Below are positions 1 to 64,000 of a stretch of 64,000 nucleotides of DNA, piece after piece; the first letter of the stretch is position 1, and each line of letters begins with the position of its first letter. The position numbers and the translations under genes are program-made. The notes beneath the pieces were generated by a model, which was given only the letters and a program-made list of their open reading frames with translations, did not search any database and was not told the DNA's origin. Origin of the DNA: Candidatus Peregrinibacteria bacterium (GTDB taxonomy: Bacteria; Patescibacteriota; Gracilibacteria; UBA1369; JACRIC01); NCBI GenBank assembly GCA_016188705.1, contig JACPHH010000014.1, positions 1-64,000 of the forward strand. Reading direction: 5' to 3'.

Positions 1-166
1 AGGGCGAAAATTCGCTAAAAATGCTATCGGCTACGCATTTTTTAACGCTCATTTTTGCCTCTTTTTGAAAGCCGGCCTGCGTAACTCGCTCTGAACTCTC
101 GCCTGCCAGCATATGTATTCAAAGAAAAAAGCGTATGATCCGTTTTTCAGAGGTTCCTTAGAAGAT
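1..166. repeat. Dispersed repeat family B copy 1, ending in a family A terminal repeat (cagaggttcctta)
   Basis: Near-identical to 20570-20710 (gacgaaaattcgctaaaaatgctatcggctacgcattttttaacgctcattttcgcctctttttgaaa...). Confidence 0.8.
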
Positions 167-169
167 TTA

Positions 170-1138
170 TTAATCTAGGCCGACTTTTTTTCGTACTTCT
201 TCGGTAGTTTTTATTGCAAGAGCTTTTGCTTTCTTTCCGCCTTCGCTGAGAACGGATTCGACGTAATTTCGTTCTTGCATGAGTTTTTCACGTTTTTCCC
301 TCGGAGTATGAAATTCGTCCATTATTTTTTCAAAAAGCATTTTTTTACTATCGCCATAGCCGAAACCGCCGTTGAGAAATTTTTCCCTTAATTTTTTGAT
401 TTCTTCTTGTTTTGCAAGGAGGCTGTAAAGTTGAAATATAATATTTTTTTCTAGATTTTTCTTTTCTTCAACCGTGGCTGAATCGGTTATAATGCTCATA
501 ACCTGTTTTTTGAGAATATTTTCAGGCGCGAAAATATCAATGGTATTTCCATAACTTTTACTCATTTTTTCTCCATCTATTCCAGGAACCGTAGCGACGT
601 TTTCCTTAATAAGGGCTTCGGGTAAGGTGAATGTTTCTCCAAATGTTTTATTAAATCGTTGTGCAATGTCGCGGGCGATTTCGACGTGCTGTTTTTGATC
701 CTTTCCAACCGGAACAATATGCGGATGATACATGAGAATATCAACCGCCATGAGTACGGGATAATTAAAAAGGCCTACGGAAGATTCTTTTTTTCCTTTT
801 TTAACGGCATCTTTCCAAGCGTGCGCGCGTTCGAGCATGCCCATGGGAGTGATGCATTCGAGAATCCAAGCAAGTTCCGTATGTTCCGGTACATCGCTTT
901 GTCTGAAAAATACCGATTTTTGGGGGTCAAGTCCCAACGCGAGGTAATCTACTGCCAGTTCGAAGGTCATTTCACGAAGTTTTTCTGGATCCCGTACTGT
1001 CGTGAGAGCATGATAATTGGCAATGAAATAAAAACATTCTTCATGTTGGTTTTGAAGTTCAATGTGTTGTTTCATGGCTCCGAGGTAGTTTCCAAGGTGA
1101 GGATTGCCGCTCGGCTGCATTCCGGAGAGAACACGCAT
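170..1138 (-). CDS. trpS: Tryptophan--tRNA ligase
   Basis: MRVLSGMQPSGNPHLGNYLGA (HIGH-like) and KMSKS; the 15-aa upstream extension in the ORF track is probably not real. Confidence 0.95.
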   Translation of the reverse strand: MRVLSGMQPSGNPHLGNYLGAMKQHIELQNQHEECFYFIANYHALTTVRDPEKLREMTFELAVDYLALGLDPQKSVFFRQSDVPEHTELAWILECITPMGMLERAHAWKDAVKKGKKESSVGLFNYPVLMAVDILMYHPHIVPVGKDQKQHVEIARDIAQRFNKTFGETFTLPEALIKENVATVPGIDGEKMSKSYGNTIDIFAPENILKKQVMSIITDSATVEEKKNLEKNIIFQLYSLLAKQEEIKKLREKFLNGGFGYGDSKKMLFEKIMDEFHTPREKREKLMQERNYVESVLSEGGKKAKALAIKTTEEVRKKVGLD

Positions 1139-1197
1139 ATTTTTATTCAATATAAAATCTTTGCCAGTATAGCAGATGACCATTTACATTTACAGTA

Positions 1198-3078
1198 TCA
1201 TGTTAGGTTTATGGGATCGGGATCTATTTTCCATTCTTTTCCTAAAGGAATATTTTTGAGTAATTTTTGAGGATGTTCGCTTTTGATGATGATATGATGT
1301 TGATATTTGCCATGGTGAAAAGAGGGGATCGCCGGAATTTCATATATTTTCGATAATTCTTTTTTTTCAGCTATTTTTTTTAAAGTTTGTAACATTATAT
1401 TCGTCATATATTGAACTCGTTTACTATTTTCGTGTTGGCAAGTGAGCCGAAGCAGTCTCGTAAAAGGAGGATATTGGAATTCATTTCTTTTGTTTATTTC
1501 TTCTTTGAAGAATAGTGGATAATTATTTTGTTTCAGTTTCGTAAAAAAAATATTCGAAGGTTGGTAGGTTTGAATGATTACGGTATCTCCTGGCATGTTT
1601 GTTAGAATAAGTTGGCTGAAGGTTTGAAAGCTTTCTTCCGAGGCTTGATAATCCGGACGCGAAAGTTGAAGATCGGCTAAAATAATTCCAATGCATCCCG
1701 CCCTCGGATACGTTTCCAATTTCAGCAGGAGCTGTGTTCCAACAATAATATCTGCTTCCTGGATTTTCGGTATTGCTTTTTTGAAATCTTTTATAGTTTT
1801 TACGGTGTCGCTGTCAATTCTGATTATGTTGGATTTCGGAAAAAGATTATGGACCGTTTCTTCGACTTTTTCGGTTCCGCCTCCAAGCGGTTTTAAGTAT
1901 GTGCTATTGCATTTTTTGCATCTTACGGGAAGATCTTTTTTCAGACCGCAGGTATTGCATATGAGTAATTTTTTTGTTCGAAAATAAGGAAGCGCGGTAT
2001 GACAATTCGGGCATTCCACTTTTTCTCCGCATTCACGGCAGAGAATGGCTGAAATGCTTCCTTTTTTGTTTATAAAAAGTATTGTTTGTTTTTTTTCATG
2101 AAGATTTTTTGTGATTTCGCGCTCAAGACATTCACTTATAAGTGAATAATTTTTTCTTTTTAATTCGTCACTCATGTCTACCATAATGATATTTCGTTTT
2201 TTCTTTTTTTTACTTTGAACGAGTCGCGCATTTCCGGTTTGAGTGAGATAATAACTTTCAATCGAAGGCGCGTGGCTGGCAAGCACGACTGAATTTTTAG
2301 CACATTCTTGTATTTTTTTTACCACGTTTCTTGTGTGGTATTTTGGAGACTGTTCCTGTCGGTAGCTGATATTGTCATGTTCTTGATCAACGATGATGAG
2401 ACCGAGGTTTTGATAAGGAAGAAAAAGAGAGCTTCTTGATCCTATTATAAGAGATGTTTTATTCATTCGAACATCCATCCAGATTTCAGCTTTTGTTTTT
2501 TCCGTCAAAGATCCATGCCAGAGAACACATTTTTTATCCTGAAAATTTTTATCCTGAAAGATTGGAAGGATATTTTTTACCATACAAAGTTCTGACACGA
2601 GCAGCACGGCTTGTTGTTCTTTTTGAATGGTTTTTTCGATCATTTTTTTGTATTGCTCAAATCGTTCTTCTTCGAGCTCATGCTGATATATCCATGTTTT
2701 TGGAGTTTTTTTTTCAGACAAAGGATTTGAAAGAAGCGTCAGATGAAGCGGTATTATTCCCGAAAAAATTTTTTCAGGAATAAAAAGTTTGTAGGCTCGA
2801 TAAAGGTCGCATAGAGAATCATTTTGTATCCATTCGAGAAGTTTTTGCTGCCAAGGAAGAAGAATTGGACATTCGCTGAGGATTTCTATAATTTTTTTTG
2901 TCGGATATGATGGTTTTTTTTCGTGTATTTTAATAACTATTCCTGTTTTTTTGAGAGTTCGAAAGGGGATAGAAACGAGTTGTCCTTCTTGTATTTCAAA
3001 GGTTTCAGGTACTTCATAGGTCAAGTTTCCCTTGAGAGAAGAAATCGGGTGATTGACAAGAATTTCTGCGAATTTCAT
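1198..3078 (-). CDS. priA: Primosomal protein N' (PriA helicase)
   Basis: Zn-binding Cys array CRECGEKVECPNC...CNTCGLKKDLPVRCKKC and helicase motifs (DQEHD, GTQLLLK). Confidence 0.92.
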   Translation of the reverse strand: MKFAEILVNHPISSLKGNLTYEVPETFEIQEGQLVSIPFRTLKKTGIVIKIHEKKPSYPTKKIIEILSECPILLPWQQKLLEWIQNDSLCDLYRAYKLFIPEKIFSGIIPLHLTLLSNPLSEKKTPKTWIYQHELEEERFEQYKKMIEKTIQKEQQAVLLVSELCMVKNILPIFQDKNFQDKKCVLWHGSLTEKTKAEIWMDVRMNKTSLIIGSRSSLFLPYQNLGLIIVDQEHDNISYRQEQSPKYHTRNVVKKIQECAKNSVVLASHAPSIESYYLTQTGNARLVQSKKKKKRNIIMVDMSDELKRKNYSLISECLEREITKNLHEKKQTILFINKKGSISAILCRECGEKVECPNCHTALPYFRTKKLLICNTCGLKKDLPVRCKKCNSTYLKPLGGGTEKVEETVHNLFPKSNIIRIDSDTVKTIKDFKKAIPKIQEADIIVGTQLLLKLETYPRAGCIGIILADLQLSRPDYQASEESFQTFSQLILTNMPGDTVIIQTYQPSNIFFTKLKQNNYPLFFKEEINKRNEFQYPPFTRLLRLTCQHENSKRVQYMTNIMLQTLKKIAEKKELSKIYEIPAIPSFHHGKYQHHIIIKSEHPQKLLKNIPLGKEWKIDPDPINLT

Positions 3079-3119
3079 AGCTGTCTCATAAACTATCACA
3101 TGCTGTCTTGATTTTCCAT

Positions 3120-3240
3120 TTTTCGTTCAACCCGAAGGGAAAAGACGTATTTTGTCCATTTCTGCATTACTCCTTCTCGATGTACCTTTGGGTACACTCT
3201 TGTCGTCGTTCCTTGAACTGAACAAAATACGTCTCTTCCA
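3120..3240. repeat. Palindromic intergenic element (AGACGTATTTTGT ... ACAAAATACGTCT)
   Basis: Inverted repeat seen directly; followed by the TTTTATGTGAACACTGCCTAA motif at 3249-3272. Confidence 0.7.
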
Positions 3241-3416
3241 TCTGTAAAAATTTTATGTGAACACTGCCTAACATTTTTTTTAAAAAAAAATCGTATGATC
3301 CAGAATCCTACGTGTTTTATTTTGAAAAAAATAGAGAAAAGAACCTGAAGTAAGTCGATTTTTTAAAACATCACTGGAAGCTAGCCGGAAGAATTTTTAT
3401 TTTTTTTTAAAAAAAT

Positions 3417-3492
3417 TGGTGCGCCAGGAGGGATTCGAACCCCCGACACCCGGTTCCGAAGACCGGTGCTCTATCCTCTGAGCTACTGGCGC
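3417..3492 (-). tRNA. tRNA-Arg(TCG), CCA encoded
   Basis: GCGCCAG/CTGGCGC acceptor, D arm, anticodon loop CTTCGGA, GGGGGTTCGAATCCCTC T arm, ACCA end. Confidence 0.95.
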
Positions 3493-3524
3493 AGCATCGG
3501 CATTGTAGCTTTTTTCTCTCTTTG

Positions 3525-3701
3525 ACTGCAAATTTTTTACCGCTTCTTGAGAGTATTTTACCTGATACGCCTTTTTCACCTCATTCTTCCCTTGCTTTGC
3601 TCAGTCCAGAACGGGGACCTCGCAATTTATCGCGATTCAAAATTTTCGCACAAAATTTGTAAATTTCGTAACGAAATGACGTTTTTTAGAGATTTTTTAG
3701 G
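3525..3701. repeat. Family A palindromic element, left end degenerate (long subtype)
   Basis: Shares gctgcaaattttttaccgc...gatacgcc...cagtccagaacggggacc...acgaaatgacgttttttagagatttttta with the other copies. Confidence 0.75.
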
Positions 3702-6700
3702 CTATTTTTGTTGCTTTTTTATATCCCAATTTCTCCACGCAACGAGAAGCGGGGAGGCAACGAAAATCGATGAATATGTTCCCGCAGTGATGCCAACTAA
3801 GAGCGCGAAAGCAAAAAATCGTATGGTCGGCGCTCCAAAAATGAAAAGAGTCAGGATGGTAAGCAAGGTCGAAAGAGATGTATTGATCGATCGAGCGAGA
3901 GTTTGATTTAAGGCTTTATTGGTAATATCTTCGAATGTTTCGTTACGCGTCTGAAATTTTAGATTTTCACGAATTCGATCAAACACGACGATGGTATCAT
4001 GCACCGAAAATCCGATAATGGTAAGAAGAGCCGTAATAAAAAGAGCATCGATTTCAACATTGAGAAATTTTCCAACAATGAGATAGGCTCCAATCGTGAT
4101 TATTACATCGTGTATAAGCGCTAAAATGGCACATATACCAAAACGCCAGGGATTAATCCTTTTTGGAATCCTTCTAAACGCGAAGGCAATATAAAGAACA
4201 ATCATGATGAGGGCCAAAATAAGGGCGTACAAGGCACGAATTTTGAGTGTTTTTCCTATGGTGGGACCTATTGTGGTGAAGCGCGGTTCTTCAAAATTTC
4301 CTAATTTTTCATTCAATGTTTTTTTAATAATTTCGTGAGTCTCGTTATCGATATACTTTGTCCGTATAATGAAGCTTTGTTGATCTGTTGGCATAACAAG
4401 AGGAGCTCCGAGTGTTATTGTTTGATTTTGTGGTTCAGAGTTAGTCTCATCGAGTTTTATTTGAGCGACTACGTCGGAAAATGTTTTGCCTTCCAAGTTT
4501 TGCAGAGCGTTGCTTACGCGATCAGTAGTTACGGTTTGATCCTCGAATTTTAATTCCATGAGACTTCCTCCAGTAAAATCGAGTCCGAAATTTGTGCCGA
4601 AAATTATGAGCGCCATCATACTGACAACGATCAAGCTTCCTGAAATTGTAAACCATGTTTTACTTCGCGCGATAAAATCAAAAGTTTTCTTTTCTTTTTT
4701 CTTCCTTGGCGCATAGAGAGCAAGTTTTTGTCCCCAACTGGTTTTAATCATCCAACGCAGAAGGGTATGTGTCACGGTAATAGCTGTAAACATCGATACA
4801 AGAATTCCCATCGCAAGATTGAAGGCAAAACCTTGAATAAGAGATGTGCCGAAGTAAAACAGAATAGCGCAAGTAATAAGTGATGAAAAATTTGAGTCGC
4901 GAATAGAACTCCATGCTCGATCAAATCCAATTTCTACGGCGGAAGTAAGAGGTTTTCCTTCATGTATTTCTTCTTTTATGCGTTCAAAAATGAGAATATT
5001 CGCATCAACCGCCATACCAATGGAAAGTATGACTCCTGCTATTCCTGCCAGGGTCAATACTACTGGAGTTATGAGTACAAGGGTCGTAAAGAAAAGAATA
5101 AAACAGGCCAGAATAAAAGCAATCATTTTTTCACCCCCTGATTCGTTGCTTTTCATTACTTTTGAAACGATCAGCACGAAAAGTATGGAAGAGAGGAATA
5201 ATGCGTATGAAAGTGGTAAGGCGGATTTTATAAGAAATAAAAGAATAACGCCGTACATAAACAGTGCGATTGTTGCGACCAGCCCGGGCAAGCGATAATA
5301 AAGAATCATGAAAAGTATTACGGCAATGAGCCCTAAAATTCCCGCTTTCATGCTTTTATCGAGCGCTATTTGGCCCAAACTTGCTCCAATCGTATATTGT
5401 CCCGCGAGTGTGATTGGCGCGGGAATCGCGCCGGTATTAAGATCGCGGGAAAGATTTGTCGCTTCGTCTATGGAGAAATTTCCACTGATTTGCGCGGACC
5501 CACCTGAGATTTTTTCATTGACCCGAGGCGCTGATATGAGATCGCCTCCGACAAAAATAGCTACTTGTTTTCCAATATTTCGTTCAGTTATTTGCTCAAA
5601 AAGTTTGGCTCCTTCATCGTTGAATTTAATCGACACATAGGGATTTCCTCCTTGCTGAAATGTAACGTCGGCATGAACAAAATGTTTTCCTGTCAGACCG
5701 GTGTCCTTCCATGCGTCTGGTGTCGTTGAATAGAAAATGCGGGCCAGTTTTACTTTTGGTTCGATTTTTGTTTCAGTAGAAAGTTCTTTAATGTTAGCTA
5801 CTTTGATTATGTGAAAACCGTATTGGCTTTTTACAATGTCGGATATTTGGTCTTTTTGCATTGCAAAAGCGGCATCGGAAAATTCTTTTACCATTTTTTC
5901 CGCAGTGAAAAATCCAAGATCTCCGCCATTTTCTTTACTTCCTTGATCTTCGGAATATTCTTTGGCAAGAGCGGCAAAATCAGCGCCTTCGGATTTTGCC
6001 TTGGCAAGGATTTCTTCCGCTCTTTTTTTTGCCTCGTCTTCCGTTCTCGTAACGGTTTCAGGCACATCTTTTACTCCCTTGTATTGAATTAAAATATGGC
6101 TTGCCTGAACTTCTTTCGGATGGTCAATTTTTCTTTCGCTATTATCTATTTTTTCAAGCAATTTATAGATTGCATAGCCTTTTTGAGTAACGAATTGTCC
6201 TGATTCATTTACTCCATAATTACCATCTTCTTCTTTGATTTCAATAAGTTCTGGGATAATATCTCCATTTTTTAAACTGGAATCAAAAGCTTTTTCGGAA
6301 ATTTTTCCTGAAAGTTGATCAGCGTAGCTATATTCTGAATCTTCGATGAATTCCACTTTTCCCGATAATTTTTTATTTTCTTCGTCCGCAATAGTTTTGA
6401 GGTCGGATTGTGGATTTTTTAAAAGAGTTTCGAGTACCGTCTGACTTTGAATTCGTATTTCTTCTTTCTTTTCAGGTTCGATTTCCGTTTTTTGTTCTTT
6501 GAATTCTAGCTGTATGATTTTTCCGACTGTTTTTTTTGCGTCTTCAATGTTCGTCAGACCAGCAAGCTCGGCTATTATATGAAATTCATTTCCAACATTG
6601 GATGTATAAATATAGGGTTCAGAAACTCCAAGTCCGTTGACTCTTCGATTGATGACTTCTTTTACTCCTTCAACGATATTTTCGCGATCACTATCGGGAA

Positions 6701-6896
6701 CATTGCTCAGATCAATTTTATAATCGAGTTGAGTCCCTCCCTGCAAGTCGAGTCCGAGTTGAATACCTGCGTTCAAAATCGACGCGGGTGTCGCGGGAAG
6801 TATTGTTTTTTGAATCGTATTCGGAAGATCAAAGAATCCGAGCAGAAGCGCTGCCACAAGGATGCCAATAACTTGCAGAGAAAGGTATTTTTTCAT
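3702..6896 (-). CDS. secDF: SecD-SecF fusion with parvulin/PpiC domain inserted in SecD
   Basis: SecD GLDLQGGTQLDYKIDL and GMAVDANILIFERIKEE; parvulin ASHILIQYKG...FAALAKEYSEDQGSKENGGDLGFF...FSDAAFAM...SQYGFHIIKV; SecF GLDFTGGSLMELKF and GFSVHDTIVVFDRIREN. Confidence 0.95.
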   Translation of the reverse strand: MKKYLSLQVIGILVAALLLGFFDLPNTIQKTILPATPASILNAGIQLGLDLQGGTQLDYKIDLSNVPDSDRENIVEGVKEVINRRVNGLGVSEPYIYTSNVGNEFHIIAELAGLTNIEDAKKTVGKIIQLEFKEQKTEIEPEKKEEIRIQSQTVLETLLKNPQSDLKTIADEENKKLSGKVEFIEDSEYSYADQLSGKISEKAFDSSLKNGDIIPELIEIKEEDGNYGVNESGQFVTQKGYAIYKLLEKIDNSERKIDHPKEVQASHILIQYKGVKDVPETVTRTEDEAKKRAEEILAKAKSEGADFAALAKEYSEDQGSKENGGDLGFFTAEKMVKEFSDAAFAMQKDQISDIVKSQYGFHIIKVANIKELSTETKIEPKVKLARIFYSTTPDAWKDTGLTGKHFVHADVTFQQGGNPYVSIKFNDEGAKLFEQITERNIGKQVAIFVGGDLISAPRVNEKISGGSAQISGNFSIDEATNLSRDLNTGAIPAPITLAGQYTIGASLGQIALDKSMKAGILGLIAVILFMILYYRLPGLVATIALFMYGVILLFLIKSALPLSYALFLSSILFVLIVSKVMKSNESGGEKMIAFILACFILFFTTLVLITPVVLTLAGIAGVILSIGMAVDANILIFERIKEEIHEGKPLTSAVEIGFDRAWSSIRDSNFSSLITCAILFYFGTSLIQGFAFNLAMGILVSMFTAITVTHTLLRWMIKTSWGQKLALYAPRKKKEKKTFDFIARSKTWFTISGSLIVVSMMALIIFGTNFGLDFTGGSLMELKFEDQTVTTDRVSNALQNLEGKTFSDVVAQIKLDETNSEPQNQTITLGAPLVMPTDQQSFIIRTKYIDNETHEIIKKTLNEKLGNFEEPRFTTIGPTIGKTLKIRALYALILALIMIVLYIAFAFRRIPKRINPWRFGICAILALIHDVIITIGAYLIVGKFLNVEIDALFITALLTIIGFSVHDTIVVFDRIRENLKFQTRNETFEDITNKALNQTLARSINTSLSTLLTILTLFIFGAPTIRFFAFALLVGITAGTYSSIFVASPLLVAWRNWDIKKQQK

Positions 6897-6902
6897 AGAG
6901 TT

Positions 6903-7358
6903 TTATTGAGAAATTTTATTGAGAAATTTGTGAAGTTCTTTATCTTCCGTTTCATTATTGCCTTTTCCATTTCGTCCGTAGTCATCTTCAATTTTTATAA
7001 CATCATCAAGTTCAGGAGTTGATACTTCAAAAATAAGAGCGTCTTCGATGGCTTCCAGACGGTGAATACAGCCAGGGGTAACATCAACTTTTTGGCCTTT
7101 GAGCAGTATTTTTTTTTGTAATTTTTTCATATTCGATCCCATGGTGAAGAGCACTTTTCCTTGAAAAATATACTGTGTTTCTTGTTTTTTCTCATGATAC
7201 TGCAACGAATAGCGGTGTCCCTTTTTCACTTCGAGAATTTTTCCGGCGTATTTTCCCGTGTGAGCAAACCAAATTTCTCTTCCCCATGGTTTTTCTTTTA
7301 TTTGCACTTTTGCAAGAAGAATATTTTTTTTCGTCTTATTTAAGGATTTTTTTATCAT
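6903..7358 (-). CDS. Cupin-type mannose-6-phosphate isomerase-like protein
   Basis: KPWGREIWFAHTGKYAGKILEVKKGHRYSLQYHEKKQETQYIFQG type II PMI cupin. Confidence 0.8.
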   Translation of the reverse strand: MIKKSLNKTKKNILLAKVQIKEKPWGREIWFAHTGKYAGKILEVKKGHRYSLQYHEKKQETQYIFQGKVLFTMGSNMKKLQKKILLKGQKVDVTPGCIHRLEAIEDALIFEVSTPELDDVIKIEDDYGRNGKGNNETEDKELHKFLNKISQ

Positions 7359-7431
7359 TGAAGTCGATTTTTACTTTTAAGCTTTCATACTTTACCAGAA
7401 AAAAAAGCCTTTTTCCAAACTTTTCTATTTA

Positions 7432-7605
7432 AGGAGTTTTTGAAAAACAGATTTTTGTTACGAAATTTGCAAATTTTGTGCGAAAATTTTGAACCGCAAC
7501 GAAGTTTTGGATTGAGCGAAGCGAAGAAAGAATGCGGTAGGGGAGGCGTATCAGGTGAGATACGTCGAGGAGCGATGAAAAATTTTATGTGAACACTGCC
7601 TAATA
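7432..7605. repeat. Family A-related palindromic element in reverse orientation, ending in GTGAACACTGCCTAA
   Basis: Contains the reverse complement of the family A internal segments; flanks converge on the subtilase stop. Confidence 0.75.
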
Positions 7606-9240
7606 TATTTTTCCCAAAGGCTCTATAAGCATTTTCCCCCCCTGTTCAATGGTAAGTGAGGCAGAGACGAAATCGATATCAAGAGCCGCTCCATCTTGTA
7701 TGAAAATGCCTCCTGATGGACCTACTCGTACAGCTCCCATTGGCCCGAGAGTTTGACGAAGAATGCAATTTTTTTCAATAAACCATTCCGTAGTGCCTGT
7801 TATTTGGCAACTTTGTGAGGCAGCGCCCACGTCAATTCTTGCTGTTGTTATGCCATTTTTACTGTCTGTAATCAATACTCCGTTTTGTTTTAAAAATGTA
7901 AGGACATCATTGACTGAGGCATTTGGAATCATTTCCCGAATAAGCGCCCAACTGCCTGCAACATGAGGAGTGGCCTGTGATGTTCCAGTTTTTTCGCCGT
8001 AGGATCCTCCGGGAATGGAAGAAAGAATTGATGTCCCAGGAGCTAAAAGTGAAAGAAAGGCAGCGCTGTTAGAGCTTGCGCGAACGGTATCATTGTTTTC
8101 GGTATTGCCCACGCTGATGGCGTTTGATAAACAACCAGGCGCGGAAATTTTATCTGTGTAGCTATTATTACCGCTACTCATGATTGGAGCGACGTTGGCT
8201 GCGCGCAGATTATCGAATGCCGTTTTCCAATAGGAGTATTTTGTATCGCATTCCGATGACGTGGAATATCCTGTACTCGATTGGAGGCTGCCATTGACCG
8301 CTACAACGCTAAATCCGAAATTTTCATCTAATGCGAGTTCCAGTACGCGTTCGAATCCGAATGTGACATCGGAAGAAAAAGTTACGACGCATGGAGCATC
8401 TGATCCGCAGTATTCAGGCTTGTTTTCATACATGCTGTAGACTTGTATGGAGATGAGATTGGCGTTAGGAGCGACACCGTTCAATGTTTTTCCGCTGTAG
8501 TATCCGTTTTTTCCGGCTACAATGCCCGCGATATGTGTTCCATGTTCACACTGGGTTGTTTTCGTTACGTCGCAATTTTGCGCTGTTCCCGGACCTGTTT
8601 CTTCTTGTCCTCCTCCAGGGCAAAGATTATCCGAGTAGCAAGCCTCGGAGACAATTTTTCCTGTTAAAAAAGGATGAGTGGAATCAATTCCTGTGTCGAT
8701 TATTCCCACTGCTTGCCCAGCCCCTTGATTTCCAAGTGTCCATGCGTCGTCGGCATTGATGATGCCAATACTTTCCGAAAGGCTCGGAGTGAGTATTTCA
8801 TCTTCATATATGTTTATCACGTTCGGATTCGTTGCAATTGTTTTCAGCGTGGCCGCATTGACCTCAAGCGCTATAAATGGCATATATCGGTAGCGTTTGA
8901 TTCGTTGTATATTTGTATTGGAAAAAGTTGATAAAAATTCGTCTTGCGCGGATTTTACCGCTTTTTGTAACTCTGAAAAATATTTATTTTTCGCGAAATT
9001 TGTTTTTTGACTCGCGATTTCTATGATAATTCGAACGCTTTCCGTGCTCTGAGCTTTGAGCGCGAGTTTTTGTAATAATACGTTATTAATATTTTTTTCC
9101 GCAGTTTTTGCTTCGATAACAGATTTTCGCGCAATAGCCGTTGCATTTTTTGTTTTGTAAACGACGTACATGCCTCCATATAATATTATTCCGAGGATAG
9201 CGAGAGTCCAAAGTTTATGCAATTTGAGTGTATGAATCAT
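7600..9240 (-). CDS. S8 subtilisin-family serine protease, N-terminal membrane anchor
   Basis: Catalytic D (GIIDTGIDSTHP), H (HGTHIAGIVAG), S (GTSQATPHVAGS); N-terminal TM segment. Confidence 0.95.
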   Translation of the reverse strand: MIHTLKLHKLWTLAILGIILYGGMYVVYKTKNATAIARKSVIEAKTAEKNINNVLLQKLALKAQSTESVRIIIEIASQKTNFAKNKYFSELQKAVKSAQDEFLSTFSNTNIQRIKRYRYMPFIALEVNAATLKTIATNPNVINIYEDEILTPSLSESIGIINADDAWTLGNQGAGQAVGIIDTGIDSTHPFLTGKIVSEACYSDNLCPGGGQEETGPGTAQNCDVTKTTQCEHGTHIAGIVAGKNGYYSGKTLNGVAPNANLISIQVYSMYENKPEYCGSDAPCVVTFSSDVTFGFERVLELALDENFGFSVVAVNGSLQSSTGYSTSSECDTKYSYWKTAFDNLRAANVAPIMSSGNNSYTDKISAPGCLSNAISVGNTENNDTVRASSNSAAFLSLLAPGTSILSSIPGGSYGEKTGTSQATPHVAGSWALIREMIPNASVNDVLTFLKQNGVLITDSKNGITTARIDVGAASQSCQITGTTEWFIEKNCILRQTLGPMGAVRVGPSGGIFIQDGAALDIDFVSASLTIEQGGKMLIEPLGKIY

Positions 9241-9264
9241 GGATAATTTAATATTAGGGTTTCC

Positions 9265-9651
9265 TTAGTTACAATTTCCGATACAAATGGCGCCGTCGGA
9301 CGTGATGTTTCCACTTCCTCCTGAGAAGCGCATGTTGCCATTGAGATCAAGTTCTCCGCTTACATTGAGGTTTTCATTGGCGTTTATTGTTCCATTTGAG
9401 TCAAGCGCGCCGTTTATATTAAGATTGCCGTTGACATCGAGTTTTGTTTGGGGAGTTGAGGTCCCTATGCCCACGTTTTTTCCTGAATCACGCGTATAAA
9501 TAGCCGTGTCGCTTTGTACCCAACCGCTTAAACCGATCGTCGTTGTTGGCATGATGTCGGCGGCTTGAACCGGAGTTTTTACAAAAAAGATTATTCCATT
9601 TGTAACCGTGAGAATGATTGCGGCTCCCATGAGCCATTTGGCTTTTTTCAT
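9265..9651 (-). CDS. Secreted repeat protein (LDVNGNLNINGALDSNGTINANENLNVSGELDLNGN)
   Basis: Signal-like N-terminus then short Asn/Gly repeats resembling stalk/adhesin proteins. Confidence 0.7.
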   Translation of the reverse strand: MKKAKWLMGAAIILTVTNGIIFFVKTPVQAADIMPTTTIGLSGWVQSDTAIYTRDSGKNVGIGTSTPQTKLDVNGNLNINGALDSNGTINANENLNVSGELDLNGNMRFSGGSGNITSDGAICIGNCN

Positions 9652-9752
9652 AAAGAAAAATTAAAAAATAAAATAATATAAAAAATTTATCCATTGCGGC
9701 AAAAATTTTCGGATTGCAGTGGAATACATATTTATGGATACGTTCTAAACGT

Positions 9753-10826
9753 TTATAAGATTTCAGGATGTGTTTTTTTTAGTTCTTGAATAAGTTTTTT
9801 TATATTCTTGCTTTCGCTTTTAGTGGAAATAAAAATACTATCTTTCGTGTTTATGACAATCATATCTTTCAGTCCAAGAGTTGTCACTGTTTTTTTATCA
9901 AAATTATAAATAATGGATCCCTCTGTAAGAAGATTTACGCTTTTTCCTTTTGTAATATTTTCTTTATCGTTTTCGGCGATTTCGTTAAAAAGAGCTTCGT
10001 AATTTCCAATGTCGCTCCAGCCAATATCCGCCGCGATAATTCTCACGCGCGCTGGATCGACTTTTTCCATAATCGCATAATCAATGGAGATTTTTTCAAG
10101 AGTTGGATAGATGTTTTCAAGCGTTTCTTTTTCCTTCGGCGTGTTAATCGCATTTTGAATGAGGTGAAGCTTTTTCCAAGTATCGGGCAAGTGTTTTTTG
10201 TATTCTTTGAGAATATCCTGAATTCTCCATACGAAATAGCCGGTATTCCAAAGGTATTTATATGATTGAACAAAGGTTTCAGCGATTTTTTTGTTCGGTT
10301 TTTCGATAAATTTTTCGAATTGAAAAATTTCAGTGTTATCAATTTCTTTGAGAGTTTTTCCGCGTTTTACGTAGCCGAGATGCGGATTTGGAGAGGAGGC
10401 TTTCACGAGAATGATATTGAGCGTATGGTCGCTGAGCGCCAGTTTTTCGGCAATTTTGAGCTTTTTGATAAATTCTTTTGGATCGCGAATAAGATGATCC
10501 GCGTAAATAACACTCAGGACTTCGTCGGGATATTTTTTCCCAATAATCGCGCAGGCCAAGCCGATGCAACTCGCCGTATCACGAAGAGCCGGTTCAATGA
10601 TAATGTTTTCTTCAGGAATTTCAGGAGCCTGTTTTTTTATGATATCCGCGTATGTTTGATTCGTGGCAACGAAAATATCTTTTTTTGAAAGAAAATGAAG
10701 CCGTTCAAGCGCTTCTTGGAATAAAGTTTTATCAGAAATGAGCGTCTGAAATTGTTTCGGCAGCGATTTTGTTGAAAGCGGCCAAAGCCGCGTGCCGCTG
10801 CCGCCGGCGAGTATTACTGCTTTCAT
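9753..10826 (-). CDS. manC: Mannose-1-phosphate guanylyltransferase
   Basis: MKAVILAGGSGTRLWPLSTKSLPKQF nucleotidyltransferase signature; FEKFIEKPNKKIAETF. Confidence 0.92.
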   Translation of the reverse strand: MKAVILAGGSGTRLWPLSTKSLPKQFQTLISDKTLFQEALERLHFLSKKDIFVATNQTYADIIKKQAPEIPEENIIIEPALRDTASCIGLACAIIGKKYPDEVLSVIYADHLIRDPKEFIKKLKIAEKLALSDHTLNIILVKASSPNPHLGYVKRGKTLKEIDNTEIFQFEKFIEKPNKKIAETFVQSYKYLWNTGYFVWRIQDILKEYKKHLPDTWKKLHLIQNAINTPKEKETLENIYPTLEKISIDYAIMEKVDPARVRIIAADIGWSDIGNYEALFNEIAENDKENITKGKSVNLLTEGSIIYNFDKKTVTTLGLKDMIVINTKDSIFISTKSESKNIKKLIQELKKTHPEIL

Positions 10827-10929
10827 GATTTTTGAGAGTGAGATATTTCAGAAGTTTTCGTAAAACATTTGTCCATAATTATTCGTTTTCAAAATTTGAT
10901 CGATTTTAAAAAATGAAGTTCTGTTTTTT

Positions 10930-11733
10930 TTATGAAAAATGTATGATTTTCAGATACCAATCAATTAAATTTTTTCCTAAGAAAATGCTGATAAATGTAC
11001 CAATGACGAGAAAAGGCGCAAAAGGTATTCTCGTTTTGAGCGTGCCTTTTTGAGAAAGTAAAATATAGGAGGAAACAATCGCTCCAATGAGGTAGCTCAA
11101 AATGAGCGCAACTATAACAGATTCCCATCCAAGTATGAGTCCCATAAAAACGCCTATACGCAGATCTCCAAGCCCCATCCATTTTCCTTTTGAAATAATA
11201 ATCTGTAATCCAAAAAATCCCAGCGGTATGAGCGAACCGATGAGCGCGTCGATGAGCACCGGAGTTGTTGGAAGTATTGTTGCCGTAAGCGCGAGAATAA
11301 TTCCAGGAACGAGAAGAGCGTCCGGCACTTCCATGTATTTGAGATCATAAAAAAATGTGCCAATGAGAATTGTCGCATAGATAAGAAAAAGCAGAAAAGT
11401 CAGCCATAAAATGAGCGGAGACATTTCAGGATTTGATTCCAATGGATTCCATTTTGAAAATACTAAAAGAAAAGATGCAGCGGTGAAAAGTTCTATCATT
11501 GGATACCAGAGTCCTATTTTTGCTTTGCAATATCGGCATTTTCCTTGAAGAAAAATATAGCTTACGAGAGGAATCAGTTCTTTTGCCGAGAGCGTGTTTT
11601 TACAATGTTGGCATTTTGACCTTCCAGTGACGATGCCTTTTTCGCGATATTTGAGACGCGGTATGACCACGCTGAGAAAGCTGCCGATCGAGGCTCCAAG
11701 CATCACCATAATGAAAGAAAAAAGTATTTGCAT
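10930..11733 (-). CDS. pilD: Prepilin peptidase (A24)
   Basis: GASIGSFLSVVIPRLKYR; CQHC...CRYC Zn motif; FYDLKYMEVPDALL and MGLGDLRIG Asp motifs. Confidence 0.93.
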   Translation of the reverse strand: MQILFSFIMVMLGASIGSFLSVVIPRLKYREKGIVTGRSKCQHCKNTLSAKELIPLVSYIFLQGKCRYCKAKIGLWYPMIELFTAASFLLVFSKWNPLESNPEMSPLILWLTFLLFLIYATILIGTFFYDLKYMEVPDALLVPGIILALTATILPTTPVLIDALIGSLIPLGFFGLQIIISKGKWMGLGDLRIGVFMGLILGWESVIVALILSYLIGAIVSSYILLSQKGTLKTRIPFAPFLVIGTFISIFLGKNLIDWYLKIIHFS

Positions 11734-11734
11734 A

Positions 11735-13162
11735 TTATTTTTGTGAAAGTTCGTTATATTTTTTTAAGGCGAGATTTCCAACGGCATCGTTTTTTCCGAG
11801 TTCATATGCTTTTTTGTAGTAATTTTTAGCTTCATCGAGATTTTTTTTCGCTTCTTCAAGCTGTCCCAGATTCAGCCAGGCTGCCGCAAGATTTGGATCT
11901 ATTTCCAGGGCTTTTTTGAGATTTTCTTCGGCTTTATCCAGTTTTCCATTCGCGAAATATGCCCAACCGAGCAAATTATAGCTCATGGCGTTATTTGGAT
12001 TATTTTTAAGGGCATCCAGCGCGAGTTTGAGCGCTTTTTCCGGTTTTAAAAGATGTTCAAGGTAGATCCAAATTGGTCGCACGAATGCTTCAATGTCTTG
12101 AGGATTTTCTTGAGCAATCGATTCATAGTAAGTCACCGCTTCCGTATATTCTTTATTTACAAAATAGATTTCCGCGAGTTTTTGTTTTGCTTGTAACGCG
12201 GGTTCAAATCCATTTTCGAGCGCTAATTCGAGAGATTTTTCCGCATCGTCAAGTCGATCGAGTTCAAAATAAGTGAGTCCTAAAAAGTAAAGCGTTTCGG
12301 TTTTTTCAGGATCGAGATTTTGAGCCCGCGTGAATGAATCGAGCGCGCACTTCATGTCCTCGATTTTGAAGCAAGAATAACCGAGTAAAATCCAGAGATC
12401 ACGATAGTCATTTTTTTCTTGAATTCCGCTACTGCTCAGAGCTTTGGCAAGATGAAATTCTTCTATCTCGTTATAAACTTTGGATATGAGCGCTTTGTAA
12501 TACACTTCTTCGCTTCCGCTGCTTGATTCAAATGTTTCGATGGCTTCGATGAATTTTCGGGCGTTATTTGAAAATTCTTCGGTCGTGTTTAGATCAATGG
12601 CTTGTTGAAAATGTTTTTTTGCGCTTACTTTATCAAGATTGAATGCTTCCATCATTCCTTGGTAGAATTGTGCCATTTGGTTTTCTTCCGAGATGGAAGC
12701 AAGAATTTTCGTTGCCTCGCTGAATTGATCTTTTTTGATGAGACTTTTTGCGGAATATATTTTCGCTTCAATATTATTCGGCTCGAGTTTCAGGGCAATT
12801 GCAAAATTTTCGTAGGCTTTATCAATACTTTTTTCCTGCAAATGGATTTTTCCGATTTTTATATACGGTTCCGCTTTTGTTTCATCCAGCTTACTTGCTT
12901 GGCTGTATTCTTTAATGGCCAAGCCTGAATAGCCGTTTTCAATGAGTTTATCGCCTTTTTCGATGCGTTCATCAAAGCTGATGTTCCGCGAAACTTTCTT
13001 TTTTTCTGGAATGTCACTCACGTTCGTTTGCGTATTTTCGCCACCTGCCTTGTAGTTGTCGATAAATTTTCGAACGTAGCCTTCGATATCAATAGAAGTG
13101 TAGACGATTGCTACGAAAAGAAGAATTGCGGTTGTGGCGAGACAAGCAATAAATTTTTTCAT
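11735..13162 (-). CDS. TPR-repeat protein with N-terminal TM anchor
   Basis: Multiple TPR motifs (AEPYIKIGKIHLQEKSIDKAYENFAIALKLEPNN). Confidence 0.9.
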   Translation of the reverse strand: MKKFIACLATTAILLFVAIVYTSIDIEGYVRKFIDNYKAGGENTQTNVSDIPEKKKVSRNISFDERIEKGDKLIENGYSGLAIKEYSQASKLDETKAEPYIKIGKIHLQEKSIDKAYENFAIALKLEPNNIEAKIYSAKSLIKKDQFSEATKILASISEENQMAQFYQGMMEAFNLDKVSAKKHFQQAIDLNTTEEFSNNARKFIEAIETFESSSGSEEVYYKALISKVYNEIEEFHLAKALSSSGIQEKNDYRDLWILLGYSCFKIEDMKCALDSFTRAQNLDPEKTETLYFLGLTYFELDRLDDAEKSLELALENGFEPALQAKQKLAEIYFVNKEYTEAVTYYESIAQENPQDIEAFVRPIWIYLEHLLKPEKALKLALDALKNNPNNAMSYNLLGWAYFANGKLDKAEENLKKALEIDPNLAAAWLNLGQLEEAKKNLDEAKNYYKKAYELGKNDAVGNLALKKYNELSQK

Positions 13163-13371
13163 TTGTTTTAATTATTTATGGAACGCCTGAAAAACAGATT
13201 TTCGTTGCGAAGCGTAGCAGGAAAATTTTTTTCAGAGGCTTCTTATGTCAATTATGTCGAAACCATTTGGAGGGGTCAAGTTTGTTTTATACGATCATAC
13301 GTTTTTTCCTGCCAGCAATCTTTCATTTTATTCAAAGTGATTTGAGCATGATCCGTTTTATAAAGGTTCCT

Positions 13372-13863
13372 TTATCGTCGTTCCAGCGATCGTATTTTCA
13401 TGCTTTGAGCGTGACAGAGCGCAATGGCGAGGGCGTCGGCCGCGTCATCGGGTTCCGGCATATAATTGAGGTTCAAAATAAGTTGCACCATTTTTTGCAC
13501 TTGTTTTTTATCGGCTTGTCCGTCTGAAGTTACTGCTATTTTTACTTCGCTTGGGCTGTATTCATATATATCAAGATTCCATTTTCGCGCGTTTTGCAAA
13601 AGAACGCCTCTTGCTTCAGCCACCTTGATCGCGGTTTTAATATTTTTTGCAAAAAATATTTTTTCGATGGCGCAGGTCTGTGGATTCCATTGCTGCATTA
13701 TACTTTTAAAATCTTCCGCGATTTGATGAAGACGATCCGCGGCGCTTAACAATTGTGATGTTTTAATACAGCCAAAATCGAGGAGTTGAAGATTGATGCC
13801 CGTAACATCAATGATACCAAAACCTGTTGTGCCTGTTCCGGGATCGATTCCGAGAATACGCAT
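13372..13863 (-). CDS. ruvC: Crossover junction endodeoxyribonuclease RuvC
   Basis: MRILGIDPGTGTTGFGIID; AIEKIFFAKNIKTAIKVAEARGV; DDAADALAIALCHAQ. Confidence 0.95.
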   Translation of the reverse strand: MRILGIDPGTGTTGFGIIDVTGINLQLLDFGCIKTSQLLSAADRLHQIAEDFKSIMQQWNPQTCAIEKIFFAKNIKTAIKVAEARGVLLQNARKWNLDIYEYSPSEVKIAVTSDGQADKKQVQKMVQLILNLNYMPEPDDAADALAIALCHAQSMKIRSLERR

Positions 13864-14040
13864 GCAATGTTTTTAAGATATTTTTAGGAACCTCTAAAAA
13901 ATTTTTATACAAAATTTATAAAATGCAGTAGAAAAGATGTTTTTTTGAGGTTCTTTTATACTATCTTATTTTTGGTTTTTGAGAAATCTTTTTAAAATTT
14001 TCGCACTTTTTTTGCTACATTCAAATTTCAAGTGCAATAA

Positions 14041-14260
14041 GGGAACCTCTGAAAAACGTACCATCTACTGCAATTTTACCATGTCGGCTGCAAAATGTTC
14101 AAAGCTCCTCAACGTATCTTATCTGATACGCCTCCTTCACCCCATTCTTCCTTCGCTTCGCTCAGTCCAGAACGGGGACCCCGAAATTCGTCGCTTTTTA
14201 CATTTTTCGCTCGACATAGTAAAATTTCGTTACGAAGTTACGTTTTTCAGAGGCTCCCTA
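14041..14260. repeat. Family A palindromic element, full copy (long subtype)
   Basis: Left ggaacctctgaaaaacgta...aattttaccatgtcgg; right cgacatagtaaaattt...tacgtttttcagaggctccc. Confidence 0.95.
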
Positions 14261-14289
14261 AGTGTATTTTGATGAGGTATCTGAAAAAA

Positions 14290-16704
14290 TTATCGTCTGC
14301 GTTTTTTTTCTTCTTCGAGAATTTTGAGCGTCGTTTTGATGACGGTATCCGGGTTGAGAGAAATGCTGTCAATGCCTTCTCGAACAAGGAAAGCCGCGAA
14401 ATCTGGAAAATCTGATGGTCCTTGGCCGCAAATTCCGATTTTTCGTTTATTTTTTTTCGCTTTTTTGATAACGTTCGCAATAAGATTTTTTACGGCATCG
14501 TTCCTTTCATCATAAATGTTGCTTACGAGTTCCGAATCCCTGTCAACTCCGAGCGTGAGTTGAGTGAGATCATTTGAACCGATTGAGAATCCGTCGAAAA
14601 TTTCGGAGAACGCGTCCGCGAGAATCACATTGGACGGAATTTCGCACATCATGTAGATTTCCAGACCGTTTTTTCCTCGTTTTAAACCATTTTCTTCCAT
14701 GACCTTTATAACTTTTTTCCCTTCTTCAACGGTTCGGCAAAATGGAATCATTATTTTAACATTTGTCAGTCCCATTTTTTCGCGAACTTTTTTTAGCGCT
14801 TTGCATTCCAATTCAAAGGCAATACGGTATTTTTCGCTGTAATATCTCGACGCGCCTCTCCATCCGATCATTGGATTGTCTTCGACGGGTTCAAACTCTC
14901 GGCCTCCGATGAGATTCGCGTATTCGTTTGATTTAAAATCGGAAAGGCGCATAATAATATCTTTTGGATAAAAAGCAGCCCCGATTATCGCTATGCCTTC
15001 AGCGAGTTTATCGATAAAATACTGCGATTTATTTTTATATCCCGCGGTAATTTTTTCAATTTCTTTTTTATCTTCGCGGTTTTTGAGATTTTTAAAATGA
15101 ATGAGCGCCAGCGGATGAATTTTAATGTGATTGTTGATGATAAATTCTTCCCGAGCGAGTCCGACTCCATCATTGGGGATAAATGATGATTGAAAGGCAA
15201 TATCAGGACTTCCAATATTCATCATTATTTTCGTTTTTGGTCGTTTCATATTTTTTAAATTCGTTTTTCGAATGGTGAATTTACTGATTTCTTCGTAGAC
15301 AAAACCTTTTTCCCCTTCAGCGCAGGAAACCGTTACGTTTTGATTATTTTTGATTATCTGAGTTGCTTTTCCCGTCCCGACTATGCAGGGAATCCCGAGT
15401 TCACGGGAAACAATGGCCGCGTGGCATGTCCTTCCTCCGCGATTTGTTACTATCGCTGAAGCAATTTTCATAATGGGCTCCCAATCGGGATCAGTCATGT
15501 CCGTTACAAGCACTTCATTTTTTTTAAATTGATCGATATTCGCGCTGTCTTTAATGATATGCGTTTTTCCCGCCCCGATTTTATTTCCAACAGGCGAGCC
15601 GATGATAAGTATTTTCCCGTGGGATTCCATTTCATAGTCTTCCAGAACCGTGAGATCTTTGACTGCTTGCACGGTTTCGGGACGAGCTTGGACTATAAAA
15701 AGTTGATTTGTTTCACCATCCAGCGCCCATTCCATATCCATTGGTCTTTTATAATGTTTTTCAATGGCGCAGCCCCAACGCGAAAGTGTCAAAATTTGTT
15801 CGTCGGTAAGAACGAATCGTTTTTGATCTTCAGGACTTACTGCTATATTTTTTGTGGGATTTTTTATATCGTTTGAATAGACCATTTTTATTTTTTTAGA
15901 ACCAAGTTTTTTGCTTAAAATCGGTTGATGCGTCGCGAGTGTTTTTTTAAAAACATAAAATTCGTCCGGTGTTACTTTTCCAAGAACAATGTTTTCTCCG
16001 AGACCCCAGCTTCCATTGATAAGCACAACGTCTCTGAAACCGCTTTCCGTATCGATACTGAACATAACTCCTGAACAAGCTTTGTCGCTTCGAACCATTT
16101 TTTGAATGCCGATTGAAAGTCCGATGGAAAAATGATCAAAATGTTTGTCGACTCGGTATGAAATTGCACGGTTTGTAAAAAGTGAAGCGAAGCATTTTTT
16201 ACAAGCTTCTATGAGGGCATATTCGCCTTTGATATTGAGGTAGGTCTCTTGCTGGCCCGCGAATGAAGCGTCAGGAAGATCTTCCGCGGTTGCCGATGAA
16301 CGGACCGCAACATCAACGCTTTCGCCGTATTCTTTTTCCATTTTTCGATAACTTTCACGGATTTCTTTTTCGAGATCTTTTGGAAAATGCGCGTTTAAAA
16401 TAGTTTCGCGCACTTTTTGGCCACGCGCCATGAGATCGCGAATATTGTGAGTATTCAAGCCCGTGAGAATTTTTTGAATTTTTTCTTTTATGCCAGCTTT
16501 TTCGAGCAGATAGTGATAAGAATAAGCGGTTACGGCGAAACCGTTTGGTATGAGAATGCGATTTTTTCCACTGCTACTTTGCGTGAACGCACGGTACATT
16601 TCTCCAAGAGAAGCATTTTTACCGCCGACGATAGGAACATCTTTAATGGTGAGATCTTTGAACCAAAGAATAAATGGATTGTGGGTTTTGTTTGTGTTTT
16701 TCAT
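14290..16704 (-). CDS. ppsA: Phosphoenolpyruvate synthase
   Basis: GGKNASLGEMYRAF; TNRGGRTCHAAIVSRELGIPCIVG phosphohistidine motif; GSNDLTQLTLGVDRDS; ICGQGPSDFPDF. Confidence 0.95.
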   Translation of the reverse strand: MKNTNKTHNPFILWFKDLTIKDVPIVGGKNASLGEMYRAFTQSSSGKNRILIPNGFAVTAYSYHYLLEKAGIKEKIQKILTGLNTHNIRDLMARGQKVRETILNAHFPKDLEKEIRESYRKMEKEYGESVDVAVRSSATAEDLPDASFAGQQETYLNIKGEYALIEACKKCFASLFTNRAISYRVDKHFDHFSIGLSIGIQKMVRSDKACSGVMFSIDTESGFRDVVLINGSWGLGENIVLGKVTPDEFYVFKKTLATHQPILSKKLGSKKIKMVYSNDIKNPTKNIAVSPEDQKRFVLTDEQILTLSRWGCAIEKHYKRPMDMEWALDGETNQLFIVQARPETVQAVKDLTVLEDYEMESHGKILIIGSPVGNKIGAGKTHIIKDSANIDQFKKNEVLVTDMTDPDWEPIMKIASAIVTNRGGRTCHAAIVSRELGIPCIVGTGKATQIIKNNQNVTVSCAEGEKGFVYEEISKFTIRKTNLKNMKRPKTKIMMNIGSPDIAFQSSFIPNDGVGLAREEFIINNHIKIHPLALIHFKNLKNREDKKEIEKITAGYKNKSQYFIDKLAEGIAIIGAAFYPKDIIMRLSDFKSNEYANLIGGREFEPVEDNPMIGWRGASRYYSEKYRIAFELECKALKKVREKMGLTNVKIMIPFCRTVEEGKKVIKVMEENGLKRGKNGLEIYMMCEIPSNVILADAFSEIFDGFSIGSNDLTQLTLGVDRDSELVSNIYDERNDAVKNLIANVIKKAKKNKRKIGICGQGPSDFPDFAAFLVREGIDSISLNPDTVIKTTLKILEEEKKRRR

Positions 16705-16769
16705 ACAGTAGATAAAATATTTTTTAGATTGGAGATTTTATTTAATTGAGGCTTTTATATAAACAATTT

Positions 16770-18338
16770 CTAATGTACAATATGAACTTTTATGACATTG
16801 CTTCGTTTGATTTTGTAAAGCTTTGAATATCCCGCGGCGATGATGACTTTGTCGTTTTTTTGAATGAGTTTGAGTTTTTTAAGGTGTTCGATACTTTCGT
16901 GGATAACATTTTCAAGCGAAGAAGAAAAGGGGAGTAAATAAGGCTTTATTCCCCAGGAAAGCATGAGTTCATGTTCTGTTTTTTTTGAAGGAGTGATGGC
17001 GTAAATGGGAATTTTTGGTTTAAAACGTCCAATAGTTCGAGCCGTAAATCCGGAATTGGTAATGCACATAATGGCTTTGGCATTGATTTGTTCTGCGATT
17101 TTATAAGTTGCTTGGCTTATGGCTTCCGTAATATTCATACTTTTTCGGTGTTTTGCAATGATAGGATCCGCGTCATTTTTCATCAATGTCGGTTCCATTT
17201 TTTTTGCCACGGTACTCATGATTTGGACGGATTTTACCGGATATTTTCCAACAGCCGTTTCACCCGATAACATCAGCGCGTCGGCTCCATCGAGTACCGC
17301 GTTGGCCACGTCCGAAACTTCCGCTCTTGTTGGAGTAGGGTTTTCTATCATGGATTCCAGCATTTGAGTTGCGATTATGCATGGTTTTCCATAGGCATTG
17401 CATTTTTGAGTGATGTATTTTTGAATAAGAGGAACATTCTCCAACGGCACTTCAATTCCGAGATCGCCGCGAGCCACCATGATTCCGTCCGCAACATCAA
17501 GAATTTCGTCAAAATGTTTTAAAGCGGCGCGACGTTCGATTTTGCCAATGACATGAGTTCGATAAGCCTCGGTTGTTTTTGTGTCTTCATAGAGTTGTGC
17601 GAGTTTTGTCGGATGTTGGTTTTCCTGCTGTTCAATGAGTTTTTTGAGTTGAATGATATCGTCAGCGGTTTCGGTAAATGAAAGCGCGATGTAATGTACG
17701 CCATTTTTGAGAGCAAAATATGTGTCTTCGATGTCCTTTTTTCCGAGAGGAGCAGTTTTTATTTGAAGCGCTGGAATATTTACGCCTTTATTGCTGCGCA
17801 CGGTTCCTGCCGTTATTACTTCTGTTTCTATTCCATTTGCATGCGTTTTGAGCACTTTTAGCTCAATTTCACCGTTGTCGATAAGAATTTCATATCCTGT
17901 TTCGAGAATATTTTCGATATGAGGAAGATCAATCGGAAGAATGATTGGAGTTTTTTGGAACCAAGATTGTTTTTCAGAGAACTTTTTAATGAGAGCTTTT
18001 TTATTTTGCTGTTCTTTTTTTATACTGTTTTCGTATGTGTTTTCGCTTACGAGAAGAACTTTTTGGCCTTTTTTTAGGAGTATGTTTTGTGATAATTTTC
18101 CAATTCTGATTTTTCGTCCTTGAATATCGGCAATAATGCTTATCGGCATTTTGAGCTTTTTTTCAATACTTCTCACTGCATCGATGATTTTTTTCATTTC
18201 CGCGTGATTTCCATAGGAAAAATTGAGCCTTATGCCATTCGCTCCAGCTTTTATGAGCTGTTCTATTTTTTGTTTTGTGCCGGTATTCGGCCCTACGGTT
18301 GCGATAATTTTTGTTTTTTTCTCCATGATTGTTTTCAA
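16770..18338 (-). CDS. pyk: Pyruvate kinase
   Basis: KIIATVGPNTGTKQKIEQLIKAGANGIRLNFSYG; IMVARGDLGIEVP; ATQMLESMIENPTPTRAEVSDVANAVLDGADALMLSGETA. Confidence 0.96.
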   Translation of the reverse strand: MKTIMEKKTKIIATVGPNTGTKQKIEQLIKAGANGIRLNFSYGNHAEMKKIIDAVRSIEKKLKMPISIIADIQGRKIRIGKLSQNILLKKGQKVLLVSENTYENSIKKEQQNKKALIKKFSEKQSWFQKTPIILPIDLPHIENILETGYEILIDNGEIELKVLKTHANGIETEVITAGTVRSNKGVNIPALQIKTAPLGKKDIEDTYFALKNGVHYIALSFTETADDIIQLKKLIEQQENQHPTKLAQLYEDTKTTEAYRTHVIGKIERRAALKHFDEILDVADGIMVARGDLGIEVPLENVPLIQKYITQKCNAYGKPCIIATQMLESMIENPTPTRAEVSDVANAVLDGADALMLSGETAVGKYPVKSVQIMSTVAKKMEPTLMKNDADPIIAKHRKSMNITEAISQATYKIAEQINAKAIMCITNSGFTARTIGRFKPKIPIYAITPSKKTEHELMLSWGIKPYLLPFSSSLENVIHESIEHLKKLKLIQKNDKVIIAAGYSKLYKIKRSNVIKVHIVH

Positions 18339-18479
18339 TGCTATACTTTTTGTTTTCTTTTAATTATAGCAGAAAAATGCCTTTATTTAAAGATAAAAAG
18401 CAACAGCGGCGGGCAGGTATATAAAAAAATAAATTTTTTTGAAAAAAGTACATTGCGATGGTTTGCACTCGCGTAATTT

Positions 18480-20252
18480 TTATTTTACCGTGACGCTTTT
18501 GGCCAGATTTCGGGGCATATCGGGATTATTTTGGCGCATGATAGCCAAATGATAGGCGAGAATTTGAATGGGAATAATGTTTACAATCGGTGATGCGTCT
18601 CCAACATCAGGCACTTTGATCCAATAATCGAAAATTTCATTATTTTCAGGGCTAACGCCGATGATGTATCCGCCACGGGCTTTTATCTCAATGGTATTTC
18701 CAAGAATGTCATTTTTTGTTTCATCATTTGCAACAATAGCGATACAGGGTGTTCCCTTGCTAATGAGCGCAATTGGTCCGTGTTTCAGCTCCCCGCCCGC
18801 AAAACCTTCCGCGTGAATGTAGGAAACTTCTTGAAGTTTAATGGCGGCTTCAAGCGCCATTGGGTAATTGACGGCTTTTCCAATGACATACATGCTTTCC
18901 ACTCCGGCAATTTTTTTCGCTAGAGTTTTAATATGGTCTTCGTAGCGCGGATTCAACATGTCGTTAATTTGTCCCGCGGTATTGATGAGAAGCTGTTTTC
19001 CGCGGTCGAGGTCTCCGGCAAGCGCGTAAGCAATGAGCGTAAGAATGGCGAGTTGAGCCGTGGTTGCTTTTGTTGAGGCTACGGCTTTTTCAGGCCCTAC
19101 TTTCAGCGGAATTATGATGTCGGACATTCGCGCCATCGTGGAACTTTCCACATTTACAATGGAAATAAGTTTACAACCTTTTTCTTTCGCCACTTCCATA
19201 GCTTCCAGAGTATCGGCAGTTTCTCCGCTTTGAGAAACGGCAATCAGAAGCGAGCGATTCGTGAGGAAGTGATGGTAGCTTGGAAATTCCGATCCAAACG
19301 TTGTATTGATGTGTTTTTTTGCGATTTTTGAAAAAAGATATGAAGCGGCTAGGCATACTTTTCCCGCTGTTCCGCAGCCAACGAGGTATGTTCCGTAGGC
19401 TTTTTTTATGGATTCCACGACTTTTTCTATGCCACCTCCATTTTGATTAATCGTCCGGCAGATTGTGTCTTTCTGCTCCATTATTTCTTTGATCATAAAA
19501 TGCGGATAAACACCTTTTTCAGCATTTTCCACGTTCCATTCAATTGGAACTTCACGTTTTTTAATAATTTTATCGGTTTTTAAGTCGATAAATTTCGGTT
19601 TTTTATCAATGATCACCATTTCATTATCGTCGAGGTACTGCACTTTTTTTGTATATTCGAGGAACGCTGGAATATCGGACGCGATAAAATTTTCATCTTT
19701 GCCTACTCCCACGATAAGGGGAGAGCCTCTTCGAGCCGCGATAATAACGTCTTCCTTTTCGGAAATTACAAGAATGGCGTATCGGCCCTCGAGTTTTTTA
19801 ATTGCCATTTTTATGGCTTTTTCAAGACCTTTTTTGAGATTTTCTTCTATGAGATGGGCGACGACTTCTGTATCAGTTTCGGATTTGAATATATGACCAT
19901 TTTTGATGAGTATTTTTTTCAGTTCAGTGAAATTTTCGATGATGCCGTTATGGACTATCGCGATTTCATTTTTTTCCGTGCAGTGCGGGTGCGCGTTCAT
20001 TTGCGTGACGCCTCCGTGAGTAGCCCAGCGCGAGTGGCCAATGGCGAGCTGACTTTTAGCAGTCATTTTTTTGAGGTCCGAAATTTTGAAATCGCCAATT
20101 TTTCCGACCTGTTTGTGAATATTTAAAGCATGATCGGTTTTAAAGGCAATTCCCCATGAATCATACCCGCGGTATTCGAGCATTTTTAAGCCTTTAATGA
20201 CGATTTCCGGCGCGTTATTTCGATGCCCTTTGTACGCAAAAATTCCACACAT
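18480..20252 (-). CDS. glmS: Glutamine--fructose-6-phosphate aminotransferase
   Basis: MCGIFAYKGHRN; GHSRWATHGGVT; two SIS domains (VSQSGETADTLEA); C-terminal LAKSVTVK. Confidence 0.96.
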   Translation of the reverse strand: MCGIFAYKGHRNNAPEIVIKGLKMLEYRGYDSWGIAFKTDHALNIHKQVGKIGDFKISDLKKMTAKSQLAIGHSRWATHGGVTQMNAHPHCTEKNEIAIVHNGIIENFTELKKILIKNGHIFKSETDTEVVAHLIEENLKKGLEKAIKMAIKKLEGRYAILVISEKEDVIIAARRGSPLIVGVGKDENFIASDIPAFLEYTKKVQYLDDNEMVIIDKKPKFIDLKTDKIIKKREVPIEWNVENAEKGVYPHFMIKEIMEQKDTICRTINQNGGGIEKVVESIKKAYGTYLVGCGTAGKVCLAASYLFSKIAKKHINTTFGSEFPSYHHFLTNRSLLIAVSQSGETADTLEAMEVAKEKGCKLISIVNVESSTMARMSDIIIPLKVGPEKAVASTKATTAQLAILTLIAYALAGDLDRGKQLLINTAGQINDMLNPRYEDHIKTLAKKIAGVESMYVIGKAVNYPMALEAAIKLQEVSYIHAEGFAGGELKHGPIALISKGTPCIAIVANDETKNDILGNTIEIKARGGYIIGVSPENNEIFDYWIKVPDVGDASPIVNIIPIQILAYHLAIMRQNNPDMPRNLAKSVTVK

Positions 20253-20315
20253 GGAAAAAAGTAAAAAACGTAAAGGATTATAGATGCGGTTCGTGTTTTT
20301 TACAAGCCGTCGCTT

Positions 20316-20474
20316 AAGGAGCCTCTGAAAAACGTACCATCTACTGCAATTTTACCATGTCGGCTGCAAATCGTTCACAGCTCCTCGACGTATCTAATCT
20401 GATACGCCTTCGTCGCTGTTCACGATTTTCGCTCGACATGGTAAAATTTCGTTACGAATTCAGAGGCTCCTTAA
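20316..20474. repeat. Family A palindromic element (short subtype)
   Basis: aaggagcctctgaaaaacgtaccatctactgcaattttaccatgtcgg ... cgacatggtaaaatttcgttacgaattcagaggctcctta. Confidence 0.93.
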
Positions 20475-20554
20475 ATAAACAGTTTATGGCTCATTTTTGG
20501 GTCATACGCTTTTTCCTTTGAAAAAAAGTACATATCGCTGGGAGGCGGGGGCTC

Positions 20555-20805
20555 GTCGCTCGGGTACTCGGCTGGATCAAAAAGGACGAAAATTCGCTAA
20601 AAATGCTATCGGCTACGCATTTTTTAACGCTCATTTTCGCCTCTTTTTGAAAACCAGCCTGCGTAACTCGCTCCGAACCCCCGCCTCCCAGCATATGTTT
20701 TCAAAGAACCCCCGCCTCCCAGCATATGTTTTCAAAAAAATTTGCGTATGATTCTCATTTTTTTGATTTTTCGTAACGAAATCATATGTATCAGAGTTTC
20801 CTAAA
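20555..20805. repeat. Family B repeat copy 2 with a ~29-bp tandem duplication
   Basis: aacccccgcctcccagcatatgttttcaaa occurs twice back to back within ~20677-20738. Confidence 0.85.
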
Positions 20806-21842
20806 CAAGAATATTGAATTTTAATTCAAATGAGAGTGTATTGAGGCTTTTGGAGCCAGTTTTTGTTACTTGGTAGATATTTTCGAGGCGAATGCCGAAT
20901 TTTTCTGGCAAATAGATGCCGGGTTCGATGGTTATGAGCATATTTTCTTCAAGGATTTGTGGATTTGATTTATTCCAGAGCTTTTCTGATAGGGAAGGGG
21001 ATTCGTGGATTTCCAAGCCGACTCCATGGCCTAGAGCGTGGGTAAAATACGGCTCGTATGTTTTTAAAAAATTACGAACGGTTTTTTCGAGAAAACTGGA
21101 TTTGATCCCTTTTTGAATTTTTGACACCGCTCGTTCATGGGCATCCAGGACGAGCGAATAGATGTTTTTTTGCTCATTCGTTGGTGTTTCCGTAAAAACC
21201 TTCCGCTCCAAAATCTTCAGCGAGCATGCGAATTTTTCGATCGATTTCGAGTTCGGTTTGACCGATTTTTATGGTTTTTTTAAGCGTTTCATATACTTTT
21301 TCCGTGATTCTTTGGGCTTTTCTCGTGTATTCAATTTCCTGCGGCGTTTTTATGGCACGCAGAGATTCCATTATGCCGCTTGAAGGTTTGAGTTTGATGG
21401 CGTGATTCACTGACTTTGCGGTTTTGATGGAGTTTTTTTTAATTTTTTTGCGCGTCAGTCCTTTGAGCAGTTTTTTAAAATTTTGGTAACGGGCAAAACT
21501 GACATGATTTTCCTCAAAAAGAAGCGTTTGTATGTCATGTTTTTTGATGAGTTCCGTGAGTGGATGGGTTTTATTTCCTTTTTTAAATTCTACAAGTTTC
21601 AGAGTTGGCTGATATCCTATTTTTTTGAGTCTTAACCAGGCATTTTTATAACTTTCTTCGTGGGTATTTTTTGTAAAACTGCCAAAGAGTCGGATTGTTT
21701 TTTTTGTTTCTTCAAAATAGCGCGAGTCCGTGAAAAAATAGAGTATTTTCGGCGTGAGGAGTATTGATCCCGAGCTTCCCGTAAATCCCGTGAGATACTG
21801 AATGTTTTCCTTACTGGTTATGTAAATGGCTTTTTGACTCAT
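20801..21842 (-). pseudogene. M24 Xaa-Pro aminopeptidase/dipeptidase, frameshifted with internal deletion
   Basis: N-terminal creatinase domain (21174-21842) and C-terminal M24 part HALGHGVGLEIHESP / LITIEPGIYLPEKFGIRLENIYQV (20801-21211) in different frames; the segment with the two Asp metal ligands is missing. Confidence 0.8.
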
Positions 21843-21988
21843 ATTTTTTAGAGGTTTTTTTATTTTTAATGCAAGGTTTTCATTGCAATGGAAAGTTTTA
21901 ACCGATAATTATTTTTTTTGACTTAAGGAGCCTTAAAAAAACATTTTTTTTATTGTAATTGCAAATTTTGGCTGCAAATTTTTTACCG

Positions 21989-22576
21989 CTATACGTTTTG
22001 CAGGAAATATTTGATGACGTCTTCGGTTTTTTCGAGTTTTTTGTCGAGGTTTTTTAGTACTTTTACAATTTGATATTTGTTATATCCAAGGCTTTCGAGC
22101 GCGGTTACGGCGTCAGGGTCAATGCTTTGCGATATTCCCGGAGTGATTCCGTGAGGCAGCCTTCCCTCTGAAGTAAGAACTGGCTCCACTTTTGATTTTA
22201 ATTCCAGTATTAATCGTTCCGCTGTTTTTTTGCCAAGGCCGTTAATATTTGTTAGAAAAGCGACATTGCTTGTAAAAATCGCGTTTTTTACCATCGCGAT
22301 AGGCGCCGATAAAATTTCTATGCCGATTTTTGGTCCAATTCCCGAAACTGAAATAAGAAGATTGAAAAAGTTTAATTCCGACATGCTGAGAAAACCGTAC
22401 AGTTTTATGTCGTCCTCTCGAACATGCGTATGAATAAAAAGCTGAAAATCCTGCCCTTTTTGACAATCCGTAAGTATTGAATTGGTTGTGAATATCTGAT
22501 ACCCGACCCCATTTACTTCCATAATGAGGTAGCGTTCTTCTTTTTCAAGTATTTTTCCTTTAAGATAAGCAATCAT
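21989..22576 (-). CDS. ruvA: Holliday junction branch migration protein RuvA
   Basis: MIAYLKGKILEKEERYLIMEVNGVGYQIFTT; VSGIGPKIGIEILS; INGLGKKTAERLILELK. Confidence 0.95.
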   Translation of the reverse strand: MIAYLKGKILEKEERYLIMEVNGVGYQIFTTNSILTDCQKGQDFQLFIHTHVREDDIKLYGFLSMSELNFFNLLISVSGIGPKIGIEILSAPIAMVKNAIFTSNVAFLTNINGLGKKTAERLILELKSKVEPVLTSEGRLPHGITPGISQSIDPDAVTALESLGYNKYQIVKVLKNLDKKLEKTEDVIKYFLQNV

Positions 22577-22670
22577 ACGTTTAAAATAATATTAAAAATA
22601 GGATGTTTTTATTTCAAAAATGAGGTATTTCGATAAAAAAGCAGAGCGATTGTGGAATTTTTTTTGATAG

Positions 22671-24126
<1,456 letters not shown>

Positions 24127-24138
24127 TTACGAATTTTT

Positions 24139-25137
24139 TTAAGTTTTTTGTCGGTTGAGCGTTTCGTGTTCAAAAATTTCACGGACGATTTTTTCCATGC
24201 TTTTTTCGTGAATGGAAAGATCATCAATGGGAAGTTCTTTGAGAATTTTTGAAGTCATTTCAATTATTTTTTTGCGCGGAACAGCAATTTTTATATGATT
24301 TCCTTCTTGTGAAATTAATTCGCCATAACGGGTAAGTTTTGATTTTTCCACTTGATTTCGCAAGGATATATCGAGCAGTTTGGTATCGGCGTATTTTCGG
24401 ATGAGGTTGATATAACTTCCATCGTAAATAATTTTTCCGAGATCGATAATCATGACGCGTTTGCAGAGTCGGCGAATATCTTCAAGATAATGAGAAGTGA
24501 GCAGAATAGTGGCTTTTTTTTCGCGATTGTAAATGGCAAGAAAGTCACGAATGGCTTTTTGAGAAACCACGTCAAGTCCAATAGTTGGTTCGTCTAAAAA
24601 AAGAAGTTTTGGCTCGTGAAGGAGCGCGGCGGCGAGTTCGCATTTCATTCTCTGGCCGAGCGAAAGTTTTCGCACTTGAATATTGAGAATATCGTGAATT
24701 CCTAAAAGTTCGCTTAAATATTCAAGATTTTTTTGAAAATGTTTTTCGTGCAGTTCGTACATTTCCCGAAAAAGTTCAAAACTGTCGAGTGGCGTCAAAT
24801 CCCACCAAAGTTGATTTTTTTGTCCCATGACGAGCGCGAACTGTTTTTGCAGATTTTTTTCCCGTTTCCACGGCGTGTGTCCGAGTACCGTAATATCTCC
24901 GCCTGAAGGATAGAGAATTCCGGAAAGCATTTTGAGCGTGGTGGTTTTTCCTGCTCCGTTTGGTCCTATGAATCCAATAAATTCACCAGCTTTTATGTCG
25001 AACGAAATGCTATTTACCGCGTGAATGTATTCTGTTTTGCGATGAAAGAGATTTTTTATGGTGTTTTTTATGCCAGGCTCACTTTTGTGGTATTCATAAG
25101 TTTTTGAAAGATTTTTGACAGTGATGGCGTATTCCAT
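24139..25137 (-). CDS. ABC transporter ATP-binding protein
   Basis: GFIGPNGAGKTTTLKMLSG Walker A; LSLGQRMKCELAAALLHEPKLLFLDEPTIGLD. Confidence 0.95.
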   Translation of the reverse strand: MEYAITVKNLSKTYEYHKSEPGIKNTIKNLFHRKTEYIHAVNSISFDIKAGEFIGFIGPNGAGKTTTLKMLSGILYPSGGDITVLGHTPWKREKNLQKQFALVMGQKNQLWWDLTPLDSFELFREMYELHEKHFQKNLEYLSELLGIHDILNIQVRKLSLGQRMKCELAAALLHEPKLLFLDEPTIGLDVVSQKAIRDFLAIYNREKKATILLTSHYLEDIRRLCKRVMIIDLGKIIYDGSYINLIRKYADTKLLDISLRNQVEKSKLTRYGELISQEGNHIKIAVPRKKIIEMTSKILKELPIDDLSIHEKSMEKIVREIFEHETLNRQKT

Positions 25138-25308
25138 TTGAAAGTGCTTTATTTTAGAGAGTCGTACTTTGTCCATTCAATCTCATCGAATATTGCAGAT
25201 TGCCTGATGAATCCCTATTTATGGATAAGTTCTCAATAAACTTATGTGCCAGTATACTAGGATTCCGACATAATGTATTGTATCAGGAAAATGTATATTA
25301 CAGTATGT

Positions 25309-26094
25309 TTATCCCGCTGATGAATATTGTTTTAAGCCGTAATGAAAAAAAATATTACTGATAATTCCAAAAATGACCGTAACGCCTATAAAATAGAGCG
25401 CCATTTTCCATGATCCTAGATGCAGAGCGATTTCGGTCGGAAGGGAAGCGACCATGGCCAGAGGGATAAGAAAAATAAAGACAATTTTAGCGATATCCTG
25501 ATAGATTTGTCGCGGATAGCGTCCGATTTGAAGCAGATTCCAAATGATCGTATTCAGGGTTTCATTTTTTTGAAACCAAAACGTAAAAGTTGTAATAAAA
25601 AGCAGAAAATAGAAGAAAAAAATAATCGATATTCCTGTATATATGATTCCGAGAATAAGGTATTCGATTGAAATAGGTTCGGAAAGTTCACGAATCGCAT
25701 AAGCGAAAAGGAAAATATTAATGATAAAGCTGGCGAGTGAATCCATGCGAATTTTGTTAAAGAAAAGCATCATTTTTAATGATGCTGGCTTTGTGAGTAC
25801 TAGATCGAGTTGGCCTTGCCTCATGGCGTCGCCGAAATTTTCAAAATTATCTCGAAAGAAAACATTGCCCACGTTTTGAAAAAGATAATAAAATGACATA
25901 ATCATCAGCATTCCTCCTTTATCCCAGCCGGCCAAAGTGTCGATATGCTGAAAAATAACTTCGATAAAAATGACATATGCCGTGGTCCAGAGTAGCGTCG
26001 CGACGAAACTGATGTAAAAATTCGTCCTGTAAATCGTGAAATTTTTAAAATTGAGTTTGAGCAGTTGAATGAAGATTTTTATCGATTTTTTCAT
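25309..26094 (-). CDS. ABC-2-type permease
   Basis: Six-TM protein next to the ABC ATPase; GDAMRQGQLDLVLTKPASLKMMLF motif. Confidence 0.85.
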   Translation of the reverse strand: MKKSIKIFIQLLKLNFKNFTIYRTNFYISFVATLLWTTAYVIFIEVIFQHIDTLAGWDKGGMLMIMSFYYLFQNVGNVFFRDNFENFGDAMRQGQLDLVLTKPASLKMMLFFNKIRMDSLASFIINIFLFAYAIRELSEPISIEYLILGIIYTGISIIFFFYFLLFITTFTFWFQKNETLNTIIWNLLQIGRYPRQIYQDIAKIVFIFLIPLAMVASLPTEIALHLGSWKMALYFIGVTVIFGIISNIFFHYGLKQYSSAG

Positions 26095-26161
26095 CGTGAT
26101 ATTTTTTGAAATTTTGTGGCGCTTATGATTTTTAGTTTTTCATGACCATCGTTTTTTGTTT

Positions 26162-26953
26162 TTATTTTCCGGATGCCTCGTATTTTTTGAGACCTTTTTT
26201 ATACATGAACATCGCGGCGAGGCTTAAGAGTATTGCAAAGAAAATTTGCATTCGCAGGAGTAAAATATTGCTGTTTATATCGGCGCTTTGAAGAATTTTT
26301 ACGGGGAGATAAAAACTGTAGGGAAATGGAGTGTATTTAAGCGCTTCGAACATTTTTTGAGGAAAAAGGTCAACAGGTATGGTGAGGCCGGAAAAAATAG
26401 TGACGATGGAAAAATAAATGTAAACGAGTCGGCTTGAATCCGAAAACCAGAATGTGAGCATGCCGATCATGGCCACCATGCAGTAGTTGATAACAAAGCC
26501 AAATATCAGGCTGATGATCGCGAGTGGAATCGTTGAGAGCGAGAGATGAAAGGAAAAATAGCGGTAAAAAATAGCGATTATGACTCCATAAATGGTGATT
26601 CCTATTATGGTTCGAGCGAAATTCATGCTTATTTCGTAGATGAATTTGAAAAGAGGATAGGAAATGGGGCGGTGAAGAAAATTGGAGAGATCGCCGTTAT
26701 TGATATCGCGAGCATAGTGGAAACCGATATGTGAAAAAACGAAGCCCATAGCCATTTGAACAAGAATAAAATACGTGATAATTTCTGAAAAATTATAATT
26801 TCCGATCTGACTTTTTGATGCGAAAATGGCTTTCCATAAAAAAACAATAATCATAAGTCTCGTTATCCAGCCGATATAGGTGATATATATTTGGCTTCTA
26901 TATGCGGCAAAATCTTTAAGAGTGATTTTTAGCACCGCGAAGTATTTCCGCAT
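26162..26953 (-). CDS. ABC-2-type permease
   Basis: Polytopic; ARDINNGDLSNFLHRPISYPLFKFIYE, paralogous to the neighbouring permease. Confidence 0.85.
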   Translation of the reverse strand: MRKYFAVLKITLKDFAAYRSQIYITYIGWITRLMIIVFLWKAIFASKSQIGNYNFSEIITYFILVQMAMGFVFSHIGFHYARDINNGDLSNFLHRPISYPLFKFIYEISMNFARTIIGITIYGVIIAIFYRYFSFHLSLSTIPLAIISLIFGFVINYCMVAMIGMLTFWFSDSSRLVYIYFSIVTIFSGLTIPVDLFPQKMFEALKYTPFPYSFYLPVKILQSADINSNILLLRMQIFFAILLSLAAMFMYKKGLKKYEASGK

Positions 26954-27084
26954 GAAATAATTTTAAAACCTTTGTATTATATCAGTTTTTTTCTTTATAT
27001 TTTCAGGTATATGTGTTGTTTTTACTTGACATATTTTAAAAAAATGGATAAATATTAGAATGTGATTTTTGTTTTTAAAGAAGT

Positions 27085-28380
27085 ATGATTCAGGGTCCTT
27101 TAGAATCTGGAAAAATAGTAAGTGGCGATGAAACGACGGAGGATAAGCAAGCATTGTCACGTCTTATTGATTATGTTGATGGAATTACTACTTCGGATTC
27201 ATTGCAAGAAGTTCTTGACGTTATTTTTGCCAATAGGAATCAGTGGGAAAAAATTACAGGTGTCAAAAGAGTTCAAGGCGGAAAACAATCATTGGCAGCT
27301 TCGGGAGAAGTATTTTTCAGCGAAAGTGCGACCCCTTCTCTGGTCTCATCTTCTCAATCGTTATCTTTTGAAACGCTTCTTGCGAATTCCGGTGTTGGAT
27401 TGCATGCGTTAACAGTTTTATTAGAGCATTTATCTTCTCATCTAACTCATAATGAAGATACTTTGAGTGATCTTCATGGTATGCTTTTTGAAGATGACGA
27501 TTTTGTTCAACTTGATGATTCTGAATCAGAGGATGTTCTTTTTCGATTTTTTCAAAATCCGGAAGCTTCTGATTATTTGCGTAATCAAGTGCTGGAAGAG
27601 CTTGTTAAACGTGCAATGAAGAGTTTTAAAGTTTTGTTTAAGATTTTGATGTGTCCACACCTTGATCAGAGAGTTTGCATTGCGATTTTGGAAGATGTAA
27701 GTAAAAATTGTATGAGGGATGAATTAAGATACCTTTCATTTATTGAAAGTCTTTGGTTTTTTTCTAAAAAGTTTCAGGAATCCGATGGGAAAAAACAGGT
27801 GGCGACTGCAATTAATATTTTTTTGGAAAGTTTTGATTTTAGTGATGAAAGATTTGCATTTGCTGCTTTGGTTCGACAGAAAACGTCGCCGGATACATTG
27901 AGGCGTATTTTTCGAGATGCACGAAGAAATAGCAGTGATTATCTTTTAAGTAGAAACGATAGCTATGTTTATGCGTTGTTTGATCATTCGAATACACCTG
28001 ATGATCTTGTTGATGATCTCGAAAAGACTGTGAAAGAACATTTAGATAATATTTCTGTGTTGGAGTGTGTTTTGAAATGTTCAAGATTACGAGTATCTTT
28101 TATTGAAGATACACTTTGTGGAGCTTTGGTATCTAAGGTTGATGATGCTATTGCTCATTTTGATAGTCTTTCAAAGATTCATGAAGTCAGTCTTTCTCGT
28201 GCAATGCATTTAATTATTGGAAATCATAGTGTTTCTCAAATTTTTAAAGATATTATAAAAAAAAAATTGAAACGTTTTCAATTTTTTCGGAAGAAGTCGG
28301 ATCGTGATTTGACGTCTATTTCTCCTTCGTCCTCTCCTGAAAAAGAATCCGATCCAACAAAAGTATCCGAAGCGGATTAA
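27085..28380 (+). CDS. Hypothetical protein, helical-repeat-like (LRV/HEAT-like)
   Basis: 431-aa ORF, repeated helical motifs (NDSYVYALFDHSNTPDDLVDDLE); no recognised family. Confidence 0.7.
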   Translation: MIQGPLESGKIVSGDETTEDKQALSRLIDYVDGITTSDSLQEVLDVIFANRNQWEKITGVKRVQGGKQSLAASGEVFFSESATPSLVSSSQSLSFETLLANSGVGLHALTVLLEHLSSHLTHNEDTLSDLHGMLFEDDDFVQLDDSESEDVLFRFFQNPEASDYLRNQVLEELVKRAMKSFKVLFKILMCPHLDQRVCIAILEDVSKNCMRDELRYLSFIESLWFFSKKFQESDGKKQVATAINIFLESFDFSDERFAFAALVRQKTSPDTLRRIFRDARRNSSDYLLSRNDSYVYALFDHSNTPDDLVDDLEKTVKEHLDNISVLECVLKCSRLRVSFIEDTLCGALVSKVDDAIAHFDSLSKIHEVSLSRAMHLIIGNHSVSQIFKDIIKKKLKRFQFFRKKSDRDLTSISPSSSPEKESDPTKVSEAD

Positions 28381-29669
28381 TTTTTTAGAACATGGTGATT
28401 CGAAAATGATTGGACCGCGTTTTGTTCGTATCCGGCGGCGAGAGTGGCGATTTGAGCAATCACTAAATAAAGCATGGCGAGACAATTGAGATCGCAATCG
28501 GTGTCGAATTTGTTGTGATATTCGTTTATTTTGTGAAAACAGAGGCAATTGAATTTCATGCCGCGAGCATTGAGATTGTCGCGTTCGCTTTTTTCTTCGT
28601 TGAGCCTGAAAAATCCGCCGGTTGGCTCTCCTCCAATGAGATAAATCACAGGTTCCGCGACAAAATTTTGATAACGATCAATTGTTGGAATGCCTTCTTG
28701 AATGAGAATAGACCTTACTTTGTTTCCGCCTTTGCCGCTTTGGAGTTTATTTTTTATTTTTCGATTCATGCGCAGAATTTCTTCCACGTTTTCAAATTTT
28801 TCCACACCCATGCCATAAGTTCCGCTGTTGTTTTTAATAAAAATATAGGGTTTTTCATCAATTTCGTATTTTTTGTATTGAGCTGTGATTTCATTCAAAA
28901 GTATTTCAGCTTTTTTAGCGATTGAGTGAATGTTTTTTTCGTTCATAAAATCAACATTATCCATTGTTTCCGTCATTGGTGTAAAAAACCACGGATCCAT
29001 ATCGATGATTTTGGCAAATTTTTTGATGAGTTTTTCGAAGTAGCCCAGATTATCGCTTTTTTTTCGATAGGCCCAGCCAAGCAAGGGACTTGGAATAATT
29101 GATTGTTCGATATCTTTTAAAATATCAGGAATGCCATCCGAAAGATCATTGTTGATGATAATAAGATCATAGTGTATTTTTATCCCTTTTTCGTCAACGC
29201 AGGCAATAAGTTTCTTTTTTTTCCGCTGTATTTTTTTTAAAATAATTGGTTCATTTTCCGCGGTGGTAAGTTCTAAAATGTCGCCTTCCATTTCTTCACT
29301 CATGGTTCCAAGACATACTTCGAAACCTGCTTGGGTTATGATGCTTTGCAGTTTTTTTACATTTGAAAGGTAGTACTGATTTCGCGTGTGACTTTCCGGA
29401 ATAATGAGAATGTTTTTAACATCGGGAAAGTGGTTTGCCATGTATTTTTTTACCAATTCGCTCGCTTTTCTCGTGTATCCAGGACAAAGATTATTAAATC
29501 CGGCGGGGAAAAGATTCGTGTCGATGGCGCTTATTTTAAATCCGCTATTTCGAATATCGACGGAAGTATAGAAAGGAATAATAACTTTTTTTTGTTCTTG
29601 AGCGAGCCAACTTTCTATTTCCGTTTTATGTTTTTGCAATTTTTTTTCGAGGGTCTTAAGAATAATCAT
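28377..29669 (-). CDS. gshA: Glutamate--cysteine ligase-like ATP-grasp protein (GshA, PF08886-like)
   Basis: VDIRNSGFKISAIDTNLFPAGFNNLCP; PYIFIKNNSGTYGMGVEKFENVEEIL; EPVIYLIGGEPTGGFFRLN. Confidence 0.7.
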   Translation of the reverse strand: MIILKTLEKKLQKHKTEIESWLAQEQKKVIIPFYTSVDIRNSGFKISAIDTNLFPAGFNNLCPGYTRKASELVKKYMANHFPDVKNILIIPESHTRNQYYLSNVKKLQSIITQAGFEVCLGTMSEEMEGDILELTTAENEPIILKKIQRKKKKLIACVDEKGIKIHYDLIIINNDLSDGIPDILKDIEQSIIPSPLLGWAYRKKSDNLGYFEKLIKKFAKIIDMDPWFFTPMTETMDNVDFMNEKNIHSIAKKAEILLNEITAQYKKYEIDEKPYIFIKNNSGTYGMGVEKFENVEEILRMNRKIKNKLQSGKGGNKVRSILIQEGIPTIDRYQNFVAEPVIYLIGGEPTGGFFRLNEEKSERDNLNARGMKFNCLCFHKINEYHNKFDTDCDLNCLAMLYLVIAQIATLAAGYEQNAVQSFSNHHVLKN

Positions 29670-29766
29670 TTTTTGAATGTAATAAAATTTATCGCGGTTC
29701 AATATTTTCGTACAAAGTTTCTAAATTTTTTTTAACCAAACCACGTTTTTCAGAGATTTTTTTACG

Positions 29767-30831
29767 TTATGGATATTTTTTTTGTATAAGTTGGCCGCAA
29801 GCCGCTGCGATATCATCTCCCATGGTTTTTCGAACTGTCACGGTAATTCCGTTTTTTTCAAGTACGCGGACAAATCGGTTGATGGATTCATTCGTGCTTT
29901 TTTGGTACGGCGCGTCATCGATAAAGTTATAGGGAATAAGATTTATTTTTACGTTGTCGATTGAACGCGCGAAATTTGCCAGCAAAATAGCGTTTTTCAG
30001 GGTATCATTGACGTCCCTGAGCATGACATATTCAAATGTCAGATGGTGTCTTTTATTTCCATGCTTTTGAAGGTATTTTTTTGCCCATTCTTCCAATTTT
30101 GGAAGAAATTGTTGCATGGAAGTCGGTACGATTTCTTGACGAGTTTTTGAATCAGCGCTATGAAGTGATATCGCGAGTTTTACATCAGGCCACTGCGGAT
30201 CTTTGAGAAGCTGATCGAGGATCGGAAGCAATCCCACGGTCGAAACCGTGATGCGCGTATTTCCGAGGTCCGTAACATTCAGCCATGTTTGAATGGTTGT
30301 TTTGACATTTTCGTAATTAGCAAGTGGTTCACCCATTCCCATGAACACGACGTTACTTATACGCTGCGGAAGATTAGGATGTTTCAGTAAAAAAGTATTC
30401 CAAAAACGATACTGATCCATGATTTCATCACTTGTGAGGTTTTGTTTGAGGCCAATTTTCCCCGTCGCGCAAAAACGACATCCCATGGCGCATCCAATTT
30501 GAGAAGAAACGCAGATACTCCATTGATCTCGTTTATTTTTCATCAGCACGCTTTCAAATTCTTCTCCATTTTCAGTTTTTAGAATGGCTTTATAGGTGTC
30601 TTTTCGTTCGCTTTCAAAAATTTTGACAGGCTCTATGCTCATCCAGGGGATTTTTTTTTCGAGTTCCGCGGTTATATGTTTCGGCAGAGTTGTTATGTCC
30701 TTCCACCCATAATATTTTTTTTTAAAAATAGCTTGTTCGATCTGTTTCCATCGAAATTCCGGTTCATTTTGAAATAACTCAAAAAAATGTTTTTTTCGGT
30801 TTCGTCGTATTTTTTTTTGATACGCCTTCAT
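29767..30831 (-). CDS. rlmN: 23S rRNA (adenine2503-C2)-methyltransferase
   Basis: Radical-SAM CAMGCRFCATGKIGLKQNL; VFMGMGEPLANYENV; the upstream ORF-track extension translates repeat DNA. Confidence 0.93.
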   Translation of the reverse strand: MKAYQKKIRRNRKKHFFELFQNEPEFRWKQIEQAIFKKKYYGWKDITTLPKHITAELEKKIPWMSIEPVKIFESERKDTYKAILKTENGEEFESVLMKNKRDQWSICVSSQIGCAMGCRFCATGKIGLKQNLTSDEIMDQYRFWNTFLLKHPNLPQRISNVVFMGMGEPLANYENVKTTIQTWLNVTDLGNTRITVSTVGLLPILDQLLKDPQWPDVKLAISLHSADSKTRQEIVPTSMQQFLPKLEEWAKKYLQKHGNKRHHLTFEYVMLRDVNDTLKNAILLANFARSIDNVKINLIPYNFIDDAPYQKSTNESINRFVRVLEKNGITVTVRKTMGDDIAAACGQLIQKKYP

Positions 30832-30921
30832 CGATTGTTCAGCGTTTTCGCTCGAATTTTGCAATTTTTGTGACGAAATCATATGTGAACACTGCCTAGT
30901 TTTTGAAATTTCGTTCATTTG

Positions 30922-31087
30922 GGGAACCTCTGAAAAACGTACCATCTACTGCAATTTTACCATGTTGGCTGCAAAATGTTCAAAGCTCCTCAACGTATCT
31001 TCTCTGATACGCCTTCGTCGCTTTTCACATTTTTCGCTCGACATGGTAAAATTTCGTTACGAAGTTACGTTTTTCAGAGGTTCCTTA
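30922..31087. repeat. Family A palindromic element (short subtype)
   Basis: gggaacctctgaaaaacgtaccatctactgcaattttaccatgttgg ... cgacatggtaaaatttcgttacgaagttacgtttttcagaggttcctta; overlaps the aroC 3' end. Confidence 0.95.
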
Positions 31088-32157
31088 GCATTTTTCATCC
31101 GTAAAATGTGATCGGCAAGGACAATGGCCACCATGCTTTCCGCCACAGGAATAAGACGCGGAACAATGCATGCGTCGTGGCGACCTTCGATTTTTAGCGG
31201 CGTTTCGCCTCCGTCTTTTGATACGGTTTTTTGCGTTTTTAGAATGCTTGAAGTGGGTTTTACCGCAATTCTCATAACAATATCTTTTCCGTTTGATATG
31301 CCTCCTTGAATGCCTCCTGAGTGATTGCTACGTGTCGTTATTTTTCCATGTTTCATGGTAAATTCGTCGTTATTTTCTGATCCTGTTTTCGTTGCTCCTT
31401 CGAAACCGCTTCCAAATTCAATGCCTTTTACGGCCCCGATGGACAAAACGGCTTTCCCTATATCCGCCTCCAATTTGTCGAAAACAGGTTCTCCAAGTCC
31501 AATCGGTGTGTTTTTTATAATAATTTCAACAATGCCGCCAAGCGAATCTCCCTCTTGTTTTTTTTTGGCAATAAGCTCTTCCATGAGTTTTGCGATTTCG
31601 AGATCCGGGCATCGCACGACATTTTTTTCGATATTTTTTAGCAGGATTTTTTCTTGTGGCATCAACATTTTGATGTTTCCAATTTGTTTCGCATAGCCAA
31701 TAATGTGAATTTTGAATGGTTCGAGTATTTTTTTCGCAACTGCTGCCGCGGCGACTCTGGCCGCGGTTTCACGCCCTGAAGACCTGCCGCCTCCACGATA
31801 ATCCCGTATGCCGTATTTCGCTTCATAGGTAAAATCAGCATGGCCAGGTCGATATACATTTTTTAGAGGAGCGTAATCTTTGCTCATTTGATTTGCGTTT
31901 CGTATAAGAATGGCTATAGGGCTTCCGAGTGTTCGATTTTCAAAAACACCCGAAAGAATTTCAGGCACGTCGGGTTCTTTTCGAGACGTAGAAATGACAT
32001 TCGATTTCGGTTTTCGACGATCAAGTTCTTTTTGAATGTCTTCCACTTTTAAAAAAATGCCTGCGGGACAGCCGTCAATGACGACCCCAAGAGCTGGTCC
32101 GTGTGATTCACCAAAAGTAGTGATGCGAAAGATCTGACCAAAAGTATTTCCGGCCAT
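31057..32157 (-). CDS. aroC: Chorismate synthase
   Basis: FRITTFGESHGPALGVVIDGCPAG; RPGHADFTYEAKYGIRDYRGGGRSSGRETAARVAAAAVAKK. Confidence 0.96.
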   Translation of the reverse strand: MAGNTFGQIFRITTFGESHGPALGVVIDGCPAGIFLKVEDIQKELDRRKPKSNVISTSRKEPDVPEILSGVFENRTLGSPIAILIRNANQMSKDYAPLKNVYRPGHADFTYEAKYGIRDYRGGGRSSGRETAARVAAAAVAKKILEPFKIHIIGYAKQIGNIKMLMPQEKILLKNIEKNVVRCPDLEIAKLMEELIAKKKQEGDSLGGIVEIIIKNTPIGLGEPVFDKLEADIGKAVLSIGAVKGIEFGSGFEGATKTGSENNDEFTMKHGKITTRSNHSGGIQGGISNGKDIVMRIAVKPTSSILKTQKTVSKDGGETPLKIEGRHDACIVPRLIPVAESMVAIVLADHILRMKNAKEPLKNVTS

Positions 32158-32172
32158 GAAGAGTTCAAAAAA

Positions 32173-32499
32173 TTACTTTTTTCCTTTCTTTGCGTTTTTT
32201 TTGACAGCCTTTTTTTCCACGGTTTTCTTTTCGGTGTCTGTCTCGATTGTTGCTGTTACTTTTTTTGAAGCCTTTGATTTTTTTTCAGCGGCTTTTTCAA
32301 CTTTTGCTCTAAATTTATCAACACGTCCAGCTGTATCAATGAGTTTCTGTTTGCCAGTATAAAATGGATGACACGCTGAACAGATTTCCGTTCGAAGTTC
32401 TTTGTGCGTTGAGCCAGCGATAATCACATTTCCGCACGCACAGAGGATTTTTACATCATCGTGATATGTAGGATGTATATTTTTTTTCATGATGATCAT
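32173..32499 (-). CDS. rpmE: 50S ribosomal protein L31 with Lys/Ala-rich C-terminal extension
   Basis: [57 protein letters not shown]. Confidence 0.92.
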
Positions 32500-33914
32500 T
32501 TTTTATGACGTATTTTGGTTCCTGTTTTCCATTGTGACGGAAGGAAACCATTACGGGTGGCAGTGTAATAGAAAATGGCCAGAAACGCAAGTAAAAGAAA
32601 GAATATTGTCAGAGCCCAATTGCGTCCGGAATTGTTTACTTCGATTTTGAAGTTTGAAGATCTTATTTCTCCTTTGTCGTCAATGGCCTGTACCGTGAGC
32701 GTGTACATGCCATTTTGAGCAAAAAGTTTGTTAAGCACCGGTCCTGAAAAGTTTTCACTTTGTTTATCTGCCAGAAGGATGTTTGTTGCGCCAGGTTCGT
32801 CTTTTATGATTTTCCATTCGATACTGGCGATTTTACCATCAGGATCAAAGGTATTTTCGGCCGAAAGTGAAAGTTCGGTACCAGGGGAAATTGTTTTTGG
32901 TATTTCATTTAGCGCGATAACAGGACCTTTGTTTTCATCATTGCTATCCTCATCGTCATTTACTCCATCATTGTCATCATCAGTATCTTTTGTGTCACCA
33001 ATCCCGTCTTGATCGAAATCTTTTGTCTCCGTGCTATCTTTTGGAAAAATATCGGTTTTGTCATCGACTCCATCACCATCGGTATCCTCTTTTTTAGGAT
33101 CTGTTTCTTTTTTTATTTCCTCGTCATCGCTCAGACCGTCATTATCATCGTCGGTATCTTGATTATTTCCGATAGCGTCTTTATCGCTATCAAGAGCCTC
33201 TTTTGAATCTTCAGGAAAGGCATCAAGCGTGTCAATCGTGCCATCATCATCATCATCGAGATCGGTATTGTTTCCGATGCCGTCGTTGTCAGTGTCTTTT
33301 GATTCTTTTTTGTCGAGAGGGAAAATATCTTCATTGTCTTTTACGCCATCGTTATCATCGTCCGAGTCTTTTTGATTTCCCGTGCCGTCCCGGTCGGTAT
33401 CGCGGTCAACGCTTGTGGTTTTGGATGCGGAATTATTATTGGGATCGTCAGTTTCAGAATTCCATGGATCGAGTGTAACGTAAATGGTATAAGTTCCGTA
33501 ACTCGGTATCCAGTCTACGAATACATCATCGGTTTTTCCCGCAATCACGGAAATGGGTTGGTCTGAATCAATCTGCGTTCCCGTCGCGGCATCATAAAAT
33601 CGGACAGTGCCAAGCGCGTCATTTTGACCGGCATTGGTGACACTTGCGTAAATACGAACATTTTTCCCTTCAGTGAGTTCAGTTTGAGAAAAAAATATAT
33701 TTTCACTCGTAAGAAATAAGTCTCCATTTGTATTCGCGGCTGAGACAGTTTGAAATGGGATCAATAAGAATAATAAAAAAATGGAAAATAGAGCTTTTAA
33801 GAAGCACTCAGCGGGTGATTTGCGGTAGTAAGCATATTTATCAGGGTTTTTTTTATTAAATAAATTTTGTGATGAAACCATGTTTTTTAGAAGTTTCAAT
33901 ATTTTTTTGCGCAT
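32496..33914 (-). CDS. Surface protein: CARDB-like + thrombospondin type-3 repeats + PKD-like + C-terminal TM
   Basis: Repeated [47 protein letters not shown]; signal peptide and C-terminal TM. Confidence 0.88.
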
Positions 33915-33952
33915 TTTTATGAAAAAAATGAACGAAAATCCGAAAATTATTT

Positions 33953-36565
33953 TTATACCAGAGTTGGCTGGGCGGTTTGCGCTTCGGATTTTTCAGCGTC
34001 TGGTTCTTCTATTTCCTTTGGAAGCGTTGAAACTGAAGCTACTTTGTCGTCTCCTTTCATGCGCATCATGTAGACGCCTTGCGTGGCGCGTCCTTGCGTT
34101 GGAATGGATTCAAGAGCCATGCGGATAACCTGACCTTTTTTTGAAATAATAAGAAGATCGCCTTTTGTATTTGTCGTAATAATTTTTGCCGCAATAATTT
34201 GGCCTGTTTTTTGTGTAATCTTCGCGGTTTTTACACCTGAGCCACCTCGAGCTTGGAGGCGATAGTTCGTTACGAGTGAATATTTTCCAAGTCCATTTTC
34301 CATAAGCACAAAAAGTTTGGAATCACTGAGATCACTAATAGCATCCATTTCTTTTACCTCGTCTCCGCTTTTTAAACGTATTCCCCGAACTCCCATCGAA
34401 GGCCGACTTAGTGGACGAGCCTCTTTTTCGTTGAATCGAATACATTTTCCTTGTTTTGTAACCATCATGATTTGGTTATCAGGACTTACTTCTTTTACCC
34501 ATTCAAGTGAATCTTCCGGTCGGAGTTTTATTGCGATGAGTCCGCTTTTTCGTACATTTATAAATTCTTTCACCGCGGTTTTTTTTACGGTGCCCGTGTG
34601 GGTTGCCATAAACAGGAATTTTCCTTCGAGTTTTCCGTCTCTCGCGACAAGCATTGCTGTTACCCGTTCATCTTTTCCGATCTGTAGAAGGTTTACAATG
34701 GCCTGGCCTTTGGCGGTTCGCAGGGTTTGTGGAATTTCATAAACCGGCAAACGATAAACCCGTCCGAGATTCGTAAAAAAGAGGAGCTCATCGTGATTTT
34801 TGACGTGCGTCATCATGCGAATTTCATCTTCGTCTTTTGTGGTTGCTCCAACAACGCCTTTTCCGCCGCGCTTTTGTGATCGGAAACTTGCTGGAGCAAT
34901 GCGTTTTATGTAATTTTCTTTTGTAAGCATAACAATCATTTCTTCATTCGGAATGTAATCTTTTGAAGCAATTTCTCCAATTGCATGCGGTATAATTTTT
35001 GTTCGACGTTCATCCGCATATTTTTCCCTGATTTCTTGAAGTTCTTTTTTAATGATGCCAAGGATTTTTTTTGGACTTTTGAGCAAATCTTCGAGATATT
35101 TGATAAGTTCGAGTATTTGGTTGTATTCGTCGATGATTTTTTTCCGTTCGAGTCCCGCGAGCGTTTGAAGCCTCATTTCAAGAATGGCGGTGGTTTGCTT
35201 ATCGGAAAGTTTGAATTTTTTCATTAAATTGGCGTGTGCTTCTTCTTTTGTTTCCGATTTTCTGATTGTTTCAATGACGGCGTCAATGTGATCGAGCGCG
35301 ATTTTTAAACCTTCGAGAATGTGGGCGCGGTCTCGAGCCACTTTAAGCTCAAATAGCGTGCGTTTTGTTACTACTTCTTGTCGATGTATAATGAAATATT
35401 CCAGCACTTGCTTGAGATTCAAAAGACGCGGTTGAATGCCATCGACCAGCGCGATCATGTTCATATTAAACGTGCTTTGAAGCTGTGAAAATTTGTAGAG
35501 CTGATTGAGCACTTTTTTCGGAAATGAGTCTTTTTTGAGATCAATCACGATTCGTATGCCTTCGCGATTTGATTCATCGCGAATATCTTGAATTCCGACG
35601 ATTTTTTTCTCTGAAATGAGGTCGGCAATTTTTGTTATGAGAATGGATTTGTTCACTTGGTAGGGGATTTCCGTGACGATAATTTGCGCTTTTCCACCTT
35701 TTTTTTCGATCATTTCCGCTTTGGCGCGAATGACAATGCCGCCGCGTCCATTGACGTACATGGCTTTAATGGCTTCTATGTCATAAATAATTCCTGAAGT
35801 TGGAAAATCTGGACCTTTGACGTGCTGCATGAGATCATCAATGGTTGCTTCAGGATTTTCTATAAGAAGATTTAAACCGTCGATTATTTCACCTAAGTTA
35901 TGAGGAGGGATATTTGTTGCCATGCCTACCGCGATTCCCATTGTTCCATTGAGAAGCAGTTGCGGGATTTTCGTTGGAAGCACTTTTGGTTCTTTGCGCG
36001 TTCCATCATAATTATCTTGCCAATCTACGGTTTCTTTATCAAGATCCGCGAGCATTTCTTCAGCCATTTTTTGCATTTTTACTTCCGTGTACCGCATGGC
36101 CGCCGCGGAATCTCCGTCAATGGAACCGAAATTTCCCTGACCATTCACAAGCATATAACGAAGCGCGAAGTCTTGAGCCATGCGAACCATGGATTCGTAA
36201 ACCGCGGCATCTCCGTGCGGATGGTATTTTCCCAGAACATCCCCGACTATGGCAGCGGATTTTCGATATTTGGCGTTGGGCCGAAGTCCCATTTCATTCA
36301 TGGTATGCAAAATGCGTCGATGCACGGGTTTTAAGCCATCGCGCACATCGGGCAGGGCACGCGAAACGATCACGCTCATCGCGTAATCGAGGTAGCATTC
36401 TTCCATTTCCGCGGAAATGTTTTTCGGTTTGATGATTCCGGCATGAACGCGGAGATCGAGCTTTGGAGGATCGTTCGTATTTTCTGTATTTTTATTATTT
36501 TCATTCGAAGTCGTCTTTTTTTTCGGCACCTCGTTTTCGAGTGATTCTTTGTCCTTTTTTGGCAT
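33953..36565 (-). CDS. gyrA: DNA gyrase subunit A
   Basis: [37 protein letters not shown] (catalytic Tyr); [17 protein letters not shown] GyrA-box-like motif. Confidence 0.97.
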
Positions 36566-36704
36566 ATTATAAAGAGGAAATTAAGTATGAATGTTTCGCC
36601 TTCGTGAAGATAGCATAAAGAGAGAAAAAAATCACGTCGAAAAGGTCTCTCTTCTTGTAGATCGTGCTATTTTGTGCTATAATAATTTGAATTATTGTTT
36701 TTTT

Positions 36705-39194
36705 ATGTCTCAGAATAATAGCGGTATTTTACAGAATAGCAATGCACAGATTGCGAAAGGTTCGCAAGTTATGAAAAGCGTCCAAGCTACAAAAGCCGCG
36801 CAATCTACTAAAGGCGTGGTTCATGCTACAAAAAGCGTAGCGCAAATTGCGCAAGAGGTAGAGCCGTCTACAAAAGCTGAGCAGTCTCTAAAAAGCGCGC
36901 AGTCTACGAAAGGTTTAGCGCAGTCTGAAAAAGACGTAGTGCTTACGGCTCTTGTTGATCCGCCTGTAAAATCAAAAAAACTTGGTATTTTTCCAAAAAT
37001 TTCTTTAAAAAAAGAACAAGATGAAGTAAAAACAGACGTTTTTACAAATGACGTTGATGAAACGAAAAGTGAAGACACGAAAAAAATTGATGAGCTTTTT
37101 GAAAAGAAAAAAATGGAACAGGAACATATTGAAACACTCGCGGCGCAGCATGAAACAAAAAAAAAGAATTGGATTGAACGATTATTGGATCCTTTGAAAT
37201 CTCGTTTTGAAGCCCGCCGCCAGCGAGGTTTGCAAATATCTGAGGATTCGCAAACACTCTCTGAAAATGTGCGAACGCTGTCCGAGGATGTGAAAATTTC
37301 ATCCGAGGATGGGCGAAAATCTTCTCATGACGTGAAAATCTCATCTCAAAAGAACTTTGATGCTCTTCAAGTTGTCGAAAAACCAAATATTAAAGCCGAG
37401 GAAAAATTGAGCAGCCAAGAACAAAAAGACCTTGTTGAAGCGGAAAAACTTTTTCAACAAGGGTTGGCTTCCATTCGCGATCTTATTGCTCCGTCTTCGG
37501 TGGAAATTTTTAGCGACCGTCTTACGATAGACGGCATTCATTCCATGAGTTTTTATGTTTTTGCTTATCCGCGCTATCTCGAAGCTAATTGGCTTTCTCC
37601 TGTTATCAATTTTGATGTTTCCATGGATATTTCCCAGTTTATTTATCCCATGGATTCGGCTAAAATCATGCGTATTTTGAGAAAAAAAGTCGCTCAAATG
37701 GGTGCTTCGATTCGTATTCAACAGGAAAAGGGGATAGTTCGTGATCCGGCTTTGGAAACCGCTTATGAAGATGCTGAAGAGCTTCGTACTAAGTTGCAGC
37801 GCGGAGAAGAACGATTTTTTCAATTCGCGTTGTATTTTACGATCTATCATGAAGATGAAAAGCAGCTTCAGAAAATTTCTAAACAATTGGAAGGCCTTCT
37901 TGGAGGCAAATTAGTGCTTACGAAGCGCGCCTATATTCAGGCAGAACATGCTTTTAATGCGACTTTGCCTATTTGTCTCGATGAACTTGAGGTTTTACGA
38001 AATATGAATACATCTCCGCTTTCTTCCACTTTTCCTTTTAGTTCATCTGATCTTACATCGAATGAAGGAGTGCTCTATGGACTGAATCGTCACAATGACA
38101 GTTTGATTATTTTTGATCGTTTTTCTCTGGAAAACGCGAATTCGGTTGTTTTCGCGAAATCCGGCGCTGGTAAATCCTATGCGGTAAAACTTGAAATTCT
38201 TCGTACCCTTATGCTCGGTACCGATATTATTGTTATTGATCCTGAAAATGAATATGAAGCCCTTACGGAAACCGTTGGCGGAAGTTATTTGCGTGTTTCA
38301 TTGAATTCCGACCGCCGCATAAATCCTTTCGATCTTCCTTCTTCGCTTATGGATGAAGAGCCCAAGCCTGGCGACCTTCTTCGTTCTAATATTATAAGTC
38401 TTAACGGTCTTATGAAGCTTATGCTTGGTGATATGACTACTGCCGAAGAAGCGCTTCTTGATAAGGCTTTAATGGATACTTATTCATTGAAAGGTATAAC
38501 CATGGATGTTGTGGATCCTACGCAATTTGAAATTCCCACAATGGAGGATTTTTACGATGTTCTTTCAGGAATGGAAGGAGCTCTTAATCTTGCCCAGCGT
38601 TTGCAAAAATATACGCGGGGTACTTTTGCCGGTATTTTTAATAAACCCACGAATGTCGATTTGAAAACAGGACTTATGGTTTTTTGCATTCGTGATCTTG
38701 AAGATATTTTAAGGCCGATTGCCATGTATATTATTTTGAATTATATCTGGAATCGTGTTCGCAGTGAGTTAAAACGGCGTATTCTTGTCATCGATGAAGC
38801 CTGGACCATGATGCAGCATGAAGATTCCGCGAGATTTCTTTATGGTTTGGTGAAGCGTTCGCGAAAATATTACCTTGGCATTTCGACTATTACGCAAGAC
38901 GTGGAAGATTTTGTTCGAAGTGATTTTGGAAAACCTATTATTACGAATTCTTCCATTCAGCTTCTTTTGAAGCAGTCAGCTTCCGCGATTGAGCCGCTCG
39001 CGAAAATTTTTAATCTTACGGAAGGTGAAAAATATCTCCTGCTTAATAGCGGAGTTGGTCAAGGGCTTTTCTTCGCGGGAACTAAGCACGTTGCTATTCA
39101 AGTTATTGCTTCCTACAGTGAGGACAAGCTTGTTACCACCAATCCGGAAGAATTGTTGCGCATGCGCGCGGGGCAAAAAGATTTTAAGGCTTAA
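36705..39194 (+). CDS. VirB4/TraC-like type IV secretion ATPase with low-complexity N-terminus
   Basis: FAKSGAGKSYAVKLEILRTLMLGTDIIVIDPENEYEALTE; RILVIDEAWTMMQHEDSARFLY; GISTITQDVEDF. Confidence 0.9.
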   Translation: MSQNNSGILQNSNAQIAKGSQVMKSVQATKAAQSTKGVVHATKSVAQIAQEVEPSTKAEQSLKSAQSTKGLAQSEKDVVLTALVDPPVKSKKLGIFPKISLKKEQDEVKTDVFTNDVDETKSEDTKKIDELFEKKKMEQEHIETLAAQHETKKKNWIERLLDPLKSRFEARRQRGLQISEDSQTLSENVRTLSEDVKISSEDGRKSSHDVKISSQKNFDALQVVEKPNIKAEEKLSSQEQKDLVEAEKLFQQGLASIRDLIAPSSVEIFSDRLTIDGIHSMSFYVFAYPRYLEANWLSPVINFDVSMDISQFIYPMDSAKIMRILRKKVAQMGASIRIQQEKGIVRDPALETAYEDAEELRTKLQRGEERFFQFALYFTIYHEDEKQLQKISKQLEGLLGGKLVLTKRAYIQAEHAFNATLPICLDELEVLRNMNTSPLSSTFPFSSSDLTSNEGVLYGLNRHNDSLIIFDRFSLENANSVVFAKSGAGKSYAVKLEILRTLMLGTDIIVIDPENEYEALTETVGGSYLRVSLNSDRRINPFDLPSSLMDEEPKPGDLLRSNIISLNGLMKLMLGDMTTAEEALLDKALMDTYSLKGITMDVVDPTQFEIPTMEDFYDVLSGMEGALNLAQRLQKYTRGTFAGIFNKPTNVDLKTGLMVFCIRDLEDILRPIAMYIILNYIWNRVRSELKRRILVIDEAWTMMQHEDSARFLYGLVKRSRKYYLGISTITQDVEDFVRSDFGKPIITNSSIQLLLKQSASAIEPLAKIFNLTEGEKYLLLNSGVGQGLFFAGTKHVAIQVIASYSEDKLVTTNPEELLRMRAGQKDFKA

Positions 39195-39222
39195 ATAACC
39201 GAAGTACTGAAGTAAGTAATTG

Positions 39223-39387
39223 AGGAACCTCTGAAAAACGTGCTTACTACTGCAATTTGAAAACTTTGGCTGCAAATTTTTCACCGCTCCTCAACGTATC
39301 TTATCTGATACGTTTTCGTCGCGGTTCAAAATTTTCGCACAAAGTTTGCAAATTTCGTGACGAAACCACATTTTTCAGAGGTTCCTT
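39223..39387. repeat. Family A palindromic element (divergent arms)
   Basis: gaggaacctctgaaaaacgtgcttactactgcaattt ... tttgcaaatttcgtgacgaaaccacatttttcagaggttccttga. Confidence 0.93.
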
Positions 39388-39904
39388 GAAAAGGTTCGGA
39401 ATGGTTTTTTTTACGTGTTTTTTTGTTACTGAAAGAATATTTTTTTGTATTTTTTTTGTATTCTTCAATGTAATGCTGCCAGTGGTTTTTCGTCCATTTT
39501 TTTTGAATGGAAAGCGTTTCACCAAATCCTCTTCGAATAAGTTCTTTGTCAACAAGGGCGCATCTGTGCGGAAATTTGGCTTTTTTCTCCAACTGTGATC
39601 CGAATCCTTGCGCGTAGTGGGTCATTTCGTGCGCCAAGATTGCCTGTACCACTTCGTTTGGAATTGATGGATCGCGAAAATGTCCATTCATGATAATTTT
39701 CGATACTTTTTTTCGCGTGAGTCGAATTGATCCGAGTCGAACCCGAGCAGGACGTCCAAAGGCTGCCATAACAGGATTTTTTCGTTCAATATCGGAAAAA
39801 TACTGCTTCCATAGTGTTTCAAACTCCGTCATCAACCATGCATTGTCCCGAAGTTTTCGGTCTTGGCTGGGTTCACATATGATTTTTACAGATGGAAGAG
39901 ACAT
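39326..39904 (-). CDS. HExxH putative zinc metallopeptidase (SprT-like)
   Basis: VVQAILAHEMTHYAQGFGSQLEKKAKFPH; C-terminal ~20 aa encoded inside the repeat at 39223-39387. Confidence 0.75.
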   Translation of the reverse strand: MSLPSVKIICEPSQDRKLRDNAWLMTEFETLWKQYFSDIERKNPVMAAFGRPARVRLGSIRLTRKKVSKIIMNGHFRDPSIPNEVVQAILAHEMTHYAQGFGSQLEKKAKFPHRCALVDKELIRRGFGETLSIQKKWTKNHWQHYIEEYKKNTKKYSFSNKKTRKKNHSEPFQGTSEKCGFVTKFANFVRKF

Positions 39905-39991
39905 ATTTTTGGAAAAGATATATTTTGTTCAGTTCAAGGAATTATGACAAAAGTGTTGCAAGAAGTAGATCGAGGAAAAGTGACGTATCTT

Positions 39992-41809
39992 TTAGATTTT
40001 TTTTTGTACTTCTTTTATGGCTTTCTCGAGCTGCGGATCTTTTCCTGCATCGCGATCTTCCTGTGAAATAGTGACAACAATATCAGGAGTTACGCCTTTT
40101 TCTTGAATACTGTTTTTTTTCGGACTGAGCCATTCCGCTATAGTAATTTTGAAAAGAGATCCGTCTTCGTAAGAACTGAGTTCTTGCACTGTCCCTTTTC
40201 CAAAAGTTTGAGTTCCCACAATAGTCGCGAGTGAATTTTCTTGTAATCCAATGGCTAGAATTTCAGCCGCCGAGGCGGATCCTTCATTGGCGATGACTAT
40301 TATGGGATATTTTGCATATTCTCCTGGACCGTCGGAATATTCGGTATATATGCTTCCATCTATGTAACGAATGGCGGTTACTGGTTGCCCTTTGGCGATA
40401 AAATGTTTCAGAATTCCAATGACGCTGGTAAGATAGCCTCCCGGATTATTTCGCACGTCAATGATGAGTCCTTTTATTTTTTCCTTTTCTAATGAATCCA
40501 TGGCCTCAATAAAGTCTTTTTCTGTATTTTCACCAAAAAGACTGAGCTCAATGAGACCAATATTTTTTTCAACAATATGGGCTGAAATATAAGGAATTTC
40601 AATAATTTCACGAGTGATGGTGAATTCTAGTGTTTTTCCCGTTGATTCGCGGTAAAGAGTGAGTGTTACTTTGCTGCCTGCTGGACCTTTAATTTTATCG
40701 ATGGTTTTTTCGAGCGACATATTTTCCACGGATTCACCGTCTATTTTTATAATTTCATCTTTTACTTCAACTCCGGCTTTTTCAGCTGGCGCATTTTTTA
40801 TCAGACTGATGATAATGATTTTTTCGTTTTTTTCGAGAAGCGTTGTTCCGATGCCTTCAAATTTACCGCTGAGCGATTCTTGCGTGCCTGTCGCGGTTGA
40901 CGGTTCGAGAAATTCCGTATAAGGATCTTTGACTTTATTCGTGAGTCCGCTTAATGCTCCGTAGATGAGTTTTTCTTCGCTGATTCCTTCTTTTTCATGG
41001 AAATAATAGTCTTTGTTCAGTTTTTTCCAGACATCAAGAAAAATGTCGATTTTAGGTATATTGCTGATTTCTGTTAATAGAGCATTATTTTCAGCTGTCA
41101 CGGAGTTGTTTTTGGCGCTGTTTTCAGTGGTTGTATTTTCAGCCGGTTGGCTTTCGGATTGTTTTTTATTTTCATCTATATATTGGATAGCGCGGTAAAG
41201 AAGTTCCGCGGCATCCGCCCTTGTTATTTTTCGATAGGGCCGGAAATAATTTTTATTGTCCGTTTCAAGAAGGTTTATTTCCGCGTTTTTTTGAATATAT
41301 GGCATAAACCAGACGTTTTCATTGACATCCTTGTAGGTTGTTTTTGTTTCGGCAATGAGCGGCGTTGGTATTCCATATATGGAAAATGTTAATTTTAGAG
41401 TTTCGACGCGCGAAAGTTTTTTTTCGGCGTTGCATTTTTTTGAAAGAACATTTTTGGAAATAATATGTACTGAAAGAGCTTTATTAAAATAAGGAATGAG
41501 GTCTTTTGACGTGACATCGCTACATTGGCTTTTTGCTTTTTTTTCCGTGTCGGTTGGCGCGTATTTTAGCGAAATTAAAGCCATTTTTATGAAATTTTCC
41601 AGTGTCATTTCTTTGTCCGGTAAAAATTCCACTCCATCAATGGCGTTCATTTCATAAAAATAATTGATGGCATCATAATTTTTGTGATTTGTTGGGACAT
41701 CGGTAAAAGGTGAAGCGGCTGAGACGCTTGGAATCGCAAGCGAAAAAAATACGAAAAAAACAAGAATTTTCGCGGAAATTTTTGTAGAATTTGCAGAAAA
41801 AGTTTTCAT
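39992..41809 (-). CDS. S41 C-terminal processing protease (CtpA-like) with N-terminal SLH domains and PDZ
   Basis: SPFTDVPTNHKNYDAINYFYEMNAIDG SLH; PDZ EGIGTTLLEKNEKIIIISLIKNAPAEKAGVEVKDEIIKIDG; VIANEGSASAAEILAIGLQEN catalytic Ser, GTQTFGKGTVQ Lys. Confidence 0.93.
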   Translation of the reverse strand: MKTFSANSTKISAKILVFFVFFSLAIPSVSAASPFTDVPTNHKNYDAINYFYEMNAIDGVEFLPDKEMTLENFIKMALISLKYAPTDTEKKAKSQCSDVTSKDLIPYFNKALSVHIISKNVLSKKCNAEKKLSRVETLKLTFSIYGIPTPLIAETKTTYKDVNENVWFMPYIQKNAEINLLETDNKNYFRPYRKITRADAAELLYRAIQYIDENKKQSESQPAENTTTENSAKNNSVTAENNALLTEISNIPKIDIFLDVWKKLNKDYYFHEKEGISEEKLIYGALSGLTNKVKDPYTEFLEPSTATGTQESLSGKFEGIGTTLLEKNEKIIIISLIKNAPAEKAGVEVKDEIIKIDGESVENMSLEKTIDKIKGPAGSKVTLTLYRESTGKTLEFTITREIIEIPYISAHIVEKNIGLIELSLFGENTEKDFIEAMDSLEKEKIKGLIIDVRNNPGGYLTSVIGILKHFIAKGQPVTAIRYIDGSIYTEYSDGPGEYAKYPIIVIANEGSASAAEILAIGLQENSLATIVGTQTFGKGTVQELSSYEDGSLFKITIAEWLSPKKNSIQEKGVTPDIVVTISQEDRDAGKDPQLEKAIKEVQKKI

Positions 41810-41917
41810 GAAAAAAAATTAAGGGCATTTTGAAAAATGCCATTTTGAACGTAAAAATGCAAGACATTAACTTTTTTGATTAATATTTCCCCACCGCCGT
41901 TGCTTTTTATTCAGATA

Positions 41918-41984
41918 AAAGAGGACGGGGACTCCATTTTCGCTACGCTTCGCTATGCGCTCAAATGGGAGTCCCCGTCCTCTT
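41918..41984. repeat. Long hairpin element AAGAGGACGGGGACTCC ... GGAGTCCCCGTCCTCTT
   Basis: 17-bp perfect inverted repeat with cgctacgcttcgctatgcg core; half copy at 53231-53304. Confidence 0.9.
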
Positions 41985-42074
41985 CTTCTAAAAAAGCGAT
42001 GGGCAAGTATTTTTGTCCAAATTGTCTTTTTGCCTTTTTTATGGTAAAATTATAAGATATGCTGCCATATTTAT

Positions 42075-46648
<4,574 letters not shown>

Positions 46649-46687
46649 AGGCATAAGGTTTTTTTTCGTCATGCCCTTGAATTTTCA

Positions 46688-47488
46688 TCACAACTGATTC
46701 ATAAAGCGAAAAGGATTTTCTAAAAAAGATCGTAGACTGAATGATGGGGATTGAGGAGAAAATGTTTTAGGAATTTTGATATCTTTAATATCAATGTAAG
46801 ATATGATTCCCCTATCATCTCTGACCTCCAATGTATTTCTATTCATTAAGGAAAGTCTTACGTATTTAAATTTTTTTTCCTCCCCATATTCACTTATGGT
46901 GATTTCATCTCCTTCTCTTAGTTGAGCAATATATCTTACTTTTTCAGATCGTGATTCCCTAATAGGCTCCTCCTTAATAGGCCCTTCATTTGGGGCTGTT
47001 GCTGGGCATTCAGAATTCATTGTTTTTGCAATATTTTTCCTACAATATCTGCTCGGAGATGTTTGGTCGTTTCGGCTTGGATATTCTCTTTTTAGAGCTG
47101 TAATTGGATTGCTTGTTGGATTTTTTCTCATCATTCTCCACTCTGCGCGCCCTAAATGGCGCGCTGCTCCAAAATATCCTTCTCGATCCAGAGTTTTTCT
47201 CGTTGATGCTTTTAATCCTCTGAGTTCTCTTCTTTGCCCCTTGCTTAAGTCTCCTGTCTCCATGAGATATCTTATTCTTAGCACAGTCTCTTCACTAGTC
47301 CTGTTGATTTCCGATTTTAATTTTTCATCTTTTTCTTGAGTAGCTACAATTTGAGCTGATTGAACTGAAGCACGTTCAACCAATCGTCTATATCGTTCAT
47401 CAGGGCTTATATAATCTTCATCTTTATCTTTATCTTTATCTTCGTCTGAAGGTTTGCGATGTTGTCTTTCATTTCTAAATCTGGTCAT
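46688..47488 (-). CDS. Hypothetical protein
   Basis: 266-aa ORF, charged N-terminus (DKDKDKDED); no recognised family. Confidence 0.6.
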   Translation of the reverse strand: MTRFRNERQHRKPSDEDKDKDKDEDYISPDERYRRLVERASVQSAQIVATQEKDEKLKSEINRTSEETVLRIRYLMETGDLSKGQRRELRGLKASTRKTLDREGYFGAARHLGRAEWRMMRKNPTSNPITALKREYPSRNDQTSPSRYCRKNIAKTMNSECPATAPNEGPIKEEPIRESRSEKVRYIAQLREGDEITISEYGEEKKFKYVRLSLMNRNTLEVRDDRGIISYIDIKDIKIPKTFSPQSPSFSLRSFLENPFRFMNQL

Positions 47489-47620
47489 ATAAAATTTTAA
47501 ATATTAGGTTTTATTATAATTTTTTGCGTTTTTTAAGCAAATTTTTTGTGATGTTTTTATTGCTTTTTTATAAAAAGTATGTTATAATTATTTTGTTGAA
47601 AAGAGCTTTTTATTTTTCCT

Positions 47621-47881
47621 ATGATCACGTTTGGTCCGCAAAAAAGTCATTATTTTTTTGATACGCTGGAAGGAGTGAAACGAATGATCAAAAAATTGAA
47701 TGATCGAAAGGTCGGGAAATATGCTCTTATCAGGCAAAAAGGAAATTCTTGGCTTATTGAAGAGGATGTTGGCGATGATTATTTGGATTATGCTCTTGTT
47801 GAAGTTGTTGGAAATAAGGTTCACGCGATTAGTCAGGATGTTATGGATTTTCTTCTCGAACTACGCGCGAAATCAAAGTAA
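47621..47881 (+). CDS. Small hypothetical protein
   Basis: 86-aa ORF with balanced composition; no recognised family. Confidence 0.55.
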   Translation: MITFGPQKSHYFFDTLEGVKRMIKKLNDRKVGKYALIRQKGNSWLIEEDVGDDYLDYALVEVVGNKVHAISQDVMDFLLELRAKSK

Positions 47882-47969
47882 TAAAATTTTAGGGATAAGG
47901 GAAAAAACAGTCTGTTATTTTTTCCCTTTGCGACAGCCATTTTATGTGAACACTGCCTAGTCTCGAATT

Positions 47970-48383
47970 TTAATGTTTTTCGAGATCTGTTGTTAAGGCT
48001 GTTCCTGTTAAAACTTCACGCAGTTTTGTCCTTCTTTCTTTCAGTCCTCCATCTTCACCTAGACTATTTCCGTCAGCTCTGTAAACATTTAAGGCTGCTT
48101 CTAATAAGTCAGTATCCCCTGTCGCAAGTTTTTTCAATTTTGCAAGTGTTCCGCATTCTGCTTGAAGTTTTTGTACTATATCCGTCGTTGGCGGTATGCC
48201 TGTTGCCTCCTGTATCGCATGCAGCGCCGACAGCAAAGGTGTACTTGCAAATTTTGATCTTTCACGAGAATGGGCTGGAGGCACTTTTATTCCAGTTTCT
48301 CTAAATTCATCTGTTTCCAAAAGATCGCATAAATCAGGGTATTTTCTTATTTCTTGCGTGGATTCTCCACTAGTAGATGTCAT
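47970..48383 (-). CDS. Hypothetical protein downstream of the SAM-I riboswitch
   Basis: 137-aa ORF, ATG ~85 nt downstream of the riboswitch terminator. Confidence 0.6.
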   Translation of the reverse strand: MTSTSGESTQEIRKYPDLCDLLETDEFRETGIKVPPAHSRERSKFASTPLLSALHAIQEATGIPPTTDIVQKLQAECGTLAKLKKLATGDTDLLEAALNVYRADGNSLGEDGGLKERRTKLREVLTGTALTTDLEKH

Positions 48384-48468
48384 GGTTTTGTGATTAAAAA
48401 GTAAAAAATTGCATAATGAAAATTTTATTATTGAGCTATGCGTTGAGCTTTGTTTTTTGTTATATAAT

Positions 48469-48494
48469 AAAAAAATCTTTCCAACGAGAAAGAT
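48469..48494 (-). terminator. Riboswitch expression-platform terminator
   Basis: ATCTTTC-tcgttg-GAAAGAT followed by a T tract. Confidence 0.9.
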
Positions 48495-48517
48495 AAATAT
48501 GGCTGCTCAGGCCGTAG

Positions 48518-48630
48518 GTTTCATCTTTCCCAATTGCTTGGGGCGGATTTAGCACCACTTCCTGATGGCCATCTAAGGAGAGGTTGCTGTGGTTTCATAG
48601 GGCCGAATCCCTCCACCACTCTGGATAAAC
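48518..48630 (-). ncRNA. SAM-I (S-box) riboswitch aptamer
   Basis: Minus strand GTTTATCCAGAGTGGTGGAGGGATTCGGCCCTATGAAACCACAGCAACC...GGAAGTGGTGCTAAATCCGCCCCAAGCAATTGGGAAAGATGAAAC: kink-turn, conserved core, P4 hairpin and P1 present. Confidence 0.93.
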
Positions 48631-48644
48631 TGAATTGTGATTTA

Positions 48645-48672
48645 ATTATATATATTCTTTTTTCTCTGTCAA
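48645..48672 (-). promoter_or_regulatory. Sigma70-type promoter for the SAM riboswitch
   Basis: Minus strand TTGACA-16 nt-TATAAT just upstream of the aptamer. Confidence 0.8.
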
Positions 48673-48789
48673 TTTTTTTTTAAAAAGGTTTTTGTGGCGT
48701 CGAGTATCATTGACTTTTTTTCGTGTTTGACTATACTTTTGGAGTATTCATGTACTTAATTTACTCTTAAATAGGAGGTATTTTTTTCT

Positions 48790-48996
48790 ATGTCAACACG
48801 AGTTTGGAAAAATGATAAAGAATCTACGGAACGTTTTTTTCAGCGTTTTAATGCTCAAGTTCAAAAGAGTCGCGTGGTTTTGGCAGCCAAGGATTCGATG
48901 CATTTTAAAAAAAAGTCGAATAAGCGGCGTACCCGGCAAGCCGCGAAAATGCGTGATTTTTATAGAACGGAACGAGAAAGAAAGAAGTTTTACTAA
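48790..48996 (+). CDS. Small basic protein, possibly ribosomal protein S21-like
   Basis: RFFQRFNAQVQKSRVVLAAKDSMHFKKKSNKRRTRQAAKMRDFYR; strong SD (aggaggt) upstream. Confidence 0.55.
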   Translation: MSTRVWKNDKESTERFFQRFNAQVQKSRVVLAAKDSMHFKKKSNKRRTRQAAKMRDFYRTERERKKFY

Positions 48997-49029
48997 TTGT
49001 CGATTGTTTTATATCGGCTTACAATTTTT

Positions 49030-50199
49030 ATGAGCCTTTTTTTTGACGCGGTTCAAGACAATGCATGCGTTTCAAAAGTTCTTCAGCATGCGTTTCGTGA
49101 ACTTTCGCTTTATCGTGGAGTTCCATTGTACTCTAGTAAAACACCATTTTCTTTTAAGAAAAGTGAGGTTGTTTGTGAAAAAGGCGTCGCTGATTGTCAA
49201 AAAGAAGTGGCTGTTTGTGAAAATGTTACAGTTGCTTTTGAAAAATCTGTAGACGCTTTTGATAAGATTTCGGTTGAAAAAAATGTTTTTTGGTTGGAAT
49301 GCGAGCTTCTTTTAGCCCATGTGCTCGAGCTTCGTCGTGAAGATATTTTCATGGCTCAAGAAAAAATTTTAGATTCAGAGCAGTTGGAACGTTTTTTTTA
49401 TTTTTTTCAGCGTCTCAAAGAAGGTGAACCGCTTGCTTATATTATTAATACAAAAGAATTTTATGGACTTTCTTTCTATGTTGACGATCGAGTGATGATT
49501 CCTCGGCCTGAAACCGAGATGCTGGTCGAAACGCTTAAGGAATTGCATGAAAATAGAAATGAACATTTGAATAGTGATATTTATTTAGAATCTGAATGTC
49601 GCTTAAAAAATTATGATTGTTTGAAAAGTAGTAATTATTTAAAGGATGATGTTTGTTTGAAAAATGATGTTCGTTTGAAACGCGATATAAAATTTGTGGA
49701 TATTGGCACGGGATCTGGAAATTTGGCGATCGCGCTTGCTCATATTTTTAAAAACGCGCACGTTCTCGCTCTTGATGTCTCAAAAGACGCTCTTGATGTT
49801 GCATCCATGAATGTTCGGCGTTTTGGTCTTGAAAATCGCGTTTTACTTCGTCAAAATGATCTCCTTTCCGGATTTGCCGATGAAAATTTCGATGCCGTGG
49901 TGGCGAATTTGCCCTATATTGGCACTGAAAAGTACCATTTTGTTTCTGATCAGACGAAACGTTTTGAACCCCATCTCGCTTTATTCGGAGGATCAGATGG
50001 TTTAGAATGTTATCGTCGTCTTTTTTTACAAATAACCCAGATGAAAATTCGGCCGCGATATGTTCTCGGTGAAATAGGATTTTTGCAAGGAGAAGGACTG
50101 AGAACCGAAGCCGCGCGTTTTTTTCCGGAAATTTTTTGTGAAATACGACAAGATTTGGCTGGACTTGACCGAATGTTTGTACTGAAAATGTATCCATGA
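49030..50199 (+). CDS. prmC: Release factor glutamine methyltransferase
   Basis: FVDIGTGSGNLAIALA SAM motif; VVANLPYIG; YIINTKEFYGLSFYVDDRVMIPRPETEMLVE. Confidence 0.93.
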   Translation: MSLFFDAVQDNACVSKVLQHAFRELSLYRGVPLYSSKTPFSFKKSEVVCEKGVADCQKEVAVCENVTVAFEKSVDAFDKISVEKNVFWLECELLLAHVLELRREDIFMAQEKILDSEQLERFFYFFQRLKEGEPLAYIINTKEFYGLSFYVDDRVMIPRPETEMLVETLKELHENRNEHLNSDIYLESECRLKNYDCLKSSNYLKDDVCLKNDVRLKRDIKFVDIGTGSGNLAIALAHIFKNAHVLALDVSKDALDVASMNVRRFGLENRVLLRQNDLLSGFADENFDAVVANLPYIGTEKYHFVSDQTKRFEPHLALFGGSDGLECYRRLFLQITQMKIRPRYVLGEIGFLQGEGLRTEAARFFPEIFCEIRQDLAGLDRMFVLKMYP

Positions 50200-50351
50200 A
50201 TATGTATCGGAACCCTTGATACATATGATTAGTCAGTGTTTATATGAAATTTTTATGTGAACACTAGGAGCCTTAAGAAAAATATTTTTTACAGTATTTT
50301 TCAAAATTTGACTACAAAGGTTTTATTATTTTTATATTTGAAATACATTGA

Positions 50352-51428
50352 ATGAAAGATATATTGCAAAAAATTGAAGACGAATTTCGCGGCATAGAGC
50401 ACCGCATTACTGATCCGGAGATGTTTTCGCCGGCGAAACGTGATGAATATCGAAAGCTCATGCAGAGACGCGCTGAAATCGAGCCTCTTGTTATCCTTTA
50501 TCAACAGTTGAAGCAAACGGAAAAAGATATTCAAGACGCTGAAGATCTTTTGAAAAGTGAAAATGATTTAGAGCTTGTTTCTTTTGCGAAGAGCGAGCTT
50601 ACTCTTGGCAAAGAGCGGAAAGAAGGGCTGGTTAAGGATATTACAATTGCGTTGCTTCCTAAGGATCCGAATGATCAGAAAGATTGTATCGTTGAAATTC
50701 GCGCGGGAACCGGTGGCGAGGAGGCGGCTCTTTTTGCGAGCGAACTGGCGCGAGCGTATATGCGTTATGCGGAAAAAAATCGATTTCGAATTGAACTTAT
50801 AAGTACAAGCGAAGCGGAAAAAGGCGGCGTGAGAGAAATAATATTTTATGTTCGCGGTTCTGGAGCCTATGGACGCATGAAATACGAAAGCGGCGTGCAT
50901 CGAGTTCAGCGTATTCCTGTTACGGAAAGCCAAGGACGGCTTCATACGTCCACCATTACTTGCGCCATTTTACCCGAAATTGAGGAAATTGATCTTCAAA
51001 TTAAGGAGAGTGATATCAAACTCGATGTTTTTCGTTCAAGCGGACCTGGTGGGCAAAGTGTCAACACGACTGATTCAGCGGTTCGGCTGACGCATATTCC
51101 AACCGGCCTTGTTGTTATTTGCCAGGATGAAAAATCTCAGATGAAAAATCGTCAAAAAGCCATGTCGGTCATGCGTTCGCGTCTTTATGCCATGGAAGAG
51201 GAAAAGCGGCTTCGGGAACAAGGGGAGGCGCGTTTGGCTCAGATTGGAAGCGGAGATCGGTCTGAGAAAATTCGCACGTATAATTTTCCACAGGATCGAG
51301 TTACCGATCATCGAATAAAGGTAAGCTGGGGCAATATTTCAGGTATTATGAACGGTGAAATGGATGCGATTATTGAAAAACTCGCTTTGGAAGATCAGAC
51401 ACAAAGACTTGCTGAAGTTTTAATTTAA
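50352..51428 (+). CDS. prfA: Peptide chain release factor 1
   Basis: [33 protein letters not shown] motif; [15 protein letters not shown]. Confidence 0.96.
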
Positions 51429-51429
51429 T

Positions 51430-51508
51430 TTTGGGCTTGTCGTTCAGCGTTTTCGCTCGAATTTTTGCATTTTCGTTTTTGAAATTGCGTTTTTCAGAGG
51501 TTCCTTAA
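51430..51508. repeat. Family A element, right arm only
   Basis: gttcagcgttttcgctcgaattttt...tgcgtttttcagaggttcctta. Confidence 0.75.
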
Positions 51509-53182
51509 TATATTTTTTTTAAATGGGAAGATGAAAGAAATTGATGACTTCATGTACTTTTTTTGTCGAGTGGAGGAGGAAGTTCGTGAATGCGTTTCAG
51601 TTTTTGTGATTTTTTTAATCATGTGGCTGCCGAGGCTTTTTTTGCGTTTGAGGGCTGATTTTGTTACGAGCGTTGCCGCGCAGAGGATACTTTCGACTTC
51701 GTGAATGAGCGGATGGGTTATGTTTAATGAATTTTTAATGCTCAATATGTTTTTTTCATGATTTTTTTGGATTTTTTTGAGCATTTTTAGCGCGTCCTTT
51801 AAACCTTGGCTGGTTCGGATAATTCCAACTTTTTCCCACATTAAATTTTGAATATTTTTTTTGGCGTTTTCGAGGTGTTTTTTTTGCGGAAAATTTAACT
51901 CTCTACATTGCGGTTTATTATAATGCGGCATTTTTTCCATTGATTGTTTTGATATTTTTCGTGAAATTTTAAGAATTTGTTCACTGAATACCAGCGCTTC
52001 GAGAAGCGAATTTGAGGCTAAACGATTGGCTCCATGGACTCCGGTGCATGCTACTTCGCCAAAGGCATAGAGATTTTTTACATTCGTTTCTCCGCGGAGA
52101 TTGACTTTGATTCCACCGCAAGAGTAATGGGCGGCAGGGGAAATGGGGATGAGATTTTTCGTTAGATCAACGCCGTATTTAAGCAATTTTTGATAAATTT
52201 GAGGAAAGCGAATTTTTGTTTGTTTTGCGTCTTTATGCGTAATGTCGAGGTAAACGGGTCCTTTTTTTTCTTCTTCAAAAATTGCACGCGCGACAATGTC
52301 TCTTGGCGCGAGTTCCGCCATTTCGTGATAACGATGCATAAATCGTTCTTTGCGAGCATTTTTTAAAAAAGCGCCTTCGCCGCGAACGGCTTCGGAAATA
52401 AGAAATTTCGGAGCTCCTTCAATATTGAGCGCCGTGGGGTGAAATTGTATGAATTCCATGTCTTGAAAATGACATCCGGCTTCAAATCCAAGTTTTATAC
52501 CATCACCGGTAGAAATTTCGGGATTCGTTGTGTATTTGTATATGCGTCCAAGACCTCCTGTCGCGAGAATCGTATTTTCCGCGTAGACGGTTTTAATGGC
52601 ATACGTCCTTATGTTTTTTTTGTGGGTTGATTGAGCGGTTTTCGAATATTTTTTGAGAATATGCGCTCCATGGCAGATTTTTTTCTTTCCTTTTTTTTGA
52701 GTGCTTGTGAGGAGTTTCATAGCTGTCGCGTGTTCCCAAATCGTGATATTGGGATGTTTTTTTGTTTTATTTACGAGAGTTTTTTCTATTTCTTTTCCAG
52801 TATAATCGCCAACAAAAGCAATTCTTCGTTCCGTGTGGCCGCCTTCACGCGTCAAAAGCAGTTCGCCATTACTCGAAGTGGCAAATGGCACGCCTTTTTC
52901 AATGAGTTTGTAAATGGCTTCTTTTGAATGATGAATCATGAATTCTGTGACTTTTTTGTTATTGTGAAAAGATCCCGCTATGAGCGTATCTTGCATGTGT
53001 TTTTTGGCATTGTCCGTTTGAGCGAGTACAGCCGCCACTCCGCCTTGAGCGTAATTTGTGCTTGTTTCAGCTGTTTCTTTTTTCGTTACAATAAGAACTT
53101 TGCCTTTTTCAGCAGCGTTGAGAGCGAAATTAAGGCCTGCGATTCCTGATCCTATAATGAGATAATTGATTTTCACGTTCAC
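51494..53182 (-). CDS. nadB: L-aspartate oxidase
   Basis: YLIIGSGIAGLNFALNAAEKGKVLIVTKK; STNYAQGGVAAVL; PAAHYSCGGIKVNLRGETNVKNLYAFGEVACTGVHGANRLASNSLLEALVF. Confidence 0.95.
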   Translation of the reverse strand: MNVKINYLIIGSGIAGLNFALNAAEKGKVLIVTKKETAETSTNYAQGGVAAVLAQTDNAKKHMQDTLIAGSFHNNKKVTEFMIHHSKEAIYKLIEKGVPFATSSNGELLLTREGGHTERRIAFVGDYTGKEIEKTLVNKTKKHPNITIWEHATAMKLLTSTQKKGKKKICHGAHILKKYSKTAQSTHKKNIRTYAIKTVYAENTILATGGLGRIYKYTTNPEISTGDGIKLGFEAGCHFQDMEFIQFHPTALNIEGAPKFLISEAVRGEGAFLKNARKERFMHRYHEMAELAPRDIVARAIFEEEKKGPVYLDITHKDAKQTKIRFPQIYQKLLKYGVDLTKNLIPISPAAHYSCGGIKVNLRGETNVKNLYAFGEVACTGVHGANRLASNSLLEALVFSEQILKISRKISKQSMEKMPHYNKPQCRELNFPQKKHLENAKKNIQNLMWEKVGIIRTSQGLKDALKMLKKIQKNHEKNILSIKNSLNITHPLIHEVESILCAATLVTKSALKRKKSLGSHMIKKITKTETHSRTSSSTRQKKYMKSSISFIFPFKKNILRNL

Positions 53183-53230
53183 ATTATACGCCTTTATGCC
53201 ATGTTTTTGGATATTATGAATTGTGCTTGT

Positions 53231-53304
53231 CCGCCGCTATTGTTTTTTATTCAGATAAAAGAGGGCGGGGACTCCATTTTCGCTACGCTTCGCTATGCGC
53301 TCAA
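53231..53304. repeat. Half copy of the 41918 hairpin element
   Basis: ttttttattcagataaaagagggcggggactccattttcgctacgcttcgctatgcgctcaa, matching 41904-41964. Confidence 0.88.
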
Positions 53305-53832
53305 GTTGTTATGTTTTGCCAAAGAGGAGAGCGTATTTAAACATTTTATTTCATCATGTTTTGTTTCATTTTTTAGAATAAGGTCAGCCGTTTTTATATA
53401 TGTGTTTTTTCTTTCGTTCCATACATTTTCCAGCTCATCGAGAAAATTTGTCGAGTGAATTGTTTTATGGGATTGAAGAGCAGGACGCGACGTGTCGTTT
53501 TTGAGCCGTTTTCGTATAATTTCGCATGAGCATTTTAATACAATTATCATGCCATTTTTTTTTAACATTTTTGCATTTGTTTCATCCATAAGCGTTCCTC
53601 CGCCGGTTGCTATAATGCATCCATCAGATTCAGCAATTCGTTTTGTGATTTTTTTTTCCAGTTTTCGAAAATAATTCCAGCCGTATTTTTTTACAATATC
53701 GGCGATTTTTTCATTCGCGTCCTTTTCGATTTCGTCATCCAAATCAATAAAAGTGGATTCAAGCTTTTTTGCAAGCAATCGTCCGAGCGTGGTTTTTCCC
53801 GTCCCTCTCATTCCCGTGAGAATAATGTTCAT
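53293..53832 (-). CDS. aroK: Shikimate kinase
   Basis: NIILTGMRGTGKTTLGRLLAKKLESTFIDLDDEIE; IIATGGGTLMD. Confidence 0.95.
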   Translation of the reverse strand: MNIILTGMRGTGKTTLGRLLAKKLESTFIDLDDEIEKDANEKIADIVKKYGWNYFRKLEKKITKRIAESDGCIIATGGGTLMDETNAKMLKKNGMIIVLKCSCEIIRKRLKNDTSRPALQSHKTIHSTNFLDELENVWNERKNTYIKTADLILKNETKHDEIKCLNTLSSLAKHNNLSA

Positions 53833-55130
53833 ATTTTTTCGTTAAGGCATTGTAACAAAGTCAATTGTACACCGATACTTTCCAAATCTTTCCAAAACAG
53901 TGGATAAGTTTTCGCAACACATTTTGGATTTTTGATCACCATGCCTGGAATTTTTGTCGCGGCTGCGGCAAAACACATTGCCATTCTGTGGTCTTTGTAC
54001 GTTTCGATTGTTGCTCCATGAAGATTATCTGGATTTCCATGAATAATGAGTCCATCAGAAGTTTTTTTTACGTGACAACCGATTTTTTCAAGTTCTTGAA
54101 AGAGAGCAAGCAGTCGATCTGTCTCCTTATATCGAAGATTTTTCAGTCCTTGTAAATGACTTTCGCCTTTTGCGAAGGCGCATACTATTGCCGTTGTCAT
54201 CGCGGCATCCGGCATGATATTGAGATCGATTTTTCCGAGATTTTTGAGTTTTTTCGGGCCACGAAACATGAGTGTATTTTTTTTATATTCGTACGTACAG
54301 CCCATTTTTTTTAAAATATTCAGAAATTGAAAGTCTCCTTGAGCGGAAAATGTAATATCACGCGCAATAATTTCGGCATTGTGAATCGCCGCAATGGCAA
54401 GAAAATAGCTCAGGGAAGACGCGTCGGCAGGTATGGCATATGTAGAGGCTTGATATGTTTGTTTGGGTTTAATTATAAAGGTCGCGCTGAGTATTTTTTT
54501 TATTTTTACGCCAAAATGATCCATGATATCGATTGTTGTATCAATATAGGATGCAGAAGTTATTTTTTCTGTTATTTGAATAGTCGTTTTTTTTTCAGCG
54601 TAAGGCGCAGCAATAAGAAGCGCTGAGATAAATTGGCTGCTTATATCGCCGCGAATGATTGTTTTTCCGCCAACTAATCCGCATCCGTCAATAATTATTG
54701 GAGGACAGCCATTTTCGCATTGCACATTGGCGCCAAGTTGATTGAGCGCGTCTACAAGATCTCCAATGGGACGTTTTAGCATCTGTTTATTTCCGGTAAT
54801 GACGGATTTGAAATGTGTCAAAGTGAGTACGCTTGTGAGAAATCGCACCGCGGTTCCGGCATTTTCCAAAGAGAGCGCTTTTTTCGCAGAAGTAAAATGT
54901 CCTTTTTTTCCTTTGATTATAAGATTATTTCCATGTTTGGTTATTTTTATGCCGAGATTTTTGAGCGCATGAATAGTTACCAAAGTGTCGTCTGAAATGA
55001 GTACGTTTTTTAAGATACTGGTGCCTTTGGCGAGCGCGGCGAGTATGAGAGCTCGATTGGTATAACTTTTAGAACTCGGGACACGTATGAAAAATTTTTT
55101 GAGTCGAGTTGGCTTGATGGAAATGGACAT
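53829..55130 (-). CDS. aroA: 3-phosphoshikimate 1-carboxyvinyltransferase
   Basis: VPSSKSYTNRALILAALAKGTS; LENAGTAVRFLTSVL; DISSQFISALLIAAP; KDHRMAMCFA; the first 14 aa of the ORF track translate repeat sequence. Confidence 0.95.
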   Translation of the reverse strand: MSISIKPTRLKKFFIRVPSSKSYTNRALILAALAKGTSILKNVLISDDTLVTIHALKNLGIKITKHGNNLIIKGKKGHFTSAKKALSLENAGTAVRFLTSVLTLTHFKSVITGNKQMLKRPIGDLVDALNQLGANVQCENGCPPIIIDGCGLVGGKTIIRGDISSQFISALLIAAPYAEKKTTIQITEKITSASYIDTTIDIMDHFGVKIKKILSATFIIKPKQTYQASTYAIPADASSLSYFLAIAAIHNAEIIARDITFSAQGDFQFLNILKKMGCTYEYKKNTLMFRGPKKLKNLGKIDLNIMPDAAMTTAIVCAFAKGESHLQGLKNLRYKETDRLLALFQELEKIGCHVKKTSDGLIIHGNPDNLHGATIETYKDHRMAMCFAAAATKIPGMVIKNPKCVAKTYPLFWKDLESIGVQLTLLQCLNEKI

Positions 55131-55139
55131 GGTTTTTTT

Positions 55140-55320
55140 GTGCGGTGAAGAATTTGCAGCCAAAATTTGCAATTACAGTAGAAAAGATATTTTTTTTAAG
55201 GCTCCTTTAAAAGTTGGCGTGGTTTTGGTGAGTTGTCTCATGCAGTGGAACGTTGTTCAGCGTTTTCGTTCGAATTTTGCAATTTGCAGTAGCAAGCATA
55301 TTTATCAAGATTTTCTAAGG
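55140..55320. repeat. Degenerate family A palindromic element between aroB and aroA
   Basis: tttgcagccaaaatttgcaattacagtagaaaagata...gttcagcgttttcgttcgaattttgcaatttgcagtag. Confidence 0.65.
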
Positions 55321-56534
55321 CGAGTTTTTGTCTCGTGTTCATTTTTGAGAACGCTTTTAATATCTTCATTTTTAATGTCGGTTACTATTTCCGCATGGCC
55401 TATTTTTTTTACTATGATCCAATTTTTTTTACCGTTGTGAAATTTTTTATCATGATGAAGTGTTTTCATAAGAGCGTTTTTATCGATTTTTTTTGGCAGA
55501 GATGTATCGATTTCAAAGGTTTCTAAAAGGCGTTGGATTTTTTCCGAGTCAATTTTTTCCATCCATTTTTTTTTCACGGCGATTTTGTTGATAAGAATGA
55601 TTCCTTTGGCTACGCAAATGCCGTGAAGGAGACGATAATTCGTGACTTGCTCAATGGCATGACCGAGTGTGTGTCCGTAATTTAACAGCATGCGAATATT
55701 ATTTTCTTTTTCGTCTTTTTCTATAACGCGAGCCTTAATTTTGCAAGACTGAATAATTATTTTATTCATTATTTCGTTTTTTATTTTATTTTCATCATTT
55801 TTTTCTGAATTTTTTGAACGAAGAATAGTGTTAATGTTTTTTTCATGATTTTTTGTGTTCGCCATTAAATGATTATTATTTTTCGCATTTTTCGCGTTGA
55901 AAATAGCATGAGCGTTTTTTTCTAAATAATCAAAAAGCTCGGCATCGCGGATAATGGCGTGTTTTATGACTTCCACCACACCGTTTTGTATGTGTTTTCG
56001 GGGCAAGGTTTGTAGAAAAAACGTGTCAATATAGACTTTTTTCGGTTGATGGAAGGTTCCAATCATATTTTTCGCCAAACTGTTATTCACGCCGGTTTTT
56101 CCACCGATTGAGGAATCGACCATTGCGAGAAGCGTCGTAGGAATTTGAATGTATGGAATTCCCCTCATAAAAATAGAAGCTACGAATCCGGCTATATCGC
56201 CAATAACTCCACCTCCTAATGCCACAATCATCGAAGATCGATCGCAGCTTTTTTTTGTCATTTTATTGATGATTTTTTCAATTGATTGGAGATTTTTTGA
56301 TGTTTCACCTGATTTTAGCGCGATAATGCTGGTTTTTAGACCATGTTTTTTACATTTTTTTAAAATTTTTTTTCCATGAAGTTTTTTTACCGTATGATCC
56401 GTGATGATGATATATTTGCTCGCTGGAAAATGTTTTTTGAGTTCATCCGCTATACTGTTCATCATATTCGTTCCAATGACGATGGAATACGAATGATCGA
56501 TTTTTTTTTGGAGTGATATAATATGTTTTATCAT
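55305..56534 (-). CDS. aroB: 3-dehydroquinate synthase with Asn/Lys-rich insertion
   Basis: VALGGGVIGDIAGFVASIFMRGIPYIQIPTTLLAMVDSSIGGKTGVNN; LLNYGHTLGHAIE. Confidence 0.95.
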   Translation of the reverse strand: MIKHIISLQKKIDHSYSIVIGTNMMNSIADELKKHFPASKYIIITDHTVKKLHGKKILKKCKKHGLKTSIIALKSGETSKNLQSIEKIINKMTKKSCDRSSMIVALGGGVIGDIAGFVASIFMRGIPYIQIPTTLLAMVDSSIGGKTGVNNSLAKNMIGTFHQPKKVYIDTFFLQTLPRKHIQNGVVEVIKHAIIRDAELFDYLEKNAHAIFNAKNAKNNNHLMANTKNHEKNINTILRSKNSEKNDENKIKNEIMNKIIIQSCKIKARVIEKDEKENNIRMLLNYGHTLGHAIEQVTNYRLLHGICVAKGIILINKIAVKKKWMEKIDSEKIQRLLETFEIDTSLPKKIDKNALMKTLHHDKKFHNGKKNWIIVKKIGHAEIVTDIKNEDIKSVLKNEHETKTRLRKS

Positions 56535-57556
56535 GATTTTATGGTGAATTTTCGTCTTACCGCAGGGGCGATGACGGCTATTTCTTTGACGAGCTGTTCA
56601 AATGTATCGGTCGTTATGGATTGATCTCCGTCGCAAAGCGCTTCATCGGGTTGCGGATGAACTTCGATAATGAGTCCGTCGGCGCCGGCTGCAATAGCGG
56701 CACGCGCCATTGGAGGCACGAGCGTCCTTTTTCCCGTTGCATGGCTTGGATCCGCTATAATCGGAAGATGACTCAGCTCTTTTATGAGAGGAATGGAATT
56801 GAGACCAAAAGTGTTTCTTGTTTCTTGCTCGAAAGTGCGGATACCACGTTCGCAAAGCATAATTTCAAGGTTTCCTTTTGCCATAATACGTTCAGCGGCA
56901 AGGAGTAGTTCCGTTACCGTGGAAGAAAGTCCGCGTTTTAAAAGTATGGGTTTTTTTACGGATCCAACTTCATTAAGGAGTGTGAAATTTTGCATATTTC
57001 GAGCTCCGATTTGAATAATATCCGCATATTCCATAATAAGATCGATGTCGCGAATATCCATGAGTTCCGTAATGACGGCAAGTCCATGGCGGTCCGCGGC
57101 AGCCCGAAGGATTTTTAGGCCATCTTTGCCTAATCCTTCAAAAGAGTAAGGTCCTGTGCGCGGTTTGAATGCTCCTCCTCGAAGAATTTTCGCGCCGGAT
57201 TTTTTTATCGAACTTGCTGTTTTTTCCACTTGATCCTCATTTTCTACGGCGCAGGGACCTGCCATGATTGCAATTTCTTCGCTTCCTATTCGAACACCGT
57301 TTACTTCAATAACCGTGTTTTCGTATTTGGTTTCGCGGCTCGCGAGTTTGTAAGGTTTGAGAATAGGATGAACGTCGCTCACTCCTGGAAGCGAACGCAG
57401 GTGGTGAATGTCGAGAATCCGTTCATCACCGATGACCGCGATAACGGTTCGTTCCGTTCCGATGAGTGGCACTGGTTTTAAACCTTGGGTAATCATTTCC
57501 TGTATAACATGATCGATGAGCTTCTGTTCAGCCTGTCGACGCATAACGATAATCAT
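56531..57556 (-). CDS. aroF: 3-deoxy-7-phosphoheptulonate synthase (type I-beta, N-terminal ferredoxin-like domain)
   Basis: IAIMAGPCAVENEDQVEKTA; ILRGGAFKPRTGPYSFEGLG; PIIADPSHATGKR. Confidence 0.95.
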   Translation of the reverse strand: MIIVMRRQAEQKLIDHVIQEMITQGLKPVPLIGTERTVIAVIGDERILDIHHLRSLPGVSDVHPILKPYKLASRETKYENTVIEVNGVRIGSEEIAIMAGPCAVENEDQVEKTASSIKKSGAKILRGGAFKPRTGPYSFEGLGKDGLKILRAAADRHGLAVITELMDIRDIDLIMEYADIIQIGARNMQNFTLLNEVGSVKKPILLKRGLSSTVTELLLAAERIMAKGNLEIMLCERGIRTFEQETRNTFGLNSIPLIKELSHLPIIADPSHATGKRTLVPPMARAAIAAGADGLIIEVHPQPDEALCDGDQSITTDTFEQLVKEIAVIAPAVRRKFTIKS

Positions 57557-57799
57557 ATTTGACGGGGTTAAAGTGTGAATTTGACGTGCGCGGTTTTCAG
57601 TTACCGTGAAGTTTTTTTTGTTTGATTGTTTTTTATCGCCAAAGGCAATAAAAGTTGTTTTTTGTTTGTTGCCAAAGTCGATAAAGATAGTCTTTTTTTG
57701 TGCCAGCGAATGCGTGTCGCGATTGATTTTTTATGAAGTTTTCGCGTTTTTTCTCGCGCAGGAAGGATTGTAACATGGTTTTTTTTCATTAAATAATAA

Positions 57800-57824
57800 A
57801 AATCCCCGCTCTAATGCGCGAGGA
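57800..57824 (-). terminator. Attenuator terminator of the aro operon leader
   Basis: TCCTCGC-gcattaga-GCGGGGA stem then TTTTTATTATTT. Confidence 0.88.
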
Positions 57825-57860
57825 GTATATGGATCAGGAATACTTGAAACTACCTCGCGC
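57816..57860 (-). promoter_or_regulatory. Mutually exclusive antiterminator (GCGCGAGG 57860-57853 with CCTCGCGC 57823-57816)
   Basis: 8-bp perfect complement; the 3' strand overlaps the terminator 5' strand and the 5' strand abuts the leader stop codon. Confidence 0.85.
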
Positions 57861-57969
57861 AGGTCAGAGGATAAAAATAGAAACCCCAAAATGATATGAC
57901 GTTTTGTTTCGATTTCGTGTCGAAATATTTTTGGTTTTTTATCTTATTTTTTTGCCTTTCCAAAGTCAT
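57850..57969 (-). CDS. Attenuation leader peptide MTLERQKNKIKNQKYFDTKSKQNVISFWGFYFYPLTCAR
   Basis: ATG ~35 nt downstream of the predicted TSS; F-W-G-F-Y-F-Y cluster immediately before stop and attenuator, upstream of aroF; no clear SD. Confidence 0.8.
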   Translation of the reverse strand: MTLERQKNKIKNQKYFDTKSKQNVISFWGFYFYPLTCAR

Positions 57970-58011
57970 TTTTTTGAATATTTTTTCGAAATATATGGCT
58001 TTCACGATTGT

Positions 58012-58040
58012 ATTATATTGAAATATCCATTTTTTTTCAA
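58012..58040 (-). promoter_or_regulatory. Sigma70-type promoter of the aro leader/operon
   Basis: Minus strand TTGAAA-17 nt-TATAAT. Confidence 0.85.
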
Positions 58041-58052
58041 GTTTTATTTTTA

Positions 58053-58081
58053 TTGACATTTTTTTAAGATATGTTTATCAT
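58053..58081 (+). promoter_or_regulatory. Divergent sigma70-type promoter for the 58170 ORF
   Basis: TTGACA-17 nt-TATCAT. Confidence 0.65.
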
Positions 58082-58169
58082 GTCGACCTTTTAAAGAAAA
58101 TTTTGACAAAAAATTAAAGAAGTTTAAAATATATTTAACTAACGATATTATAAATTCATTATACATTTT

Positions 58170-59393
58170 ATGTCTAAAGATCATGCATCAGGTGGCTTAA
58201 ATATTGAAAAAGATGGTTTGGATGGTCAAGAAAATTATGGTCTTACTGTTAAAGATTTTGATGGTACGCCCGATGGCATGCCTCAATCCGATGAAGAAGC
58301 CATGCAACTTTTAATCGAGAGTGATGGCATTTTGAATGATGTTTTACAAAAACTGAGAGAAGTTGATTTTAAACCAAGTGATAGGGCTCTTCAAGGTGTA
58401 ACTGATGCTTTTCAAACAGCGCGTCGAGAATTATCATCTTCCGAGACAGTTAATAGAGATGGTTCGCAAGGAATATTTTCTGATAAAGTTAACGGTTTTA
58501 AGAGTCGTTTTCGACTTCGTCTTTTAAGAAGAGTAGTATCGAAAGTCCAAGGGGGTTTAGTCGATTTAAAAGATGCTGTCCAAATGCGTTTTTTTAGTGC
58601 TCAACCTATTGATATTCGAGTTGCCTCATTAATTACAAAAGCCGTTGAGTCTTTTCAACAGGTAAGAGATAATATTGATCCCCTGATGGAATTATCGGCT
58701 CAATTAGATTCGGATTGTTTATTAATAAGAGCAAAGTTTGATCTTGTTGGATTGTATATTTCTTCTCATCGAGAAAAAAGCCCATCTCCCTCCAGAAATA
58801 AGCTTTTAGCAATGCTTGCCAAAAGAAATGCAGGATTAGCCTTATTATATAAACAATCTAGATTTTTGAGAAAAAATATAGAAAATAGAATGGTTGTAGT
58901 AGATTTGTTATCTGCGGATTTGCCGTTCCTTCAATCTTGCTTGATGATTTCTGGCGGAATTGCCCAGGGCGCTGCTGAACTCGCTGCTCTGGAAACAATT
59001 ATGCAATCTCTTTATGAGCTTAATAATACGCTTGTTCTCGTTAATGCTGAAATGAGTGGAAGAAATGAACAAGACGCGCTTCGTCTTGTTGGGGCAACTG
59101 TTTTTGATGAATTAACTATGCGAAAATTAGAAGAGATTAATGCACGAAATGATAAACTTTTTATTGAAGCCATAGAAGACGCAAGGAAGCGATTGGACGG
59201 CGCTTTAAGAATGTCTTTACCTTCCTTGTCTGAAGGTTCTGCTGGAGTCATTGATGGTTTATTTTCTCTAACAATATCAACTTCTCGCTTTTTAGGTTCT
59301 TCGTCTGTCGTTGAGGGTGAAAAAAGGGGAGGGGGATATCCAATAAATGCGGTTGCAGAAGAAAAAATTAAAGGAGAAGAGGGAGAAGAATAA
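58170..59393 (+). CDS. Hypothetical protein, 407 aa
   Basis: Long ORF, helical composition; no recognised family. Confidence 0.75.
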   Translation: MSKDHASGGLNIEKDGLDGQENYGLTVKDFDGTPDGMPQSDEEAMQLLIESDGILNDVLQKLREVDFKPSDRALQGVTDAFQTARRELSSSETVNRDGSQGIFSDKVNGFKSRFRLRLLRRVVSKVQGGLVDLKDAVQMRFFSAQPIDIRVASLITKAVESFQQVRDNIDPLMELSAQLDSDCLLIRAKFDLVGLYISSHREKSPSPSRNKLLAMLAKRNAGLALLYKQSRFLRKNIENRMVVVDLLSADLPFLQSCLMISGGIAQGAAELAALETIMQSLYELNNTLVLVNAEMSGRNEQDALRLVGATVFDELTMRKLEEINARNDKLFIEAIEDARKRLDGALRMSLPSLSEGSAGVIDGLFSLTISTSRFLGSSSVVEGEKRGGGYPINAVAEEKIKGEEGEE

Positions 59394-59514
59394 AGGATGA
59401 GAGATTGAGCAGTTTTTGATGGTTTTTTCATAAAAATTGAAGATTTTGAAGCAGTAATTTTTTTTCGAAAAACACATTTATGACAATAATTTTTATCTCA
59501 TATTTATCGTTTTC

Positions 59515-62115
59515 ATGGAATCATCTTTTTCGAAAATTCGTCCTTTTTCTTCTCATGAAAACCCCTTTGTTTCAGCCGAAGAACGGGAGCGGTGGCAGTA
59601 TGTGTTCTATGGAGAGTGGTTTTTTGACCTTGAAATAGACGATGAGTATCGAGAAAGAGTTGGTTTGCTTGAAAATTTTGTTCAAGAAGAGAAAATCGTT
59701 TCCGAACCCATGGGTGTTATTTTGGATGTCACAAGAAATGAAACAGAATTCATTGTGGCAGTAAAAACGAAACAGGACTCTCAAGTGGCGATGGAAAAAA
59801 TTATTGAAATTAAGAAAAAACTTGAAGAAAAACATGGATGTCTTCTGCGTGATGGTTATATGGCGGAAAATATTGATAGTTTTTTTGAGAATGATTTTAG
59901 TAGTGTAATGAGTCAGTGCCCTGAAGCATATCTTGTCGAAGCTCGCGGGAGACGAGTTATACTTCAATCACAAAAAATTATACGCTGGAGGCTCGAACGA
60001 GCTCTTGCACGTCAACAAAGGGTCGAACGAATATTAGAAGATTCACCCGGAGGAACTTCTCAAATTCATGAACAAGGAGAAAGTGATACCTCATCTTCTC
60101 CTTTCATTGCTTTTTATCGACAACAGGTAGCACGGCAGATTTGCGCACTTCAAAAAGCTCTTCAACTTATAGAAATAACGATGCAGAAGACTGACGAACC
60201 CTTAAAATTTGGAGGTATGCTTACAGACACACAGAATATATCCAGATTTCCGATTCCAGAGATTGTGCCTTTGTCTTCAATAATGTCTTCAGCATCACTT
60301 CGAGATACATCTTCTGATCACCAGGAAGTAAATCCTTCTCTATGTTCCACGGTTGGAGATATTTTAGAACATCCCCTTATTCAAGCGGCTGTGCGAAAAG
60401 CTGTTCCTCAATCAAGAGAAACACATGAAATTACACTCATATATCTCCTTTCCACGGAAGAAGGGACCAGAATACTGCTGAGACATCTTAAAGAAATCGT
60501 AGATCGCATTCAATCGATCCAGAGAGAAAAGAGCGTTTGTGATGATGAACAGTGGGAGGATCAAAAATCGCGTGCGCTTAAAGGACTGGATGCTTTGCGT
60601 CGTTATGTTCGAACGTATCCTCGAGAAAAATTTAGTACGGAACTCAAGGCTCAACGTCTAAGGGACTTGAAATGTCCTGAAACATTGGTTGATGATGCCA
60701 GTATGGAAATTCCCGGATCGAAAGAGCAGAATTCCTCTTGTTTGCCTTTTGGAATTCAGGAATTCCGTTCACCATCGGGTGAAACTTTCTATTTTCAAAA
60801 AGATTCAACAGGGACCTTTTTACCAGCAATCTACAAAAATAAAAAAATAAAAAAGATACAATATTGCTCTATTTCTTTTTCAGAAATTACAGAAAAGAAC
60901 AGAGGATATGCCATTATAACAGAAGATGATCATGGTTATTTCGTAGATGAAAGCACTGGGGTTATGCAGGAATTCGCTCAAGCCTATTGTAGCGCCGTTA
61001 CAGGCGATTTTTTTTATCAGACAGAAAAAGATGGTTCTTGGTATCATGATGGTTGTATCGTAGAACCTGTGTTGACTCGAGAAAAATCACGTGCGGATTC
61101 AAATGAAACTGTTGACCTTGTCATTATCAGTCTTAAAGGGAAAAAAGAAATTATTATACCCGAAGGAATGAGTAAGGGCGTATGGAATATAGGAAATCTT
61201 ATCTGTTACACTCCACATACAGCTAGCTCTGCTTTTCCTAATTGTATTTTTGATGTGAATTTAGATCCTGTGATGATAGATGAGGAAATAGGATGTCAGA
61301 TAAGTGAAATTTTTACCTTTGGTGAAAGAACATGGGTACGTCTAGAATCTGCTGGTATGTTATCACGGGCAGCAATAATAGATGCCGAAACAGCAAAATG
61401 TACTCGAGTAGTTGATTCAAATTTCGGATTGCCTAGCACTTCACGAATTCCATCATTCTTACAGATTTCTTCTGAAGCTGAATGCGTTAAACAGGATCCT
61501 CGGACTCCTCAGATGAAAAGACAAAGTTTCACCATTACATGTCCTATTATGCCTGTTCCATCATTTTTTGGACGACCAGCTTTAATTAATCTTTCAAGCT
61601 ATAATCAAGAAGAAGGCACATTTCAAATCGTCCGTATTCAAGGTATTCAAGGCGAACATATTGAAAATTTAGAAGAAGCTTTTTATTGGGGGTTAGAAGC
61701 AGCTTTTGATCCTAATAAAACGTCTTCATTCCTTAAACAAACTATGCCGAATGAAATTTTGGGATTCAGAAAAGCAAAAATAAAAAATGATGTCCTCATG
61801 GTGGATATGGATTCTTTTGATCCAGAAAATTCCACTCTAAAAATGATTACAGTCGAAGATATGCCTGGTTTTATAACTTCCATTGAACCGGTGGTTAAAA
61901 TAAGATCTTTCGGAGAAAAAATAAGAAAGTTTAGAGTTGTTCTTTCTCAAAAGAATGCTACAACAGGAAAAAGAGATATTGTGACGATAGTTTTTTCTGT
62001 GGAAAATTATGATCCCGAGACATGTATGATTCGAGGTTCGAAAGATCTTGTGATACAGAGAAGGGGTTGGGGTTTTTTTGCAAAAAAAAGGGCGTTATCA
62101 TATTTAATACATTAA
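59515..62115 (+). CDS. Hypothetical protein, 866 aa (paralogue 1)
   Basis: Long ORF; N-terminal PFSSHENPFVSAEERERWQYVFYGEWFFDLEIDDEY shared with the next ORF. Confidence 0.85.
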   Translation: MESSFSKIRPFSSHENPFVSAEERERWQYVFYGEWFFDLEIDDEYRERVGLLENFVQEEKIVSEPMGVILDVTRNETEFIVAVKTKQDSQVAMEKIIEIKKKLEEKHGCLLRDGYMAENIDSFFENDFSSVMSQCPEAYLVEARGRRVILQSQKIIRWRLERALARQQRVERILEDSPGGTSQIHEQGESDTSSSPFIAFYRQQVARQICALQKALQLIEITMQKTDEPLKFGGMLTDTQNISRFPIPEIVPLSSIMSSASLRDTSSDHQEVNPSLCSTVGDILEHPLIQAAVRKAVPQSRETHEITLIYLLSTEEGTRILLRHLKEIVDRIQSIQREKSVCDDEQWEDQKSRALKGLDALRRYVRTYPREKFSTELKAQRLRDLKCPETLVDDASMEIPGSKEQNSSCLPFGIQEFRSPSGETFYFQKDSTGTFLPAIYKNKKIKKIQYCSISFSEITEKNRGYAIITEDDHGYFVDESTGVMQEFAQAYCSAVTGDFFYQTEKDGSWYHDGCIVEPVLTREKSRADSNETVDLVIISLKGKKEIIIPEGMSKGVWNIGNLICYTPHTASSAFPNCIFDVNLDPVMIDEEIGCQISEIFTFGERTWVRLESAGMLSRAAIIDAETAKCTRVVDSNFGLPSTSRIPSFLQISSEAECVKQDPRTPQMKRQSFTITCPIMPVPSFFGRPALINLSSYNQEEGTFQIVRIQGIQGEHIENLEEAFYWGLEAAFDPNKTSSFLKQTMPNEILGFRKAKIKNDVLMVDMDSFDPENSTLKMITVEDMPGFITSIEPVVKIRSFGEKIRKFRVVLSQKNATTGKRDIVTIVFSVENYDPETCMIRGSKDLVIQRRGWGFFAKKRALSYLIH

Positions 62116-62189
62116 GCAGTGTTCACATAAAATTTTATGTTTAGTGAAACCCTCATAAATATATTTACTACTAAAATTATCCATTAATA

Positions 62190-64000
62190 TGGAAAAAGAT
62201 ATTACAGATCGTGATTTTAGTACTTATCCTTTTTCTTCTCATGCAAACCCTTTTGTTTCAACCGAAGAACGGGATAGGTGGCAATGTTTATTTTGGGCTG
62301 AATGGTTTTTAGCCCCGATGGATGATGAATATAATCAACAGATACCTCAACTTCATGCTTTTATTCAAGAAGGAAAAGAGCGTTGGAGTTCTTTAGGAAT
62401 TGATGTGAACACTCGCGCTGAAGAAAGAGGTTTGTTTGTCGAGGTAAAAACTCAAAATCGATCTCCAGATGCTGGTGTAACTCTTATGGAAATTCAAAAA
62501 ACGCTTCAACGCCAGTTTGCACTCAGTATTTTTGATCTGCATATTTCGGATTCTATCACTGATATTTGGGGAGATGTATTTCAACTTGAAAGGCCTGAAG
62601 CCGATGTACTGACGCCGCGAGGTCGAAGAATGCATACTCAAGGAATACTCGCGGAATGTAACAGGTTAGAACGAAGAGAAGAAAAATTTGGTCGTATAAA
62701 TGAATGGCTCCAAGGCGATCAACATGGGTTATCTCAAGAATTATGGGCATTGCAATCGAATGCCATTTCGAGGCAACGCATGCAGATTCGCGAAACTCTC
62801 AAAACTTTAATCCTGTTTTTAAAAGTAAATGAAGGTCTTCAAATGGTTGTTCAGTCCACCATGCCGCAAGCCCATGATTTTACTCCTCGTCTTTCAGCAT
62901 CATCGCATGAGCCGGAATTTTTGAGAGAAGAGAGCGATCCTGAGGAAATTCTCCCTTCGATTTGTTCTACTCCTTGGGATATTTTACAACATCCTCTCCT
63001 TCAAAAAGCTTTACGAAGAACCGTAGATACTTTTAAGGAAGATTATGATATTGAACTTCTTAAAGTCCTTATTGATGATGAAAAAAACGAGTTGTTTTTT
63101 GGAAATTTACGACGAATGATACAAGGTATTTATAAAAAATCTGTCCATACTGCTGATGAAAGAAAAAAATTTTTTCTCCAAATGGAAAATGGGTTAAAAG
63201 GTTTAATGCAACTCGTGAATGTAGCCAAAAGAAATCCTCAATCAAGGTTTGAAAAGCAACACGGTCTTTCTGAGCCATTGCGATCAATGGAATTTAAAAC
63301 AATGAGTCTCGAAAATCTTCCTCAAATTTGTCTCGAATATGTTGAGGTTTTTTCTCAAAAATCTGAAACAGAAGCTCAAGATGAAGAAAAAATACAAAAA
63401 CTTTTTTCAAATCATCCAGCTAAGGAAATTCCGTACAGAGGTCTCCTTATAGATGGTCAGCAAATCAAAAGTTATGAAATGACTCCCTTTGGAATTTACA
63501 AAGTAGTGGTTGGTTTCGATGAAAAAATGTATCTCACCCATGATGGAAATAATTTTGTCAGAGCAGAATATGAAGGCGAGCCGGTTATTTTTATCGCTCA
63601 AGTGAGTCATAAAAATGTTCCGAGCGATTCATCTCGGTTTTCAGATGCAAATGTTTCAGAACAAGATATTCTTTTTACAGAACAGCACGGTTATATGCGA
63701 GAAAGAGAGACAGGTGTTTTGACGCCGCTTGATGATTTTTATCTTGGAAATAATCGCAAAGATTTTTTTTATAAATTGGGAAAATTTTGGTTTAAAAGAG
63801 ATGGTTTCGTGTTTCCGGATAGCTTTTTTGTTTGTGATAGATCGTCCTTTCAATCATGTTTGGTATATTCTCCGAAAACGCACAAGGAAAGAGTGTTCGA
63901 TAATTATAATGGACATCCATTCACTTATGGAAATATTCTTAGATTTGATACCCATTCAGGCGGTCAAGACATTTTTGATTCTCATCTTAATCTTTTAGAA
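62190..64000 (+). CDS. Hypothetical protein (paralogue 2), truncated by the window end
   Basis: ATG at 62190 (MEKDITDRDFSTYPFSSHANPFVSTEERDRWQCLFWAEWF) stays open to 64000; missing from the ORF track because no stop is in the window. Confidence 0.9.

Follow-up and report, generated by a model that had tools for sequence, protein, structure and literature searches.

A predicted leader-peptide attenuator with Phe, Trp and Tyr codons ahead of the shikimate operon aroF-aroB-aroA-aroK in a small-genome bacterium

How might a bacterium with a small genome adjust the entry into its aromatic pathway to the supply of the end products? The question is raised by the DNA upstream of a cluster of aro genes in the window, the whole stretch of 64,000 nucleotides analysed here. 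A first-pass annotation, made from the letters alone, had read the cluster as an operon aroF-aroB-aroA-aroK under the control of a leader peptide, and matches to Pfam bear out the identity of all four genes:

56531-57556, minus strand: aroF, DAHP synthase I with a ferredoxin-like N-terminal regulatory domain, 341 aa (PF00793, PF18152)
55305-56534, minus strand: aroB, 3-dehydroquinate synthase (DHQ synthase; PF01761, PF24621)
53829-55172, minus strand: aroA, EPSP synthase (PF00275)
53293-53832, minus strand: aroK, shikimate kinase (PF01202)

The genome is 1.37 Mb in an assembly that is 94.65% complete, and phylum-sample genomes with a match are ~0.8 to 2 Mb. No match to uL30 was found in 89 genomes of the window's order, as against 13 of 14 control genomes with one. 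CPR bacteria have small genomes and are without uL30, and both features of the present genomes fit the CPR/Patescibacteria. Divergent from the aro operon are genes for two large proteins of 407 aa (58170-59393, plus strand) and 866 aa (59515-62115, plus strand), neither with a Pfam match.

The promoter, the 39-codon ORF, the segment at its stop codon, the complement of that segment and the overlapping terminator described in the first-pass annotation are all found where it had placed them, together with a second small ORF that it had not listed:

58012-58040, minus strand: putative sigma-70-like promoter TTGAAA-17-TATAAT, 11/12 consensus match
57850-57969, minus strand: leader ORF1, 39 codons, ending SFWGFYFYPLTCAR then stop
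57871-57891, minus strand: regulatory codons F W G F Y F Y within ORF1 (SFWGFYFYP)
57853-57860, minus strand: region 2, GCGCGAGG, antiterminator 5' arm, overlapping the last ORF1 codons
57816-57823, minus strand: region 3, CCTCGCGC, antiterminator 3' arm, common to the terminator 5' arm
57798-57824, minus strand: intrinsic terminator, TCCTCGC-loop-GCGGGGA followed by TTTTT (stem 57824-57803)
57809-57803, minus strand: region 4, terminator 3' arm
57633-57776, minus strand: ORF2, MLQSFLREKKRENFIKNQSRHAFAGTKKDYLYRLWQQTKNNFYCLWR, between the terminator and aroF, a conserved small ORF in relatives

TTGAAA (58040-58035) is followed by a 17-nt spacer and TATAAT (58017-58012); this candidate promoter fits the consensus, but the DNA is A+T-rich and has 11 such sites where 3.3 are expected. 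ORF1 (57969-57850) translates as MTLERQKNKIKNQKYFDTKSKQNVISFWGFYFYPLTCAR and then stops. The frame has a further ATG at 58059, but this is upstream of the promoter, and for this reason the 39-codon version is the relevant reading. No Shine-Dalgarno sequence precedes ORF1, nor does one precede the window's aroF. Region 2 (57860-57853) stands directly before the TAG stop of ORF1, and region 3, 29 nt downstream, is its exact complement. The terminator sits between ORF1 and the first structural gene and overlaps the antiterminator in one arm, so that the two are mutually exclusive. A terminator scan found three terminator-like sites (0.5 expected), and just 2 of 200 shuffles of the 86-nt region fold as well as the native sequence (z = -3.1).

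These elements very probably make up a ribosome-mediated transcription attenuator that gauges the charging of Phe-, Trp- and Tyr-tRNA and controls aroF-aroB-aroA-aroK. A ribosome would translate ORF1 while RNA polymerase transcribes the leader. With charged aromatic tRNAs at hand it would reach the stop codon and cover region 2, leaving region 3 to form the terminator with region 4. A stall at an F, W, F, Y or F codon would instead leave region 2 free to pair with region 3, whereby the terminator would be blocked and the operon transcribed. Translation of ORF1, termination and readthrough in the cell and a response to starvation are what we infer from this layout. Judged by their sequences, the aromatic leader and the terminator are almost certainly a switch that would turn the pathway on when Phe, Trp or Tyr is short.

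The geometry of stalling was modelled by folding the RNA outside the ribosome for every A-site position; the model is purely thermodynamic and assumes that the ribosome covers 15 nt counted from the first base of the A-site codon. With the A-site at F57891, W57888, F57882, Y57879 or F57876, the region 2/region 3 antiterminator is predicted; with the A-site at Y57873, at later codons or at the stop, the terminator is predicted. The switch point of the model thus falls between the fifth and sixth aromatic codons, and the stall logic of the first-pass annotation stands for five of the six aromatic codons and for the stop but not for the last Tyr, which gives the terminator. In the ribosome-free leader the minimum-energy form is the antiterminator. 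A 1:2 protector or pause hairpin is not evident: at none of 29 loci does region 2 have an upstream partner as strong as region 3, the best upstream pairing having a mean score of 10.8 against 18.7 for region 3. As no such protector is evident, an untranslated leader is expected to read through. The leader is not assigned to the enteric four-segment trpL subtype, in which the protector permits termination even when the leader is untranslated.

An ordinary terminator next to a chance aromatic-rich frame would offer a much simpler account, since A+T-rich DNA yields many Phe and Tyr codons and promoter-like matches are as frequent here as noted earlier. Conservation bears directly on it. A search of 90 genomes of the window's order found AroF in 62, and 52 same-order loci qualified for counting by including the N-terminus of AroF and sufficient sequence upstream. 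An ORF with at least five aromatic residues among nine near its end, then a terminator, occurs in 31 of these 52 upstream regions. The same combination appeared in none of 1040 dinucleotide shuffles and, of the 52 reverse strands, on one. Because the loci share kinship, the counts are not independent. Reading by eye added leaders that the scan had missed (L048, L069, L073, L082 and L087-L089). Typical leader ends read WGFFYFYF, WAFFYFYF, FWAYFYF and WNNFYFYFF. Phe, Trp and Tyr are all present in 22 of 30 distinct leaders and Phe and Tyr only in the other eight, so the three-aromatic composition to which the first-pass annotation drew attention holds for the window and is common rather than universal. 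A+T richness does not favour the Trp codon TGG, and its presence in those 22 leaders speaks against chance, as do the shuffles and the partner-specific pairing of regions 2 and 3 described below. Fortuitous features are thus exceedingly improbable and, at the level of sequence, already refuted by conservation.

To examine the pairing, region 2 of each locus was scored with its own region 3 and with those of the other loci. Cognate pairs score 18.0 on average and permuted partners 11.9 (sd 0.86), the maximum of 5000 permutations being 14.7, a figure that is not a strict probability as the loci are related. The arms change together from locus to locus, as in GCGCGAGG/CCTCGCGC, GCATGAGG/CCTCATGC, TACCTGAGG/CCTTAGGTA, GTGAGGA/TCCTCAC and TGGGGC/GCCCCA; L077 has no region 2/region 3 helix at the cut-off. 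When relatives are compared, as the first-pass annotation had advised, aromatic codons and stems are kept together and the stems carry two-sided changes. A direct DNA alignment with L043, the sole same-family relative, was set aside because the leaders are of unequal length and were misaligned.

The same data weigh on the view that the RNA is read directly by a tRNA or metabolite (a T-box or riboswitch) or by a protein, the ORF being incidental. Such an element could likewise present a terminator with an alternative antiterminator ahead of genes for amino acid synthesis. What is conserved, however, is a peptide and not an RNA fold: synonymous codons alternate at the conserved aromatic residues (TTT 90 and TTC 33; TAC 34 and TAT 28), and the spacer between the antiterminator arms is visibly not conserved. 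Moreover, no Rfam family matches at threshold, and the T-box is absent among Rfam matches up to E = 5. A directly read RNA is therefore very improbable. Three sub-threshold Rfam matches (snoRNA-like, L10 leader) were dismissed as chance.

The distribution of the leader reaches past the window's order. Short leaders such as MKINNFYYFGFYFEAR and MNMNNWYFFGFYFETR occur in other orders of the class, and in other classes of the phylum an aromatic leader stands at 7 of 7 aroF loci sampled, for example MQNSSHNFYFYFYFTNPGGARG. Several aroF genes of the same order have no leader, and these appear to be mostly second copies or genes inside another gene cluster. Six second copies of DAHP synthase (L091, L096, L098, L101, L104 and L105) probably sit inside trp operons, because the sequence upstream of them reads like trpC or trpF and none has its own aromatic leader. 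Among the non-relatives that a search by AroF similarity brought up, most are without an aromatic leader. One of them, L025, has a weaker leader candidate. In the Chloroflexi record L035 an aromatic leader (MQTYNSFYFASFYFY...) and a terminator lie ~480 nt upstream of aroF; over the stretch ~590-450 nt upstream the reading is a leader MQTYNSFYFASFYFYGSP... and a terminator, then a start reading MTIRG, putatively chorismate-mutase-like, before aroF. From this record, the leader type may reach beyond the phylum.

A further layer of control is suggested by ORF2. Its end reads DYLYRLWQQTKNNFYCLWR in the window and CLYRLWQNS in the same-family relative, and across the order (loci L043-L086) it starts 24 to 41 nt past the terminator stem and has LYR-, AYR- or AYQ-like ends. 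Many ORF2s are preceded by a TTAACC-like stretch that is also found before aroF starts in relatives. Tandem leaders with dual control, ORF1 acting on transcription and ORF2, with a Tyr codon near its end, on a translational step at aroF, are a tentative possibility. Of 24 loci, 22 have an ORF2 of at least 15 aa, as do 20.8% of shuffles, and 16 have a Tyr motif that 1.6% of shuffles show, although this motif was defined after inspection and the test is post hoc; the window's ORF2 misses the motif solely through the greater distance between its LYR and the stop. Where ORF2 can be read in one family of the class, it is Tyr-rich (MHFNKFGYYRFY, MHFRLNYYRRGYRY); a helix of 11 to 16 bp, varying on both sides, is found at 7 of 8 loci of this family, its 3' arm immediately before the probable start of aroF. 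Perfect or near-perfect long helices lie ~45-130 nt upstream of the aroF match at L127, L130, L131, L132, L134, L135 and L139, where a translational attenuator is possible. ORF2 and the helices together suggest a translational layer at aroF. Against dual control, the window's own order has no conserved helix at ORF2, the conserved Tyr codon of ORF2 is single and some loci with ORF1 have no ORF2. A yet bolder version, in which a two-tier switch with Phe/Trp/Tyr charging read by ORF1 for transcription and Tyr charging read by ORF2 for aroF translation is an old arrangement in the phylum, is unlikely; if true, both the mRNA supply and the translation of the pathway's first enzyme would answer to the end products.

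The attenuator proposed at ORF1 has a counterpart in the same genome. Upstream of its trpE gene lies a Trp-only leader, MMTRNNKNWWWINTSEQLRR (L215, G000:C25, ~2310-2430), followed by a separate terminator, and trpE of several same-order relatives has WWW or WW leaders. This Trp-only leader is a specificity control for the three-aromatic leader of aroF. The fold model is less clean here, as the first of the three Trp codons alone gives the antiterminator as the minimum-energy form. There is no such leader upstream of aroC in the window (31057-32157), and the PDT (pheA-like) genes of relatives have no convincing one, isolated aromatic-rich ORFs only. A chorismate mutase gene was found in the window's genome; prephenate dehydratase was not detected in the 94.65% complete assembly, while the same-family genome has one.

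Gene regulation in small-genome bacteria of the CPR/Patescibacteria type is hardly studied. The leader indicates that coupled transcription and translation sense amino acid supply in such bacteria, and that several classes of the phylum use this sensing where they have retained aroF. It would be a natural leader pooling three end-product signals at the entry of a common pathway, and with the Trp-only trp leader it offers, in one genome, a ready pair for relating codon choice to specificity.

The mechanism class itself is already known, with precedents in the aroR leader of Corynebacterium glutamicum and the ilv leaders. What is new is the joint Phe/Trp/Tyr specificity, usual though not constant, at the head of a shikimate operon, together with the spread over several classes of the lineage, the small ORF in tandem and the fact that no protector hairpin is evident. 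The first-pass annotation knew of no example described in such a lineage, and in a search of open-access papers (subscription papers being outside the scope) none was found that joins leader-peptide or transcription attenuation with these lineages; a DAHP-synthase attenuator is, however, known elsewhere. In the aroR leader of the C. glutamicum aroF operon (Neshat et al. 2014, summarised in PMC11802643; PMC4046766), attenuation precedes the DAHP synthase gene, the motif is Phe-Tyr-Phe, the response is reported to be to limitation of Phe and not of Tyr, and no Trp codon is reported. Both leaders place Phe and Tyr codons before a DAHP synthase operon, a likeness in working, common descent aside; unlike the actinobacterial leader, the present one usually has F, W and Y, and its aroF heads aroF-aroB-aroA-aroK.

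With E. coli trpL and pheL the leader shares end-product codons, a mutually exclusive antiterminator and terminator and a region 2 near the leader stop. Those leaders, however, each sense mainly one amino acid of a terminal branch, and they have the 1:2 protector or pause hairpin that is not evident in the aroF leader. In the ilvGMEDA and ilvBN operons of E. coli and ilvBNC of C. glutamicum, one leader is read by several end products of a shared pathway, as would be the case here, although the ilv leaders sense branched-chain amino acids and belong to another pathway with other sequences. Attenuation in ilv operons is mentioned in PMC1183508 and PMC11857589. Closest at hand is the trpE leader of the same genome, which likewise has a leader ORF, a terminator and an antiterminator segment at the stop codon but, unlike the aroF leader, carries Trp codons only (WWW) and lies downstream of a coding sequence judged by eye to be TrpR-like.
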